Source: an uncultured Alphaproteobacteria bacterium (GTDB lineage: Bacteria > Pseudomonadota > Alphaproteobacteria > CAAHEQ01 > UBA3637). Taken from it: a stretch of DNA of 45,059 bases. The notes under the pieces were generated by a model. It was not told the DNA's origin, did no database searches, and saw nothing but the letters and a program-made list of their open reading frames with translations. The position numbers were made by a program, and so were the translations under genes. The stretch spans positions 1 to 45,059 of the forward strand of contig CALXUD010000003.1 of the NCBI GenBank assembly GCA_944391585.1, read 5' to 3'. Each line of letters starts with the position of its first letter. Within the stretch, counting starts at the first letter, position 1. Of this stretch, positions 1-45,059 are shown one piece after another.

Positions 1-1712
1 AAACCAATTCCTTCGGCGCCGAATTGACGCGCTGTTTTCGCATCCAATGGTGTTTCGGCGTTGGCGCGCACTTTCAATTTGCGGATTTCATCAACCCAGC
101 CCATGAATTCGCCAAAGTCGCCAGCCATTTCAGGAACGACCAACGGTAAAGCTCCTTTCATCACTTGACCGGTTGTTCCGTCAATGGAAATCATGTCGCC
201 TTCTTTTAAGATAACATCGCCGACTTTTAAGAATTTGCCATCATAATCAATACGCAAATCAGCCACACCAGACACGCACGGTTTGCCCATCCCGCGAGCC
301 ACAACAGCCGCGTGAGAAGTCATACCGCCGCGAGCGGTTAAGATACCTTCAGAAACATGCATACCGGCAATATCTTCCGGAGATGTTTCAATACGAACTA
401 AAACAACTTTTTTACCGGCATGAACCGCTTTTTCAGCATCTTCAGCCGAGAAAACAATTTGTCCGACAGCTGCCCCCGGAGAAGCCGGTAAGCCCATTGT
501 AATCACTTCTTTTCTCGCATTTTTGTCAAACATCGGATGCAATAATTGATCTAATTGAGCGGCATCAACACGAGTGATAGCTGTTTTCTTATCAATTAAG
601 CCTTCGCGTACCATTTCAACAGCAATGCGTAAAGCGGCTGTTCCGGTGCGTTTCCCGTTGCGGGTTTGTAACATCCATAATTTCCCGTCTTGGATTGTGA
701 ATTCCATATCCTGCATATCTTTATAGTGTGCTTCTAATTTGGCACGAATATCGGATAATTGTTTATATAATTCAGGGAATTCTTCTTCCATACATGGTAA
801 GTCCATACCACGGCGTTCCTTAACCAACTTAGTCATTGGTTGCGGTGTACGAATGCCGGCCACAACGTCTTCACCTTGTGCATTTTTCAAGTATTCGCCA
901 TAGAAATAATTTTCCCCAGTTGCCGGGTCGCGAGAGAAGCAAACACCTGTTGCGGAATTATCGCCAGAGTTGCCGAATACCATTGTTTGAACGTTAACGG
1001 CTGTTCCCCAATCGCCAGGAATATTATTCAATTTGCGATAGTAAATTGCGCGGTCAACCATCCAGGAACCGAACACGGCGCCGATACCGCCCCACAATTG
1101 ATCAATCGGGTTTTGTGGGAGAGGATGACCATCTTTTTCGCAGATATCTTTAAATTGAGCAACAACATCTTTTAATTGCTCAACTGTCATTTGGTTGTCA
1201 AATTTATAGCCGTTTTTTTCACGAACTTCATCCAAAACAGCTTCAAATTTAGAGCTATGGACACCCATCACAACGTCACCATACATTTGAATAAAACGGC
1301 GATAGCTATCATAAGCAAACTTTTCATTACCTGAGCGTTTTGCTAAGCCTTTAACAGTTTCATCATTTAAACCAAGATTCAAAACTGTGTCCATCATCCC
1401 CGGCATAGAAACGCGAGCGCCAGAACGAACAGAAAATAACAATGGATTTTCGGCATCGCCGAATTTCATGCCCATTTTATTTTCAATGCCTTGTAATGCA
1501 GCTAAAACTTGATCTTTTAAATCAGCCGGATATGTGTGATTGTTTTCATAATAATATGTACAAACTTCTGTTGTGATTGTAAATCCCGGAGGAACAGGAA
1601 CGCCGACACGGCTCATTTCAGCCAAATTAGCTCCTTTACCACCCAAGAGATTGCGCATACTGGCATCGCCTTCTGCTGCGCCATCACCAAAAGTATAAAC
1701 CCATTTTGTCAT
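1..1712 (-). CDS. ppdK: Pyruvate, phosphate dikinase (partial, N-terminal ~570 aa)
   Basis: Interconverts pyruvate + ATP + Pi and PEP + AMP + PPi in the cytosol, and is typical of PPi-based glycolysis/gluconeogenesis in anaerobes. The gene runs off the window at position 1, so about 570 of roughly 880 residues are visible. The N-terminus (MTKWVYTFGDG) begins at an ATG at 1712 with an AAGGAAAA Shine-Dalgarno. The ATP-grasp region carries LLGGKGANLAEM and SVRSGARVSMPGMMDT. The swivelling phosphohistidine domain carries GGMTSHAAVVARGMG, with the catalytic His at residue 467 and the regulatory-type Thr at 465. The C-terminal PEP/pyruvate TIM barrel is outside the window. It was missed by simple ORF calling only because it lacks a stop here. 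Identification is firm. Confidence 0.97.
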   Translation of the reverse strand, partial: MTKWVYTFGDGAAEGDASMRNLLGGKGANLAEMSRVGVPVPPGFTITTEVCTYYYENNHTYPADLKDQVLAALQGIENKMGMKFGDAENPLLFSVRSGARVSMPGMMDTVLNLGLNDETVKGLAKRSGNEKFAYDSYRRFIQMYGDVVMGVHSSKFEAVLDEVREKNGYKFDNQMTVEQLKDVVAQFKDICEKDGHPLPQNPIDQLWGGIGAVFGSWMVDRAIYYRKLNNIPGDWGTAVNVQTMVFGNSGDNSATGVCFSRDPATGENYFYGEYLKNAQGEDVVAGIRTPQPMTKLVKERRGMDLPCMEEEFPELYKQLSDIRAKLEAHYKDMQDMEFTIQDGKLWMLQTRNGKRTGTAALRIAVEMVREGLIDKKTAITRVDAAQLDQLLHPMFDKNARKEVITMGLPASPGAAVGQIVFSAEDAEKAVHAGKKVVLVRIETSPEDIAGMHVSEGILTARGGMTSHAAVVARGMGKPCVSGVADLRIDYDGKFLKVGDVILKEGDMISIDGTTGQVMKGALPLVVPEMAGDFGEFMGWVDEIRKLKVRANAETPLDAKTARQFGAEGIG

Positions 1713-1880
1713 TTTTAGTTTTCCTTTTTCTTGATTACATAATTAAAAAAACCACGAAACGCCGTAAAAACAATGACATATCATGGAATTTTTTGTTTTT
1801 TACCAAAAATGTGTATCATCTTTTAAGATGAATTGCAAGTATTTTTTTATAATTGAAAGGGATATTGAAGGGAAAAAGTA

Positions 1881-1910
1881 TAAAAACACCCGCTTTGCAG
1901 CGGATGTTTT
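1881..1910 (-). terminator. Rho-independent terminator of the 688-aa gene
   Basis: Read on the minus strand, an 8-bp stem (ACATCCGC / GCGGGTGT, with one G-U pair that forms only on this strand) has a 6-nt loop and is followed by TTTTTA. It starts a few bases past the stop of the gene at 1917. Confidence 0.85.
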
Positions 1911-1916
1911 TAACAT

Positions 1917-3983
1917 TTACATTTTTGTTCGTTCTTGCATCTTTCTGGCAATTTCTTTTAAAATTGGAGAAATTATAATGATTTTCTCCCGTTTCTGAAT
2001 AATCGTCAGCGCTTCTTTTTGGCGAACAACATGAACTTGTGTTGTATCTGAATCCAATACCGGTTTGATTTTGTTTTCTTGAATTGGAATAATTTCAGTC
2101 TCTATCGAAGGAGTATTATTATTCGTCTGAGGGGAAATAATCTCCACATCTCTTTGAATGGGGGTGTTATTTTCAAAAGATTTTGTTTTAGAGCGCTTTA
2201 ATGGCGTTTTTTTGGAAACAGTTGCCCTTGAAGGTCTTGTTGATTTTTCCCCTGAGCTTGAAGTTAAATTGTCGGAAACTGTTTTTTCTTCTTTTTGTGT
2301 TTCCTTAACAGTTGTTATTTCTGGTTTTTTTATCACATTCAAAGCATGCTCTTCATGTAATTTAATTTGCACTTTTGGAGTATTTCTTTTTCGATTTTGA
2401 ATTTCGGCAAAAAGAGCTAATTTTTTCAAAGCTTCCAATTTGTCAGATTCATTTTGATAAGAAAAATCAATGGAATAACTTTTTTTAGAAATGCTTTTTG
2501 GATTTCCTTTATAAGAGAAGTTGATTTTTAAATCCTTATAAGCAGATAAATCAATTGTCTCTAATTGCATTACATTATCAATGGATAAATTTAATTCTTT
2601 CATATTCGGTGGGAAAATGAATGTTTTTACCGTTGGAGAATTGGATAAATTCAATGTCAATTTTTCAATTTTATGGCATTGTGAAAAATCAATTTCAGGG
2701 CCTTTGACGTTGTTTAAATCCACGTTTAATTCCGTGCTGCTGTCCGGAATAACAACTTTATCCAGATTTATTAAGTTAGCTTCACTTAAATCTAACGATT
2801 CCAAATTTTGAAATGGAATGGTCAAATTTGCATTTTCCTGAGGAAAAGAATGAACAATTTTAAGTGTTTTTAAGTCAAAACGATCTGGGTTTAATCGAAC
2901 ATAGTCATGAATTTGGTCAATTGCTTCTTTTGTTAAATCAACCAGTTTTAAGACATTGATTTTTGATAATTTTCTTTTTAATTCTTCCAAAAATGAACGA
3001 TCTTCATAATTTTCGGTATAAATTTTAAATTCAGTCGCTGTTGGAGTGTAAGGTACTAAATTGTGGTCATTATAATACTCGGCCGAAACAATTTTATTTT
3101 GTGAATCATAACGAACTTCATGACCATGTTTATGCCAAAAAGCTCCCTTTAAATGCCAAGATGTTTTTGTATAACCATTTTCATCATACGTATATGTTTC
3201 TTTTTTATAAGTAACATTGTTTTGATCGTAATATAGTCGTTCAACGATCCTGTTTTGATCATCAAATTTATCTATTACATTTTCTTTGGGTTGAATTTGA
3301 GGTTGAAAACGACGATTTGAAGAATTTAAACTCTCTTCAATTTTTTGTTGATTAAGTTCTTCGGTTGTTTTTTCGGTTATGGAATAATTTCTTGTTTGCT
3401 CATCAAAACTGATATTATATTTTATTGTGTCAAAAGATTGGATAATATTTCCAATTAAATCTTTTTTATTAATTTTAGAAATATTTCCATTTGCATCAAA
3501 AATAATTTCTTCCTTTGGTCGAATAATGCGATAACGAATGATTTCTCCATTCTTAGATTCTTGATATTGAACTTTTTCTTTTTTCTTAGAAAAGAAACCT
3601 GTTCGAGTAGTAATTGTTTCTTCCCAGATTTTATTAATAACATACTTTAATTGTTTAATCGGTTGATTGTTTTTGTACAAAGTTAAAGTATTTGGTATTC
3701 CTTTTGAATCGTAGTCAAAACGGCGTAGCGCATTATTTCCTTTGATGTATATTTTAGATTTTATTTTTGAAGGACTAAGCATATTATACTCAATATGATA
3801 ATGATGCTCTTCAATAGGATACTCTTGGACATGAATGGTTGTATCAAATGTTTCTTCATCAATGACAGTTTCTGTTCGGATTATGTTGCCGGAAGTGTCT
3901 TTAAAAATATATGTTTTCTTCCCATCAACCATAACCGGTTCTGGAATGAATGCTGTTGGATTATAAGGCGATTGATATTTCAT
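1917..3983 (-). CDS. Unknown 688-aa protein with YD-like and leucine-rich segments
   Basis: I do not recognise a named family. The start is the ATG at 3983, preceded by an AAAGGGGAT Shine-Dalgarno. An in-frame GTG 18 bases upstream lies before that site and is unlikely. There is no signal peptide or membrane segment, so a cytoplasmic location is likely. Residues ~80-115 and ~215-310 carry repeated FDYDSKG / YDENGY / VRYDSQNK stretches resembling YD or MORN-like sheet repeats. Residues ~380-495 are leucine-rich-like (LESLDLSEANLINL, MKELNLSIDN, LETIDLSAYK). Residues ~525-660 are low-complexity, Ser/Thr/Lys-rich and probably disordered. The last ~25 residues form a basic amphipathic tail (REKIIIISPILKEIARK). 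The gene is a single-gene transcription unit with its own promoter and terminator. A role in protein-protein contact is inferred only from the repeat types. Confidence 0.85.
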   Translation of the reverse strand: MKYQSPYNPTAFIPEPVMVDGKKTYIFKDTSGNIIRTETVIDEETFDTTIHVQEYPIEEHHYHIEYNMLSPSKIKSKIYIKGNNALRRFDYDSKGIPNTLTLYKNNQPIKQLKYVINKIWEETITTRTGFFSKKKEKVQYQESKNGEIIRYRIIRPKEEIIFDANGNISKINKKDLIGNIIQSFDTIKYNISFDEQTRNYSITEKTTEELNQQKIEESLNSSNRRFQPQIQPKENVIDKFDDQNRIVERLYYDQNNVTYKKETYTYDENGYTKTSWHLKGAFWHKHGHEVRYDSQNKIVSAEYYNDHNLVPYTPTATEFKIYTENYEDRSFLEELKRKLSKINVLKLVDLTKEAIDQIHDYVRLNPDRFDLKTLKIVHSFPQENANLTIPFQNLESLDLSEANLINLDKVVIPDSSTELNVDLNNVKGPEIDFSQCHKIEKLTLNLSNSPTVKTFIFPPNMKELNLSIDNVMQLETIDLSAYKDLKINFSYKGNPKSISKKSYSIDFSYQNESDKLEALKKLALFAEIQNRKRNTPKVQIKLHEEHALNVIKKPEITTVKETQKEEKTVSDNLTSSSGEKSTRPSRATVSKKTPLKRSKTKSFENNTPIQRDVEIISPQTNNNTPSIETEIIPIQENKIKPVLDSDTTQVHVVRQKEALTIIQKREKIIIISPILKEIARKMQERTKM

Positions 3984-4025
3984 TTTTTTATCCCCTTTCA
4001 CCTGTTTTTTTCTTTTGATATTTGA

Positions 4026-4054
4026 ATATTACTCGTTTTTTTTTGTTTTGTCAA
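4026..4054 (-). promoter_or_regulatory. Promoter of the 688-aa gene
   Basis: Minus-strand TTGACA (4049-4054), a 17-bp spacer, and TAATAT (4026-4031), about 43 bases upstream of the ATG at 3983. The -35 lies inside the left arm of the inverted repeat at 4045-4079. Confidence 0.8.
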
Positions 4055-4079
4055 CAAAAAAAGTAAAAGTTGACAAAAC
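4045..4079. repeat. 11-bp perfect inverted repeat in the divergent ppdK-side/glgB intergenic region
   Basis: GTTTTGTCAAC and GTTGACAAAAC are separated by 13 bp. Each arm contains a TTGACA, one per strand. The minus-strand copy is the -35 of the 688-aa gene. The plus-strand copy (4070-4075) points to glgB, but I see no good -10 at 16-18 bp. It could be back-to-back -35 boxes or an operator. Confidence 0.6.
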
Positions 4080-4147
4080 TCTTTATAAAAAAAGAGCTTT
4101 TCTTTTCAATTAAAATAAGATACAAGGAGCAAAAAGGGAGTATTTGC

Positions 4148-6391
4148 ATGGAACATATTTTAGAAGCGTATCTTGTTGAAAATTTGGTAAATGGACGCTA
4201 TTTTGGAGATCCGTTTTCTGTTTTAGGAATGCATCATTCTGTTGATGAAGATGGTCAAAAATTAATTTTTATACGTACGGTTCAACCACAGGCAAAAAAG
4301 GTTGAGATTATTGATCCGAAAACAAAAAATGTAATTGATACGATGCGTTTGGTTCATCCAAATGGGTTATTTCAATCAGATTTTGGCGGGCATGATAATT
4401 TTTTTCCTTATCTTTTCCGGATTACACTTTATAACGGTCAAACTTATGAAACTGAAGATGTTTATCGTTTTTGGCCGGTTTTAGGAGATATGGACTTATA
4501 TTTGTTTAATGAGGGAACACATTATCGTTCTTATGAAAAATTAGGCGCCCATTTGATAAGGCATCAAGGGGTAGAGGGAGCTTCTTTTGCTGTTTGGGCA
4601 CCAAACGCGAAACGGGTAAGTGTAGTTGGTTCTTTTAACGGATGGGATGGACGTCGTCATTTAATGCGACCGCGGGGCAGTTCAGGTATTTGGGAATTAT
4701 TTATTCCAAGTTTAAAACAATGGGATATGTATAAATATGAAATAATCGGTGCTAATGGTGATTTATTGCCGTTAAAGATTGATCCGGTCGGATTTGCTTT
4801 TGAAATGCGTCCAAAAACCGGCACTTTAATTTTTAATCATCAAAATTATCAATGGCAGGATTCTGAATGGTTACGATCCGGTCGGGAAAAGGCTAACGCG
4901 CTTTCATCTGCGATTTCAATTTATGAAGTACATTTAGGCTCGTGGAGACGTAATTCATTGGAAGGAAACCGTTGGTTGACTTATCGTGAAATGGCGGTGG
5001 AGTTACCTAAATATGTTAAAGAAATGGGATTTACTCATGTGGAATTTTTGCCGTTAGCTGAATATCCGTTTGACGGTTCTTGGGGATATCAGGTAACAGG
5101 TATGTATGCACCAACCAGTCGTTATGGTACACCGGATGACTTTAAGTATTTAATTGATGCGTTGCATCAAGCAGGAATTGCGGTAATTATGGATTGGGTA
5201 CCGGCTCATTTCCCGAAGGATGCGTTTGGATTGGCACAATTTGATGGAACAGCGCTTTATGAACATGCAGATCCAAGACGGGGAGAACATAAGGATTGGG
5301 GAACAAAAATTTATAATTACTCTCGTTCAGAAGTTGCTGATTTCTTGCTTTCTAATGCTCTATTTTGGATTCGGGAATATCATATAGATGCATTACGTGT
5401 AGATGCAGTTGCCAGTATGCTTTATTTAGATTACTCCCGCAAAGAAGGTGAATGGATACCAAATGAATATGGTGGGCGTGAAAATATTGAAGCGATTCAT
5501 TTTTTACGCCGCTTGAATGAATTGATTTTTGCTGAAAATGTGGGGGCAACAACATTTGCGGAAGAATCTACCGCTTGGCCGATGGTTTCGCGTCCGACTT
5601 ATATCGGCGGATTGGGATTTGGGTACAAATGGAATATGGGGTGGATGCATGATACGCTGGAATACATGCATGAAAATCCGATACATCGGAAATATCATCA
5701 AAATGAATTGACTTTCAGTTTTTTATATACATTTACGGAGAATTTTGTGTTGCCGCTTTCTCATGATGAAGTGGTACATGGAAAAGGTCCGATGATTGAT
5801 AAAATGCCGGGAGATGAATGGCAAAAATTTGCAAATTTGCGTGCTTATTACAGTTATATGTTTATGCATCCCGGCAAAAAATTGCTTTTTATGGGAAATG
5901 AATTTGCTGAAAATAAAGAGTGGCGTTATGCAGATAGTTTAAATTGGGACTTGTTATTAGGAAAGCATAATAAAGGTTTACTACATTTAGTGCAGGATTT
6001 AAATAAATTGTATCAATTAATCCCAGCATTGCATGAGTTGGATTGCGAAGGTGCTGGATTTGAGTGGATTGATGGGAGTGACATAGATAATTCATGTATT
6101 TCTTTTATGCGTAAAGATAAGCAAGGGAATAGTATAATTGTTGTGTGTAATTTTACTCCAGTACCACGATATAATTATCGGGTAGGGGTTAATGAATCAG
6201 GTATTTATGAGCAAATTTTCAACTCAGATGATTTACGTTATGCCGGTTCTGGCGTTGGTAATTATCAGGATTTATTAACAGAAGAACCTGGCTGGAATTT
6301 TAAACCTTATGCTTTACAGGTTGTTTTGCCGCCATTGGCTGTTGTCGCCTTTAAATTAAAGGTAAAAAAGGAAAGTTTAAAACGGTTTTAG
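4148..6391 (+). CDS. glgB: 1,4-alpha-glucan branching enzyme GlgB
   Basis: Transfers alpha-1,4 glucan chains to alpha-1,6 positions during glycogen synthesis (GH13, cytosol). The start is the ATG at 4148 (MEHILEAYLVEN) with GGGAG 7 nt upstream, giving 747 aa. Codons upstream of this ATG are open but have no ribosome site. The order is an N-terminal CBM48-like part, a second CBM48 (SVVGSFNGWDGRRHLM), the GH13 barrel, and a C-terminal all-beta domain. Catalytic residues are Asp419 (ALRVDAVAS), Glu472 (TTFAEESTAW) and Asp540 (PLSHDEVVHGKG). Length and N-terminal layout match full-length bacterial GlgB. It leads the cluster glgB-glgX-malQ. glgC and glgA are not in the window. Confidence 0.97.
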   Translation: MEHILEAYLVENLVNGRYFGDPFSVLGMHHSVDEDGQKLIFIRTVQPQAKKVEIIDPKTKNVIDTMRLVHPNGLFQSDFGGHDNFFPYLFRITLYNGQTYETEDVYRFWPVLGDMDLYLFNEGTHYRSYEKLGAHLIRHQGVEGASFAVWAPNAKRVSVVGSFNGWDGRRHLMRPRGSSGIWELFIPSLKQWDMYKYEIIGANGDLLPLKIDPVGFAFEMRPKTGTLIFNHQNYQWQDSEWLRSGREKANALSSAISIYEVHLGSWRRNSLEGNRWLTYREMAVELPKYVKEMGFTHVEFLPLAEYPFDGSWGYQVTGMYAPTSRYGTPDDFKYLIDALHQAGIAVIMDWVPAHFPKDAFGLAQFDGTALYEHADPRRGEHKDWGTKIYNYSRSEVADFLLSNALFWIREYHIDALRVDAVASMLYLDYSRKEGEWIPNEYGGRENIEAIHFLRRLNELIFAENVGATTFAEESTAWPMVSRPTYIGGLGFGYKWNMGWMHDTLEYMHENPIHRKYHQNELTFSFLYTFTENFVLPLSHDEVVHGKGPMIDKMPGDEWQKFANLRAYYSYMFMHPGKKLLFMGNEFAENKEWRYADSLNWDLLLGKHNKGLLHLVQDLNKLYQLIPALHELDCEGAGFEWIDGSDIDNSCISFMRKDKQGNSIIVVCNFTPVPRYNYRVGVNESGIYEQIFNSDDLRYAGSGVGNYQDLLTEEPGWNFKPYALQVVLPPLAVVAFKLKVKKESLKRF

Positions 6392-6449
6392 AGAATAACT
6401 TGATTTTGTTTTTAAAAAGCGTTATTTATCTAAAAAGAGAGGAAATTGC

Positions 6450-8486
6450 ATGAGTTATGAAGTATTAACGGGATTGCCATATCCGCTTGGCGCTCAATTT
6501 GACGGGAATGGAACAAACTTTGCATTATATTCGGCACACGCAACACGAGTGCAACTATGTTTGTTTAATCAAAAAGGAACTGGAGAAATACGGATTGATT
6601 TACCGAATTATACGGATGAAGTATTTCATGGATATATTAAGGGAGTCAAACCGGGTCAATTATATGGCTATCGCGTTTATGGACCTTATGAGCCGGAAAA
6701 GGGTCATCGATTTAATCCTTATAAGTTGTTGATTGATCCTTATGCCCGTCAATTAACAGGTTCTATTATTTCAGATAATACAATGTTGGGATATATCCCG
6801 TTTTCAAAAAAAGAAGACTTATCTTTTAATCGTCGTAATTCAGCACCTTTTGTTCCGAAATGTGTTGTGGTGGCTGATGACGCATTTCAATGGGAATCAG
6901 AAAAACCGAAAATTTCGTGGAATGATGTTATCATTTATGAAGCTCATTTAAAAGGCTTTACGGCAAAAAATCCAGCAGTAGATAAAGCATTGCGTGGGAC
7001 GTGTGCCGGTATGAGTTCTAAAAAAGTGGTGGAATATATTAAAAGTTTAGGTATCTCTTCTGTTGAATTATTGCCGGTTGCCAGTTTTATGACCAGCGGG
7101 TTTTTATTGGATAAAGGATTAACCAATTATTGGGGGTATGACCCAATTGCTTTTATGGCACCTCATGCTCCTTACTTATCTACAGGGAAAATAGATGAAT
7201 TTAAACATATGATTCAAGTGTTTCATGAGGCAGGTATAGAAGTTTTGTTAGATGTTGTTTATAATCATACGGGAGAAGGTAATCAAATGGGGCAAACCAT
7301 TTGTTATAGGGGAATTGATAACGCCTCTTATTATCGTTTAAATAAAACTAATCCAAGGTATTATGATGATACGACAGGGTGTGGTGCTTCATTTAATTTA
7401 GGTCATCCACGTGCCTTGCAACTTGTTATGGATTCTCTTCGTTATTGGGCTGATAAGGTTCAAGTTGATGGTTTTCGGTTTGATTTGGCAACGACCTTAG
7501 CTCGAGATGAAAATAATGCATATACGCAAAATAGCGATTTTTTGGCCACTGTTCAACAAGATCCTACGTTACAAAGACTAAAATTAATTGCTGAACCTTG
7601 GGATTTAGGTTGGGGTGGTTATCAAGTTGGCTCATTTAGACCCGGTTGGGCAGAGTGGAATGATAAATTTAGAGATACGATGCGTCGTTTTTGGAAAGGA
7701 GATGAAGGTCAAGCATCAGATTTCGCTTTTCGTTTAACGGCATCTTCTGATGTATATCAACATAAAGGAAGAAAACCATGGGAGACCATTAATTTTATCA
7801 CGGCTCATGATGGCTTTAATTTATATGATTTGGTCTCTTATAATACAAAACATAATGAAGCCAATTGTGAAGATAATAAAGATGGTTCTGATAATAATCT
7901 TTCTTGGAATAGTGGATTTGAAGGGGAAACAACGGATGAAAATGTTTTAAAAATCAGGGAACGTCGAGCAAGAGGATTAATGGCTTCATTACTTCTTTCA
8001 TTTGGAACACCTATGATTCGAGCTGGTGATGAGATTTTAAGAACGGCAAAAGGAAATAATAACACGTATGCTCAAGATAATGATTATACGTGGATTAATT
8101 GGGCTCATATTCAACCTGCGGGATATAGAATGTTAAGTTTAGTGAAACAACTTTTGTCTATTCGTAAACATTACCCGATAATGGAAAGTGAAGATTTTTT
8201 TAATGAAAAAAATTTGATTTGGTATCGCCCTGATGCTCATATTATGCTCAGAGAAGATTGGGGAGCTTATGCACGTGCTTTATCTTGTTTCATTTTAAAT
8301 GAAAATAATAGCCTATTTATGATTTTTAACGCATTTAATGAAGATATTCATTGGACTTTACCCATACTTGAAAAAGGGAAATGGAAATTGATTATTGATA
8401 CTTCTTTAACTTATAAAGAAGGAGATATTTTTAAAGATTTACCATCTCCGGCATGGAGTGTTTTATTGTTTGAACAGGAGATATAA
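6450..8486 (+). CDS. glgX: Glycogen debranching enzyme GlgX
   Basis: Hydrolyses alpha-1,6 branches of limit dextrins during glycogen breakdown (GH13 isoamylase type). The product is 678 aa, with AGAGAGGAAA upstream of the ATG. The N-terminal CBM48 begins PLGAQFDGNGTNFALYS. The catalytic Asp345 (DGFRFDLAT), Glu382 (LIAEPWDLGWGG) and Asp454 (ITAHDGFNLYD) are all present, as is the GlgX signature around NEANCEDNKDG. It lies 58 bases after glgB and abuts malQ, whose ATG follows the glgX stop codon directly. The 58-base gap contains a weak TTGATT/TATTTA pair that might add a minor promoter. Confidence 0.96.
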   Translation: MSYEVLTGLPYPLGAQFDGNGTNFALYSAHATRVQLCLFNQKGTGEIRIDLPNYTDEVFHGYIKGVKPGQLYGYRVYGPYEPEKGHRFNPYKLLIDPYARQLTGSIISDNTMLGYIPFSKKEDLSFNRRNSAPFVPKCVVVADDAFQWESEKPKISWNDVIIYEAHLKGFTAKNPAVDKALRGTCAGMSSKKVVEYIKSLGISSVELLPVASFMTSGFLLDKGLTNYWGYDPIAFMAPHAPYLSTGKIDEFKHMIQVFHEAGIEVLLDVVYNHTGEGNQMGQTICYRGIDNASYYRLNKTNPRYYDDTTGCGASFNLGHPRALQLVMDSLRYWADKVQVDGFRFDLATTLARDENNAYTQNSDFLATVQQDPTLQRLKLIAEPWDLGWGGYQVGSFRPGWAEWNDKFRDTMRRFWKGDEGQASDFAFRLTASSDVYQHKGRKPWETINFITAHDGFNLYDLVSYNTKHNEANCEDNKDGSDNNLSWNSGFEGETTDENVLKIRERRARGLMASLLLSFGTPMIRAGDEILRTAKGNNNTYAQDNDYTWINWAHIQPAGYRMLSLVKQLLSIRKHYPIMESEDFFNEKNLIWYRPDAHIMLREDWGAYARALSCFILNENNSLFMIFNAFNEDIHWTLPILEKGKWKLIIDTSLTYKEGDIFKDLPSPAWSVLLFEQEI

Positions 8487-10682
8487 ATGGCTTATACAGA
8501 ACTTTTGAATGAGTTGTGTACAAGATTAGGAGTTTGGACTAGTTTTTATAATCCAGATTTACAAAAAGAAGTGAAAGCAGATCAAAGTTCTAAAAGGATT
8601 ATTTGTCGTGCGTTGGGTTATCCCGCAGAAACGGAAAAGCAAATTCAACGTTCTTTAAAAAAGTTACATGATGAATATTGGCAGGAGTTTTCTCCTCCGG
8701 TAAAAGTGGCGTTGGAAAGTGAAATTAAGCCTTTGGTTTTATATATTATTGTGCGGCAGGCAGATCAAAATAAGGCCTTTTCTTTTGTTTTAACGCGTGA
8801 AGATGGAACCACTCAAGCGGGAATAATCTCTTTAGCTGATGGGCAAATTATGGAAACGGCTGTTTTTGATTCAGAAATTTATTTACGGTATCAAATTCGT
8901 CTCTATTTAGATGTGGGACAAGGCTATCATTCTTTATCATTTTTAATGGATAATCAAAAGATAAAATCTAATGCGCAAACCCGTTTAATTGTGGTTCCAT
9001 CTCAATGTTTTGTTCAAGAATCTCTGTTATCCGGTCATAAGGCATGGGGGTTCCCGCTTCAATTATATGCACTTCAATCTGATCGTAATTGGGGAATTGG
9101 CGATTTCACTGATTTGTGTCAAATGGCGCATTTATCTAAAAAATTAGGTGCAGATTTATTAGGTATTAATCCGGTTAACGCTTTATTTTCGGATGCTCCA
9201 GAACAAGCCAGTCCTTATTCACCATCTTCTCGTGTCTTTTTAAATCCGCTTTATATTGATATAGATGCTGTCCCGGAAGCAGTCGATTGCACGGCTTTGG
9301 CTGATTATAAGAAATCAGATCGTTTTAAAGAAGTGCTGTGTTATCTTAAGGCAGACAATCAAGTTAATTATGATTATGTTTCCGAATTAAAACTCACTGC
9401 TTTAGAAATTTTATTTAAAGTTTTTAAGGCAGTTCACTTGGATGAAAAAGGATCTCCGATAACACCGCGGGGAGAGTCTTTTAAAACTTTTATTCAAGAA
9501 TATGGAGAACAATTGGAAACCTTTGCTACTTTTCAGGTATTGCGTCAATACTTTAAAACACAAGGACAATCTTTATTGTGGTGGCGTTGGGAGAAAGGAT
9601 ATCTGACGCCTGACGGTGATTTAATTAAAAGCTTCCAAAAAAAATATGCGGATAGTATCTTATTTGTAAAATATCAGCAATTTTTAGCATTTGAGCAATA
9701 TGCTTCCGTTGGTTCTTGCTTTAAAGAAGAAAATTATACAATCGGTCTTTATACGGATTTGCCGGTCAGTGTTGGAGAAAATAGTGCTGAAGTGTGGGCA
9801 AATCAAAATTTGTTTTTACATGATGTATCTGTTGGATCTCCTCCGGATATGTTTAATAAAAAAGGACAAAATTGGGCTTTGTCCGCTTTTAATCCGAAGG
9901 AATTGAAGCGTTCGGGGTATGATATTTTTATTCGGATTATTAAGAATCTGATGAAGTCTTCCGGTGCCGTTCGGATTGATCACGCTTTTGGTTTAATGCG
10001 TCTTTATTTGCGCGTTTTGCATGGTAAAGGAGCTTATTTATCTTATCCGTTTGATGATTTAATGGGGATTATTGCACTTGAATCCATGCGTAATCGGTGT
10101 TGTGTGATTGCGGAAGATTTGGGAACGCCACCGCCTGATTTCCATGAAAAAATGCGAGCTTATCGGACGTTTTCATTTCGCTTATTTCGTTACCAAAAAA
10201 ATGGAGATATTTTTATTCCACCGCATGAATATGAGCGCATGTGTCTGATTGCATCAGGGACACATGATTTACCAACGTACTCTGCTTTTTGGAAAGGTAT
10301 AGATTTAGAATTAGCAAAAGAGATGAAAACTATAACTTTATCCCAATACAGAGCTGATAAAAAGAGGCGTATTCAAGAATTAAAAACATTTATTCGTGCT
10401 TTTTCAGAGGAACATTTACCTATTTCAGATACAATAGATCAAAATGAAGTACCAGACTGGTTTACAGCCGATACATATACTTATTTGGCTAGAGCTAACA
10501 GTCTTATTTTATTAGTTCGATTAGAGGATGTTTTGGGGCAAGATGAACAGGTAAATCTCCCAGGGACCTATTTAGAATATCCGAATTGGCGGTATAAATT
10601 GCCTATTTGTTTGGAAAATTTGTGTTTAGATAAACGGGTTCGCTTTATTGCAAATTTGGTAACGACAGAAAGAAAAAAATAA
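8487..10682 (+). CDS. malQ: 4-alpha-glucanotransferase MalQ
   Basis: Disproportionates maltodextrins (GH77 amylomaltase), recycling short chains left by debranching and phosphorylase action. The product is 731 aa, the long form with an N-terminal extension of ~150 residues before the barrel, as in proteobacterial MalQ. Motifs: LYALQSDRNWGIGDF, ASPYSPSSRVFLNPLY, nucleophile Asp498 (AVRIDHAFG), acid/base Glu543 (VIAEDLGTP) and Asp594 (GTHDLPT). AGGAG sits 7 nt before the ATG, within the end of glgX, so translation is probably coupled to glgX. Confidence 0.96.
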   Translation: MAYTELLNELCTRLGVWTSFYNPDLQKEVKADQSSKRIICRALGYPAETEKQIQRSLKKLHDEYWQEFSPPVKVALESEIKPLVLYIIVRQADQNKAFSFVLTREDGTTQAGIISLADGQIMETAVFDSEIYLRYQIRLYLDVGQGYHSLSFLMDNQKIKSNAQTRLIVVPSQCFVQESLLSGHKAWGFPLQLYALQSDRNWGIGDFTDLCQMAHLSKKLGADLLGINPVNALFSDAPEQASPYSPSSRVFLNPLYIDIDAVPEAVDCTALADYKKSDRFKEVLCYLKADNQVNYDYVSELKLTALEILFKVFKAVHLDEKGSPITPRGESFKTFIQEYGEQLETFATFQVLRQYFKTQGQSLLWWRWEKGYLTPDGDLIKSFQKKYADSILFVKYQQFLAFEQYASVGSCFKEENYTIGLYTDLPVSVGENSAEVWANQNLFLHDVSVGSPPDMFNKKGQNWALSAFNPKELKRSGYDIFIRIIKNLMKSSGAVRIDHAFGLMRLYLRVLHGKGAYLSYPFDDLMGIIALESMRNRCCVIAEDLGTPPPDFHEKMRAYRTFSFRLFRYQKNGDIFIPPHEYERMCLIASGTHDLPTYSAFWKGIDLELAKEMKTITLSQYRADKKRRIQELKTFIRAFSEEHLPISDTIDQNEVPDWFTADTYTYLARANSLILLVRLEDVLGQDEQVNLPGTYLEYPNWRYKLPICLENLCLDKRVRFIANLVTTERKK

Positions 10683-10692
10683 GAGGTTAGAG

Positions 10693-11436
10693 ATGGAAAA
10701 ATTTTTTAAAAATTATGAAATCAAAAGTTTTGAGTGCGATCAAACGGGTTTTTTGCGTTTAAGAACATTGTTCAATTTTTTTCAGGATTTGGCTGATACC
10801 CATGCTAATAAAATGGGACTTGGATACCATTTTTGTAAGGAGCGTGGAATAGGTTGGATTGGCGGAGCTTATCATATTCGGATTCATAAAATGCCAAAAT
10901 GGGAAGATCAGGTACAAATATGGACATGGCCCTCTGCTTCAACGGCAGTAACGGGAATTCGGGAATTTCAAATGTGCTCACAAGACAATTTTGTTTTGAT
11001 TGATGCTTCCAGTCAATGGGTTTTGATCGATACGCAAAAGTTTCGTCCGATTTCTGTGATAAAACATGTAGGAGCTTATGATTTAATCCCTGAACGATTT
11101 ATTGAAACTCAGTTTGAAAAGCTACCTATTTTAGAGCGTATAGATTATGAAACAGATGAAATCATTCGCTATGATGATATCGATATTAATGGACATGTGA
11201 ATAATGCAGTTTATCCGACATGGGCATTGGATGCATTACCGCCAATTTTTTTAAAAAAGAACAATCTTTTGGAATTGAAAATTCAATTTAAAAAACCGGC
11301 TCTTTTATCAAATTCTGTCCATGTTCAAACACAAATTGAATCAGAACATACTTTTCATGTCATTACAAACAAAGACGGTTCATCCGAATTTGCACGTTTG
11401 GAAATAAATTGGCGTTCAAAAGACGTTTCGCTTTAA
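10693..11436 (+). CDS. Acyl-ACP thioesterase (FatA/FatB-like)
   Basis: Expected to hydrolyse acyl-ACP and release free fatty acid (PF01643 type, two hotdog domains, 247 aa). The first hotdog begins NYEIKSFECDQTGFLRLRTLFNFFQDLADTHA. The second carries YDDIDINGHVNNAVYPTWALD, the N-x-H-x-N-N signature of the family. The gene starts 10 bases after malQ, with AGAGG upstream, so it is probably the fourth gene of the glg transcription unit. Family proteins are best known from plants, clostridia and Bacteroidetes. Its link to glycogen genes is unexplained and may only be positional. Confidence 0.9.
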   Translation: MEKFFKNYEIKSFECDQTGFLRLRTLFNFFQDLADTHANKMGLGYHFCKERGIGWIGGAYHIRIHKMPKWEDQVQIWTWPSASTAVTGIREFQMCSQDNFVLIDASSQWVLIDTQKFRPISVIKHVGAYDLIPERFIETQFEKLPILERIDYETDEIIRYDDIDINGHVNNAVYPTWALDALPPIFLKKNNLLELKIQFKKPALLSNSVHVQTQIESEHTFHVITNKDGSSEFARLEINWRSKDVSL

Positions 11437-11438
11437 AG

Positions 11439-11467
11439 TTGATATTTTCAAGTCTTTTTACTATAAT
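11439..11467 (+). promoter_or_regulatory. Promoter of hflX
   Basis: TTGATA (11439-11444), a 17-bp spacer and a perfect TATAAT (11462-11467), beginning just after the thioesterase stop. Its expected start site near 11474 lies downstream of the first in-frame ATG (11409), so that ATG cannot be used from this promoter. Confidence 0.8.
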
Positions 11468-11489
11468 ATCCCCAAAAAAGGAATATGTT

Positions 11490-12761
11490 TTGTCAGATCG
11501 TATACTTGTTTTATTACCGATTTTAAAAAATAAACCAATTAACCGAACGCCGGAAGCTCAATTAGCTGAATTGGTTTCATTGACCAAAGCAATTAATGTG
11601 GAGGTTGTGTATGCGGAATTTATTTTTGTGCGAACGATTCAACCGGCTACTTATATCGGTAAAGGAACGTTGGAGCGTTTTTCAGATGTTATTTCGAAAA
11701 ATTACGTTGATGTGGTGGTTGTGGGATGTCCTTTATCTCCCATTCAACAACGTAATTTAGAACGATCTTGGCATGTGAAAGTGATTGACAAAACCGCTTT
11801 GATTTTGGAAATTTTTGGTGATCGAGCCAGAACGAAAGAAGGGGAGTTACAAGTTGAATTGGCACATTTAATGTATGCCAGATCCCGTTTAGTTCGTTCT
11901 TGGACCCACTTGGAACGTCAACGTGGTGGCGCCGGCTTTTTGGGTGGCCCCGGTGAAACTCAAATTGAGTTAGACCGCCGGTTAATTGATGATGATATTG
12001 CTAAAATAAAAAAAGAATTGGAAGCAGTCAAACGCACGCGCCATTTGCATCGTCAAGCCAGGCGCAAAGTACCTTATCCGATTGTGGCGTTGGTAGGTTA
12101 TACAAATGCAGGGAAATCAACCTTATTTAATCGTTTAACGAAAGCCAGTGTTTTGGCAAAAGATATGTTGTTTGCCACATTAGACCCAACCATGCGTCAG
12201 ATTAAATTACCACATGGGCAAAATGTGATTTTATCCGATACCGTTGGTTTTATTTCGGATTTGCCGACAGAATTAGTTATGGCTTTTCGGGCAACATTGG
12301 AAGAAGTTTTGGAAGCGGATATTATTTTACATGTACGGGATTGTGCTCATCCGGATTGTGAAGCGCAAAAAAAAGATGTGGAAGCTGTTTTAAAAGATAT
12401 TGGTGCTTGGGATTCATCCGATAAAAAGCTGATAGAAGTTTTAAATAAAATTGATTTATTGCCTCCAGATGAGTATAAGTGTTTATTAGCTCAAAAAAAA
12501 CGGCAAGACTCACAATGGCCGATTTCCAGCCTAACAGGGGAGGGGATTGATGAGCTGCTTTGTTGTGTAGAATCTCTTTTAAATAAAAATTTCACAGAAA
12601 TGAAATTAAAAATTCCTGTCACAGAAGGAGCTGTGATTGCCAGTTTATATCGTAAAGGGCAAGTTTTATCACGTCAAGATACAGAAGATATTGTCTTGAT
12701 GCACGTGTTATTGATGCCCAAAGATTTGAGCATTTATCAAAAATATATTGCTTTATCTTAG
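11490..12761 (+). CDS. hflX: GTPase HflX
   Basis: Ribosome-associated GTPase that splits stalled or stressed 70S ribosomes. I place the start at TTG 11490 (MSDRILVLLP), with AAAGGAA 6 nt upstream and a consensus promoter just before it. This gives 423 aa, the usual HflX length. The N-terminal domain contains NVEVVYAEF and PATYIGKGTLERF. The linker carries GGAGFLGGPGETQIELDRR and is followed by a helical stretch. The G domain has G1 GYTNAGKST, G2 ATLDPT, G3 DTVGF and G4 NKID. No hfq gene precedes it, unlike in many Proteobacteria. Confidence 0.95.
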   Translation: MSDRILVLLPILKNKPINRTPEAQLAELVSLTKAINVEVVYAEFIFVRTIQPATYIGKGTLERFSDVISKNYVDVVVVGCPLSPIQQRNLERSWHVKVIDKTALILEIFGDRARTKEGELQVELAHLMYARSRLVRSWTHLERQRGGAGFLGGPGETQIELDRRLIDDDIAKIKKELEAVKRTRHLHRQARRKVPYPIVALVGYTNAGKSTLFNRLTKASVLAKDMLFATLDPTMRQIKLPHGQNVILSDTVGFISDLPTELVMAFRATLEEVLEADIILHVRDCAHPDCEAQKKDVEAVLKDIGAWDSSDKKLIEVLNKIDLLPPDEYKCLLAQKKRQDSQWPISSLTGEGIDELLCCVESLLNKNFTEMKLKIPVTEGAVIASLYRKGQVLSRQDTEDIVLMHVLLMPKDLSIYQKYIALS

Positions 12762-12775
12762 TTTTTGTTTATAAT
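12748..12775 (+). promoter_or_regulatory. Candidate promoter of metA
   Basis: TTGCTT (12748-12753), a 16-bp spacer and TATAAT (12770-12775), overlapping the last codons of hflX and 26 bases before the metA ATG. No terminator separates hflX and metA, so readthrough is also possible. Confidence 0.5.
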
Positions 12776-12801
12776 AATGTCTTCAATTTAAAGGAAATAA
12801 A

Positions 12802-13728
12802 ATGCCACTTATTGTGCGAGATCACTTACCAGCTGTTAAAGCGTTAGAAGAAGAGGGGTTGTTTACGGCAACGCCTGAACGTGCATTGACACAAGATATT
12901 CGGCCATTAAAAATTGCCCTTGTTAATTTAATGCCGACAAAAACAACAACGGAAATTCAATTTATGCGTTTATTGTCCAATAGTCCGCTTCAAATTGAGT
13001 TTACATTATTGTGTATGGGCTCTCATCATTCAAAAAATACATCGGATGCTTATTTGAAACAGTTTTATAAAACTTTAATTCAGATTGAAGGAATGCGTTT
13101 TGATGGGATGATTATTACCGGTGCGCCGGTTGAAAATCTGGATTTTAAAGAAGTGGATTATTGGTATGAATTAAAAGAATTAATGCGTTATACCAAATCT
13201 AACGTTTTTTCAACAATGCATGTGTGCTGGGGAGCGCAAGCGGCCTTATATTATCATTACGGTATTCAAAAATACCCATTATCGGCAAAATGTTTCGGTG
13301 TTTTTCCGCACACTATCAATCCGGATCATGATTTGTTGTTAAAAGGTGCGAATGATATTATGTATGTGCCACACTCTCGTCATTCCGGGTGGCATACCAA
13401 AGATATTGAATCAGATGCGCGTTTGAAAATCCTTTTAAAATCGTCTGATGCCGGAGTATGTATGGTGAGTGCTCATCAAGGACGTCAAATTTTTGTTTCC
13501 GGTCATTTTGAATATGATCGAGAAACGCTGGCTAATGAGTATTTTCGGGACATTCAAAAAGGCTTGCCAATTGAAGTACCTGAGAATTATTTCCCGAATG
13601 ATGATGTGTCAAAAGATCCTGTTTTAACTTGGCGTTCAGACGCTAATCTCGTTTTTTCAAATTGGTTGAATTATATTGTTTATCAGCGAACCCCTTATGA
13701 TTTAAAAGAATTAGAACCTTTGGAGTGA
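12802..13728 (+). CDS. metA: Homoserine O-acyltransferase MetA, predicted acetyl-CoA type
   Basis: Activates homoserine by O-acylation, the first committed step of methionine synthesis. The product is 308 aa with AAAGGAA before the ATG. The catalytic Cys142 (TMHVCWGAQ), His235 and Glu237 (SGHFEYD) fall at exactly the E. coli MetA numbers. Residue 111, which decides acyl specificity in characterised MetA enzymes (Gly in succinyl-type E. coli, Glu in acetyl-type Bacillus/Thermotoga), is Glu here (TGAPVENLDFKEVDYW). The MetA fold is therefore certain. Acetyl-CoA use is inferred from that single residue and the matching PVE context. The next gene follows after 3 bases. Confidence 0.95.
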   Translation: MPLIVRDHLPAVKALEEEGLFTATPERALTQDIRPLKIALVNLMPTKTTTEIQFMRLLSNSPLQIEFTLLCMGSHHSKNTSDAYLKQFYKTLIQIEGMRFDGMIITGAPVENLDFKEVDYWYELKELMRYTKSNVFSTMHVCWGAQAALYYHYGIQKYPLSAKCFGVFPHTINPDHDLLLKGANDIMYVPHSRHSGWHTKDIESDARLKILLKSSDAGVCMVSAHQGRQIFVSGHFEYDRETLANEYFRDIQKGLPIEVPENYFPNDDVSKDPVLTWRSDANLVFSNWLNYIVYQRTPYDLKELEPLE

Positions 13729-13731
13729 AAA

Positions 13732-14151
13732 ATGGCTTTAAAAACAGCGCTTTTTACGCGTCAAACAGAAGATTTTGATTGTGAGGAATGTGGAACACAT
13801 GTTAAGGGAAATGGCTATACGAATCATTGCCCATGCTGTTTATGCAGTAAACATGTTGATGTGAATCCGGGTGATCGGGCATCAGACTGTCATGCATTGA
13901 TGTATCCGGTGGCTTATGAACAAAAAAATGGAACAGAATACATTATCCATGAATGTTCTCAATGCAATCATGTGCGTCGGAATAAAGTAGCGTCGGAAGA
14001 TTCCAGAGAAGCAATTATTGCATTATCTAATGGTACATATGAAGAGTATCTTGAAAAATTGCATCGCAGGTTGTTTAAGGGGGAATCAAAGGAAGAAAAA
14101 AAGCTGCCCTCCTCCGAACAGCTTTCTCTTCTCAAGACAAAAGAACGATAA
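13732..14151 (+). CDS. RNHCP-domain zinc-binding protein
   Basis: A 139-aa protein of the RNHCP family, whose function is unknown. Residues ~14-65 carry FDCEECGTHV, NHCPCCLCSKHVDVNPGDRASDC, and a later HECSQCNHVRRNK. Together the paired Cys and His residues suggest one or two structural zinc sites, perhaps for nucleic acid binding. The family's usual RNHCP motif reads TNHCP here. The C-terminal ~35 residues are charged. It is 3 bases after metA and probably co-transcribed. Its stop is separated by one base from the stop of the convergent 81-aa gene. Confidence 0.85.
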   Translation: MALKTALFTRQTEDFDCEECGTHVKGNGYTNHCPCCLCSKHVDVNPGDRASDCHALMYPVAYEQKNGTEYIIHECSQCNHVRRNKVASEDSREAIIALSNGTYEEYLEKLHRRLFKGESKEEKKLPSSEQLSLLKTKER

Positions 14152-14152
14152 A

Positions 14153-14398
14153 TTATCTTTCTTCCAGCTCGTGAAGCTTTTCTTCCTTATGTAGGATTTT
14201 CCGTGTAACCAGATCCAAAATCAATTCATTACCGTTTTCTTTTGCCCAGTTTTGAATCATGTATAATCCGTTTATTCGTTGTTTTTTGGTTTCAATAATA
14301 AAATTTTTCATATCTTCCGGAAATTTTGCCCATACTTTTTTAACTTCTTCTTTTAACAGGGCTTTTTCATCCGGTGATAAATTTGGTGTGTCAGTCAT
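14153..14398 (-). CDS. Hypothetical 81-aa charged helical protein
   Basis: I do not recognise the family. The protein is highly charged (many Lys/Glu), predicted all-helical, with no membrane segment (EEVKKVWAKFPEDMKNF; HKEEKLHELEER). The start ATG at 14398 has a strong AAGGAGGG Shine-Dalgarno. The upstream 39-aa frame (14391-14510) overlaps its first codons by 8 bases, so the two are probably translated in a coupled way. It converges on the RNHCP gene with one base between stops. Confidence 0.75.
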   Translation of the reverse strand: MTDTPNLSPDEKALLKEEVKKVWAKFPEDMKNFIIETKKQRINGLYMIQNWAKENGNELILDLVTRKILHKEEKLHELEER

Positions 14399-14510
14399 TT
14401 TTCCCTCCTTTATGATTAAACGGTTTTAATAGAAATACATAGAGGGTATAAACGCTTAAGGCACATCCCATAATTGCTAATACAATAAAACGTTGAATAC
14501 TTAAAAACAT
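14391..14510 (-). CDS. Small 39-aa single-pass membrane protein
   Basis: Begins at ATG 14510, preceded by the very strong site GGGGGAGGAAG. The protein reads MFLSIQRFIVLAIMG, then CALSVYTLYVFLLKPFNH, and ends with GGKND before TGA. It is one hydrophobic helix (residues ~8-30) with a short polar tail. The stop overlaps the start of the 81-aa gene (ATGACTGA arrangement), which suggests a two-gene unit. Small size, strong ribosome site and coupling argue that it is real. The family is unknown. Confidence 0.65.
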   Translation of the reverse strand: MFLSIQRFIVLAIMGCALSVYTLYVFLLKPFNHKGGKND

Positions 14511-14592
14511 CTTCCTCCCCCTTATGAAATATTCTACAACTAAAAATTGTTCTTTTTGATGTAGAAGTCAAGAGGGGAATAAAAATTATTTT

Positions 14593-15609
14593 TTATATTT
14601 TTTTAAATTGTTTACTGGTTCCATATCCGAGCCCGATTGAGCGGCCAATAGAGAGTATTTTTTGTGCAATATCGGATTGGTCAACACTTTCTTTCCCTGG
14701 GTATAATTGATATAATCTGGCATATTCTTCAGTGGTGATATTTGGCATAACTACATTAGCTCCGGCTTTTAACGCCATAAGTCGCCCCATCGGATGCAAT
14801 GCTTCCATAGCCGTTGTGGCCGGAATGTTAATTTTGGGCATTAAAAGGCGCATTAAAGCCATTGTACGCAAGGCCAAATATAAATCCTTCCCAACCTCAT
14901 TTTCCAAAGGTGTTCCTTGAGCTGGAATAAACGGACCGATTCCCGCCATGTCAATGCCGATCTCTTTTAAAAACAATAAATCATCAGCGATGGAATCAAT
15001 TGTTTGATTTGGTAATCCAACCATTATACCGGAGCCAAGTTCATATCCAGCATTTTTTAAATCCAATAAACATTGTTTACGTGTTTCCCAAGACATGCCG
15101 GGATCTAAGTAATGATATAAGTTTTTATCTGTTGTTTCAATGCGCAATAAAAACCGATCAGCTCCTGCTTCTTTATAAGCTTTATACTCATCAGCTGTTT
15201 TTTCTCCGATAGATAAAGTAATCGCAACGTCCATTTTTTTTATTTCACGTAAAATAGAACAGATTTTGTGAGTTGTGAAAAATAAATCTTCTCCGGACTG
15301 TAAAACGATAGTCTTAAAACCTTGCTGAACGGCTTTTTCTGCCAATGAAATGATTTCTTTCGGTGCTAAACGATAGCGTTTCGGCAATTGATTATCTCGC
15401 CGAATGCCGCAATATAGACAATTATTTTTACAAATATTTGAAAATTCAATCAACCCACGTAAATGAACAGCATCTCCCACAAATTGATGGCGGATTGTAT
15501 CTGCTGCTTTAAATAAATCCGTTTGATGTGTTTTATCAGATAAAAGCAAAATTAAATCATCTTTTGAAAGGTGATGTGTTTTCACTGCTTTTTCCAATAC
15601 AGGATTCAT
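14593..15609 (-). CDS. hydE: [FeFe]-hydrogenase maturation radical SAM enzyme HydE
   Basis: Radical SAM protein of the HydE/BioB-like group, needed with HydF and HydG to build the hydrogenase H-cluster. I start it at ATG 15609 (MNPVLEKAVKTH) after GGAGA, giving 338 aa. The [4Fe-4S] ligands are Cys60, Cys64 and Cys67 in the HydE-type context IEFSNICKNNCLYCGIR. Further HydE-like stretches are IVLQSGEDLFFT, LRIETTDKNLY and GIGPFIPAQGTPL. No hydF, hydG or hydrogenase gene is in the window. PylB is a related family, but the sequence context fits HydE better. Confidence 0.88.
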   Translation of the reverse strand: MNPVLEKAVKTHHLSKDDLILLLSDKTHQTDLFKAADTIRHQFVGDAVHLRGLIEFSNICKNNCLYCGIRRDNQLPKRYRLAPKEIISLAEKAVQQGFKTIVLQSGEDLFFTTHKICSILREIKKMDVAITLSIGEKTADEYKAYKEAGADRFLLRIETTDKNLYHYLDPGMSWETRKQCLLDLKNAGYELGSGIMVGLPNQTIDSIADDLLFLKEIGIDMAGIGPFIPAQGTPLENEVGKDLYLALRTMALMRLLMPKINIPATTAMEALHPMGRLMALKAGANVVMPNITTEEYARLYQLYPGKESVDQSDIAQKILSIGRSIGLGYGTSKQFKKI

Positions 15610-15635
15610 TTTTCTTCTCCGCTCATTATGCAAAA

Positions 15636-15664
15636 AAGATATAATGTTTCCTGTTTAAAGTCAA
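15636..15664 (-). promoter_or_regulatory. Candidate promoter of hydE
   Basis: Minus-strand TTGACT (15659-15664), a 17-bp spacer and TATCTT (15636-15641), 27 bases upstream of the hydE ATG and just past the nitroreductase stop. Confidence 0.5.
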
Positions 15665-15665
15665 T

Positions 15666-16262
15666 TTATTTAAAGATATGAACTCGTTTTTCCAATGGTA
15701 GATGTGTTTTAACACCGGCTGGAGCTTCAATGCTTCCAAATGGCATTTGAGCAATTAAATGCCACGAATCAGGTAATTGAAATAACTGATGTGTTTTTGA
15801 ATCAATTAAGGGATTATAGTGTTGTAAAGAAGCGCCAATTCCTTTTTCGGCTAAAGCTGTCCAAATCATATATTGTAAGATAGCATTGCCTTGCTCAGAC
15901 CATTTTGGGAATTGTTCAGCATAAGTTGGATAATCTTTTTGCAATTTTTGAATTGTTTTTTCTTCTTCAAAGAACAAAACAGTTCCAACTCCTTTGGAAA
16001 AAGAGAGAATTTTCTTTTCTGTCGGTCCGAAATTTTCGGGTGAGATAAGTTTTTTTAATGTATTCAAAACCATTTCCCAAAATTTTTGATAACTTTCTCC
16101 AAATAATAAAACCAAACGTGTTGATTGAGAATTAAAAGCTGAAGGGGCATTAAAAAGACAACTTTCAATTACTTTTGAAATTTCATTATGCGATAGGTTA
16201 ACTTGTGTGCCGAGCGTATAAATAGAGCGGCGTTTTTGAATCGCTTCTTGAAAACAAGACAT
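15666..16262 (-). CDS. Nitroreductase-family oxidoreductase
   Basis: A 198-aa FMN-dependent nitroreductase-like protein of the small YfhC/FRM2-like branch. The N-terminal AIQKRRSIYTLG supplies the FMN phosphate-contacting arginines. NAPSAFNSQSTRLVLL is the usual flavin-binding stretch, and LAEKGIGASLQHYNP is the C-terminal part near the isoalloxazine. The start has a perfect AAGGAGG site. It is 56 bases upstream of hydE on the same strand. Substrate cannot be predicted. Flavin reductase roles in redox balance are typical of the family. Confidence 0.85.
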   Translation of the reverse strand: MSCFQEAIQKRRSIYTLGTQVNLSHNEISKVIESCLFNAPSAFNSQSTRLVLLFGESYQKFWEMVLNTLKKLISPENFGPTEKKILSFSKGVGTVLFFEEEKTIQKLQKDYPTYAEQFPKWSEQGNAILQYMIWTALAEKGIGASLQHYNPLIDSKTHQLFQLPDSWHLIAQMPFGSIEAPAGVKTHLPLEKRVHIFK

Positions 16263-16358
16263 TTTTTCCTCCTTTAGTTGTTCTTTTTCTTAATTTAATG
16301 TTTCTTTTTTCTTTTTTTAATAAAATATTTTTTTTGAATATCTTTGAGGAGTATTATA

Positions 16359-16387
16359 TTGACACACTTTAAATATCAGCTTACATT
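16359..16387 (+). promoter_or_regulatory. Promoter of the lipid-transporter operon
   Basis: TTGACA (16359-16364), a 17-bp spacer and TACATT (16382-16387). The predicted transcription start, 6-8 bases downstream, falls on the mlaE ATG at 16394, and no Shine-Dalgarno is visible before that ATG. Confidence 0.65.
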
Positions 16388-16393
16388 AATAAC

Positions 16394-17506
16394 ATGGAAT
16401 TAAAATATATCGTAAAACAAAATCGATTGCTTTTAACTCTTTCCGGAGACTTTTTGTCCTATCAAAATGATTCGGAAAAAGAGGGGGTGCTGAAGCAAGT
16501 TCAAGCCTCTAAGATTAAAACTATTGATATTGATGCAACTCATTTGGGACAGTGGGATTCTTCTTTAGTGGTTATTTTATTTAAAATGATGCAACGTGCT
16601 CGTAAAGAAGGTATTCCTGTGCATTTAAATATGCTACCGGCGGGATTACAGCGGTTGTTAAATTTAGCTTTTGCGGTTGATAGGAAACCACCAAAACATC
16701 ACACGGTAAATGAAGAGTTTTTAGTTCGTTTAGGCGGATGGTATTTGAAAACACAAACTTCTTTTTTTAAAGGATGGAATTTTATTAAAGAAGTTCTTCA
16801 TTCTTTTCGACGTTTCTTTTCTAAAAAAGCAGTTATGCGTCCGGTTGATTTTTTCTTTTCTTTGGAAGATTGTTCGTATAAAGCCTTGCCTATCGTTGCC
16901 TTAATCAGTTTTATGGTTGGCTTAATTTTAGCTTTCGTTGGAGCAGTTCAGTTAAAGTTATTTGGTGCTCAAATTTATGTGGCCAGCCTTGTTACAATTG
17001 GAATGACCCGTATTATGGGGGCTATTATGATCGGGGTTATCATGGCAGGCAGAACAGGGGCGTCTTATGCCGCAACAATAGGTACAATGCAGGTTAACGA
17101 AGAAGTTGATGCCTTAAAAACAATGGGGATTCCCGTTTCGGATTTTTTGGTTCTTCCTCGTGTATTGGCTTTAATGATTACTATGCCGTTTTTAACAATT
17201 ATGGCAGATTTTATGGGAATATTCGGAGGTGGAGCTGTCAGTATTTTGATGTTAGATATTGCACCACAAGAGTATTGGCGACTATCTATGGAAGCGCTAA
17301 ATATGGCTAATTTTCTAGTTGGTATTTTTCATGGGTTTGTTTTTGGAATCGTGATTGCATTATGTGGTTGTTATTACGGCGTTTTTTGTGGACGTAATGC
17401 GGATAGTGTCGGAGTTGCGACAACAAAGGCTGTTGTATCGGCAATCGTTTGGATGATTCTCATGACGGGTGTTATTACACTAACATGTGAGGTGATGGGG
17501 ATATGA
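16394..17506 (+). CDS. mlaE: MlaE-type ABC permease with N-terminal STAS domain
   Basis: Integral inner-membrane permease of an MCE phospholipid transporter. Residues ~1-105 form a STAS-like domain ([17 protein letters not shown]), equivalent to a fused MlaB. Residues ~155-370 are the MlaE permease with several transmembrane helices and the signature [27 protein letters not shown]. The product is 370 aa. It overlaps the ATPase gene by 4 bases (ATGA). The start codon lies at or next to the predicted transcription start, so the message may be leaderless. mla names are by family; the substrate is not proven. Confidence 0.93.
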
Positions 17507-18273
17507 AAAAAGAAAATCAAATATCCGTGCGAAACTTAACCATTGCCTATGATAATTTTATATTATTAAAGGATTTATCATTTGATGTAAAAAAACATGA
17601 TGTGTTTATCATTATGGGGGGAAGTGGCAGTGGAAAAAGTTCTTTATTGCGAATTTTAACCGGTTTAAAAACACCAAAGGGTGGAGAGGTTTTAATTGAT
17701 GGTATTGATTTAGTTAAAGCGAATCAAAAACAAAAAGATGCCATTATGCAAAAATGTGGCATTTTATATCAAAGCGGTGCTTTATTTAGTTCTATGACGT
17801 TGGCTGAGAATATCGCGTTACCGTTGCAGCAATATACATCCTATTCTGAAAATGATATTAAAGATTTAGTTTCTTTAAAGTTAGCTTTTGTCGGTTTGGC
17901 AGGTTTTGAAGATTTTTATCCTTCGGAAATCAGTGGTGGAATGAAAAAACGAGCAGGATTAGCAAGAGCATTAGCTTTAGATCCGGAAATTGTTTATTTT
18001 GATGAGCCATCAGCTGGATTGGATCCGATTAGTTCTAGATTATTGGATGATTTGATTATTGATATCAATCAAAGTTTGGGAACAACAATTGTAGTCGTCA
18101 CGCATGAACTCAGTTCTATTTTTTCTATTGGAACAAATTCTATTTATTTAGATGCGAACTCTAAAACAATTTTGGGACATGGTAATCCAAAAGATTTATT
18201 GAAAAATCCACCCAATGAAACTATATTCCAATTTTTAACAAGAGGTGAAAAAAAATATGAAAGAGCCAAGTAA
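17503..18273 (+). CDS. mlaF: MlaF-type ABC transporter ATPase
   Basis: Cytosolic ATPase subunit of the lipid transporter, 256 aa. Walker A GGSGSGKS is at residues 39-46. The ABC signature is [19 protein letters not shown], with Lys-Lys-Arg in the MlaF style. Walker B is [13 protein letters not shown], and the switch His is in VVVTHELSS. Translation is coupled to the permease by an ATGA overlap, and its end overlaps the MCE gene. Confidence 0.95.
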
Positions 18274-19021
18274 GAAAAAAATCGGTTTGTTTTTAATGAC
18301 AGGCATCGTTATTTTTGTGCTGGTTATGGGATCATTTTTAAAAGATAAGTTTTTCATTGATTATTCAAAACAAGCCGTGATGTATTTTGATGAATCCATT
18401 AAAGGACTAAATGTGGGAGCTCCGGTTGTTTTTAAGGGGGTTGAAATCGGAAAAGTTTCTAAAATTGATTTAATTGAAACCGGCACAGGATTGGATTTTA
18501 GAATTCCGGTTTATACCCAATTTAATAATAATGTGATTACCAAAAGTAAAGATAAAAAATTTATTTTGGACGGCTTGATTGAAAAGGGATTGCGTGCGCG
18601 TTTAACAACACAAAGTTATTTAACGGGGCAGTTGATGATTGAGTTGGAAATGTTGCCGGATACACCATTAGTTTTTAAAGCCCCTAAACCGAATTTATTC
18701 GAAATTCCAACGACTCTTTCTCCATTTGGAGAATTGTCAAAAGGTCTGCAAAGCGTTCCGCTCAAACAAAGTGTTGAAAAATTTAATTATTTTTTTGATA
18801 CATTGAATGCACAAATGCCGGTTATTTTACCAGAAATGCAAAAATTAATTAAAAATGCAAATAAATTAGTCACTGATAACACAAAAGGTTCTTCTGAAGT
18901 TGTTCGTAATTTGAATAAGACGTTGATAGATTTAGATATGGCGGCAAAATCATTGAAAAATTTTGCAGATTATATTGAACAACATCCAGACGCCTTATTA
19001 AAAGGGAAGGGAGGCAGATAA
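18257..19021 (+). CDS. mlaD: MlaD-type MCE substrate-binding protein
   Basis: Single-pass inner-membrane protein with one periplasmic MCE domain, expected to form the hexameric lipid channel. I choose ATG 18257 ([12 protein letters not shown]) because AGAGGTGA lies 9 nt upstream. A GTG at 18245 is also open. Residues ~8-28 are the membrane anchor. The MCE core begins [27 protein letters not shown]. The C-terminal ~90 residues are helical ([29 protein letters not shown]). It overlaps mlaF by 17 bases and the lipoprotein gene by 1 base (TAATG). Confidence 0.92.
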
Positions 19022-19617
19022 TGAAAAAAATTATATCCGTTGTTTTATTTTTATTCTTGATAGGTTGTTTTGCTCCCAGTAATAGAGAGGCAAATTTTTA
19101 TTACATTAAACCGGTCCCTCAAGCTGAACAGACTATTCAACTTTCAAAATTATTGAATATCGGGATTCAACGGGTTGAAATTCCTCCCTATTTAGACAGA
19201 CCTCAAATTGTTATAATTCAAGGGGATTCATCAGAATTAACAGTATCTGAATGGAATCGGTGGAGCGAAAATCTTTCTACAATGTTGCAAAGAACGATTT
19301 CTGAGGATTTATCTATTTATTTGCCGAAGGCCTTTGTAAAGCCTTATTTAAGTTCTCAAGATAATTTTGATTACACAATTTTAGTAGAAGTAAATAAATT
19401 AGATGCTCGCTTTGAAAATAAAAATACAGGTAAACTTGTTTTAGATGTTTATTGGTTTATTTTCAATCAAGATAATAATCAAATTTTCCAAAAAAGGAGT
19501 CAGCTAATTCAACCTTTAACAGGAGGATACGAAAATTTAGCAGAGCAAATCAGTTTTTTGATGGGGCAGTTATCTAAACAAATGGCCCAAGAAATAAAAA
19601 GATTAACGTCTAAATAA
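19021..19617 (+). CDS. PqiC-like ABC-transport auxiliary lipoprotein
   Basis: A 198-aa lipoprotein with signal [16 protein letters not shown], lipidated at Cys16. It matches the ABC_trans_aux/PqiC type (FYYIKP, IGIQRVEIPPYLDRPQIV, RWSENLSTMLQRTISEDL). In E. coli the homologue PqiC is an outer-membrane partner of the PqiB tunnel. This operon therefore pairs an Mla-style E-F-D core with a Pqi-style lipoprotein. No MlaC or MlaA is in the window. The gene is followed directly by a terminator. Confidence 0.88.
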   Translation: MKKIISVVLFLFLIGCFAPSNREANFYYIKPVPQAEQTIQLSKLLNIGIQRVEIPPYLDRPQIVIIQGDSSELTVSEWNRWSENLSTMLQRTISEDLSIYLPKAFVKPYLSSQDNFDYTILVEVNKLDARFENKNTGKLVLDVYWFIFNQDNNQIFQKRSQLIQPLTGGYENLAEQISFLMGQLSKQMAQEIKRLTSK

Positions 19618-19642
19618 AAAAACGCCTCAACAGGCGTTTTTT
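19617..19642. terminator. Bidirectional terminator between the transporter operon and tRNA-Glu
   Basis: ACGCCT-CAAC-AGGCGT stem flanked by an A-run on the left and a T-run on the right. It works for the plus-strand operon and for tRNA-Glu on the minus strand. Confidence 0.88.
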
Positions 19643-19717
19643 GGCGACCCCAGCGAGATTCGAACTCGCGTTACCGCCGTGAAAGGGCGATGTCCTAGGC
19701 CTCTAGACGATGGGGTC
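19642..19717 (-). tRNA. tRNA-Glu (anticodon TTC), CCA encoded
   Basis: A 76-nt cloverleaf. The acceptor is GACCCCA/TGGGGTC with discriminator G and a genomic CCA. The anticodon arm is CCGCCCTTTCACGGCGG-like with TTC, and the T arm holds GTTCGAATC. Confidence 0.97.
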
Positions 19718-19734
19718 ATCAGAGGTTAGGGCAA

Positions 19735-19763
19735 TTTATACACTAAAAAATAATCTTTGGCAA
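19735..19763 (-). promoter_or_regulatory. Promoter of tRNA-Glu
   Basis: Minus-strand TTGCCA (19758-19763), a 17-bp spacer and TATAAA (19735-19740), 17 bases upstream of the tRNA 5' end. Confidence 0.7.
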
Positions 19764-19803
19764 GAACTTTTTTTGAAAAAATATAAAATTATTTTCATTG
19801 AAT

Positions 19804-19834
19804 CAAAAAACGGGAAGTTCAACCTCCCGTTTTA
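19804..19834 (-). terminator. Terminator of pheST
   Basis: On the minus strand ACGGGAGG-TTGAA-CTTCCCGT followed by TTTTT: an 8-bp stem with one G-U pair that forms only in this orientation. It lies ~26 bases past the pheT stop. Confidence 0.85.
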
Positions 19835-19859
19835 TTTACTAAAATATTTAAATAACAGT

Positions 19860-22217
19860 TTAAGCTCGTAATTCAGCACCGGTATTTTTCTTAACCAAAT
19901 TGATGATTTGTGTAGACAAAATTTCAATATCTTGGTCGGTTAATGTTTTATCCATTGGCTGAATTGTGACTTTGACAGCTAATTGTTTTTTACCTGCCGG
20001 TAATTTATCTCCGACATAAACGTCAAAAATAACGGCGTCTGTGATTTTTTCTTTATCTACCGAACGAATAGCAGATAAAACTTTGGCAGCCTCAACGTGT
20101 TTATCCATCACAAAAGCGAAATCACGTGTTAAAGGCATTAAATTAGATAATTTAAGTGGCTTTTGAGTTTTTGATTTCGTTTTTGCTTGTGGAATGTTAT
20201 CAATATAGATTTCAAATCCGACAACCGGTGTTTTAATCCCTAAATCTTTTAAAATTGCTGGATGGATTTCTCCAAAGTAGGCTAACACATTTTTTCCAAG
20301 ACATAAACTGCCCGAACGTCCTGGATGATACCAAGACGGTGCTTTGACAAATACTTGTGTTTGTGGAGCATCCATACTCTCTAATGCGGCTAAAGCATCA
20401 GCTTTAGCGTCAAAGACATCTACAACCCGTTCTGTTTGAGCCCAATGTTTTGTGGTAAAGTCCCCAGCGCGGATGCCCGCTGCCACTAGGCGTTGCTCCG
20501 TTGGTTTTGTGGAGTAGAATTCCGGTCCGACCTCAAATAATTGAACATCTTGGATGCCGCGATCTTGATTGTGTTTAACAGCGATCAATAAATTAGGAAT
20601 CAACGAAGGACGCATTTCATCTAAATCCGAAGCAATCGGGTTAGCAATTTTTATGCCTTTGCTGTCAAATTTGGCGGCTAATTTTGAATCCATGAAAGAC
20701 CATGTCATGACCTGATTTAATCCACGACTGGCTAATGCTCGTCGTACGGCAACTTCTCGCTTTTGGCGTGGCAATAGAATAGATGTTGGCAATTTATTTG
20801 CCCGTAAGGTTAAAGTTGGTAGTTCTTCCAATCCGTTAATGCGCACAATTTCTTCCACAATATCTGCAGAGCAAGAAACATCATTAGATCGCCAAGACGG
20901 AACTGATAATGTATTCCCATTTACTTTAAAGCCTAACTTTTCCAAAATAGAAACCATTTTTTCTTGTGGAATATCCATACCTGTTAAGCGTTTAACCTGA
21001 TTCCAATCAAATTCTATTTCCCTTTTCCAGTTAGGTTCTTGACCGGCAATAACCAATTCAGAAGCTTCTCCACCGCAAATATCTAAAATTAAGCGGGTCG
21101 CAATTTCGTTCCCCATGATGCAACTGGCTGGATCAATGCCACGTTCGAAACGTTGACGGGAATCAGATTCAGCATTCAAAATACGACCTGTTTTGGCAAT
21201 AGAAATAGGTTCAAAATAAGCCGACTCTAAAAAGACATTCACTGTATCTTTAGAACAACAAGTCGGGACACCACCCATAACACCGGCAATACTTTGAGCT
21301 CCAGCTTCATCAGCAATTACGGTCATACCTTCAGATAAGGTATAGGATTTATCATCCAATGCATCTAATTTTTCACCATTTTTTGCCGAACGAACGGTAA
21401 TATTTCCTGTTAATTTATCGGCATCAAAGACGTGTAATGGTCGGCATTCGCCGATATTGAGATAATTCGTAATATCTACTAATGCTGAAATAGGACGTAG
21501 ACCGGCGGCAATCAAAGATTCTTTCATCCAATCCGGACTTTCTACATTTTTCACTCCCTTTATATAACGTCCAACGAATTGTGGGCAATTCTGATCTGTA
21601 ATTTGAACTGAAATAGGAGATTTAAAAGAACCTGTAATTGGTTCCACATCATTAGATATATAAGATCCAATGCCTGTTGCTGACAAATCACGAGCAATTC
21701 CTTTAACACCAAAACAATCTCCACGATTTGGTGTGACATTAACATCAAATACAACATCTGATTTCAATGCTTCCGCTACGGATGTCCCCGCGGGTAAATC
21801 TGTTTTTAAATCAATAATTCCCGTATGATCTTCACCAATGCACAATTCGTCTTCAGCGCACATCATACCTTGGCTTTCAATGCCGCGAATTTTACCTTTT
21901 TCTAATTTTTCATTATATTTTGGGATTAAAACCCCCGGTAATGCCAAAACGGACTTCATTCCAACATAACAATTGGGAGCCCCACAAACAATTTGTAGCA
22001 TTTCCTTTCCTGTCCAAACCTGCAAAAGGTTTAATTTATCTGCATTTGGATGTTTTTCAACATTTTTAATTTCACCGATGATGAAATCTTTTAATTGTTC
22101 TGTCGGATTGATGATTTCCTCCACTTCTAATCCGATAGAGGTTAATTTATCGGCAATTTCATTTGGAGTTGCATTTGTTTCCAAGTATTTTTTTAGCCAT
22201 GTTAAAGATAGTTTCAT
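19860..22217 (-). CDS. pheT: Phenylalanyl-tRNA synthetase beta subunit
   Basis: Beta subunit of the alpha2-beta2 enzyme charging tRNA-Phe (785 aa, normal length). Order: N-terminal helix MKLSLTWLKKYLE; tRNA-binding OB domain (~40-150: NVEKHPNADKLNLLQV, CGAPNC); B3/4 editing domain (~200-370); B5; the inactive catalytic-like core; and a C-terminal ferredoxin-fold anticodon-binding domain starting LSNLMPLTRDFAFV. GAGGA precedes the ATG. It begins 17 bases after pheS and shares its transcript, ending at the terminator near 19810. Confidence 0.97.
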   Translation of the reverse strand: MKLSLTWLKKYLETNATPNEIADKLTSIGLEVEEIINPTEQLKDFIIGEIKNVEKHPNADKLNLLQVWTGKEMLQIVCGAPNCYVGMKSVLALPGVLIPKYNEKLEKGKIRGIESQGMMCAEDELCIGEDHTGIIDLKTDLPAGTSVAEALKSDVVFDVNVTPNRGDCFGVKGIARDLSATGIGSYISNDVEPITGSFKSPISVQITDQNCPQFVGRYIKGVKNVESPDWMKESLIAAGLRPISALVDITNYLNIGECRPLHVFDADKLTGNITVRSAKNGEKLDALDDKSYTLSEGMTVIADEAGAQSIAGVMGGVPTCCSKDTVNVFLESAYFEPISIAKTGRILNAESDSRQRFERGIDPASCIMGNEIATRLILDICGGEASELVIAGQEPNWKREIEFDWNQVKRLTGMDIPQEKMVSILEKLGFKVNGNTLSVPSWRSNDVSCSADIVEEIVRINGLEELPTLTLRANKLPTSILLPRQKREVAVRRALASRGLNQVMTWSFMDSKLAAKFDSKGIKIANPIASDLDEMRPSLIPNLLIAVKHNQDRGIQDVQLFEVGPEFYSTKPTEQRLVAAGIRAGDFTTKHWAQTERVVDVFDAKADALAALESMDAPQTQVFVKAPSWYHPGRSGSLCLGKNVLAYFGEIHPAILKDLGIKTPVVGFEIYIDNIPQAKTKSKTQKPLKLSNLMPLTRDFAFVMDKHVEAAKVLSAIRSVDKEKITDAVIFDVYVGDKLPAGKKQLAVKVTIQPMDKTLTDQDIEILSTQIINLVKKNTGAELRA

Positions 22218-22234
22218 TTTAATCCTCTTTTATC

Positions 22235-23308
22235 TTATTTTTTAGAACCGGCTGTTAAACTGAGTCCACTGGTAATTGTGGGAATATCGGTTGGTAAAAA
22301 GCCATAATGTTTAATCCAGCGCATATCAGCGTCAAACATATTACGCAAATCGGGAATGCCATATTTTAACATTGCAAACCGATCAATCCCGCAACCAAAA
22401 GCGAAACCCTGATATTCATTTGGATCAATACCGCAGTTTTTTAGCACATTTGGATGTACCATACCACACCCCAGTAATTCAATCCATTCTTTACCAATGG
22501 ATTTTGCTAAACTACCGCCGACATCTGCTTCATAGGAAGGCTCCGTAAATGGGAAGAAAGAAGGTCGAAAGCGTAGTTTGACATCATCCGTTTCAAAGAA
22601 AAGCTTTAAAAATTCCTCTAAAACACCTTTTAAATGAGCCAGATTTGTTGTCTTGTCAATCACTAAACCTTCAATTTGGTGGAACATAGGTGTGTGTGTA
22701 GCATCATAATCAACTCGATAAACTCGTCCCGGAGCCACAATTTTTATTGGCGGTTTTTTATTTTCCATTGTCCTGATTTGAACACCGGAAGTGTGAGTGC
22801 GCAAAATTTTGTCTGAATCTCCTTCCATGAAGAAAGTCGCTTGCATTTGACGAGCAGGGTGAGAAGGGGGGATATTTAAAGCCTCAAAATTATGCCAATC
22901 GTCTTCAATATCAGGACCTTCAGCTAAATCAAACCCCATTTGGGCAAAAATTGTGAGCATTTCTTCCATCACTTGAGAAACCGGATGAATTCGGCCGACG
23001 GAATTTGGACGAACGGGTAGTGTTACATCCACTTTTTGGGAAGCTAATTTAGCGTTCATTTCTGCTTCTTCTAACTTTTTCTTTTTGGCTTCCAGTGTAT
23101 TTGCAATTTCAGTTTTAAAAACATTCAGAACTTGTCCAGCTTGTTTTTTTTCTTCAACAGGAAGGGTTCCCAATTCTTTCATTAAAACGGTAATTGCACC
23201 ATTTTTACCGAGAGCGGCTACTCGGATTTCGTCCAAAGCAGTTAAATTGTTAGCTTGTTCAATTTTTTGCAAAAGATCTGGTTTTAAAGTATTTATTTTA
23301 TTTTGCAT
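22235..23308 (-). CDS. pheS: Phenylalanyl-tRNA synthetase alpha subunit
   Basis: Catalytic alpha subunit, 357 aa. The N-terminal ~90 residues form the coiled-coil tRNA-binding arm (RVAALGKNGAITVLMKELG). The class II core has motif 2 LRTHTSGVQIRTM with GRVYRVDYDATHTPMFHQIEG, the region RFRPSFFPFTEPS, and motif 3 YQGFAFGCGIDRFAMLKYG. GAGGA lies upstream of the ATG. Normally it follows rplT directly. Here 1.4 kb of opposite-strand accessory sequence separates them, so it must use its own promoter. An A/T-rich -10-like TATATA lies near 23340, but I cannot fix a -35. Confidence 0.97.
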   Translation of the reverse strand: MQNKINTLKPDLLQKIEQANNLTALDEIRVAALGKNGAITVLMKELGTLPVEEKKQAGQVLNVFKTEIANTLEAKKKKLEEAEMNAKLASQKVDVTLPVRPNSVGRIHPVSQVMEEMLTIFAQMGFDLAEGPDIEDDWHNFEALNIPPSHPARQMQATFFMEGDSDKILRTHTSGVQIRTMENKKPPIKIVAPGRVYRVDYDATHTPMFHQIEGLVIDKTTNLAHLKGVLEEFLKLFFETDDVKLRFRPSFFPFTEPSYEADVGGSLAKSIGKEWIELLGCGMVHPNVLKNCGIDPNEYQGFAFGCGIDRFAMLKYGIPDLRNMFDADMRWIKHYGFLPTDIPTITSGLSLTAGSKK

Positions 23309-23409
23309 GTTTACATTCCTCTTTTTTATCAGATTTCACCTATATAGCATATTTTTTTTTGAAAAAAAAGATGTTTTTAAAGCTTCTGCTCGCAATTAAA
23401 ATAAAAATG

Positions 23410-23438
23410 TTGACAAAATTAAAAAGAGAGTGTATATT
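23410..23438 (+). promoter_or_regulatory. Promoter of the coiled-coil accessory gene
   Basis: TTGACA (23410-23415), a 17-bp spacer and TATATT (23433-23438), 33 bases upstream of the ATG at 23471. This is a near-perfect sigma-70 site for an otherwise unplaced gene. Confidence 0.82.
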
Positions 23439-23470
23439 AAAGTTAATCATTTAAGAAAAGGAGATCTGAA

Positions 23471-24034
23471 ATGAAATTTGTGCAAGAAAATATATCCGAA
23501 CCAAAATCAGTAGAGCAAAGTGTTTTGGAACAACCAAAAGAACCAGAGCAATCTCAAGCGCCTGAAAATAAGCCGGAATCTAAATTGCCTGAACAAAAAA
23601 ATTCTAAAAAGATAGGCTGTTTAGGACTGGGATATCATGTATTGATTGGGTTGGCTGTTTTGGGGGTGATTTTTTCTGCCTATGATCAAGAAAAACGAAT
23701 TGATGAATTGAAAGCTCAAAATGCGACATTAAAAAACAATCAAAACTTATTAGATAAGAAAAATGCTGAATTAGAGCAAAAAATTTCTGAAAATTTAGAA
23801 CATTTAACTGAAATGTATACATGGGGAAAAACTGTTAATCAAAAAAATAAAGAATTAAATGAAAAAGTAAAGGTTTTAGAAAATACCAATTCTACTATGA
23901 TGAAAAAAATCCAAAAATTAGAACAACAGTTGGATGAAAACAATAAGAAGAAAATTCGTGTAAAAATCGGTGACCAAAATTATACAATTTCCGATATGAA
24001 ATTGAAAATTCAGGAACAACGAGTTAAAGAATAA
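23471..24034 (+). CDS. Unknown membrane-anchored coiled-coil protein (187 aa)
   Basis: Not recognised. Residues ~1-50 are Pro/Glu/Gln-rich and probably disordered (EQPKEPEQSQAPENKPESK). Residues ~52-70 are hydrophobic and likely one membrane helix (CLGLGYHVLIGLAVLGVIF). Residues ~72-165 form a heptad-like coiled coil (IDELKAQNATLKNN, ELNEKVKVLENTNSTMMKKIQKLEQQL). A short basic end closes it. The likely topology is a cytoplasmic disordered arm with a periplasmic coiled coil, or the reverse. AAAAGGAG precedes the ATG and a strong promoter lies just upstream. It is followed after 10 bases by a frameshifted gene. The pair sits between rplT and pheS, opposite in direction. Confidence 0.8.
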   Translation: MKFVQENISEPKSVEQSVLEQPKEPEQSQAPENKPESKLPEQKNSKKIGCLGLGYHVLIGLAVLGVIFSAYDQEKRIDELKAQNATLKNNQNLLDKKNAELEQKISENLEHLTEMYTWGKTVNQKNKELNEKVKVLENTNSTMMKKIQKLEQQLDENNKKKIRVKIGDQNYTISDMKLKIQEQRVKE

Positions 24035-24044
24035 AGAACTTAGA

Positions 24045-24610
24045 ATGGCAATTATAGATCGTATTGGGTATTATACCGTTTTTTGAAGATGGATATATTG
24101 TTAAGGGAAAAGAATGGTATCCATTGGTTACAAAAAGCGATTGTCAGTAAATATGATTCCTGAGCCGGTGCAACCGGACCCAACATATGTAGTAACGGAA
24201 CGTAATATCTGGGGCAGGTTATTGATGAATATCCGGCGTGTTATGATGCGGAAGCTATTCAAGAATATCGTTTAAAATGTTCAGTTGTAAGAGAGTTAAA
24301 CAAAAAAAGACAGGAAGCCCGTCAAAAAGCTTTGAAAGAATTTAAAAAATATCGTCAAAACCGCTTGAAAGAAGTTCAAAAAGCTTATCTTTTACAAGAA
24401 AAAAAGAAATGTATGGCTGAAAAAGCTTATCGCAATCGTGTTTCTAAACGTTATAAGGAATATAAAGCTTATATGGCAACGCAGTCTAAAACATTTAATG
24501 TATTCGGTATGAAAATAACTTATACCCCGAAAAAAGTTGCACCAAAAGCAAAGGTGATTCAAAAAAGAGTTATTAAAGCTTTTGGCCGATCTATTGAGAT
24601 TGAACGTTAA
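24045..24610 (+). pseudogene. Unknown Lys-rich helical protein broken by three frameshifts
   Basis: Reading from ATG 24045 gives MAIIDRIGYYTVF, then a stop. The reading continues one frame over after a six-T run (24079-24084) as EDGYIVKGKEWYPLVTKSDCQ. A second shift between about 24140 and 24152 gives MIPEPVQPDPTYVVTERN. A third near 24200-24220, beside GGGG, gives YLGQVIDEYPACYDAEAIQEYR and a long Lys/Arg-rich helical C-terminus up to 24610. The intact product would be about 188 aa. The open part from 24332 (TTG start, no ribosome site) looks like a gene alone, but its protein clearly continues upstream. This could be true decay or assembly/sequencing error at homopolymers. The family is not recognised. 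Confidence 0.75.
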
Positions 24611-24650
24611 ATTAAGAACACCTTTTAAAGACGTTTTTTATTACATATCA

Positions 24651-24685
24651 AAAATGCCCTTTTTAAAAAAGGGCATTTATTTTAT
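24651..24685. terminator. Convergent terminator between the broken gene and rplT
   Basis: AAATGCCC and GGGCATTT form a perfect 8-bp stem extended by an A/T-rich inner part, with T-rich sequence on both sides. It can serve both strands. Confidence 0.85.
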
Positions 24686-24701
24686 CGGCTTAAAAAAATA
24701 A

Positions 24702-25055
24702 TTATAAAGCGGATTTTGCTTTTTCAACCAAAGCTTGGAAAGCTTTTTTATCATTGACAGCTAATTCTGCTAAAACTTTACGATCTAAAGCAATTCCGGC
24801 CTTTAATAAGCCATTAATGAATTTGGAATAAACCAAACCATTTTCACGAACAGCCGCATTAATACGAACAATCCACAACTGGCGGATTTCGGATTTTTTC
24901 TTCCGACGATCGCGATAGGCATATTGTAAGCCTTTTTCCACTTTTTGTTTTGCAACGGTATACACTTTGGAATTACGTCCACGGTATCCTTTTGCCATTT
25001 TTAAAATTTTATTATGTTTTGCACGAACTGTCGTGCCGCGTTTTACTCTAGCCAT
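24702..25055 (-). CDS. rplT: 50S ribosomal protein L20
   Basis: A 117-aa L20, the normal length, with a basic N-terminal extension ([30 protein letters not shown]) and the conserved [17 protein letters not shown]20 is needed early in 50S assembly and in many bacteria represses its own operon by binding the leader. It starts 12 bases after rpmI, as in the usual rpmI-rplT pair. infC does not precede the pair here, and pheS does not follow it directly. Confidence 0.98.
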
Positions 25056-25067
25056 TTCAACGTCTCC

Positions 25068-25262
25068 TTATCCGTGCATAAATCTGATAACTGTTTTAAA
25101 GTTGGTGTCATCTAAAATAGCTCCACCACGTGCTTGCCGTTTCATTTTCGGCGTTTTGCACAATAAACAGTGACGTTTATAGGCAGTTGTTCTTTTGATT
25201 TTACCGGTTCCGGTTAATTTAAACCGTTTTTTGACGGCACTTTTTGTTTTTAATTTAGGCAT
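25068..25262 (-). CDS. rpmI: 50S ribosomal protein L35
   Basis: A 64-aa L35 starting at ATG 25262 (MPKLKTKSAVKKRFKLTGTGK) with AAAGGAT 6 nt upstream. An open extension up to 25292 has no ribosome site and is not part of L35. Basic residues dominate, and the end is DDTNFKTVIRFMHG. It is first gene of the rpmI-rplT unit. Confidence 0.97.
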   Translation of the reverse strand: MPKLKTKSAVKKRFKLTGTGKIKRTTAYKRHCLLCKTPKMKRQARGGAILDDTNFKTVIRFMHG

Positions 25263-25339
25263 TTTCTTATCCTTTGTTATAAGTTTAATCACGACCGTGA
25301 AGGCAGCCTTTTATGAGCCTTTTTGGTCAACGAGTGTCT

Positions 25340-25368
25340 CTTATACAGAAAAATGATTGATTTGTCAA
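25340..25368 (-). promoter_or_regulatory. Promoter of rpmI-rplT, with ~70-nt leader
   Basis: Minus-strand TTGACA (25363-25368), a 17-bp spacer and TATAAG (25340-25345). The start site near 25333 gives a leader of ~70 nt that includes a small TCAC-GGTC-GTGA hairpin. L20/L35 leaders are regulatory in other bacteria. I cannot match this one to a known leader class. Confidence 0.78.
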
Positions 25369-25440
25369 GCGTTTTTTGAAAAATAAAACTGGATTTTTAT
25401 TGGATTTGCTCTTATAGTGAAAAAAAGAAAGGATAATCCC

Positions 25441-25641
25441 ATGACAAACGAAGAACGTATCACAGAATTAGAAATGGCTGTTGCTGAAATACAAAAAATG
25501 ATTGATGATTTAAATGCGGAATCAGTGCGTCAGGCTCAAGTGATGATGAGATTAGAGCAAGATTGCAAAAATTTGCGCTTATTGGTGGATGAGGGGGTTG
25601 TCAAACCATTATCGGAAGAAACTCCCCCACCCCATTATTAA
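25441..25641 (+). CDS. slyX: SlyX-family protein
   Basis: A 66-aa coiled-coil protein starting at ATG 25441 (MTNEERITELEMAVAEIQKMI) with AAAGGA upstream. The GTG at 25417 is open but less likely. It has the family's two features: a single amphipathic coiled coil with a LNAESVRQAQVMMRLEQ-like centre, and the C-terminal TPPPHY. The SlyX function is unknown. It converges on pepN, with 22 bases between the stops. Confidence 0.88.
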   Translation: MTNEERITELEMAVAEIQKMIDDLNAESVRQAQVMMRLEQDCKNLRLLVDEGVVKPLSEETPPPHY

Positions 25642-25663
25642 AGAATAGCATTCCTCAATCAAA

Positions 25664-28192
25664 TCATTTTAACATTCGTTCAATTGTTTCTTTGGCATTG
25701 ATTGATAAATTTTGTTGGCGAAGCAATGCTTCTAAAACAATTCGTGCTTGTTTTTGATTTGCTTCAGGGAATCTGTTATATCGGGCAAAAGCTGTTAACA
25801 AACGGGCAGACAAATGTGGATTCAATTTATCAATAAGAGCACATTGTTTTGCAAAAAACGCATATCCGCTACCGTCTATGTTATGAAACGCTTGCATATT
25901 GGTTGAAAACGCACCCAAAACGGCTCGTGCTTTATTGGGGTTTTTATAATCAAATTTAGGGTGTTGAATCAATTTTTGAACGATTTTTAAAGCCTCATCT
26001 GTCGGTGTTCTGGCTTGAAGTGCAAACCATTTATTAAGCACCAAATCATCTTTTTCATAGCGGTTATAAAAATCATTCAATGCTTCTTGTTTATGTGGTA
26101 AATCATTATTAATTAAAATAGCCAAAGCGCTTAAGCGGTCCGTTAGATTATCCGCCACTTGATATTGTGCATACACCATATCAGAGGCATCTGTTAGAGC
26201 TAAATAACTCAAAGCTACATTTTTAATGGCGCGTTTTGCTGCTGATTCTGTATCAGGAGAATAGGGAGCATCAGATTGATTATCATGATATAATTTTAAT
26301 AATTTATCTTTATATTGCTCCGCAAATGCTTGGCGCATGATTTTTCGAACGGATTGAATGGTTTGAATATCAATCACATCCATTTTGTCAGCTAACTCTT
26401 CTTCTGTCGGTAAACCGATTGCACGTGCCATAAAGGCTAAATCTAAACCCGGCTGAGAAAGATATCGCCCCATGATGTGAATCACATCTAAATTAGGTTG
26501 AGTGGCTTTTTGTTCAACCATTTCCAACATTTTATTCAACGCATACTGATGACCGATTTCATAGCGGTTAAACAAATCAGTATCATAAGTCATTAAACAA
26601 ATACGATCGCTGTCAGAATAGACAATATCCAAATCAATTGGTGCCGTGAAAAAACGGTTAATAGATAAGACTGGTTTTTGAGAGATATTTTCAAAAATAA
26701 ATTCTTGTTCTGACTTATCCAAAATAAGGGTGCCGTTTTTGATTTCTTTCCCTTCACTTGTCAATAAACCATAGAGCAGAGGGATCACAAACGGATCAGA
26801 AGATGTTTTATGGTATTGCTTTAGCAAAATCTTATAAATTTTTGTATTTTCGTCATAATCTGTAAAAACTTTTACGGTCGGTCGACCAGCGGTCGAATAC
26901 CATCTTTTAAACTGAGTTAAGTCTTTTCCGGAAGCATCTTCAATGGATTTTACGAACTCATCAATTGTTACAGCCTGTCCGTCATAACGTTTAAAATAGA
27001 GCGCGCACCCTTTCATGAAATTTTCAGAACCAACAATTGCTTTTTGCATCCGAATCAATTCAGCACCTTTCTCATAAACGGTACTGGTATAAAAATTTTC
27101 AATTTCTTGATAAGAATCTGGTCGCACGGGGTGAGCTAACGGACCATCATCTTCCGGAAATTGGGTAGCGCGTAAACCAATAACATCATCAATACGAGCA
27201 ACTGCGCGTGAACGTACGTCATAACTGAATTCCGAATCCCGGAAAACGGTGAAACCCTCTTTCAGCGATAAATCAAACCAATCCCGCAAGGTGACGCGAT
27301 CACCGGAATAGTTATGGAAGTATTCATGTGCAATCACGCGTTCAACATATTCAAAAGTGGCATCTGTTGCGGTATCTTTGCTGGCTAATAAAGCTGCATC
27401 ATTAAAAATATTTAATGATTTATTTTCCATAGCACCAGCATTGAAATGTGATACAGCCACAATGTTAAAGGAATCCAAATCATATTCTAATCCGAATACT
27501 TTTTCATCCCATGCCATGGCTTTTTTGATAGATTCCATTGCAAATATCAGTCTGTCTTTTTTGCCGCGTTCACAATATAATCCTAATTGCACCGTTTTAC
27601 CGGACATTGTTTTAAAAGTGTCATGGATAGAATCTAAGTTGCCGGCAACTAATGCAAATAAATAGCAAGGCTTATTAAAAGGATCTTCAAAAACAACCGT
27701 ATCTCCCTCATCTTTGATTTTATTCCCGTTTGATAATAAGACAGGATATTTTTTGCGATTTGCATGAATTGTTACAATGAATTTACTCGGGACATCTGAA
27801 TGGTCTGGATAATATGTGATATTACGAAATCCTTCCGGTTCACATTGGGTGCAAAACATTCCGTTTGACATATAAAGCCCCATTAATCGAGTATTTTCTT
27901 CAGGATTGATTTGAACTGTTGTTTCCAATTCAAAAGAAGATTTTGTTTTTAAAAGCGTTAAACTTTTATCATCCAATAAGTAGTCTGTTTTATCCAATAT
28001 TTGGCCATCCATTTTGACGTCCAACAGTGTCATATATTGTCCATTTAATAACAGGGGTTTTGTTGTATCTACTTTTTTGAAAAAAAGATTAGTTTTTACG
28101 ATGGTTTTTGTTGGGTTCAAGGTAAAATCCAATGCCGTTTTTTCCAACTGATAATGTGGTGCAACATAATCTTTGCGATATTTCAGTGTCAT
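25664..28192 (-). CDS. pepN: Aminopeptidase N (M1 family)
   Basis: Broad zinc aminopeptidase (842 aa) that trims peptides in the cytosol; no signal peptide is present. Exopeptidase motif GAMEN is at 253-257. The zinc site is HEYFH (His289, Glu290, His293) with the third ligand Glu about 19 residues on, in LSLKEGFTVF. The PepN-type end includes the DUF3458 immunoglobulin-like and C-terminal helical regions. Length is a little short of the E. coli enzyme (870). The ATG overlaps the stop of the upstream Sel1 gene (ATGA), so translation is probably coupled. Confidence 0.96.
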   Translation of the reverse strand: MTLKYRKDYVAPHYQLEKTALDFTLNPTKTIVKTNLFFKKVDTTKPLLLNGQYMTLLDVKMDGQILDKTDYLLDDKSLTLLKTKSSFELETTVQINPEENTRLMGLYMSNGMFCTQCEPEGFRNITYYPDHSDVPSKFIVTIHANRKKYPVLLSNGNKIKDEGDTVVFEDPFNKPCYLFALVAGNLDSIHDTFKTMSGKTVQLGLYCERGKKDRLIFAMESIKKAMAWDEKVFGLEYDLDSFNIVAVSHFNAGAMENKSLNIFNDAALLASKDTATDATFEYVERVIAHEYFHNYSGDRVTLRDWFDLSLKEGFTVFRDSEFSYDVRSRAVARIDDVIGLRATQFPEDDGPLAHPVRPDSYQEIENFYTSTVYEKGAELIRMQKAIVGSENFMKGCALYFKRYDGQAVTIDEFVKSIEDASGKDLTQFKRWYSTAGRPTVKVFTDYDENTKIYKILLKQYHKTSSDPFVIPLLYGLLTSEGKEIKNGTLILDKSEQEFIFENISQKPVLSINRFFTAPIDLDIVYSDSDRICLMTYDTDLFNRYEIGHQYALNKMLEMVEQKATQPNLDVIHIMGRYLSQPGLDLAFMARAIGLPTEEELADKMDVIDIQTIQSVRKIMRQAFAEQYKDKLLKLYHDNQSDAPYSPDTESAAKRAIKNVALSYLALTDASDMVYAQYQVADNLTDRLSALAILINNDLPHKQEALNDFYNRYEKDDLVLNKWFALQARTPTDEALKIVQKLIQHPKFDYKNPNKARAVLGAFSTNMQAFHNIDGSGYAFFAKQCALIDKLNPHLSARLLTAFARYNRFPEANQKQARIVLEALLRQQNLSINAKETIERMLK

Positions 28193-28860
28193 TTATTATC
28201 CTTTGCTTTCTTTTCTGCTTCTTTTAACTTTTGAATCCAAAAATTGGCTCGCTCAATGTTATAGGGAAATTCCCCATAGCCTCCCTTATAAATGGCAATC
28301 AAAGATTTCATGGCGTTAATCTGTCCTTTTTCGGCGGCCATTTCATAAACTTTAACAATTTTTCCAAACGGGACTTCATCCATATAGCCACGTTCAGCCC
28401 AAACACCCATAGCATAGAGTGCATCGGCATTACCGGCTTCGGCTGCCTGAATCATATAAATAATAGCCTTATCTCGATTTTCCGGGATTAAATCTCCCAC
28501 ATCATATAGTAAAGCAAGTTCATAGGCTGCACGGGTGGAACCCAAAAGTGCTGACTTTTCTAAAAAGCTTTCGGCTTTTTGAGGATTCCGATTAAATCCA
28601 TCACTTCCTTTTAAATATAAATTACCTAAATAATAAGAAGAAAGTTTTGAAATTAGAGTGTTATCAGATTTTGAAGCCATTAAAAAATAGCGTTCGGCTT
28701 TGTGCGGTTTATTTTGGCGTAAAAAGTCTAACGCTGTGTAAAGTTTGTTTTCCGGTGTCATGAAATAATCTTTGGCCGAAACATATCCGATAAAAACAAG
28801 ACTTAAAACGATCAAAGCAATCAATACATTGGAAATGGAAAAGATTTTTTTCAAATTCAT
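28189..28860 (-). CDS. Membrane-anchored Sel1-repeat protein
   Basis: A 223-aa protein with an N-terminal membrane helix (residues ~8-26, NVLIALIVLSLVFIGYV), followed by four or five Sel1-like/TPR repeats (LSSYYLGNLYLKGS, RAAYELALLYDVGD, ADALYAMGVWAERGY, INAMKSLIAIYKGGYG). It is probably periplasmic and attached to the inner membrane. AAAAGGA precedes the ATG. It is first gene of a two-gene unit with pepN. Only 36 bases separate it from the divergent murL ORF. Sel1 proteins act as scaffolds; no partner can be named. Confidence 0.85.
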   Translation of the reverse strand: MNLKKIFSISNVLIALIVLSLVFIGYVSAKDYFMTPENKLYTALDFLRQNKPHKAERYFLMASKSDNTLISKLSSYYLGNLYLKGSDGFNRNPQKAESFLEKSALLGSTRAAYELALLYDVGDLIPENRDKAIIYMIQAAEAGNADALYAMGVWAERGYMDEVPFGKIVKVYEMAAEKGQINAMKSLIAIYKGGYGEFPYNIERANFWIQKLKEAEKKAKDNK

Positions 28861-28872
28861 CTCATTTTATCC

Positions 28873-28901
28873 TTTTCAAAAGTTATAAAAAAAGGTATGA
28901 T
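28873..28901 (+). promoter_or_regulatory. Candidate promoter of murL-murD2, overlapping the first ATG
   Basis: TTTTCA (28873-28878), a 17-bp spacer and TATGAT (28896-28901). The -10 contains the ATG at 28897 and lies in an 11-bp palindrome GGTATGATACC. If it is used, translation must begin downstream, e.g. at TTG 28945, which has TAGGA 9 nt before it. Confidence 0.5.
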
Positions 28902-30252
28902 ACCCACACAATTACAGTTCAATAATTTAATAGGAATTTTTGTTTTGTGCAAGTCTTTTTATTTTAAAAGCTATCATTTCGATTCTCAATCCGGTAATTT
29001 GATGTTGAATTATCAGATTGATGAGAAGTATCATTTTTCGGAACAGCTTGTTTTTCCAAAAGATTATGGGGTTTTATCCTCTGAAAAAGAAGCACTTTTA
29101 GAGCAAATTTTCTTTTTAACACATATTGCTTTTGGTATCAGTTATTATAAAGCTTTTTTACCAAAAAAAATTATTGTTGAATCCGGCCAATTATCGCAAG
29201 AGCAAGCTGCTTTTTTTGATAAATTATATTTAAATGGGTTAGGCGAATTTTCTGTTAAAAATGATGTGGATTTAGATATTCATTTTCCTTCTTCAACAAA
29301 AATATCTCATTCATTTAATTTACCTCTTTTAAAGCGGGCATTGATTCCGGTTGGTGGTGGAAAAGATTCTTGTGTGACCATTGAACTTGTTAAAAAGATA
29401 TCTGTGCCGGCTTCTTTAATTTCTATTGGTTGTCCCATGGCCATTGAAAACTGTGCTCAAAAATCTGGTTTAAAACATATTGTGATTCAGCGCACATTAG
29501 ATTCGTTATTGTTGGATTTAAACAAAAAAGGGAAAGTCTTGAATGGACACGTGCCGATTTCCGGTATTTTGGCGTTTGTTTTATGGGCGGCAGCTGTTTT
29601 ATATGATTATAGATATGTGGTGATGTCTTGTGAGCGTTCGGCAAATGTTGGTAATTTAACGCGCAAAGGTCTTAAAATCAATCATCAATATAGTAAATCA
29701 TTTGAATTTGAACGAGATTTTGATATAATAACTCGTACTATCACGCCAAATTTTCATTATTTTTCATTATTAAGACCGTTATCGGAGATTCATATTGCTC
29801 GGTTATTTTCCGAACGATGTGCGAATTATTTTGATGTTTTTACCAGTTGTAATAAGGCTTTCAAATTGGATGAAACAAAGCGATTAACACATTGGTGTGG
29901 ATGTTGTGATAAGTGTCGTTTTGTCTTTTTGATATTGGCTGTCTTTATACCAAAAGATAAATTGATTCAGATTTTTGGTTCCAATTTGTTGAATGATTGG
30001 ACGCAGTTAAATGGCTTTGAAGAATTGTTAGGTTTTTCCGGTCATAAGCCATTTGAATGTGTTGGTGAAATTGATGAATCTCGTTATGCAATGCAACAAT
30101 TGATTGATTATTCTGAATGGCAACAGGATAAAATTGTTTCGTATTTTAAAGAGAAGTTGAAGATGCCGCTTCAAGCAAATTTATTCAATGTATCAGATGA
30201 ACATTTAATTCCAGAGGTTTTCCAAGATGTGTTTAACAACTTTAAATCATAA
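28897..30252 (+). CDS. murL: UDP-MurNAc-L-Ala-L-Glu epimerase MurL
   Basis: Matches MurL, which uses ATP to epimerise the terminal L-Glu of UDP-MurNAc-L-Ala-L-Glu to D-Glu in peptidoglycan precursor synthesis, replacing the MurI glutamate racemase route. Seen here: the PP-loop-like PVGGGKDSCVTIELVK (Gly153 to Ser158), CERSANVGNLTRKGLKINHQYSKS, and the Cys cluster CGCCDKC (Cys334, 336, 337, 340). The next gene is a MurD-like ligase overlapping by 26 bases, exactly the pairing described for the MurD2-MurL route in Xanthomonas. The product is 451 aa from ATG 28897, but that ATG has no well-spaced ribosome site and lies in a -10-like box. TTG 28945 (435 aa) is the better start. The identification rests on family knowledge; no search was run. 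Confidence 0.88.
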   Translation: MIPTQLQFNNLIGIFVLCKSFYFKSYHFDSQSGNLMLNYQIDEKYHFSEQLVFPKDYGVLSSEKEALLEQIFFLTHIAFGISYYKAFLPKKIIVESGQLSQEQAAFFDKLYLNGLGEFSVKNDVDLDIHFPSSTKISHSFNLPLLKRALIPVGGGKDSCVTIELVKKISVPASLISIGCPMAIENCAQKSGLKHIVIQRTLDSLLLDLNKKGKVLNGHVPISGILAFVLWAAAVLYDYRYVVMSCERSANVGNLTRKGLKINHQYSKSFEFERDFDIITRTITPNFHYFSLLRPLSEIHIARLFSERCANYFDVFTSCNKAFKLDETKRLTHWCGCCDKCRFVFLILAVFIPKDKLIQIFGSNLLNDWTQLNGFEELLGFSGHKPFECVGEIDESRYAMQQLIDYSEWQQDKIVSYFKEKLKMPLQANLFNVSDEHLIPEVFQDVFNNFKS

Positions 30253-31501
30253 GAAAATCGGCATTTTCGGTATGGGGCGTGAAGGAAAGGCCTTAAAGGA
30301 TTTTTTATCACAACATTTAATTGAATCAACATTGATTGAAATAGGGGAAGGAAATGTGTCGGATTTGGGTGAATGTGATGTCATTTTTAAGTCTCCCGGT
30401 GTCAGTTTATATCGTTCGGAAATACAAAGACTGATAAAAAAAGGAACACCTGTTTCTTCAGGAACTAATTTGTTCATGCGTTTAAAAAATCCGATGCAAA
30501 AAATGATTGCTATAACGGGGACAAAAGGCAAAAGCACGACATCTTCTTTATTGTATCATACTTTAAAATATTTTGGTATTCATGTTGGTTTTGGGGGAAA
30601 TATCGGATTGCCTTTAATTCAATTGCTAAAAGAAGATTATGATTGGATTGTGGCGGAATTGTCCAGTTATCAGTGTGCTGATTTTGTGGGAACACCGAAT
30701 ATTGCCGTGTTAGTCAATCTTTATCCCGAACATTTGCAGTGGCACGGTACACATGAACAATACTATGTAGATAAAATAAATATGGTTCGTCAGGCAAAAG
30801 TATGTTTTATTAATGCTGAAAATAAAAAAAGTCTTGAATATGCAAAGGATCTTTCCGCTCGTTTTTTTAATGATAAAAATACTATTCATGTGGAAAATGG
30901 CTTTTTTATGAATGCAAATGACTTATTGTTTTCAACATCTTCATTGAATTTAATCGGAGAACATAATCTTTCCAATGCTTGCGCCGTTTTAAGCGTTATT
31001 CAACAAATGGGACTAGATTTGAAAAAATGTGAAGACGCATTTAGAAGCTTTCAGTCCTTGCCACATCGTTTGGATAAAATAGCAGAAATAAATGGCGTTT
31101 TATTTGTGGATGACAGTATTTCTACCACGCCGGAAACGGCTCTTGCCGGATTGAAATCTTTCTCTCAAACGGCTCCAATGACCTTGATTGTTGGTGGACA
31201 GAATAGAGGCCAAGATTATACTGTTTTGATTGATTATTTAGTTCTAAATCGTCATCGGATAAAGCTTATTACTTTACCGGATACGGGGAAAATCGTTTAT
31301 GAAATGGCGCGTGCTTCTGGGATTGAGACCTATTATTTTGATACAATGGAGCAGGCGGTCAAAAAGGCTAAAATTATTACTCCAATGGGAGGTATTATTT
31401 TGTTATCGCCAGCAGCTCCCAGTTATAACATGTATCAAAACTTTGAAGAACGTGGTAACGATTTTAAAAAATGGGCTATGCTTAATTTTATTGAAAAGTA
31501 A
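30227..31501 (+). CDS. murD2: UDP-MurNAc-L-Ala:L-glutamate ligase MurD2
   Basis: Mur-ligase family protein of 424 aa. The N-terminal Rossmann part binds UDP (KKIGIFGMGREGKAL). The ATP P-loop is GTKGKST (98-104). The central domain includes AELSSYQCAD. The C-terminal domain has LPHRLDKI and FVDDSISTTPETALAGL. In general form it is MurD. Its tight overlap with murL marks it as the L-Glu-adding MurD2 rather than the standard D-Glu enzyme, an inference from context. A canonical murD would be expected in a dcw cluster only if both routes coexist. AGAGG lies 9 nt before the ATG, inside murL. Confidence 0.88.
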   Translation: MCLTTLNHKKIGIFGMGREGKALKDFLSQHLIESTLIEIGEGNVSDLGECDVIFKSPGVSLYRSEIQRLIKKGTPVSSGTNLFMRLKNPMQKMIAITGTKGKSTTSSLLYHTLKYFGIHVGFGGNIGLPLIQLLKEDYDWIVAELSSYQCADFVGTPNIAVLVNLYPEHLQWHGTHEQYYVDKINMVRQAKVCFINAENKKSLEYAKDLSARFFNDKNTIHVENGFFMNANDLLFSTSSLNLIGEHNLSNACAVLSVIQQMGLDLKKCEDAFRSFQSLPHRLDKIAEINGVLFVDDSISTTPETALAGLKSFSQTAPMTLIVGGQNRGQDYTVLIDYLVLNRHRIKLITLPDTGKIVYEMARASGIETYYFDTMEQAVKKAKIITPMGGIILLSPAAPSYNMYQNFEERGNDFKKWAMLNFIEK

Positions 31502-31513
31502 GAATAATGTTTT

Positions 31514-32323
31514 TCAACGTGAGAAAAATTTATTCCTTATTATTTCTTGAACAGGAATTTTCTTTTTTTTCTCTTCTTTTTTCTTTTTTAAAATTAGCTC
31601 TTCATTTATTTTTTTTGTTTGTTTTATTTTGTTTAATTTTATTTTAGCTAATTTTTTTAAATTTTTCTTTTTTAAAGTTTCATTTTTTAAATAGTTTTTA
31701 TATTCATCTTTTTTATCAGAGACAATTAAAAAATTATCTATAAAAGAAAGGACATCATTTTCCAAAATATTTGTTTTCTTTTTGAGAATAACTTGATGTT
31801 TCGTTAAATGAAAGATATCTTCTTCTTTAAATTTCCTCATAGGAGATAAAAGTTGTTTTTTTACTTCATAAATATTATAGATGTCAGTATGATGACTTAA
31901 TTTTATTGGTAAATCGGAATAAGACACTCTCACTTCTTTAAAATTAACATCTATATCTCTTTGTTCTAACACTTTATTTTTATTGATAGAAATCCAAGAA
32001 ATATCTTTTTGGTCTGTGATAGCAAATATATTTCTTTCTGTTTCAACAGTTGTTGGCATAAAATCTCGAGGATCTCCTTGATAAGTATCTCTTACACATC
32101 GGATAGAACCGTTTGCTAAATAATAAGTTTTATTTCCAATGGTTATTTTTTTTATTTTAATTGGCGATATTATTTCAGTTTTATCAACATGATCCAAGAT
32201 ATTTTTTAAATATGTTGGATTAACAATTTCTTTTAATTTTTGAGTTAATTTAGGATCATTAAGAGATGTTTCTTCTATAGTTGTTTTTTTAAATAAAGAA
32301 GTCAAAAAAGTTTTTAAAGACAT
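31514..32323 (-). CDS. Unknown 269-aa protein with Lys-rich helical tail
   Basis: Not recognised. The start is ATG 32323 (MSLKTFLTSLFKKT) with GGAGGG upstream. The open codons beyond it overlap the promoter's -35. Residues 1-60 are helical. Residues ~60-190 look like a beta-rich domain (IKKITIGNKTYYLANGSIRC, ISWISINKNKVLE, QVILKKKTNIL). Residues ~200-269 are extremely Lys-rich and helical, ending VQEIIRNKFFSR. There is no signal or membrane segment. It is a single-gene unit with a near-perfect promoter, converging on murD2 (12 bases between stops). Base composition is even more AT-rich than its neighbours, which hints at an accessory origin. Confidence 0.78.
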   Translation of the reverse strand: MSLKTFLTSLFKKTTIEETSLNDPKLTQKLKEIVNPTYLKNILDHVDKTEIISPIKIKKITIGNKTYYLANGSIRCVRDTYQGDPRDFMPTTVETERNIFAITDQKDISWISINKNKVLEQRDIDVNFKEVRVSYSDLPIKLSHHTDIYNIYEVKKQLLSPMRKFKEEDIFHLTKHQVILKKKTNILENDVLSFIDNFLIVSDKKDEYKNYLKNETLKKKNLKKLAKIKLNKIKQTKKINEELILKKKKEEKKKKIPVQEIIRNKFFSR

Positions 32324-32348
32324 TATTCCCTCCGTAAAATACAAAAAC

Positions 32349-32377
32349 ATTATATCATAAAAATAATGTTTTTTCAA
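32349..32377 (-). promoter_or_regulatory. Promoter of the 269-aa gene, with embedded inverted repeat
   Basis: Minus-strand TTGAAA (32372-32377), a 17-bp spacer and perfect TATAAT (32349-32354). The repeat AACATTAT ... ATAATGTT (9-bp spacer) covers the spacer and the -10 and could be an operator. Confidence 0.78.
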
Positions 32378-32414
32378 CTTTTTTTTAAAAAAATAGAATT
32401 TGTATATCAGCGAA

Positions 32415-32441
32415 TAAAAAAGCCGCCTGAAAAGGCGGTTT
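32415..32441 (-). terminator. Terminator of tRNA-Asp
   Basis: On the minus strand CCGCC-TTTTCA-GGCGG followed by C and TTTTTT, starting ~7 bases past the tRNA 3' end. Confidence 0.85.
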
Positions 32442-32447
32442 GATAAA

Positions 32448-32524
32448 TGGCGGGAGTGAAGGGGCTCGAACCCTCGACCTTCTGCGTGACAGGCAGACGC
32501 TCTAACCAGCTGAGCTACACCCCC
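32448..32524 (-). tRNA. tRNA-Asp (anticodon GTC), CCA encoded
   Basis: A 77-nt cloverleaf. Acceptor GGGGGTG/CACTCCC with one G-T pair, discriminator G plus CCA. D arm TAGCTCAGCTGGTTAGAGC, anticodon loop CTGTCAC, T arm with GTTCGAGCC. Confidence 0.97.
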
Positions 32525-32540
32525 ATAAGGGATGGGACAT

Positions 32541-32569
32541 CTTTTATCAGGATTTTAAACAAAAATCAA
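32541..32569 (-). promoter_or_regulatory. Promoter of tRNA-Asp
   Basis: Minus-strand TTGATT (32564-32569), a 17-bp spacer and TAAAAG (32541-32546), 16 bases before the tRNA 5' end. No terminator is visible after glk, so readthrough from the long operon may also reach the tRNA. Confidence 0.6.
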
Positions 32570-32597
32570 GTCTTTTTTTTATAAAAATGATATTTTT

Positions 32598-33536
32598 TTA
32601 ATTTTGATGATGTTTGGCCAGATATTTTAATCCGTCAAATGCCATATGTGGTTTTAGAATAAGGAAAACGGGAATAGTTTCCAAATATGATTTTAAACGC
32701 CCTTTTTCTTTGAAATAAAAGGAAAATTTTGATTTTTTAAAAAGTTTTAAGATAAATGGGTCTTGTAAAATACTGCCAGTTAAATAAATGCCGCCGCTTG
32801 TTTTTAAAGTTAATGCTAAATTACCGGCAAAAATTCCTAAAAATTCAAAGAAAAATTGATACGTTTCCAATGCATTTTGATTTTTTTGAATAGCTAATCG
32901 ATATAATTCTTCAGTTGATTGAATCGGATGGCCACCATTTTTGAGTTGAATGAGCGCATTGTATAAATTGACTAATCCCGGACCAGATAATACACGTTCA
33001 AAGGAAAGTGGATTAAATTGGTTGGATAAAATCTGGGCAATTTGTTGCTGTATTGGTGAAATGGGAGTTAGTGTGCTATGCCCAGCCTCAGACTCTAATA
33101 CTTTGCCATTATAAATGAAACAACATCCTAAGCCGGTTCCGGGGCCAATTAAGGCAATCGGTTGATTTTTATCTGCTTTTTTGGATGAAAGAGGGTATAT
33201 TTCTTTCTTTTTTAAACCTAAAACCCCTAATCCTTGTAATTTAAAGTCGTTAACGAAAAGAACGGTTTTAAATTGAAATTCTTTTTGAAATTTTTGGACG
33301 TTAATTTTCCAATTTAAATTACTGAAAAATAATGTGTTTTTTTGAATAATTCCAGCGCCACCCAAAATTAATGAGCTGGGTCTTTGAGAAAGGGTTTTTA
33401 AATAAACGCTTAATACATCGGTAAAGCTTATAAAATCCCGATTATAGTAAATTTTAATAGGAGATTGCTTTGAATTACGGTATATGGCAAAGCGGCTGTG
33501 TGTTCCGCCAATATCTGCCAATAAAATATCTGCCAT
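32598..33536 (-). CDS. glk: Glucokinase (Glk family)
   Basis: Phosphorylates glucose with ATP in the cytosol. I start at ATG 33536 (MADILLADIGGTHSRFAIY) with AAGGAG upstream, giving 312 aa. Phosphate-binding DIGGTHSR is at 8-15. Catalytic Asp is in FVNDFKLQG, and the glucose/ATP region is LIGPGTGLGCCFI with ESEAGHSTL after it. This is the proteobacterial Glk (PF02685) type rather than ROK. It is last gene of the long minus-strand operon, 11 bases after the 69-aa gene. With malQ and glgX elsewhere in the window, it would feed glucose released from glycogen into glycolysis. Confidence 0.93.
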   Translation of the reverse strand: MADILLADIGGTHSRFAIYRNSKQSPIKIYYNRDFISFTDVLSVYLKTLSQRPSSLILGGAGIIQKNTLFFSNLNWKINVQKFQKEFQFKTVLFVNDFKLQGLGVLGLKKKEIYPLSSKKADKNQPIALIGPGTGLGCCFIYNGKVLESEAGHSTLTPISPIQQQIAQILSNQFNPLSFERVLSGPGLVNLYNALIQLKNGGHPIQSTEELYRLAIQKNQNALETYQFFFEFLGIFAGNLALTLKTSGGIYLTGSILQDPFILKLFKKSKFSFYFKEKGRLKSYLETIPVFLILKPHMAFDGLKYLAKHHQN

Positions 33537-33547
33537 TAATTGCTCCT

Positions 33548-33757
33548 TTATTGTTTTAAAATACAAATCACATTGTGATATAAACAGGCAAAACCTTGAC
33601 CGATTTTTTCAAAAAAAGGAAGTTGAACGTTCTTTTCCAAGCACGAAAGCATATCTCCTGCACAAACATTAGTTGCAGTTGGTGTCGAAAAAAGATAAAT
33701 CAACACGCCAATTAAAGACAAAATAATAAGTCCCCAAAAGAGGGTTTTAAACATCAT
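33548..33757 (-). CDS. Small 69-aa membrane protein with four cysteines
   Basis: Not recognised. One N-terminal membrane helix (residues ~3-24, FKTLFWGLIILSLIGVLIYLF) is followed by a short, probably periplasmic domain with four Cys (NVCAGDMLSCLEKN and FACLYHNVICILKQ) that could form two disulfides. The start ATG lies inside the end of the uridylyltransferase gene (11-base overlap) with GGAAGG upstream. The gene is followed after 11 bases by glk. Tight packing in the operon supports a real gene. Confidence 0.75.
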   Translation of the reverse strand: MMFKTLFWGLIILSLIGVLIYLFSTPTATNVCAGDMLSCLEKNVQLPFFEKIGQGFACLYHNVICILKQ

Positions 33758-34475
33758 TTTTCCTTCCCTGATAAATCATTTCTGCCGCTTCTAACTCTTC
33801 TTGCGTATTTATTCCGTGTGCTTCTTCTACATCACAAATGACGATATCGCGCTTAAGACCATGTTCTTTCGCCAATTTAACCACATCTGTTAGATAGTAT
33901 TCTTGAGCGGCATTATTATTTTTAATTTCTTTTAACAAGGAAAGAGCATATTGCCCATTTAAGCACATAACACCGGAATTGCATAATTTAATGGCACGTT
34001 GTTCATCTGTTGCATCTTTATATTCCACAATCTCTTCCAGTCCCGCTTCACTCATAACCAAACGACCGTATCGGCGAGCATCTTGAGGAATAAAGCCTAA
34101 GACAACCACATCAAATCCTTCCTGATATTTTTGAATCATTTTGGTTAATGTTTCTGATTTCAATAAAGGGCTGTCGCCAAATAAAATTAAAACACATCCA
34201 TCAAAAGGTTTTAGATATTCTTCTGCCATTAAAACGGCATGACCTGTTCCCAAGCGTTCTTTTTGCTCAACGGTTTTATAAGGTGCAACTACTTTTTTTA
34301 AATTGTCCATGTTAGGACCAACAACAACAGTAATGTCTTGGATGCCCGCTTTTTCAACTGTGGAAAGTAGAATTCGAATCATCGGAATACCACAAATTTC
34401 ATGCAAAACTTTTGGTAGTGGAGAATTCATTCGTGTTCCCATACCGGCACCTAAAATAATTGCTTTTGTTTCCAT
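33747..34475 (-). CDS. Stand-alone GlmU-type UTP-sugar-1-P uridylyltransferase
   Basis: A 242-aa nucleotidyltransferase equal to only the N-terminal half of GlmU. The signature LGAGMGTRMNSPLPKVLH is at residues 8-25, followed by QKERLGTGHAVLMAEEYL, LFGDSPLLKSETL, GRLVMSEAGLEEIVEYKDA and NSGVMCLNG. The left-handed beta-helix acetyltransferase half (about 200 residues) is absent. The gene ends cleanly in the middle of an operon, with the next ATG overlapping its stop, so it is not a recent truncation. It likely makes UDP-GlcNAc from GlcNAc-1-P, with acetylation done by another protein. Other UDP-sugars are possible. Confidence 0.88.
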   Translation of the reverse strand: METKAIILGAGMGTRMNSPLPKVLHEICGIPMIRILLSTVEKAGIQDITVVVGPNMDNLKKVVAPYKTVEQKERLGTGHAVLMAEEYLKPFDGCVLILFGDSPLLKSETLTKMIQKYQEGFDVVVLGFIPQDARRYGRLVMSEAGLEEIVEYKDATDEQRAIKLCNSGVMCLNGQYALSLLKEIKNNNAAQEYYLTDVVKLAKEHGLKRDIVICDVEEAHGINTQEELEAAEMIYQGRKNDV

Positions 34476-34489
34476 TTTATATCCTTTTG

Positions 34490-36736
34490 TTAAATAAAAA
34501 TACCATGATCAATTGCATAAGATTTTAATTGCTCACGAATTGAATGGTTTGATTGTTCAATTTGAGAAAGAATGTATTCTGCTGTTTTTTCACGATTCAT
34601 TGTGCGTACGACGGCTTTAATAGCCGGAATAGCTGCCGGATTCATGGATAATGAGGTATATCCCAATGCAATCAAAGCAATGGCATCGATCGGATTGGAG
34701 GCAATTTCACCACAAACCGAGCAGGGGATATTTGCTTTTCGGCATTCGTCACTAATATATTTTAAAACTTTTAATGTTTCCGGTGCTAAGGAATCATATC
34801 GATTCCAAATAATCGGATTTCCACGATCGGTAGCGAATAAAAATTGAAATAAGTCGTTAGTCCCAACCGAAACGAAATCAACATATTTTAATAACTCCGG
34901 CAATTGAAAAATCAGGGAAGGCACTTCCAACATAGTGCCGACTTTTATGGAAGATGGTAAAACGCCACCTTTGTTTTTTTCTCGCTTCAATTCAATATCC
35001 AAGGTTTTTTTTGCTTCCAAAAATTCATCTACATTTGAAATCATTGGAAACATAATACGCAATTCTTTTCCATTAACGGCTCGAATAAAGGAACGCAGTT
35101 GACTACGTAATAAGGCGCGCCTATCCAATGTAATTCGAATGGAACGCCATCCCATGGCCGGGTTTTTTTCGCCTGTATTATCAAAATAAGGTAAAACCTT
35201 ATCTGAACCGATATCCAGCGTTCTGAAAGTTAAAGGTTTATCTCCAACCTGTAAAATGGCTTTTTTATATATTTCAGTTTGTGTTTCCGTGTCCGGTAGT
35301 TGATTAGATGTCATGAAAGGTAATTCTGTCCGATATAAGCCGACCCCGTCATAATCATTTTGGTCAATAGACATTAAATCATTCGCTAATCCGATATTGA
35401 TATTTAATTGAACAGGGATGCCATCTAATGTAATGCCGGGTAATCCTTTTAAGAGTTTATATTTTTCCAACAATTTTTGATGTGTTTGAATTTTAATGGA
35501 AAAATCATCTAAAACTTCATCAGATGGGTTAATATAAACCAATCCTTTAGTGGCATCAACCGCTAAATAATCGCCCGCATTGATATGGGATAAAATAGCT
35601 CCAATTCCACCAATCATTGGAATATTCAAAGACTTTGCCACAATGGCTACATGCATTGTTTGTGAACCTTCCTGTAAAACGATGGCTTTAATTTTTTTGA
35701 TATCATAATCTAATAGTTCGGCTGGGCCCATATTCTCGGCAATTAAAATTGTATTTTTATCCAAAACCAATTTTGTACGTCTGAATTTTCCTTTTAAATT
35801 TTTAATCAGTCGATTTGCTAAATCATTAAAGTCATGAATTCGTTCTCGTAAATAAGGATCTGTGATTAATTGCATCCGTTCCGTTATTTCATCAGAAACC
35901 TTTTGAATGCTCGCTTCAGCAGTAAGTCCCATTTGGATAGCTGCAGTAATTTTTTCAATCCATCCTTTATCTTTTGTGAACATTAAATAAGATTTAAAGA
36001 TGTCAATTTGTTCTTCAGCTAACTGAGGATTTGTCAGCATATTATTGATTTCTTTTTGAACCATTAAAAGGGCATCATTTAATCGTTTAATTTCAGCAGA
36101 ACTATCTTTTGCCAAAATATTAGATGTGCGTTCTATTCGTTTGTGGATAAATGCTGTTCCAACAGCAACACCGCTGATAATACACACTCCCTCCATTTTT
36201 TTTAGGCGACTGGCGTTATTAATCGGTTCTTGTTTATTTTGAGTATTTTCACGTGTTAAAATTTCGGAAAGAGCCAATGCACTTGTTTCCAATAATTCAA
36301 TAATTTCAGTTGGGAAAGTTTGAATTTGAGTGGTTTGTATCGCTAAAACGCCATACAAATGATCGCCTTTTAAGATTGGAGTCCCCGCCAGTGATTTAAA
36401 AGCCGTTTCTTTCGTTTCCGGCTTATGAACAAAACTTGGATGAGCCCAAGCATCTTCAAAAACTAAAGATTTTCGTTGAAGGGCAATTTCACCGATTAAC
36501 CCTTCGCCGATTTGCAGGAATGTTTCGTGTAAAGCGGATTTATCCAATCCATAACTGGCATACAGTTCTAAAATATCACCAGGACGGATAAGATAGCAAG
36601 AACACACATCTACATTTAACTGTGTAGCAATTACATAAACCGTCTTTTCAAGTAAAAGATCTATTGGTAATTTTTTATTCATTAAATCACGCAATAGTTT
36701 TAAGGTATGTGGAATGGTTCCCGGTTTTAATTGCAT
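34490..36736 (-). CDS. ptsP: Phosphoenolpyruvate-protein phosphotransferase PtsP (EI-Ntr)
   Basis: Takes phosphate from PEP to start the nitrogen PTS (to NPr and EIIA-Ntr), a regulatory chain. I start at ATG 36736 (MQLKPGTIPHTLKLL) with GAGGAT upstream, giving 747 aa. Order: GAF sensor (~20-170), PEP-utiliser N domain (~180-300), swivelling domain with the phosphorylated His362 (GSQTMHVAIVAK), and the PEP-binding barrel (GVGLYRTELPFM, RTLDIGSDK, NPAMGWRSIR, FVSVGTNDLFQ). The usual GGxTSH is GSQTMH here, but the His is kept. It sits 47 bases after der and 14 before the uridylyltransferase gene. No npr or ptsN is in the window. Confidence 0.95.
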   Translation of the reverse strand: MQLKPGTIPHTLKLLRDLMNKKLPIDLLLEKTVYVIATQLNVDVCSCYLIRPGDILELYASYGLDKSALHETFLQIGEGLIGEIALQRKSLVFEDAWAHPSFVHKPETKETAFKSLAGTPILKGDHLYGVLAIQTTQIQTFPTEIIELLETSALALSEILTRENTQNKQEPINNASRLKKMEGVCIISGVAVGTAFIHKRIERTSNILAKDSSAEIKRLNDALLMVQKEINNMLTNPQLAEEQIDIFKSYLMFTKDKGWIEKITAAIQMGLTAEASIQKVSDEITERMQLITDPYLRERIHDFNDLANRLIKNLKGKFRRTKLVLDKNTILIAENMGPAELLDYDIKKIKAIVLQEGSQTMHVAIVAKSLNIPMIGGIGAILSHINAGDYLAVDATKGLVYINPSDEVLDDFSIKIQTHQKLLEKYKLLKGLPGITLDGIPVQLNINIGLANDLMSIDQNDYDGVGLYRTELPFMTSNQLPDTETQTEIYKKAILQVGDKPLTFRTLDIGSDKVLPYFDNTGEKNPAMGWRSIRITLDRRALLRSQLRSFIRAVNGKELRIMFPMISNVDEFLEAKKTLDIELKREKNKGGVLPSSIKVGTMLEVPSLIFQLPELLKYVDFVSVGTNDLFQFLFATDRGNPIIWNRYDSLAPETLKVLKYISDECRKANIPCSVCGEIASNPIDAIALIALGYTSLSMNPAAIPAIKAVVRTMNREKTAEYILSQIEQSNHSIREQLKSYAIDHGIFI

Positions 36737-36783
36737 TATCTTATCCTCTTTGATCAAATCATACCTTGTTTTTAAAATGAACG

Positions 36784-38136
36784 TCAAGTTTTATTTCGTT
36801 TATTTGAATAAGGATTGTTTTGTTTTCTTAAATGAATGCGAATAGGAACACCGTGTAATCCGAAACGATCTCGTAGTCCGTTGGTCAAATAACGTAAATA
36901 TGATTCAGGCAATTGATCAGGATTAGAAGAAAAAATAACAAAAGTAGGAGGTCTACTTGAAACCTGAGTTATATATTTCATTGGAATGCGTCGCCCATTT
37001 TTGGCAATAGGTGTTGGATGAGCTTCGGTCATTTCTCGTAAAAATGTGTTCATCTTATGAGTTGGGACACGTTTATTCCAAATTTTATAGATATTAAAAA
37101 CTTCCCGCATCATAGGATCTAAACCATATCCCGTTTTGGCAGAAATGGTAACGATAGGTATTCCTTTGACTTGTTGCAGGGAAGAGACCATTTTTTCTTT
37201 AATATCGCGCAGAACCTTTTTTTGATTTTCAATTTCGTCCCATTTATTCAGAGCTAAAATTAAAGCACGTCCTTCATTGATAACCGTTGAGGCAATGATT
37301 AAGTCTTGTTTTTCCATTGGTTCATTGGCGTCTAGTACTAAAATGACAACTTCTGCAAAATTAATGGCATTTGTCGTATCAAATGTAGAAATTTTTTCCA
37401 AAACATTATCTACTTTTCCTCGTTTACGCAAACCGGCTGTGTCAGTTAATAAAATATCTTTATCCTGCCATTTCCATGGAATGGTAATTGCATCGCGTGT
37501 AACGCCTGCTTCCGGACCGGTTAAAAGACGTTCTTTCCCTAATAGTTGATTGATTAACGTTGATTTTCCTACATTTGGACGTCCAACGATTGCCAGATGC
37601 AAAGGGCGACTTTTCTCTTCTTCAGATTCTTCTTGACTTTCTTCAGGTGTGTCAGGGAAAAAGGGGAGGAGAGTCTGATATAAATCGGCTAATCCTAATC
37701 CATGCTCGGCTGAAATCGGAATCGGATCACCTAGACCTAACTTGTAAAAATCAACTAAATCAGTTGATTGTGTTTTCCCTTCACATTTATTGGCAACCAA
37801 TATAATAGGTTTATGTGCTGTACGTAAAGATTTTGCTAGTTTATCATCTAAACTTGTTCTTTCCGAGCGCGCATCTACAACCATCAAGACAATATCCGAT
37901 TCTTCAATGGCCATTTGGGTTTGCTTCCACATAGCTTGGGAAAGAGCTGTTGTTTCTTCTAATCCGGCTGTGTCAATTAAACGGAATGTTAAATCATATA
38001 AATGAGCCGTTGCTTCTTTTCGATCACGCGTAACACCGGCAATGTCATGAACAATTGCCAGTTTTTTTTGACATAACCGATTAAAAAGCGTAGATTTTCC
38101 GACGTTTGTTCGACCAACAATGGCAATTGTTTTCAT
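36784..38136 (-). CDS. der: Ribosome biogenesis GTPase Der
   Basis: Double-GTPase acting in 50S assembly. I start at ATG 38136 (MKTIAIVGRTNVGKST) with GAGGGA upstream, giving 450 aa. First G domain: GRTNVGKST, DTAG, NKCE. An acidic linker (EESQEESEEEKSR) follows. Second G domain: GRPNVGKST, DTAGLRKRGKV, NKWD. The C-terminal KH-like domain has RVPTHKMN and PPTFVIFSSNPDQLPESYLRYL. The ATG is one base past the bamB stop. The adjacent bamB-der order is conserved in many Proteobacteria. Confidence 0.97.
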   Translation of the reverse strand: MKTIAIVGRTNVGKSTLFNRLCQKKLAIVHDIAGVTRDRKEATAHLYDLTFRLIDTAGLEETTALSQAMWKQTQMAIEESDIVLMVVDARSERTSLDDKLAKSLRTAHKPIILVANKCEGKTQSTDLVDFYKLGLGDPIPISAEHGLGLADLYQTLLPFFPDTPEESQEESEEEKSRPLHLAIVGRPNVGKSTLINQLLGKERLLTGPEAGVTRDAITIPWKWQDKDILLTDTAGLRKRGKVDNVLEKISTFDTTNAINFAEVVILVLDANEPMEKQDLIIASTVINEGRALILALNKWDEIENQKKVLRDIKEKMVSSLQQVKGIPIVTISAKTGYGLDPMMREVFNIYKIWNKRVPTHKMNTFLREMTEAHPTPIAKNGRRIPMKYITQVSSRPPTFVIFSSNPDQLPESYLRYLTNGLRDRFGLHGVPIRIHLRKQNNPYSNKRNKT

Positions 38137-38137
38137 T

Positions 38138-39409
38138 TTATCCCTCGTATACAACTAAATCTGCTTCATCTGTTAAGAAAATAACCTTATTGTCGGCAAT
38201 GATCGGATAAGTGGATGTTGCATCAATTTTAAAGGTTTTTGTGAGTTGTCCAGTTTTTAAATCCACTAAAGCAACTTTTCCCGTATTAGAAACAACCAAT
38301 GCGTGTTCACGGATAAGAAGCGGTCCTTTCCATGTTTCTTCTTCTGAATTGGATAGACTTGTTTCCCAGGCGACTTTCCCATTATGTTTATTCATCGCAA
38401 CTAAATTATTTTTATCTACAATTACAAACAGTGTATTGCCAGATAAGGCGGGAGTTGAATGACCGGATAATGTGTTATCGAAAACTTCTTGTCCGTTATT
38501 GATGTTAAAAGCGGCAATTTTACGTGAGTTACCAATAATATAAACCGTATCGTTTTCAATAACCGGAGAGGCTAAAATATGAGCTAAATCCAAAATTTTA
38601 TTATATGTGCGTGCAGATAAAACGTTTTGAGTCCATAATAGTGCACCGGTTAAAGCATTAAAAGCCATTACTTCGCCAGTGGAAAAACCAACGATTAATT
38701 TATCATTATGAATCGCTGGAGATCCCATTCCCAATAAATTTGTTTGATTCGGAGTTGTTTGATAAGACCATTTTTCCGAGCCATCTTTTGTACTTAAAGC
38801 AAAGAGTTTATTATTGCCTGCTAATAAATACAATGTGTTATCATAAATAACCGGTTCAGAACGCAAACTGGTTTTTAAATTTTTCTTCCAAATGATTTCA
38901 CCTTTTGTATTTAAGGCATAAATACTTCCATCACCGCCAATGGCAAAAATGAAGCTGTTATGATAAGCTAAACCAACACTTTGAATAGCCAGATCCTCGC
39001 AGCTGAGCTCTAGTTCTTTTTCCCAAATTTTTTTGCCCGAAGCTAAATCGGTCGCTGATAAGGTAAAAGCAGTATCTAGTGCATAAATTACTTGATTATA
39101 AACAATTGGCTCAGCTAATGTTAGGCGATCTGAATTAACACCTTTTCCAATATTTTTATCCCACAAAAATTTTAATTTATCCGATAAATTTGCTTGTGGC
39201 ATGTGATGTGATGCATTGAAAGCCGATTGTCCCCAATTTGAAAAGCTTTGCGCCTTACCCAAAACAATATTAAATTTTTGAATTTTTGTCCCAACAGATA
39301 GTTCGCTGGATGAGAAAGCAATTCGTTCGCCGGTTGGAGGCATTTTTTTATTTTCGGCACATCCCCCCAATACCAATCCAGCTAATAAAAAAACAAGATA
39401 TTTTTTCAT
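38138..39409 (-). CDS. bamB: Outer-membrane assembly lipoprotein BamB
   Basis: Beta-propeller subunit of the BAM complex (423 aa). Signal MKKYLVFLLAGLVLGGC, lipidated at Cys17. The body has repeated PQQ-like blades (VIYALDTAFTLSATDLASGKKIWEK, SIYALNTKGEIIWKK, LFALSTKDGSEKWSY, VMAFNALTGALLWTQ). The neighbourhood of a TPR protein upstream and der downstream is the typical yfgM-bamB-der context. The ATG follows the TPR gene's stop with no gap. Confidence 0.94.
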   Translation of the reverse strand: MKKYLVFLLAGLVLGGCAENKKMPPTGERIAFSSSELSVGTKIQKFNIVLGKAQSFSNWGQSAFNASHHMPQANLSDKLKFLWDKNIGKGVNSDRLTLAEPIVYNQVIYALDTAFTLSATDLASGKKIWEKELELSCEDLAIQSVGLAYHNSFIFAIGGDGSIYALNTKGEIIWKKNLKTSLRSEPVIYDNTLYLLAGNNKLFALSTKDGSEKWSYQTTPNQTNLLGMGSPAIHNDKLIVGFSTGEVMAFNALTGALLWTQNVLSARTYNKILDLAHILASPVIENDTVYIIGNSRKIAAFNINNGQEVFDNTLSGHSTPALSGNTLFVIVDKNNLVAMNKHNGKVAWETSLSNSEEETWKGPLLIREHALVVSNTGKVALVDLKTGQLTKTFKIDATSTYPIIADNKVIFLTDEADLVVYEG

Positions 39410-40093
39410 TTACGCCTCTACAAGAGATAGTAATTCAGATAAACGCTGTTTTACATTTAAGGGAACAGATGTGCTTTGTAAAGCCTGATTTAAGATATTT
39501 TTTGCCGCTTTCTGATTGTTTTGTTTTAAATAAGAAATTGCCATCAATTCAGCAGCTGAACCATAAAAAGGATTAGATTCATTGAGTAAAGGTTGTAATA
39601 ATAGCTGTATTTCTTCGGGTGTTTTGGAATCAATTTGATGACCGACTAATGAAAGACGGGCAACCGATCTTAATTCATCCGGCACTTTTTTATTGCCAAC
39701 CAGTTGCATTAAAAGCTTGAAAGCTTCTTCATTTTTTTGTTGTTGGATTAAAATAGAAGAGCGTTTTAAATCCGCTAAATAACGATAGCCCGTTTTAGCA
39801 TTTTTAGATAAAGCAGATAACTCCCTAAGAGCGTCATCATACTTCCCTTGATAGCTTAAAACAGCTGCTTGTTCAAACTGATCCGATTCGGCTATTCGTG
39901 TTTTCATCCACCAACTTTGATATAATTCAAAAGCAATTACAAATATAACAGCGGCACAAGCTAATCCAATAAATAAAAAACGATATTTTTTCCAAAAAGC
40001 TTTAATTTGATCTTTTTTTAGCTCAGCATCCACTTCTTTTGCCAACATTTCTTGGCGGATTTTTATAAGTTCATCTTGAGGTGTGAGTTTCAT
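39410..40093 (-). CDS. YfgM-like TPR membrane protein
   Basis: A 227-aa inner-membrane protein. Short cytoplasmic basic N-terminus, one helix (~36-56, FLFIGLACAAVIFVIAFELY), then a periplasmic TPR region (QAAVLSYQGKYDDALREL, LADLKRSSILIQQQKNEEAF, AELMAISYLKQNNQKAA). It corresponds to YfgM/TPR_21, an ancillary partner of the Sec translocon and periplasmic chaperones in E. coli. First gene of the long minus-strand operon, with a consensus promoter just upstream. Confidence 0.88.
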   Translation of the reverse strand: MKLTPQDELIKIRQEMLAKEVDAELKKDQIKAFWKKYRFLFIGLACAAVIFVIAFELYQSWWMKTRIAESDQFEQAAVLSYQGKYDDALRELSALSKNAKTGYRYLADLKRSSILIQQQKNEEAFKLLMQLVGNKKVPDELRSVARLSLVGHQIDSKTPEEIQLLLQPLLNESNPFYGSAAELMAISYLKQNNQKAAKNILNQALQSTSVPLNVKQRLSELLSLVEA

Positions 40094-40121
40094 TGTTTTT
40101 TCCTTTTATTTATAATGGGGG

Positions 40122-40150
40122 GTTATACCAAAAAATCCGTTTGATTGCAA
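40122..40150 (-). promoter_or_regulatory. Promoter of the yfgM-bamB-der-ptsP-glk operon
   Basis: Minus-strand TTGCAA (40145-40150), a 17-bp spacer and TATAAC (40122-40127), 28 bases upstream of the first ATG. All seven genes down to glk follow with gaps of 47 bases or less and no visible terminator. Confidence 0.75.
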
Positions 40151-40155
40151 ATGTT

Positions 40156-40938
40156 TTATTTTTCTTTTTTAGGAAATTTCCCCATAATAGGTAAAATAAT
40201 CCAAGAAGGAAGAGCTGAACCCAACCAAGCACCAAAGGCCATAGGCCATGGAAAAGCAATAATGGCGGGATTTTTTTCCAATCGTTTGCGAATAATCTGC
40301 GCAGCTTTTTTGGGTTCCATAATAAATGGCATGCTGAATTTATTTTTATCTGTTAATGGTGTTTCAATAAAGCCGGGGCAAATAACACTGACATTGATTT
40401 TATAGGGTTTTAAAAAACCCCGTAAGCCTTCTCCCCACGCTTTAATACAAGATTTTGAAGCAGAGTAGGCGGGACAGCTGGCCATGCCGCGATAACCCGC
40501 AATGGAGCTGATAATTGCAATTTGACCACCTTTTTTTTCTTCTTTAAAACAGCTGATAGCGGGAATAACCGTGTGTACAACCCCCCAAATATTGGTTTGA
40601 AAAATGTTCAAGGTAGCAATTTTATTTTCTGGCATTCCTAAAACTCCGCCTGAAACACCCGCATTGGCAATAATTAAGTCCAATGGTTTGATGTTATTGG
40701 CATTATGAATGGCAGATTCGCAAACGGAGGCTTCCGATACATCAAAGGCAAAGGTGTAAACATCAGCTCCTTTTTTCTTGCAGGCGTTGGCGGTTTGTTC
40801 CAAACGTTCAATGCTCCTGCCACATAAAAAAAGAGTTATTCCTTTTTTTGCATAATCCAGTGCCAAAGCACGTCCCAAACCACTGGAGGCTCCTGTGATA
40901 AAGATGGATTTTGGAATTAATTTTTTGCGGTTGAACAT
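40156..40938 (-). CDS. Short-chain dehydrogenase/reductase
   Basis: A 260-aa classical SDR. I start at ATG 40938 (MFNRKKLIPKSIF) with AAGGAG upstream. The cofactor motif is TGASSGLGRAL (TGxxxGxG). NAGVSGG and the catalytic Ser (ISSIAGYRG) with YSASK (Tyr-x-x-x-Lys) are present. The last ~35 residues are hydrophobic (FGAWLGSALPSWIILPIMG) and may hold the protein to the membrane. It resembles DltE/YqjQ-like SDRs. The substrate is unknown. It is 62 bases upstream of the operon starting with yfgM, on the same strand. Confidence 0.9.
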   Translation of the reverse strand: MFNRKKLIPKSIFITGASSGLGRALALDYAKKGITLFLCGRSIERLEQTANACKKKGADVYTFAFDVSEASVCESAIHNANNIKPLDLIIANAGVSGGVLGMPENKIATLNIFQTNIWGVVHTVIPAISCFKEEKKGGQIAIISSIAGYRGMASCPAYSASKSCIKAWGEGLRGFLKPYKINVSVICPGFIETPLTDKNKFSMPFIMEPKKAAQIIRKRLEKNPAIIAFPWPMAFGAWLGSALPSWIILPIMGKFPKKEK

Positions 40939-40974
40939 AAAAACTCCTTTTTTTGAAAAAAATAAAAAAATCTC

Positions 40975-41002
40975 TTGACACAAGATTATAAATAAGTATA
41001 AT
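40975..41002 (+). promoter_or_regulatory. Promoter of tRNA-Leu
   Basis: TTGACA (40975-40980), a 16-bp spacer and TATAAT (40997-41002): perfect boxes, 20 bases before the tRNA. Confidence 0.85.
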
Positions 41003-41022
41003 CCATTTGTCTACTGAAAAAT

Positions 41023-41109
41023 GCCTCTATGGCGGAACTGGTAGACGCGGCAGACTCAAAATCTGCTTCTCGCAAGGGAGTGCTGGTTCGATTCCGGCTA
41101 GAGGCACCA
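41023..41109 (+). tRNA. tRNA-Leu (anticodon CAA), CCA encoded
   Basis: An 87-nt class II tRNA. Acceptor GCCTCTA/TAGAGGC with discriminator A and CCA. Anticodon loop CTCAAAA gives CAA. The long variable arm is TTCTCGCAAGGGAG-like, and the T arm has GGTTCGATTCC. Confidence 0.97.
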
Positions 41110-41115
41110 AAATAT

Positions 41116-41144
41116 AAGCCCCTGTTTTCAAGGGGCTTTTTTTA
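41116..41144 (+). terminator. Terminator of tRNA-Leu
   Basis: AAGCCCCT-GTTTTCA-AGGGGCTT, a perfect 8-bp stem, followed by a T-run. Confidence 0.92.
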
Positions 41145-41242
41145 TTTTAGATTTTAATAACGTTAAGTGTGATTAACTTTGTTTTTATGTTTTTAAAGTG
41201 TTTTTTGTTCATTAATTAAAGTGAAAAAAATAAAAAAAACCC

Positions 41243-41271
41243 TTGCAATTTCAAATAAGTTAGTGTATAAA
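41243..41271 (+). promoter_or_regulatory. Promoter of the rplY operon
   Basis: TTGCAA (41243-41248), a 17-bp spacer and TATAAA (41266-41271). It leaves a leader of ~90 nt before the rplY ATG. Confidence 0.75.
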
Positions 41272-41277
41272 TGCGCC

Positions 41278-41368
41278 GTTATCTCGTTGTGAGAAAACTT
41301 ATCGGAGATATTCACCCCTGGAGGATTATTCGATAATAATTTGAATTTATTATGAAAAGGTTTTTATT
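41278..41368 (+). promoter_or_regulatory. 5' leader of rplY, possibly structured
   Basis: The untranslated region holds a pairing ATCTC ... GAGAT and a second hairpin ATTAT-TCG-ATAAT just before the ribosome site (AAAAGG, 7-8 nt from the ATG). L25 synthesis is autoregulated through its leader in some bacteria. Whether this one is regulatory is inference. Confidence 0.35.
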
Positions 41369-42040
41369 ATGAAAGCGACTCAATTAAATGCAACAAAACG
41401 TGAAAAAGCTGGTAAGGGGGCCTCTAGAGCTTGTCGTCGTGTAGGAGAAGTTCCTGCTGTTATCTATGGTGATAAACAAGCCCCGGTCCTTATTTCTTTA
41501 CCGGAAAAAGTTGTTGTTGCACAAATGAATACAAAAGGTTTATGGACACGTCAGTTTGAAATAACTGTTGATGGGAATTCCTATCATTGTTTGTGTCAAG
41601 ATATTCAAAAACATCCTGTTTCAGATAAGCCAATTCATGCAGATTTCTTAAGAATTGCAAAAAATGCTATTTTGACATTGGATATTCCTTTGGAATTTAT
41701 CAACGAAGAAATTTCACCGGCGGTCAAATTTGGTGGTGTGTTAAACATTGTCCATCGTACGGTGGAAGTAAAATGTTCTGCATTGAATATTCCAGATTCT
41801 TTCCAAGTTGATTTATCTAAAGTTGAAATGGGTGATTCTGTATTGGCAAGTTCGTTGGTTTTACCGGAAGGTGTTAAATTAACAGCAGAAGAGGACTTTA
41901 CAATTGCAACAATTGTGGCTCCTACAGAAGAAGTTGAAGAAACTCCAGCTGCAGACACAACTGCTCCCGCAGAAGGGACAACAGCTCCAGCAGCAGGGAC
42001 TGAAGCAACTTCAACACAAGAAAAGAAAGAAGAAAAATAA
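41369..42040 (+). CDS. rplY: 50S ribosomal protein L25/Ctc
   Basis: 5S rRNA-binding protein in the long Ctc form (223 aa). N-terminal L25 domain (~1-95: RACRRVGEVPAVIYGDK, HCLCQDIQKHPVSDKPIHADFLRI). C-terminal TL5/Ctc domain (~100-185: IPLEFINEE, GGVLNIVHRTVEVKC, ALNIPDSFQVDLSKVEMGDS). An Ala/Pro/Thr-rich disordered tail of ~35 residues ends in Lys/Glu. It is followed by pth with a one-base overlap (TAATG), a common proteobacterial arrangement. Confidence 0.97.
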   Translation: MKATQLNATKREKAGKGASRACRRVGEVPAVIYGDKQAPVLISLPEKVVVAQMNTKGLWTRQFEITVDGNSYHCLCQDIQKHPVSDKPIHADFLRIAKNAILTLDIPLEFINEEISPAVKFGGVLNIVHRTVEVKCSALNIPDSFQVDLSKVEMGDSVLASSLVLPEGVKLTAEEDFTIATIVAPTEEVEETPAADTTAPAEGTTAPAAGTEATSTQEKKEEK

Positions 42041-42600
42041 TGAAATTAATTGTGGGGCTTGGCAATCCAGGTTTGGAATATGCATTCAGCCGTCACAATG
42101 TTGGATTTATGGCGGTGGACGAATTAGCCCATCGCCATTCTTTTTCAGAATTTAAAGAAAAATTTAAAGGCTTAATTGCTTCTGGAGAAATTGCAGGTGA
42201 AAAGGTTTATCTTCTAAAACCTCAAACGTATATGAATTTATCTGGTGAATCGGTTTTAGCTGTATGCTCTTTTTATAAAATAAAACCGAAAGATGTAATT
42301 GTGTTCCATGATGATATGGATTTAGAGACTGCTCGAGTTAAGGTTAAAAATGGTGGTGGTTCCGGTGGTCATAATGGGATAAAAAGCATTGATGCTCATA
42401 TTGGCCCCGAATACACACGGGTGCGAATTGGTGTTTCTAAACCTCAAGAAAAAGAAAAAATTGTGGATTGGGTTTTATCGCGCTTTTCAACTGATGAATT
42501 GGCTCAATTATTTCCTTTATTCCAAAATATATCAGATTCAATGGATGTTTTGTTGACAAAAGGGAATGAAAATTTTATGAATAAAATAAAAAGGAAATAG
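42040..42600 (+). CDS. pth: Peptidyl-tRNA hydrolase
   Basis: Releases peptides from peptidyl-tRNA that drops off the ribosome (186 aa, normal length). Conserved sites: GLGNPGLEYAFSRHNVGF with catalytic His19, LLKPQTYMNLSGESV, the Asp in VFHDDMDL, and GGGSGGHNGIKSI. Coupled to rplY by TAATG and followed after 8 bases by ychF. Confidence 0.97.
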   Translation: MKLIVGLGNPGLEYAFSRHNVGFMAVDELAHRHSFSEFKEKFKGLIASGEIAGEKVYLLKPQTYMNLSGESVLAVCSFYKIKPKDVIVFHDDMDLETARVKVKNGGGSGGHNGIKSIDAHIGPEYTRVRIGVSKPQEKEKIVDWVLSRFSTDELAQLFPLFQNISDSMDVLLTKGNENFMNKIKRK

Positions 42601-42608
42601 GATTAAAA

Positions 42609-43712
42609 ATGGGATTTAATTGTGGAATTATCGGTTTGCCGAATGTGGGAAAATCAACTTTATTTAATGCTCTTACTTCAACGGTTAATGCTCAGGCGGC
42701 AAACTATCCGTTTTGTACGATTGAACCCAATATTGGTCGAGTAGCTGTTCCTGATGAACGGTTAGTTAAATTGAAAGAGATTGATAAATCTGAAAAAATT
42801 GTACCAACACAATTAGAATTTGTGGATATTGCAGGATTAGTGCGAGGAGCCAGTAAGGGAGAAGGTTTGGGTAATCAATTTTTGGCGAATATTCGAGAGG
42901 TGGATGCAATTGTCCATGTTTTACGCTGCTTTGATAATCCAGATGTTGTTCATGTAGAGGGATCGGTTGATCCAGTGCGTGATGCCGCAACAATAGAAAC
43001 TGAATTGATGTTGGCAGATTTAGAGAGTTTAGAAAAACGCATAGTTGGCGTTGCAAAAAAAGCCCAATCCGGAGATAAAGAATCTAAGTTATTATTAACT
43101 GTTATGGAACCGGTTTTGAAAGCATTGCAAGAGGGAAAACCCGCCCGAACAGTGCGACCAACGGATGTGGAGCAGGAAAAATTATTGAATTCCATGTATT
43201 TATTGACTTCTAAACCGATTTTATATGTTTGTAATGTGGAAGAAGCCAGTGCAGCTACAGGTAATGAATATACAAAGCGTGTTGCTCAAATGGCAGAAAA
43301 AGAAGGAAATCAATGTGTTGTTATTTCGGCAAATATAGAGGCTGAAGTAGCTCAATTAACGGATCCAGAAGAACAAAAAGAATTTTTGCAGACTTTGGGG
43401 TTGACACAAACAGGACTGGGACGTATTATTGATGCAGGATATCAGTTGTTAGGTCTTGAAACTTTCTTTACCTCGGGTCCGAAAGAAGCTCATGCTTGGA
43501 CGATGAAGAAAGGGACTTTGGCACCTCAGGCAGCCGGTATTATTCATACAGATTTTGAAAGGGGTTTTATTCGTGCAGAAATTATCTCTTATCAAGATTA
43601 TGTGAGATTTAATGGAGAAGTTGGAGCACGAGAAAATGGAAAGTTGCGTCAGGAAGGAAAAGGGTATATTATGCAAGATGGAGATGTTGCGCACTTTCTA
43701 TTTAATGTTTGA
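42609..43712 (+). CDS. ychF: Redox-regulated ATPase YchF (OLA1)
   Basis: Obg-family P-loop protein that prefers ATP to GTP and binds ribosomes (367 aa). G1 GLPNVGKST, the family's NYPFCTIEPN switch region, G3 DIAGLVRGASKGEGLGNQFL, a coiled-coil insertion (~130-200), NVEEAS in place of the NKxD GTP motif, and a C-terminal TGS domain (FFTSGPKEAHAWTM, HTDFERGFIRAEI). The pth-ychF pair is widespread in Proteobacteria. Confidence 0.97.
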   Translation: MGFNCGIIGLPNVGKSTLFNALTSTVNAQAANYPFCTIEPNIGRVAVPDERLVKLKEIDKSEKIVPTQLEFVDIAGLVRGASKGEGLGNQFLANIREVDAIVHVLRCFDNPDVVHVEGSVDPVRDAATIETELMLADLESLEKRIVGVAKKAQSGDKESKLLLTVMEPVLKALQEGKPARTVRPTDVEQEKLLNSMYLLTSKPILYVCNVEEASAATGNEYTKRVAQMAEKEGNQCVVISANIEAEVAQLTDPEEQKEFLQTLGLTQTGLGRIIDAGYQLLGLETFFTSGPKEAHAWTMKKGTLAPQAAGIIHTDFERGFIRAEIISYQDYVRFNGEVGARENGKLRQEGKGYIMQDGDVAHFLFNV

Positions 43713-43727
43713 TTAAGGGAGGAAAAA

Positions 43728-44171
43728 ATGCCTGTAGCTTTGTGGCGAGAACAAATGAATTTAAATTATCCACCATTGGATGATGAGCATAAGGCATTTT
43801 TAGATGTGGTTAATCAATGTTTTTTAGCCAGTCAAGTTGGTGATTTTCAAATGATTGATCGGGTTTTTGAAAAATGTTATGATTATGCGCGAAATCACTT
43901 TTCTCATGAAGAAGATATTATGGAACGCATTCAATTCCCGGATATTGAAGCGCATATGCGTTCTCATCAAATTTTCATAAAAAATGTTTCAGAATTGCGG
44001 CAACAATATGAAGTAGCTCCTTCATTAGAAGAAAAACAGAAATTATCCGAAAAATTAGCAAGTTTTTTAAATGTTTGGCTTTTGGGACACATATTAAGTA
44101 GAGATAAGGTGTTTAAACCTTATTTGGTTCGTTTGCGTAATTTACCTCCTCGGATGAATTACGATCTATAA
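43728..44171 (+). CDS. Bacteriohemerythrin-like di-iron protein
   Basis: A 147-aa hemerythrin-domain protein with the complete seven-ligand set: His21, His57, Glu61, His76, His80, His121 and Asp126 (DDEHKAF; HFSHEEDIM; HMRSHQIF; WLLGHILSRD). Such proteins bind O2, or NO in some cases, at a non-heme di-iron centre and may deliver or scavenge oxygen. There is no extra sensor or output domain. GGGAGG precedes the ATG, 15 bases after ychF, so it is probably the last gene of the rplY operon. In an apparently anaerobic organism an O2-scavenging role is plausible. Confidence 0.92.
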   Translation: MPVALWREQMNLNYPPLDDEHKAFLDVVNQCFLASQVGDFQMIDRVFEKCYDYARNHFSHEEDIMERIQFPDIEAHMRSHQIFIKNVSELRQQYEVAPSLEEKQKLSEKLASFLNVWLLGHILSRDKVFKPYLVRLRNLPPRMNYDL

Positions 44172-44183
44172 TAGAAAAATAAC

Positions 44184-44212
44184 TTGACAAAATAAAATTT
44201 TTACTCTAAAAT
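44184..44212 (+). promoter_or_regulatory. Strong promoter with no clear downstream gene
   Basis: TTGACA (44184-44189), a 17-bp spacer and TAAAAT (44207-44212), 12 bases after the hemerythrin stop. Downstream, AAAAAGGAC is followed by only very short possible frames (8 or ~35 codons from TTG). Confidence 0.7.
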
Positions 44213-44226
44213 GGACTTTAGAGTAA
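44201..44226. promoter_or_regulatory. 10-bp palindrome over the -10: candidate operator
   Basis: TTACTCTAAA and TTTAGAGTAA are perfectly complementary, spaced by 6 bp (44211-44216), and cover the -10 at 44207-44212. There is no T-run right after the stem on either strand, so it is less likely to be a terminator. Confidence 0.6.
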
Positions 44227-44313
44227 TAAAAAGGACTTGTTTGTTAATACTCCTCATGCAATAAAAAACACGCAAGAAATTCCCCTTTTTATTGCTCTTC
44301 TTTTACTTAAAAT

Positions 44314-44550
44314 TTATTTTTCTTTTTTAATCAATGGGTCTTGACCGTATTTATTCACTCCATTTGTACCAGGCATAAAGAAGAGAATAAAAGATAAAAT
44401 AAAAATAATCAAAGAAACTATAAGAATCAATGTCGTATTCCCAGCAAAGATTAAAAGGGGATAAAAGGCGATTAAAACGCTCCAGTATCCGATTCATCCT
44501 AAGGTATGCAAGCGTTTAATATATGCTATGATCGATCAGGAAAAAGGAAG
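44314..44550 (-). pseudogene. Decayed DUF805 inner-membrane protein
   Basis: On the minus strand the end reads NTTLILIVSLIIFILSF, then FFMPGTNGVNKYGQDP before a TAA at 44314-44316. This is the DUF805 C-terminus (hydrophobic helix, then the GTxGxNxYGxDP tail). Upstream in frame is AYIKRLHTLG, the family's RRLHDxG motif, then an in-frame TGA at 44494-44496 where family members read on. A frameshift near 44530 cuts off the preceding helix (IFLFPD). Further upstream (to ~44690) only scattered hydrophobic stretches in shifted frames remain. No ribosome site or start can be assigned. Confidence 0.75.
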
Positions 44551-45013
44551 ATAAAAAAATAGTATGATAATAATTCAAAAGTAATCAGCTTTTTTGTATT
44601 GTATAGAAAAGATAAATATAGGAAAATCTAAGATTAATAATCTCAATCACAAAATATGAATAAAGAATTTTAAATGGTTTATGCTTCTATTTTCTGAGCA
44701 ATATTCTTCACTATTTCACGAATTAGGAGATTATTATTGTGCATTAAACAACAACTAAAAATATAATCAATCCTCTGAAAACTATTTTTAATGTAAAAAT
44801 GGTTGTGATAAGAAGAAACTTGAAGCTGGTTTTACAATAGAAATAAGGGTTTAAGAGACAAGTTTCCTGTCAAGTTATAAGTTTATTGTTTTAACAAAAG
44901 CATTATAGAGAGTTTTTTAACTTTAAAATAAAAAACATTTGTTTTATTTATCATGTTCATTAAAAAGAATAAAAAAATCAATAAAAAAATAATTTTTTTT
45001 AAAAAAAAAGCTC
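44551..45013. other. AT-rich gene-free stretch
   Basis: About 460 bases with no open frame of note on either strand. The left part (to ~44690) may hold degraded N-terminal sequence of the DUF805 gene. I see no tRNA, repeat array or convincing terminator; a short GACA ... TGTC inverted repeat near 44857-44872 is not enough to call. Confidence 0.5.
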
Positions 45014-45042
45014 TTGTATTTCAAAAAAAGGTGTTGTATAAA
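45014..45042 (+). promoter_or_regulatory. Promoter reading out of the window
   Basis: TTGTAT (45014-45019), a 17-bp spacer and TATAAA (45037-45042). It resembles the rplY promoter (both CTTG-A-TTTCAAA ... GT-TATAAA). The gene served lies beyond 45059. Confidence 0.6.
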
Positions 45043-45059
45043 ATTCTTCAAGAGTTATC

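Follow-up and report, generated by a model that had tools for sequence, protein, structure and literature searches.

In an uncultured, gut-type alphaproteobacterium a lineage-specific stretch of DNA with two orphan genes has probably been gained where the rpmI-rplT genes border on pheS-pheT, and this two-gene unit appears to be decaying, because its second gene is broken. The stretch measures around 1.3 kb; the spacer is too diverged to give exact breakpoints. The DNA analysed (the window, 45,059 nucleotides) is one whole contig of a draft alphaproteobacterial genome of 1.08 Mb (74 contigs, 84% complete). The named relatives matched through PheS are uncultured Alphaproteobacteria as well, and several of them come from ruminant guts.

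The cluster is formed by rpmI (L35; 25068-25262), rplT (L20; 24702-25055), pheS (22235-23308) and pheT (19860-22217), all of them on the minus strand, so that the order and common strand given in the preliminary description are confirmed. RplT and PheS are recognised by NCBIfam profiles (TIGR01032 with 158.6 bits, where the cut-off is 65.65, and TIGR00468 with 347 bits, where it is 237.45, respectively), while rpmI and pheT are open reading frames matching the RpmI beside rplT and the PheT beside pheS in relatives. Gene order and strand are the same as in the rpmI-rplT-pheS-pheT cluster of Proteobacteria, where rplT and pheS are otherwise neighbours; here, however, a spacer of about 100 bp is replaced by 1,393 bp (23309-24701, from the pheS start at 23308 to the rplT stop at 24702) with two plus-strand coding regions. 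The separation of 1.65 kb claimed earlier is therefore too large. Read on the plus strand, the gap contains in order a promoter, a ribosome-binding site, a gene of 187 codons (gene 1), a second coding region (gene 2) and a two-sided terminator. Plus-strand coding DNA is thus present as described before, but instead of two genes only gene 1 is intact and the second one is broken.

Some other genes of the window were also inspected. A SlyX gene (25441-25641, plus strand; Pfam PF04102, 51.2 bits against 30) adjoins rpmI in divergent orientation; in the family genera g2, g5 and g7, too, SlyX lies close to rpmI. Two orphan reading frames lie on the minus strand: one at 31514-32377, Lys-rich, with a G+C content of 0.22, a GC3 of 0.15 and no Pfam match, and another at 1917-4001, which encodes 694 residues and whose Pfam matches are weak and below the cut-off. 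A GlmU-like protein of 242 residues is encoded at 33747-34475 (minus strand); its length is about that of the uridyltransferase half, and the acetyltransferase half is not adjacent.

The consensus promoter reported previously at 23410-23438 (plus strand) is present as a sigma-70-type TTGACA-17-TATATT sequence with 11 of 12 consensus matches. In the whole window, counting both strands, only seven sites reach 11 or more of the 12 matches, and an AAGGAG ribosome-binding site (23458-23463, plus strand, read from the sequence) stands directly downstream, 7 nt before the ATG at 23471; on account of this rarity and of the downstream context, 23410-23438 is likely to be the promoter of gene 1. At the other end, a hairpin terminator with a 12-bp stem and T-rich flanks on both strands (24652-24678) can be used from both sides, by rplT on the minus strand and by the inserted DNA on the plus strand, in agreement with the shared terminator proposed before. 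Rfam gave only weak small-RNA matches at this hairpin, all below the gathering scores. Close to pheS, the sequence TATGCTATATAGG (23338-23352, minus strand, also read from the sequence) resembles TATGTTATAGTATAAGG in the intact spacer of the family genome G013. It might be the -10 element of a separate pheS promoter, which possibly is still located near pheS in this genome.

Gene 1 (23471-24034, plus strand) encodes an orphan protein of 187 residues, and codon usage supports its frame nearly throughout. The protein has a disordered, acidic and proline-containing N-terminus, followed by lysines, a single hydrophobic helix (residues 49-71 approximately), a long coiled coil reaching to about residue 161 and a small C-terminal hairpin and helix. 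Its predicted structure (mean pLDDT 78) contains a helix from residue 51 to 161, with high confidence over the coiled coil, and no significant fold match to this model was found in the PDB. The membrane-anchored coiled coil of the preliminary description is therefore upheld as a predicted architecture, that is to say, the layout of a single-pass coiled-coil membrane protein with predicted membrane insertion. According to the positive-inside rule the coiled coil would be placed in the periplasm. Judging from this architecture, gene 1 probably encodes a single-pass inner-membrane protein with a cytoplasmic N-terminus and a periplasmic coiled coil, and it could act as a self-associating envelope scaffold or tether. 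The general layout, in which an N-terminal part and one membrane helix precede a long coiled coil, is shared with DivIC/FtsB-like proteins, Rz-like spanins and IcmG/DotF; gene 1 differs from all of them in that it stays below the curated cut-offs, has no homologue in the collections searched and is not accompanied by their typical neighbours. Searches against Pfam, PHROGs and NCBIfam gave only generic coiled-coil matches and no curated profile at its cut-off. DivIC (16.7 bits against 28.9) and IcmG/DotF (23.5 bits against 200) both fell short. No homologue of gene 1 was found in the genomes of the family or the class, in GTDB species genomes, or in viral contigs, phages and plasmids.

The second coding region (24045-24610, plus strand) was defined by frame translation, a codon-usage scan and alignments, and it is best described as the remnant of a gene for a helical, Lys-rich protein. 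Three-frame translation and the codon-usage scan reveal about three changes of frame in the interval 24080-24210. The frame stays open over 24206-24607 alone, and the reading frame noted earlier at 24332-24610 is the 3' part of this stretch, whereas the 5' part (24045-24205) is spread across other frames. Read through the frame changes, the gene would encode about 189 residues starting at 24045, 10 bp past the stop of gene 1, and it was probably once cotranscribed with gene 1. The Lys-rich helical protein described before corresponds to the C-terminal portion encoded by an interrupted gene and not to an intact one.

With the read-through protein as query, two homologues were detected at other loci of family genomes, one in G026 (E 5.6e-9) and one in G031 (E 4.6e-6), and these two places differ from each other. 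Both are intact, with open frames of 164-165 codons and proteins of 159 and 163 residues. In order to avoid the circularity of such a query, the pieces of gene 2 were tested apart. With a profile made only from the two homologues, the open fragment of gene 2 came first among all fragments of the window (E 0.0027). The 5' part is homologous too: when the first 66 residues of the homologues were aligned to the raw DNA 24035-24245 with tolerance for frameshifts, none of 300 dinucleotide shuffles reached the score obtained with either homologue (z = 4.5 and 6.2). Gene 2 therefore keeps similarity to its family along most of the protein and lacks a single uninterrupted reading frame. The search for homologues of the inserted proteins suggested earlier has thus been productive for gene 2 and fruitless for gene 1. 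The gene 2 family was found in this genome and in two g4 genomes only, at different places, and it was not detected outside the bacterial family in 289 genomes of the class. A further weak match in G026:C84 was discarded because it falls on an ATP synthase b-type subunit, and matches in G005 and G028 were discarded as weak.

It could be argued that the organism itself has an intact gene 2, the frame changes being errors of metagenome assembly, and that both genes are functional accessory genes. The genome is indeed a fragmented draft, and some of the frame changes are near short homopolymer runs. Nevertheless, about three indels would have to be concentrated in some 130 bp of a single gene, when around 30 further genes, which cover most of the 45 kb, are uninterrupted; besides, the open 3' part of gene 2 has also diverged from the homologues in length and sequence. 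Assembly error is consequently considered unlikely. In this single assembly, the concentration of frame changes in one gene with open neighbours argues for decay of gene 2 rather than for sequencing error.

Another explanation, somewhat less probable still, is that the DNA between rplT and pheS is left over from an inserted mobile element or prophage, which could for instance have contributed a spanin-like gene and a second phage gene. Three observations could be read in this way: PHROG 739 (Rz-like spanin) matches gene 1 with an E value of 8e-6, members of the gene 2 family occupy different places in different genomes, and the G+C content of gene 1 (0.296) is lower than that of PheS (0.386). 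However, the spanin match is restricted to the helix and the coiled coil, and gene 1 is also weakly matched by DivIC, IcmG/DotF, bZIP and other profiles. The surroundings of gene 1 contain neither phage genes nor a lysis cassette, in which an Rz-type spanin would be expected together with an Rz1 lipoprotein partner, so the assignment as a spanin was rejected. Neither inserted protein has a match in viral contigs; no match to gene 1 or to an intact homologue of gene 2 appears in 50,697 phage records, and gene 1 has no match in plasmids. At the junction there is no transposase, integrase or tRNA gene, and the nearest tRNA (19642-19717) lies beyond pheT. The region 23200-24760 contains only short imperfect AT-rich repeats, so that neither insertion-element ends, whose absence had been pointed out previously, nor terminal inverted repeats or direct repeats flanking the junctions were found. 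The proposal of a mobile insertion therefore receives no backing from these searches. The inserted stretch resembles small genomic plasticity regions in its lineage-specific AT-rich orphan genes, in a site content that varies by genome and in its partial decay; it differs from them in being very small and in having no integrase, tRNA or repeats.

The comparison of junctions supports a lineage-specific gain, as the preliminary description had anticipated. rplT and pheS were located in 43 genomes of the family (rplT in 43 of 43), with no second genome of the same genus among them. The gap measures about 90-115 bp in 11 of them, belonging to genera g4, g6, g9 and g10, and 58-411 bp in nearly all the distant alpha- and gammaproteobacteria. 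The junctions of G007 and G031 look short too but end at contig edges; the contig ends of G031, a genome labelled 'far' in the PheS tree, overlap by 26 bases inside the short spacer, which indicates that its junction is probably intact. Genes 1 and 2 were not found between rplT and pheS in any other genome searched; the outcome named beforehand as refuting, an insertion common to all relatives, did not arise. Since the gap is short both in the 11 family genomes and in distant relatives, a lineage-specific insertion is supported. In the PheS tree this genome falls in a supported clade that contains g4 genomes with intact junctions; the branches near it are not resolved, so that the insertion may be common to relatives that were not sampled. 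A search of the literature gave nothing directly on the rplT-pheS junction.

Altered junctions also occur in other members of the family, and in the PheS tree their states need several changes. A small reverse reading frame is present in G058 and G028, and G027 has two unrelated ones in a gap of 2.3 kb; in other family genomes rplT and pheS fall on separate contigs, lie at a distance of 16-22 kb, or have been rearranged. In G012 (loci L058 and L176) the end of pheT is within about 70 bp of rplT on the opposite strand, pheST being inverted relative to rplT. A similar-looking reverse reading frame of 64-88 residues is found about 140-470 bp upstream of pheS in genus g2 (L170, L171, L177-L181, L048 and L050); it is present whether or not rplT is near, so it appears to move together with pheST.

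Where genes lie in a gap of moderate size (G000, G058, G028 and G027), they run opposite to rplT and pheS in all four cases. A bolder reading, regarded as very unlikely, would make the boundary a recurrent landing site in this family for counter-facing orphan genes, and gene 1 with its former partner gene 2 a new two-gene envelope system of the family. tblastn found no similarity between the inserts of other genera and the present one. Although many family members also lack a short junction, it is hardly credible that the long gap is ancestral and the short junction derived, since the short junction is also that of distant alpha- and gammaproteobacteria and the gap DNA differs between genera.

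Gain of orphan DNA therefore stands as the preferred reading, and the spacers of the relatives offer an explanation for the place where it occurred. A hairpin terminator is located directly after rplT in the intact short spacers of L020, L031, L038 and L042 (in L038 the scanner calls the other strand, but the sequence itself shows a run of T on the rplT strand), and -10-like sequences precede pheS after the terminator. It appears that rpmI-rplT and pheST were separate transcription units already in the family. The idea that the insertion splits the cluster as a transcription unit is therefore not sustained: the short spacers of relatives already terminate rplT, and the junction appears to be a boundary between units where no operon has been cut.

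In the mechanism proposed, the short spacer would end rplT transcription by a hairpin terminator, as can be read in the sequence of the relatives, and pheS would start from a nearby promoter within the same spacer. With rplT already terminated and pheS started separately, such a boundary could tolerate additional DNA, whose entry by illegitimate recombination without a recognisable element would be the simplest reading. Genes 1 and 2 point away from pheS and toward rplT, and given this orientation, their own promoter and the shared terminator, they would not need to disturb their neighbours. As relatives already stop transcription at the junction, the extra DNA looks ordinary and is probably harmless.

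Taken as a whole, the case is judged to be an ordinary one, in which orphan DNA was gained at a site that tolerates it and one of the genes is decaying. For annotation, the gene call has to be corrected, and no intact gene should be recorded for the second inserted protein. From a biological point of view, it seems that a conserved textbook cluster can open without harm where adjacent blocks are apparently separate units, and that orphan DNA may enter there and decay.
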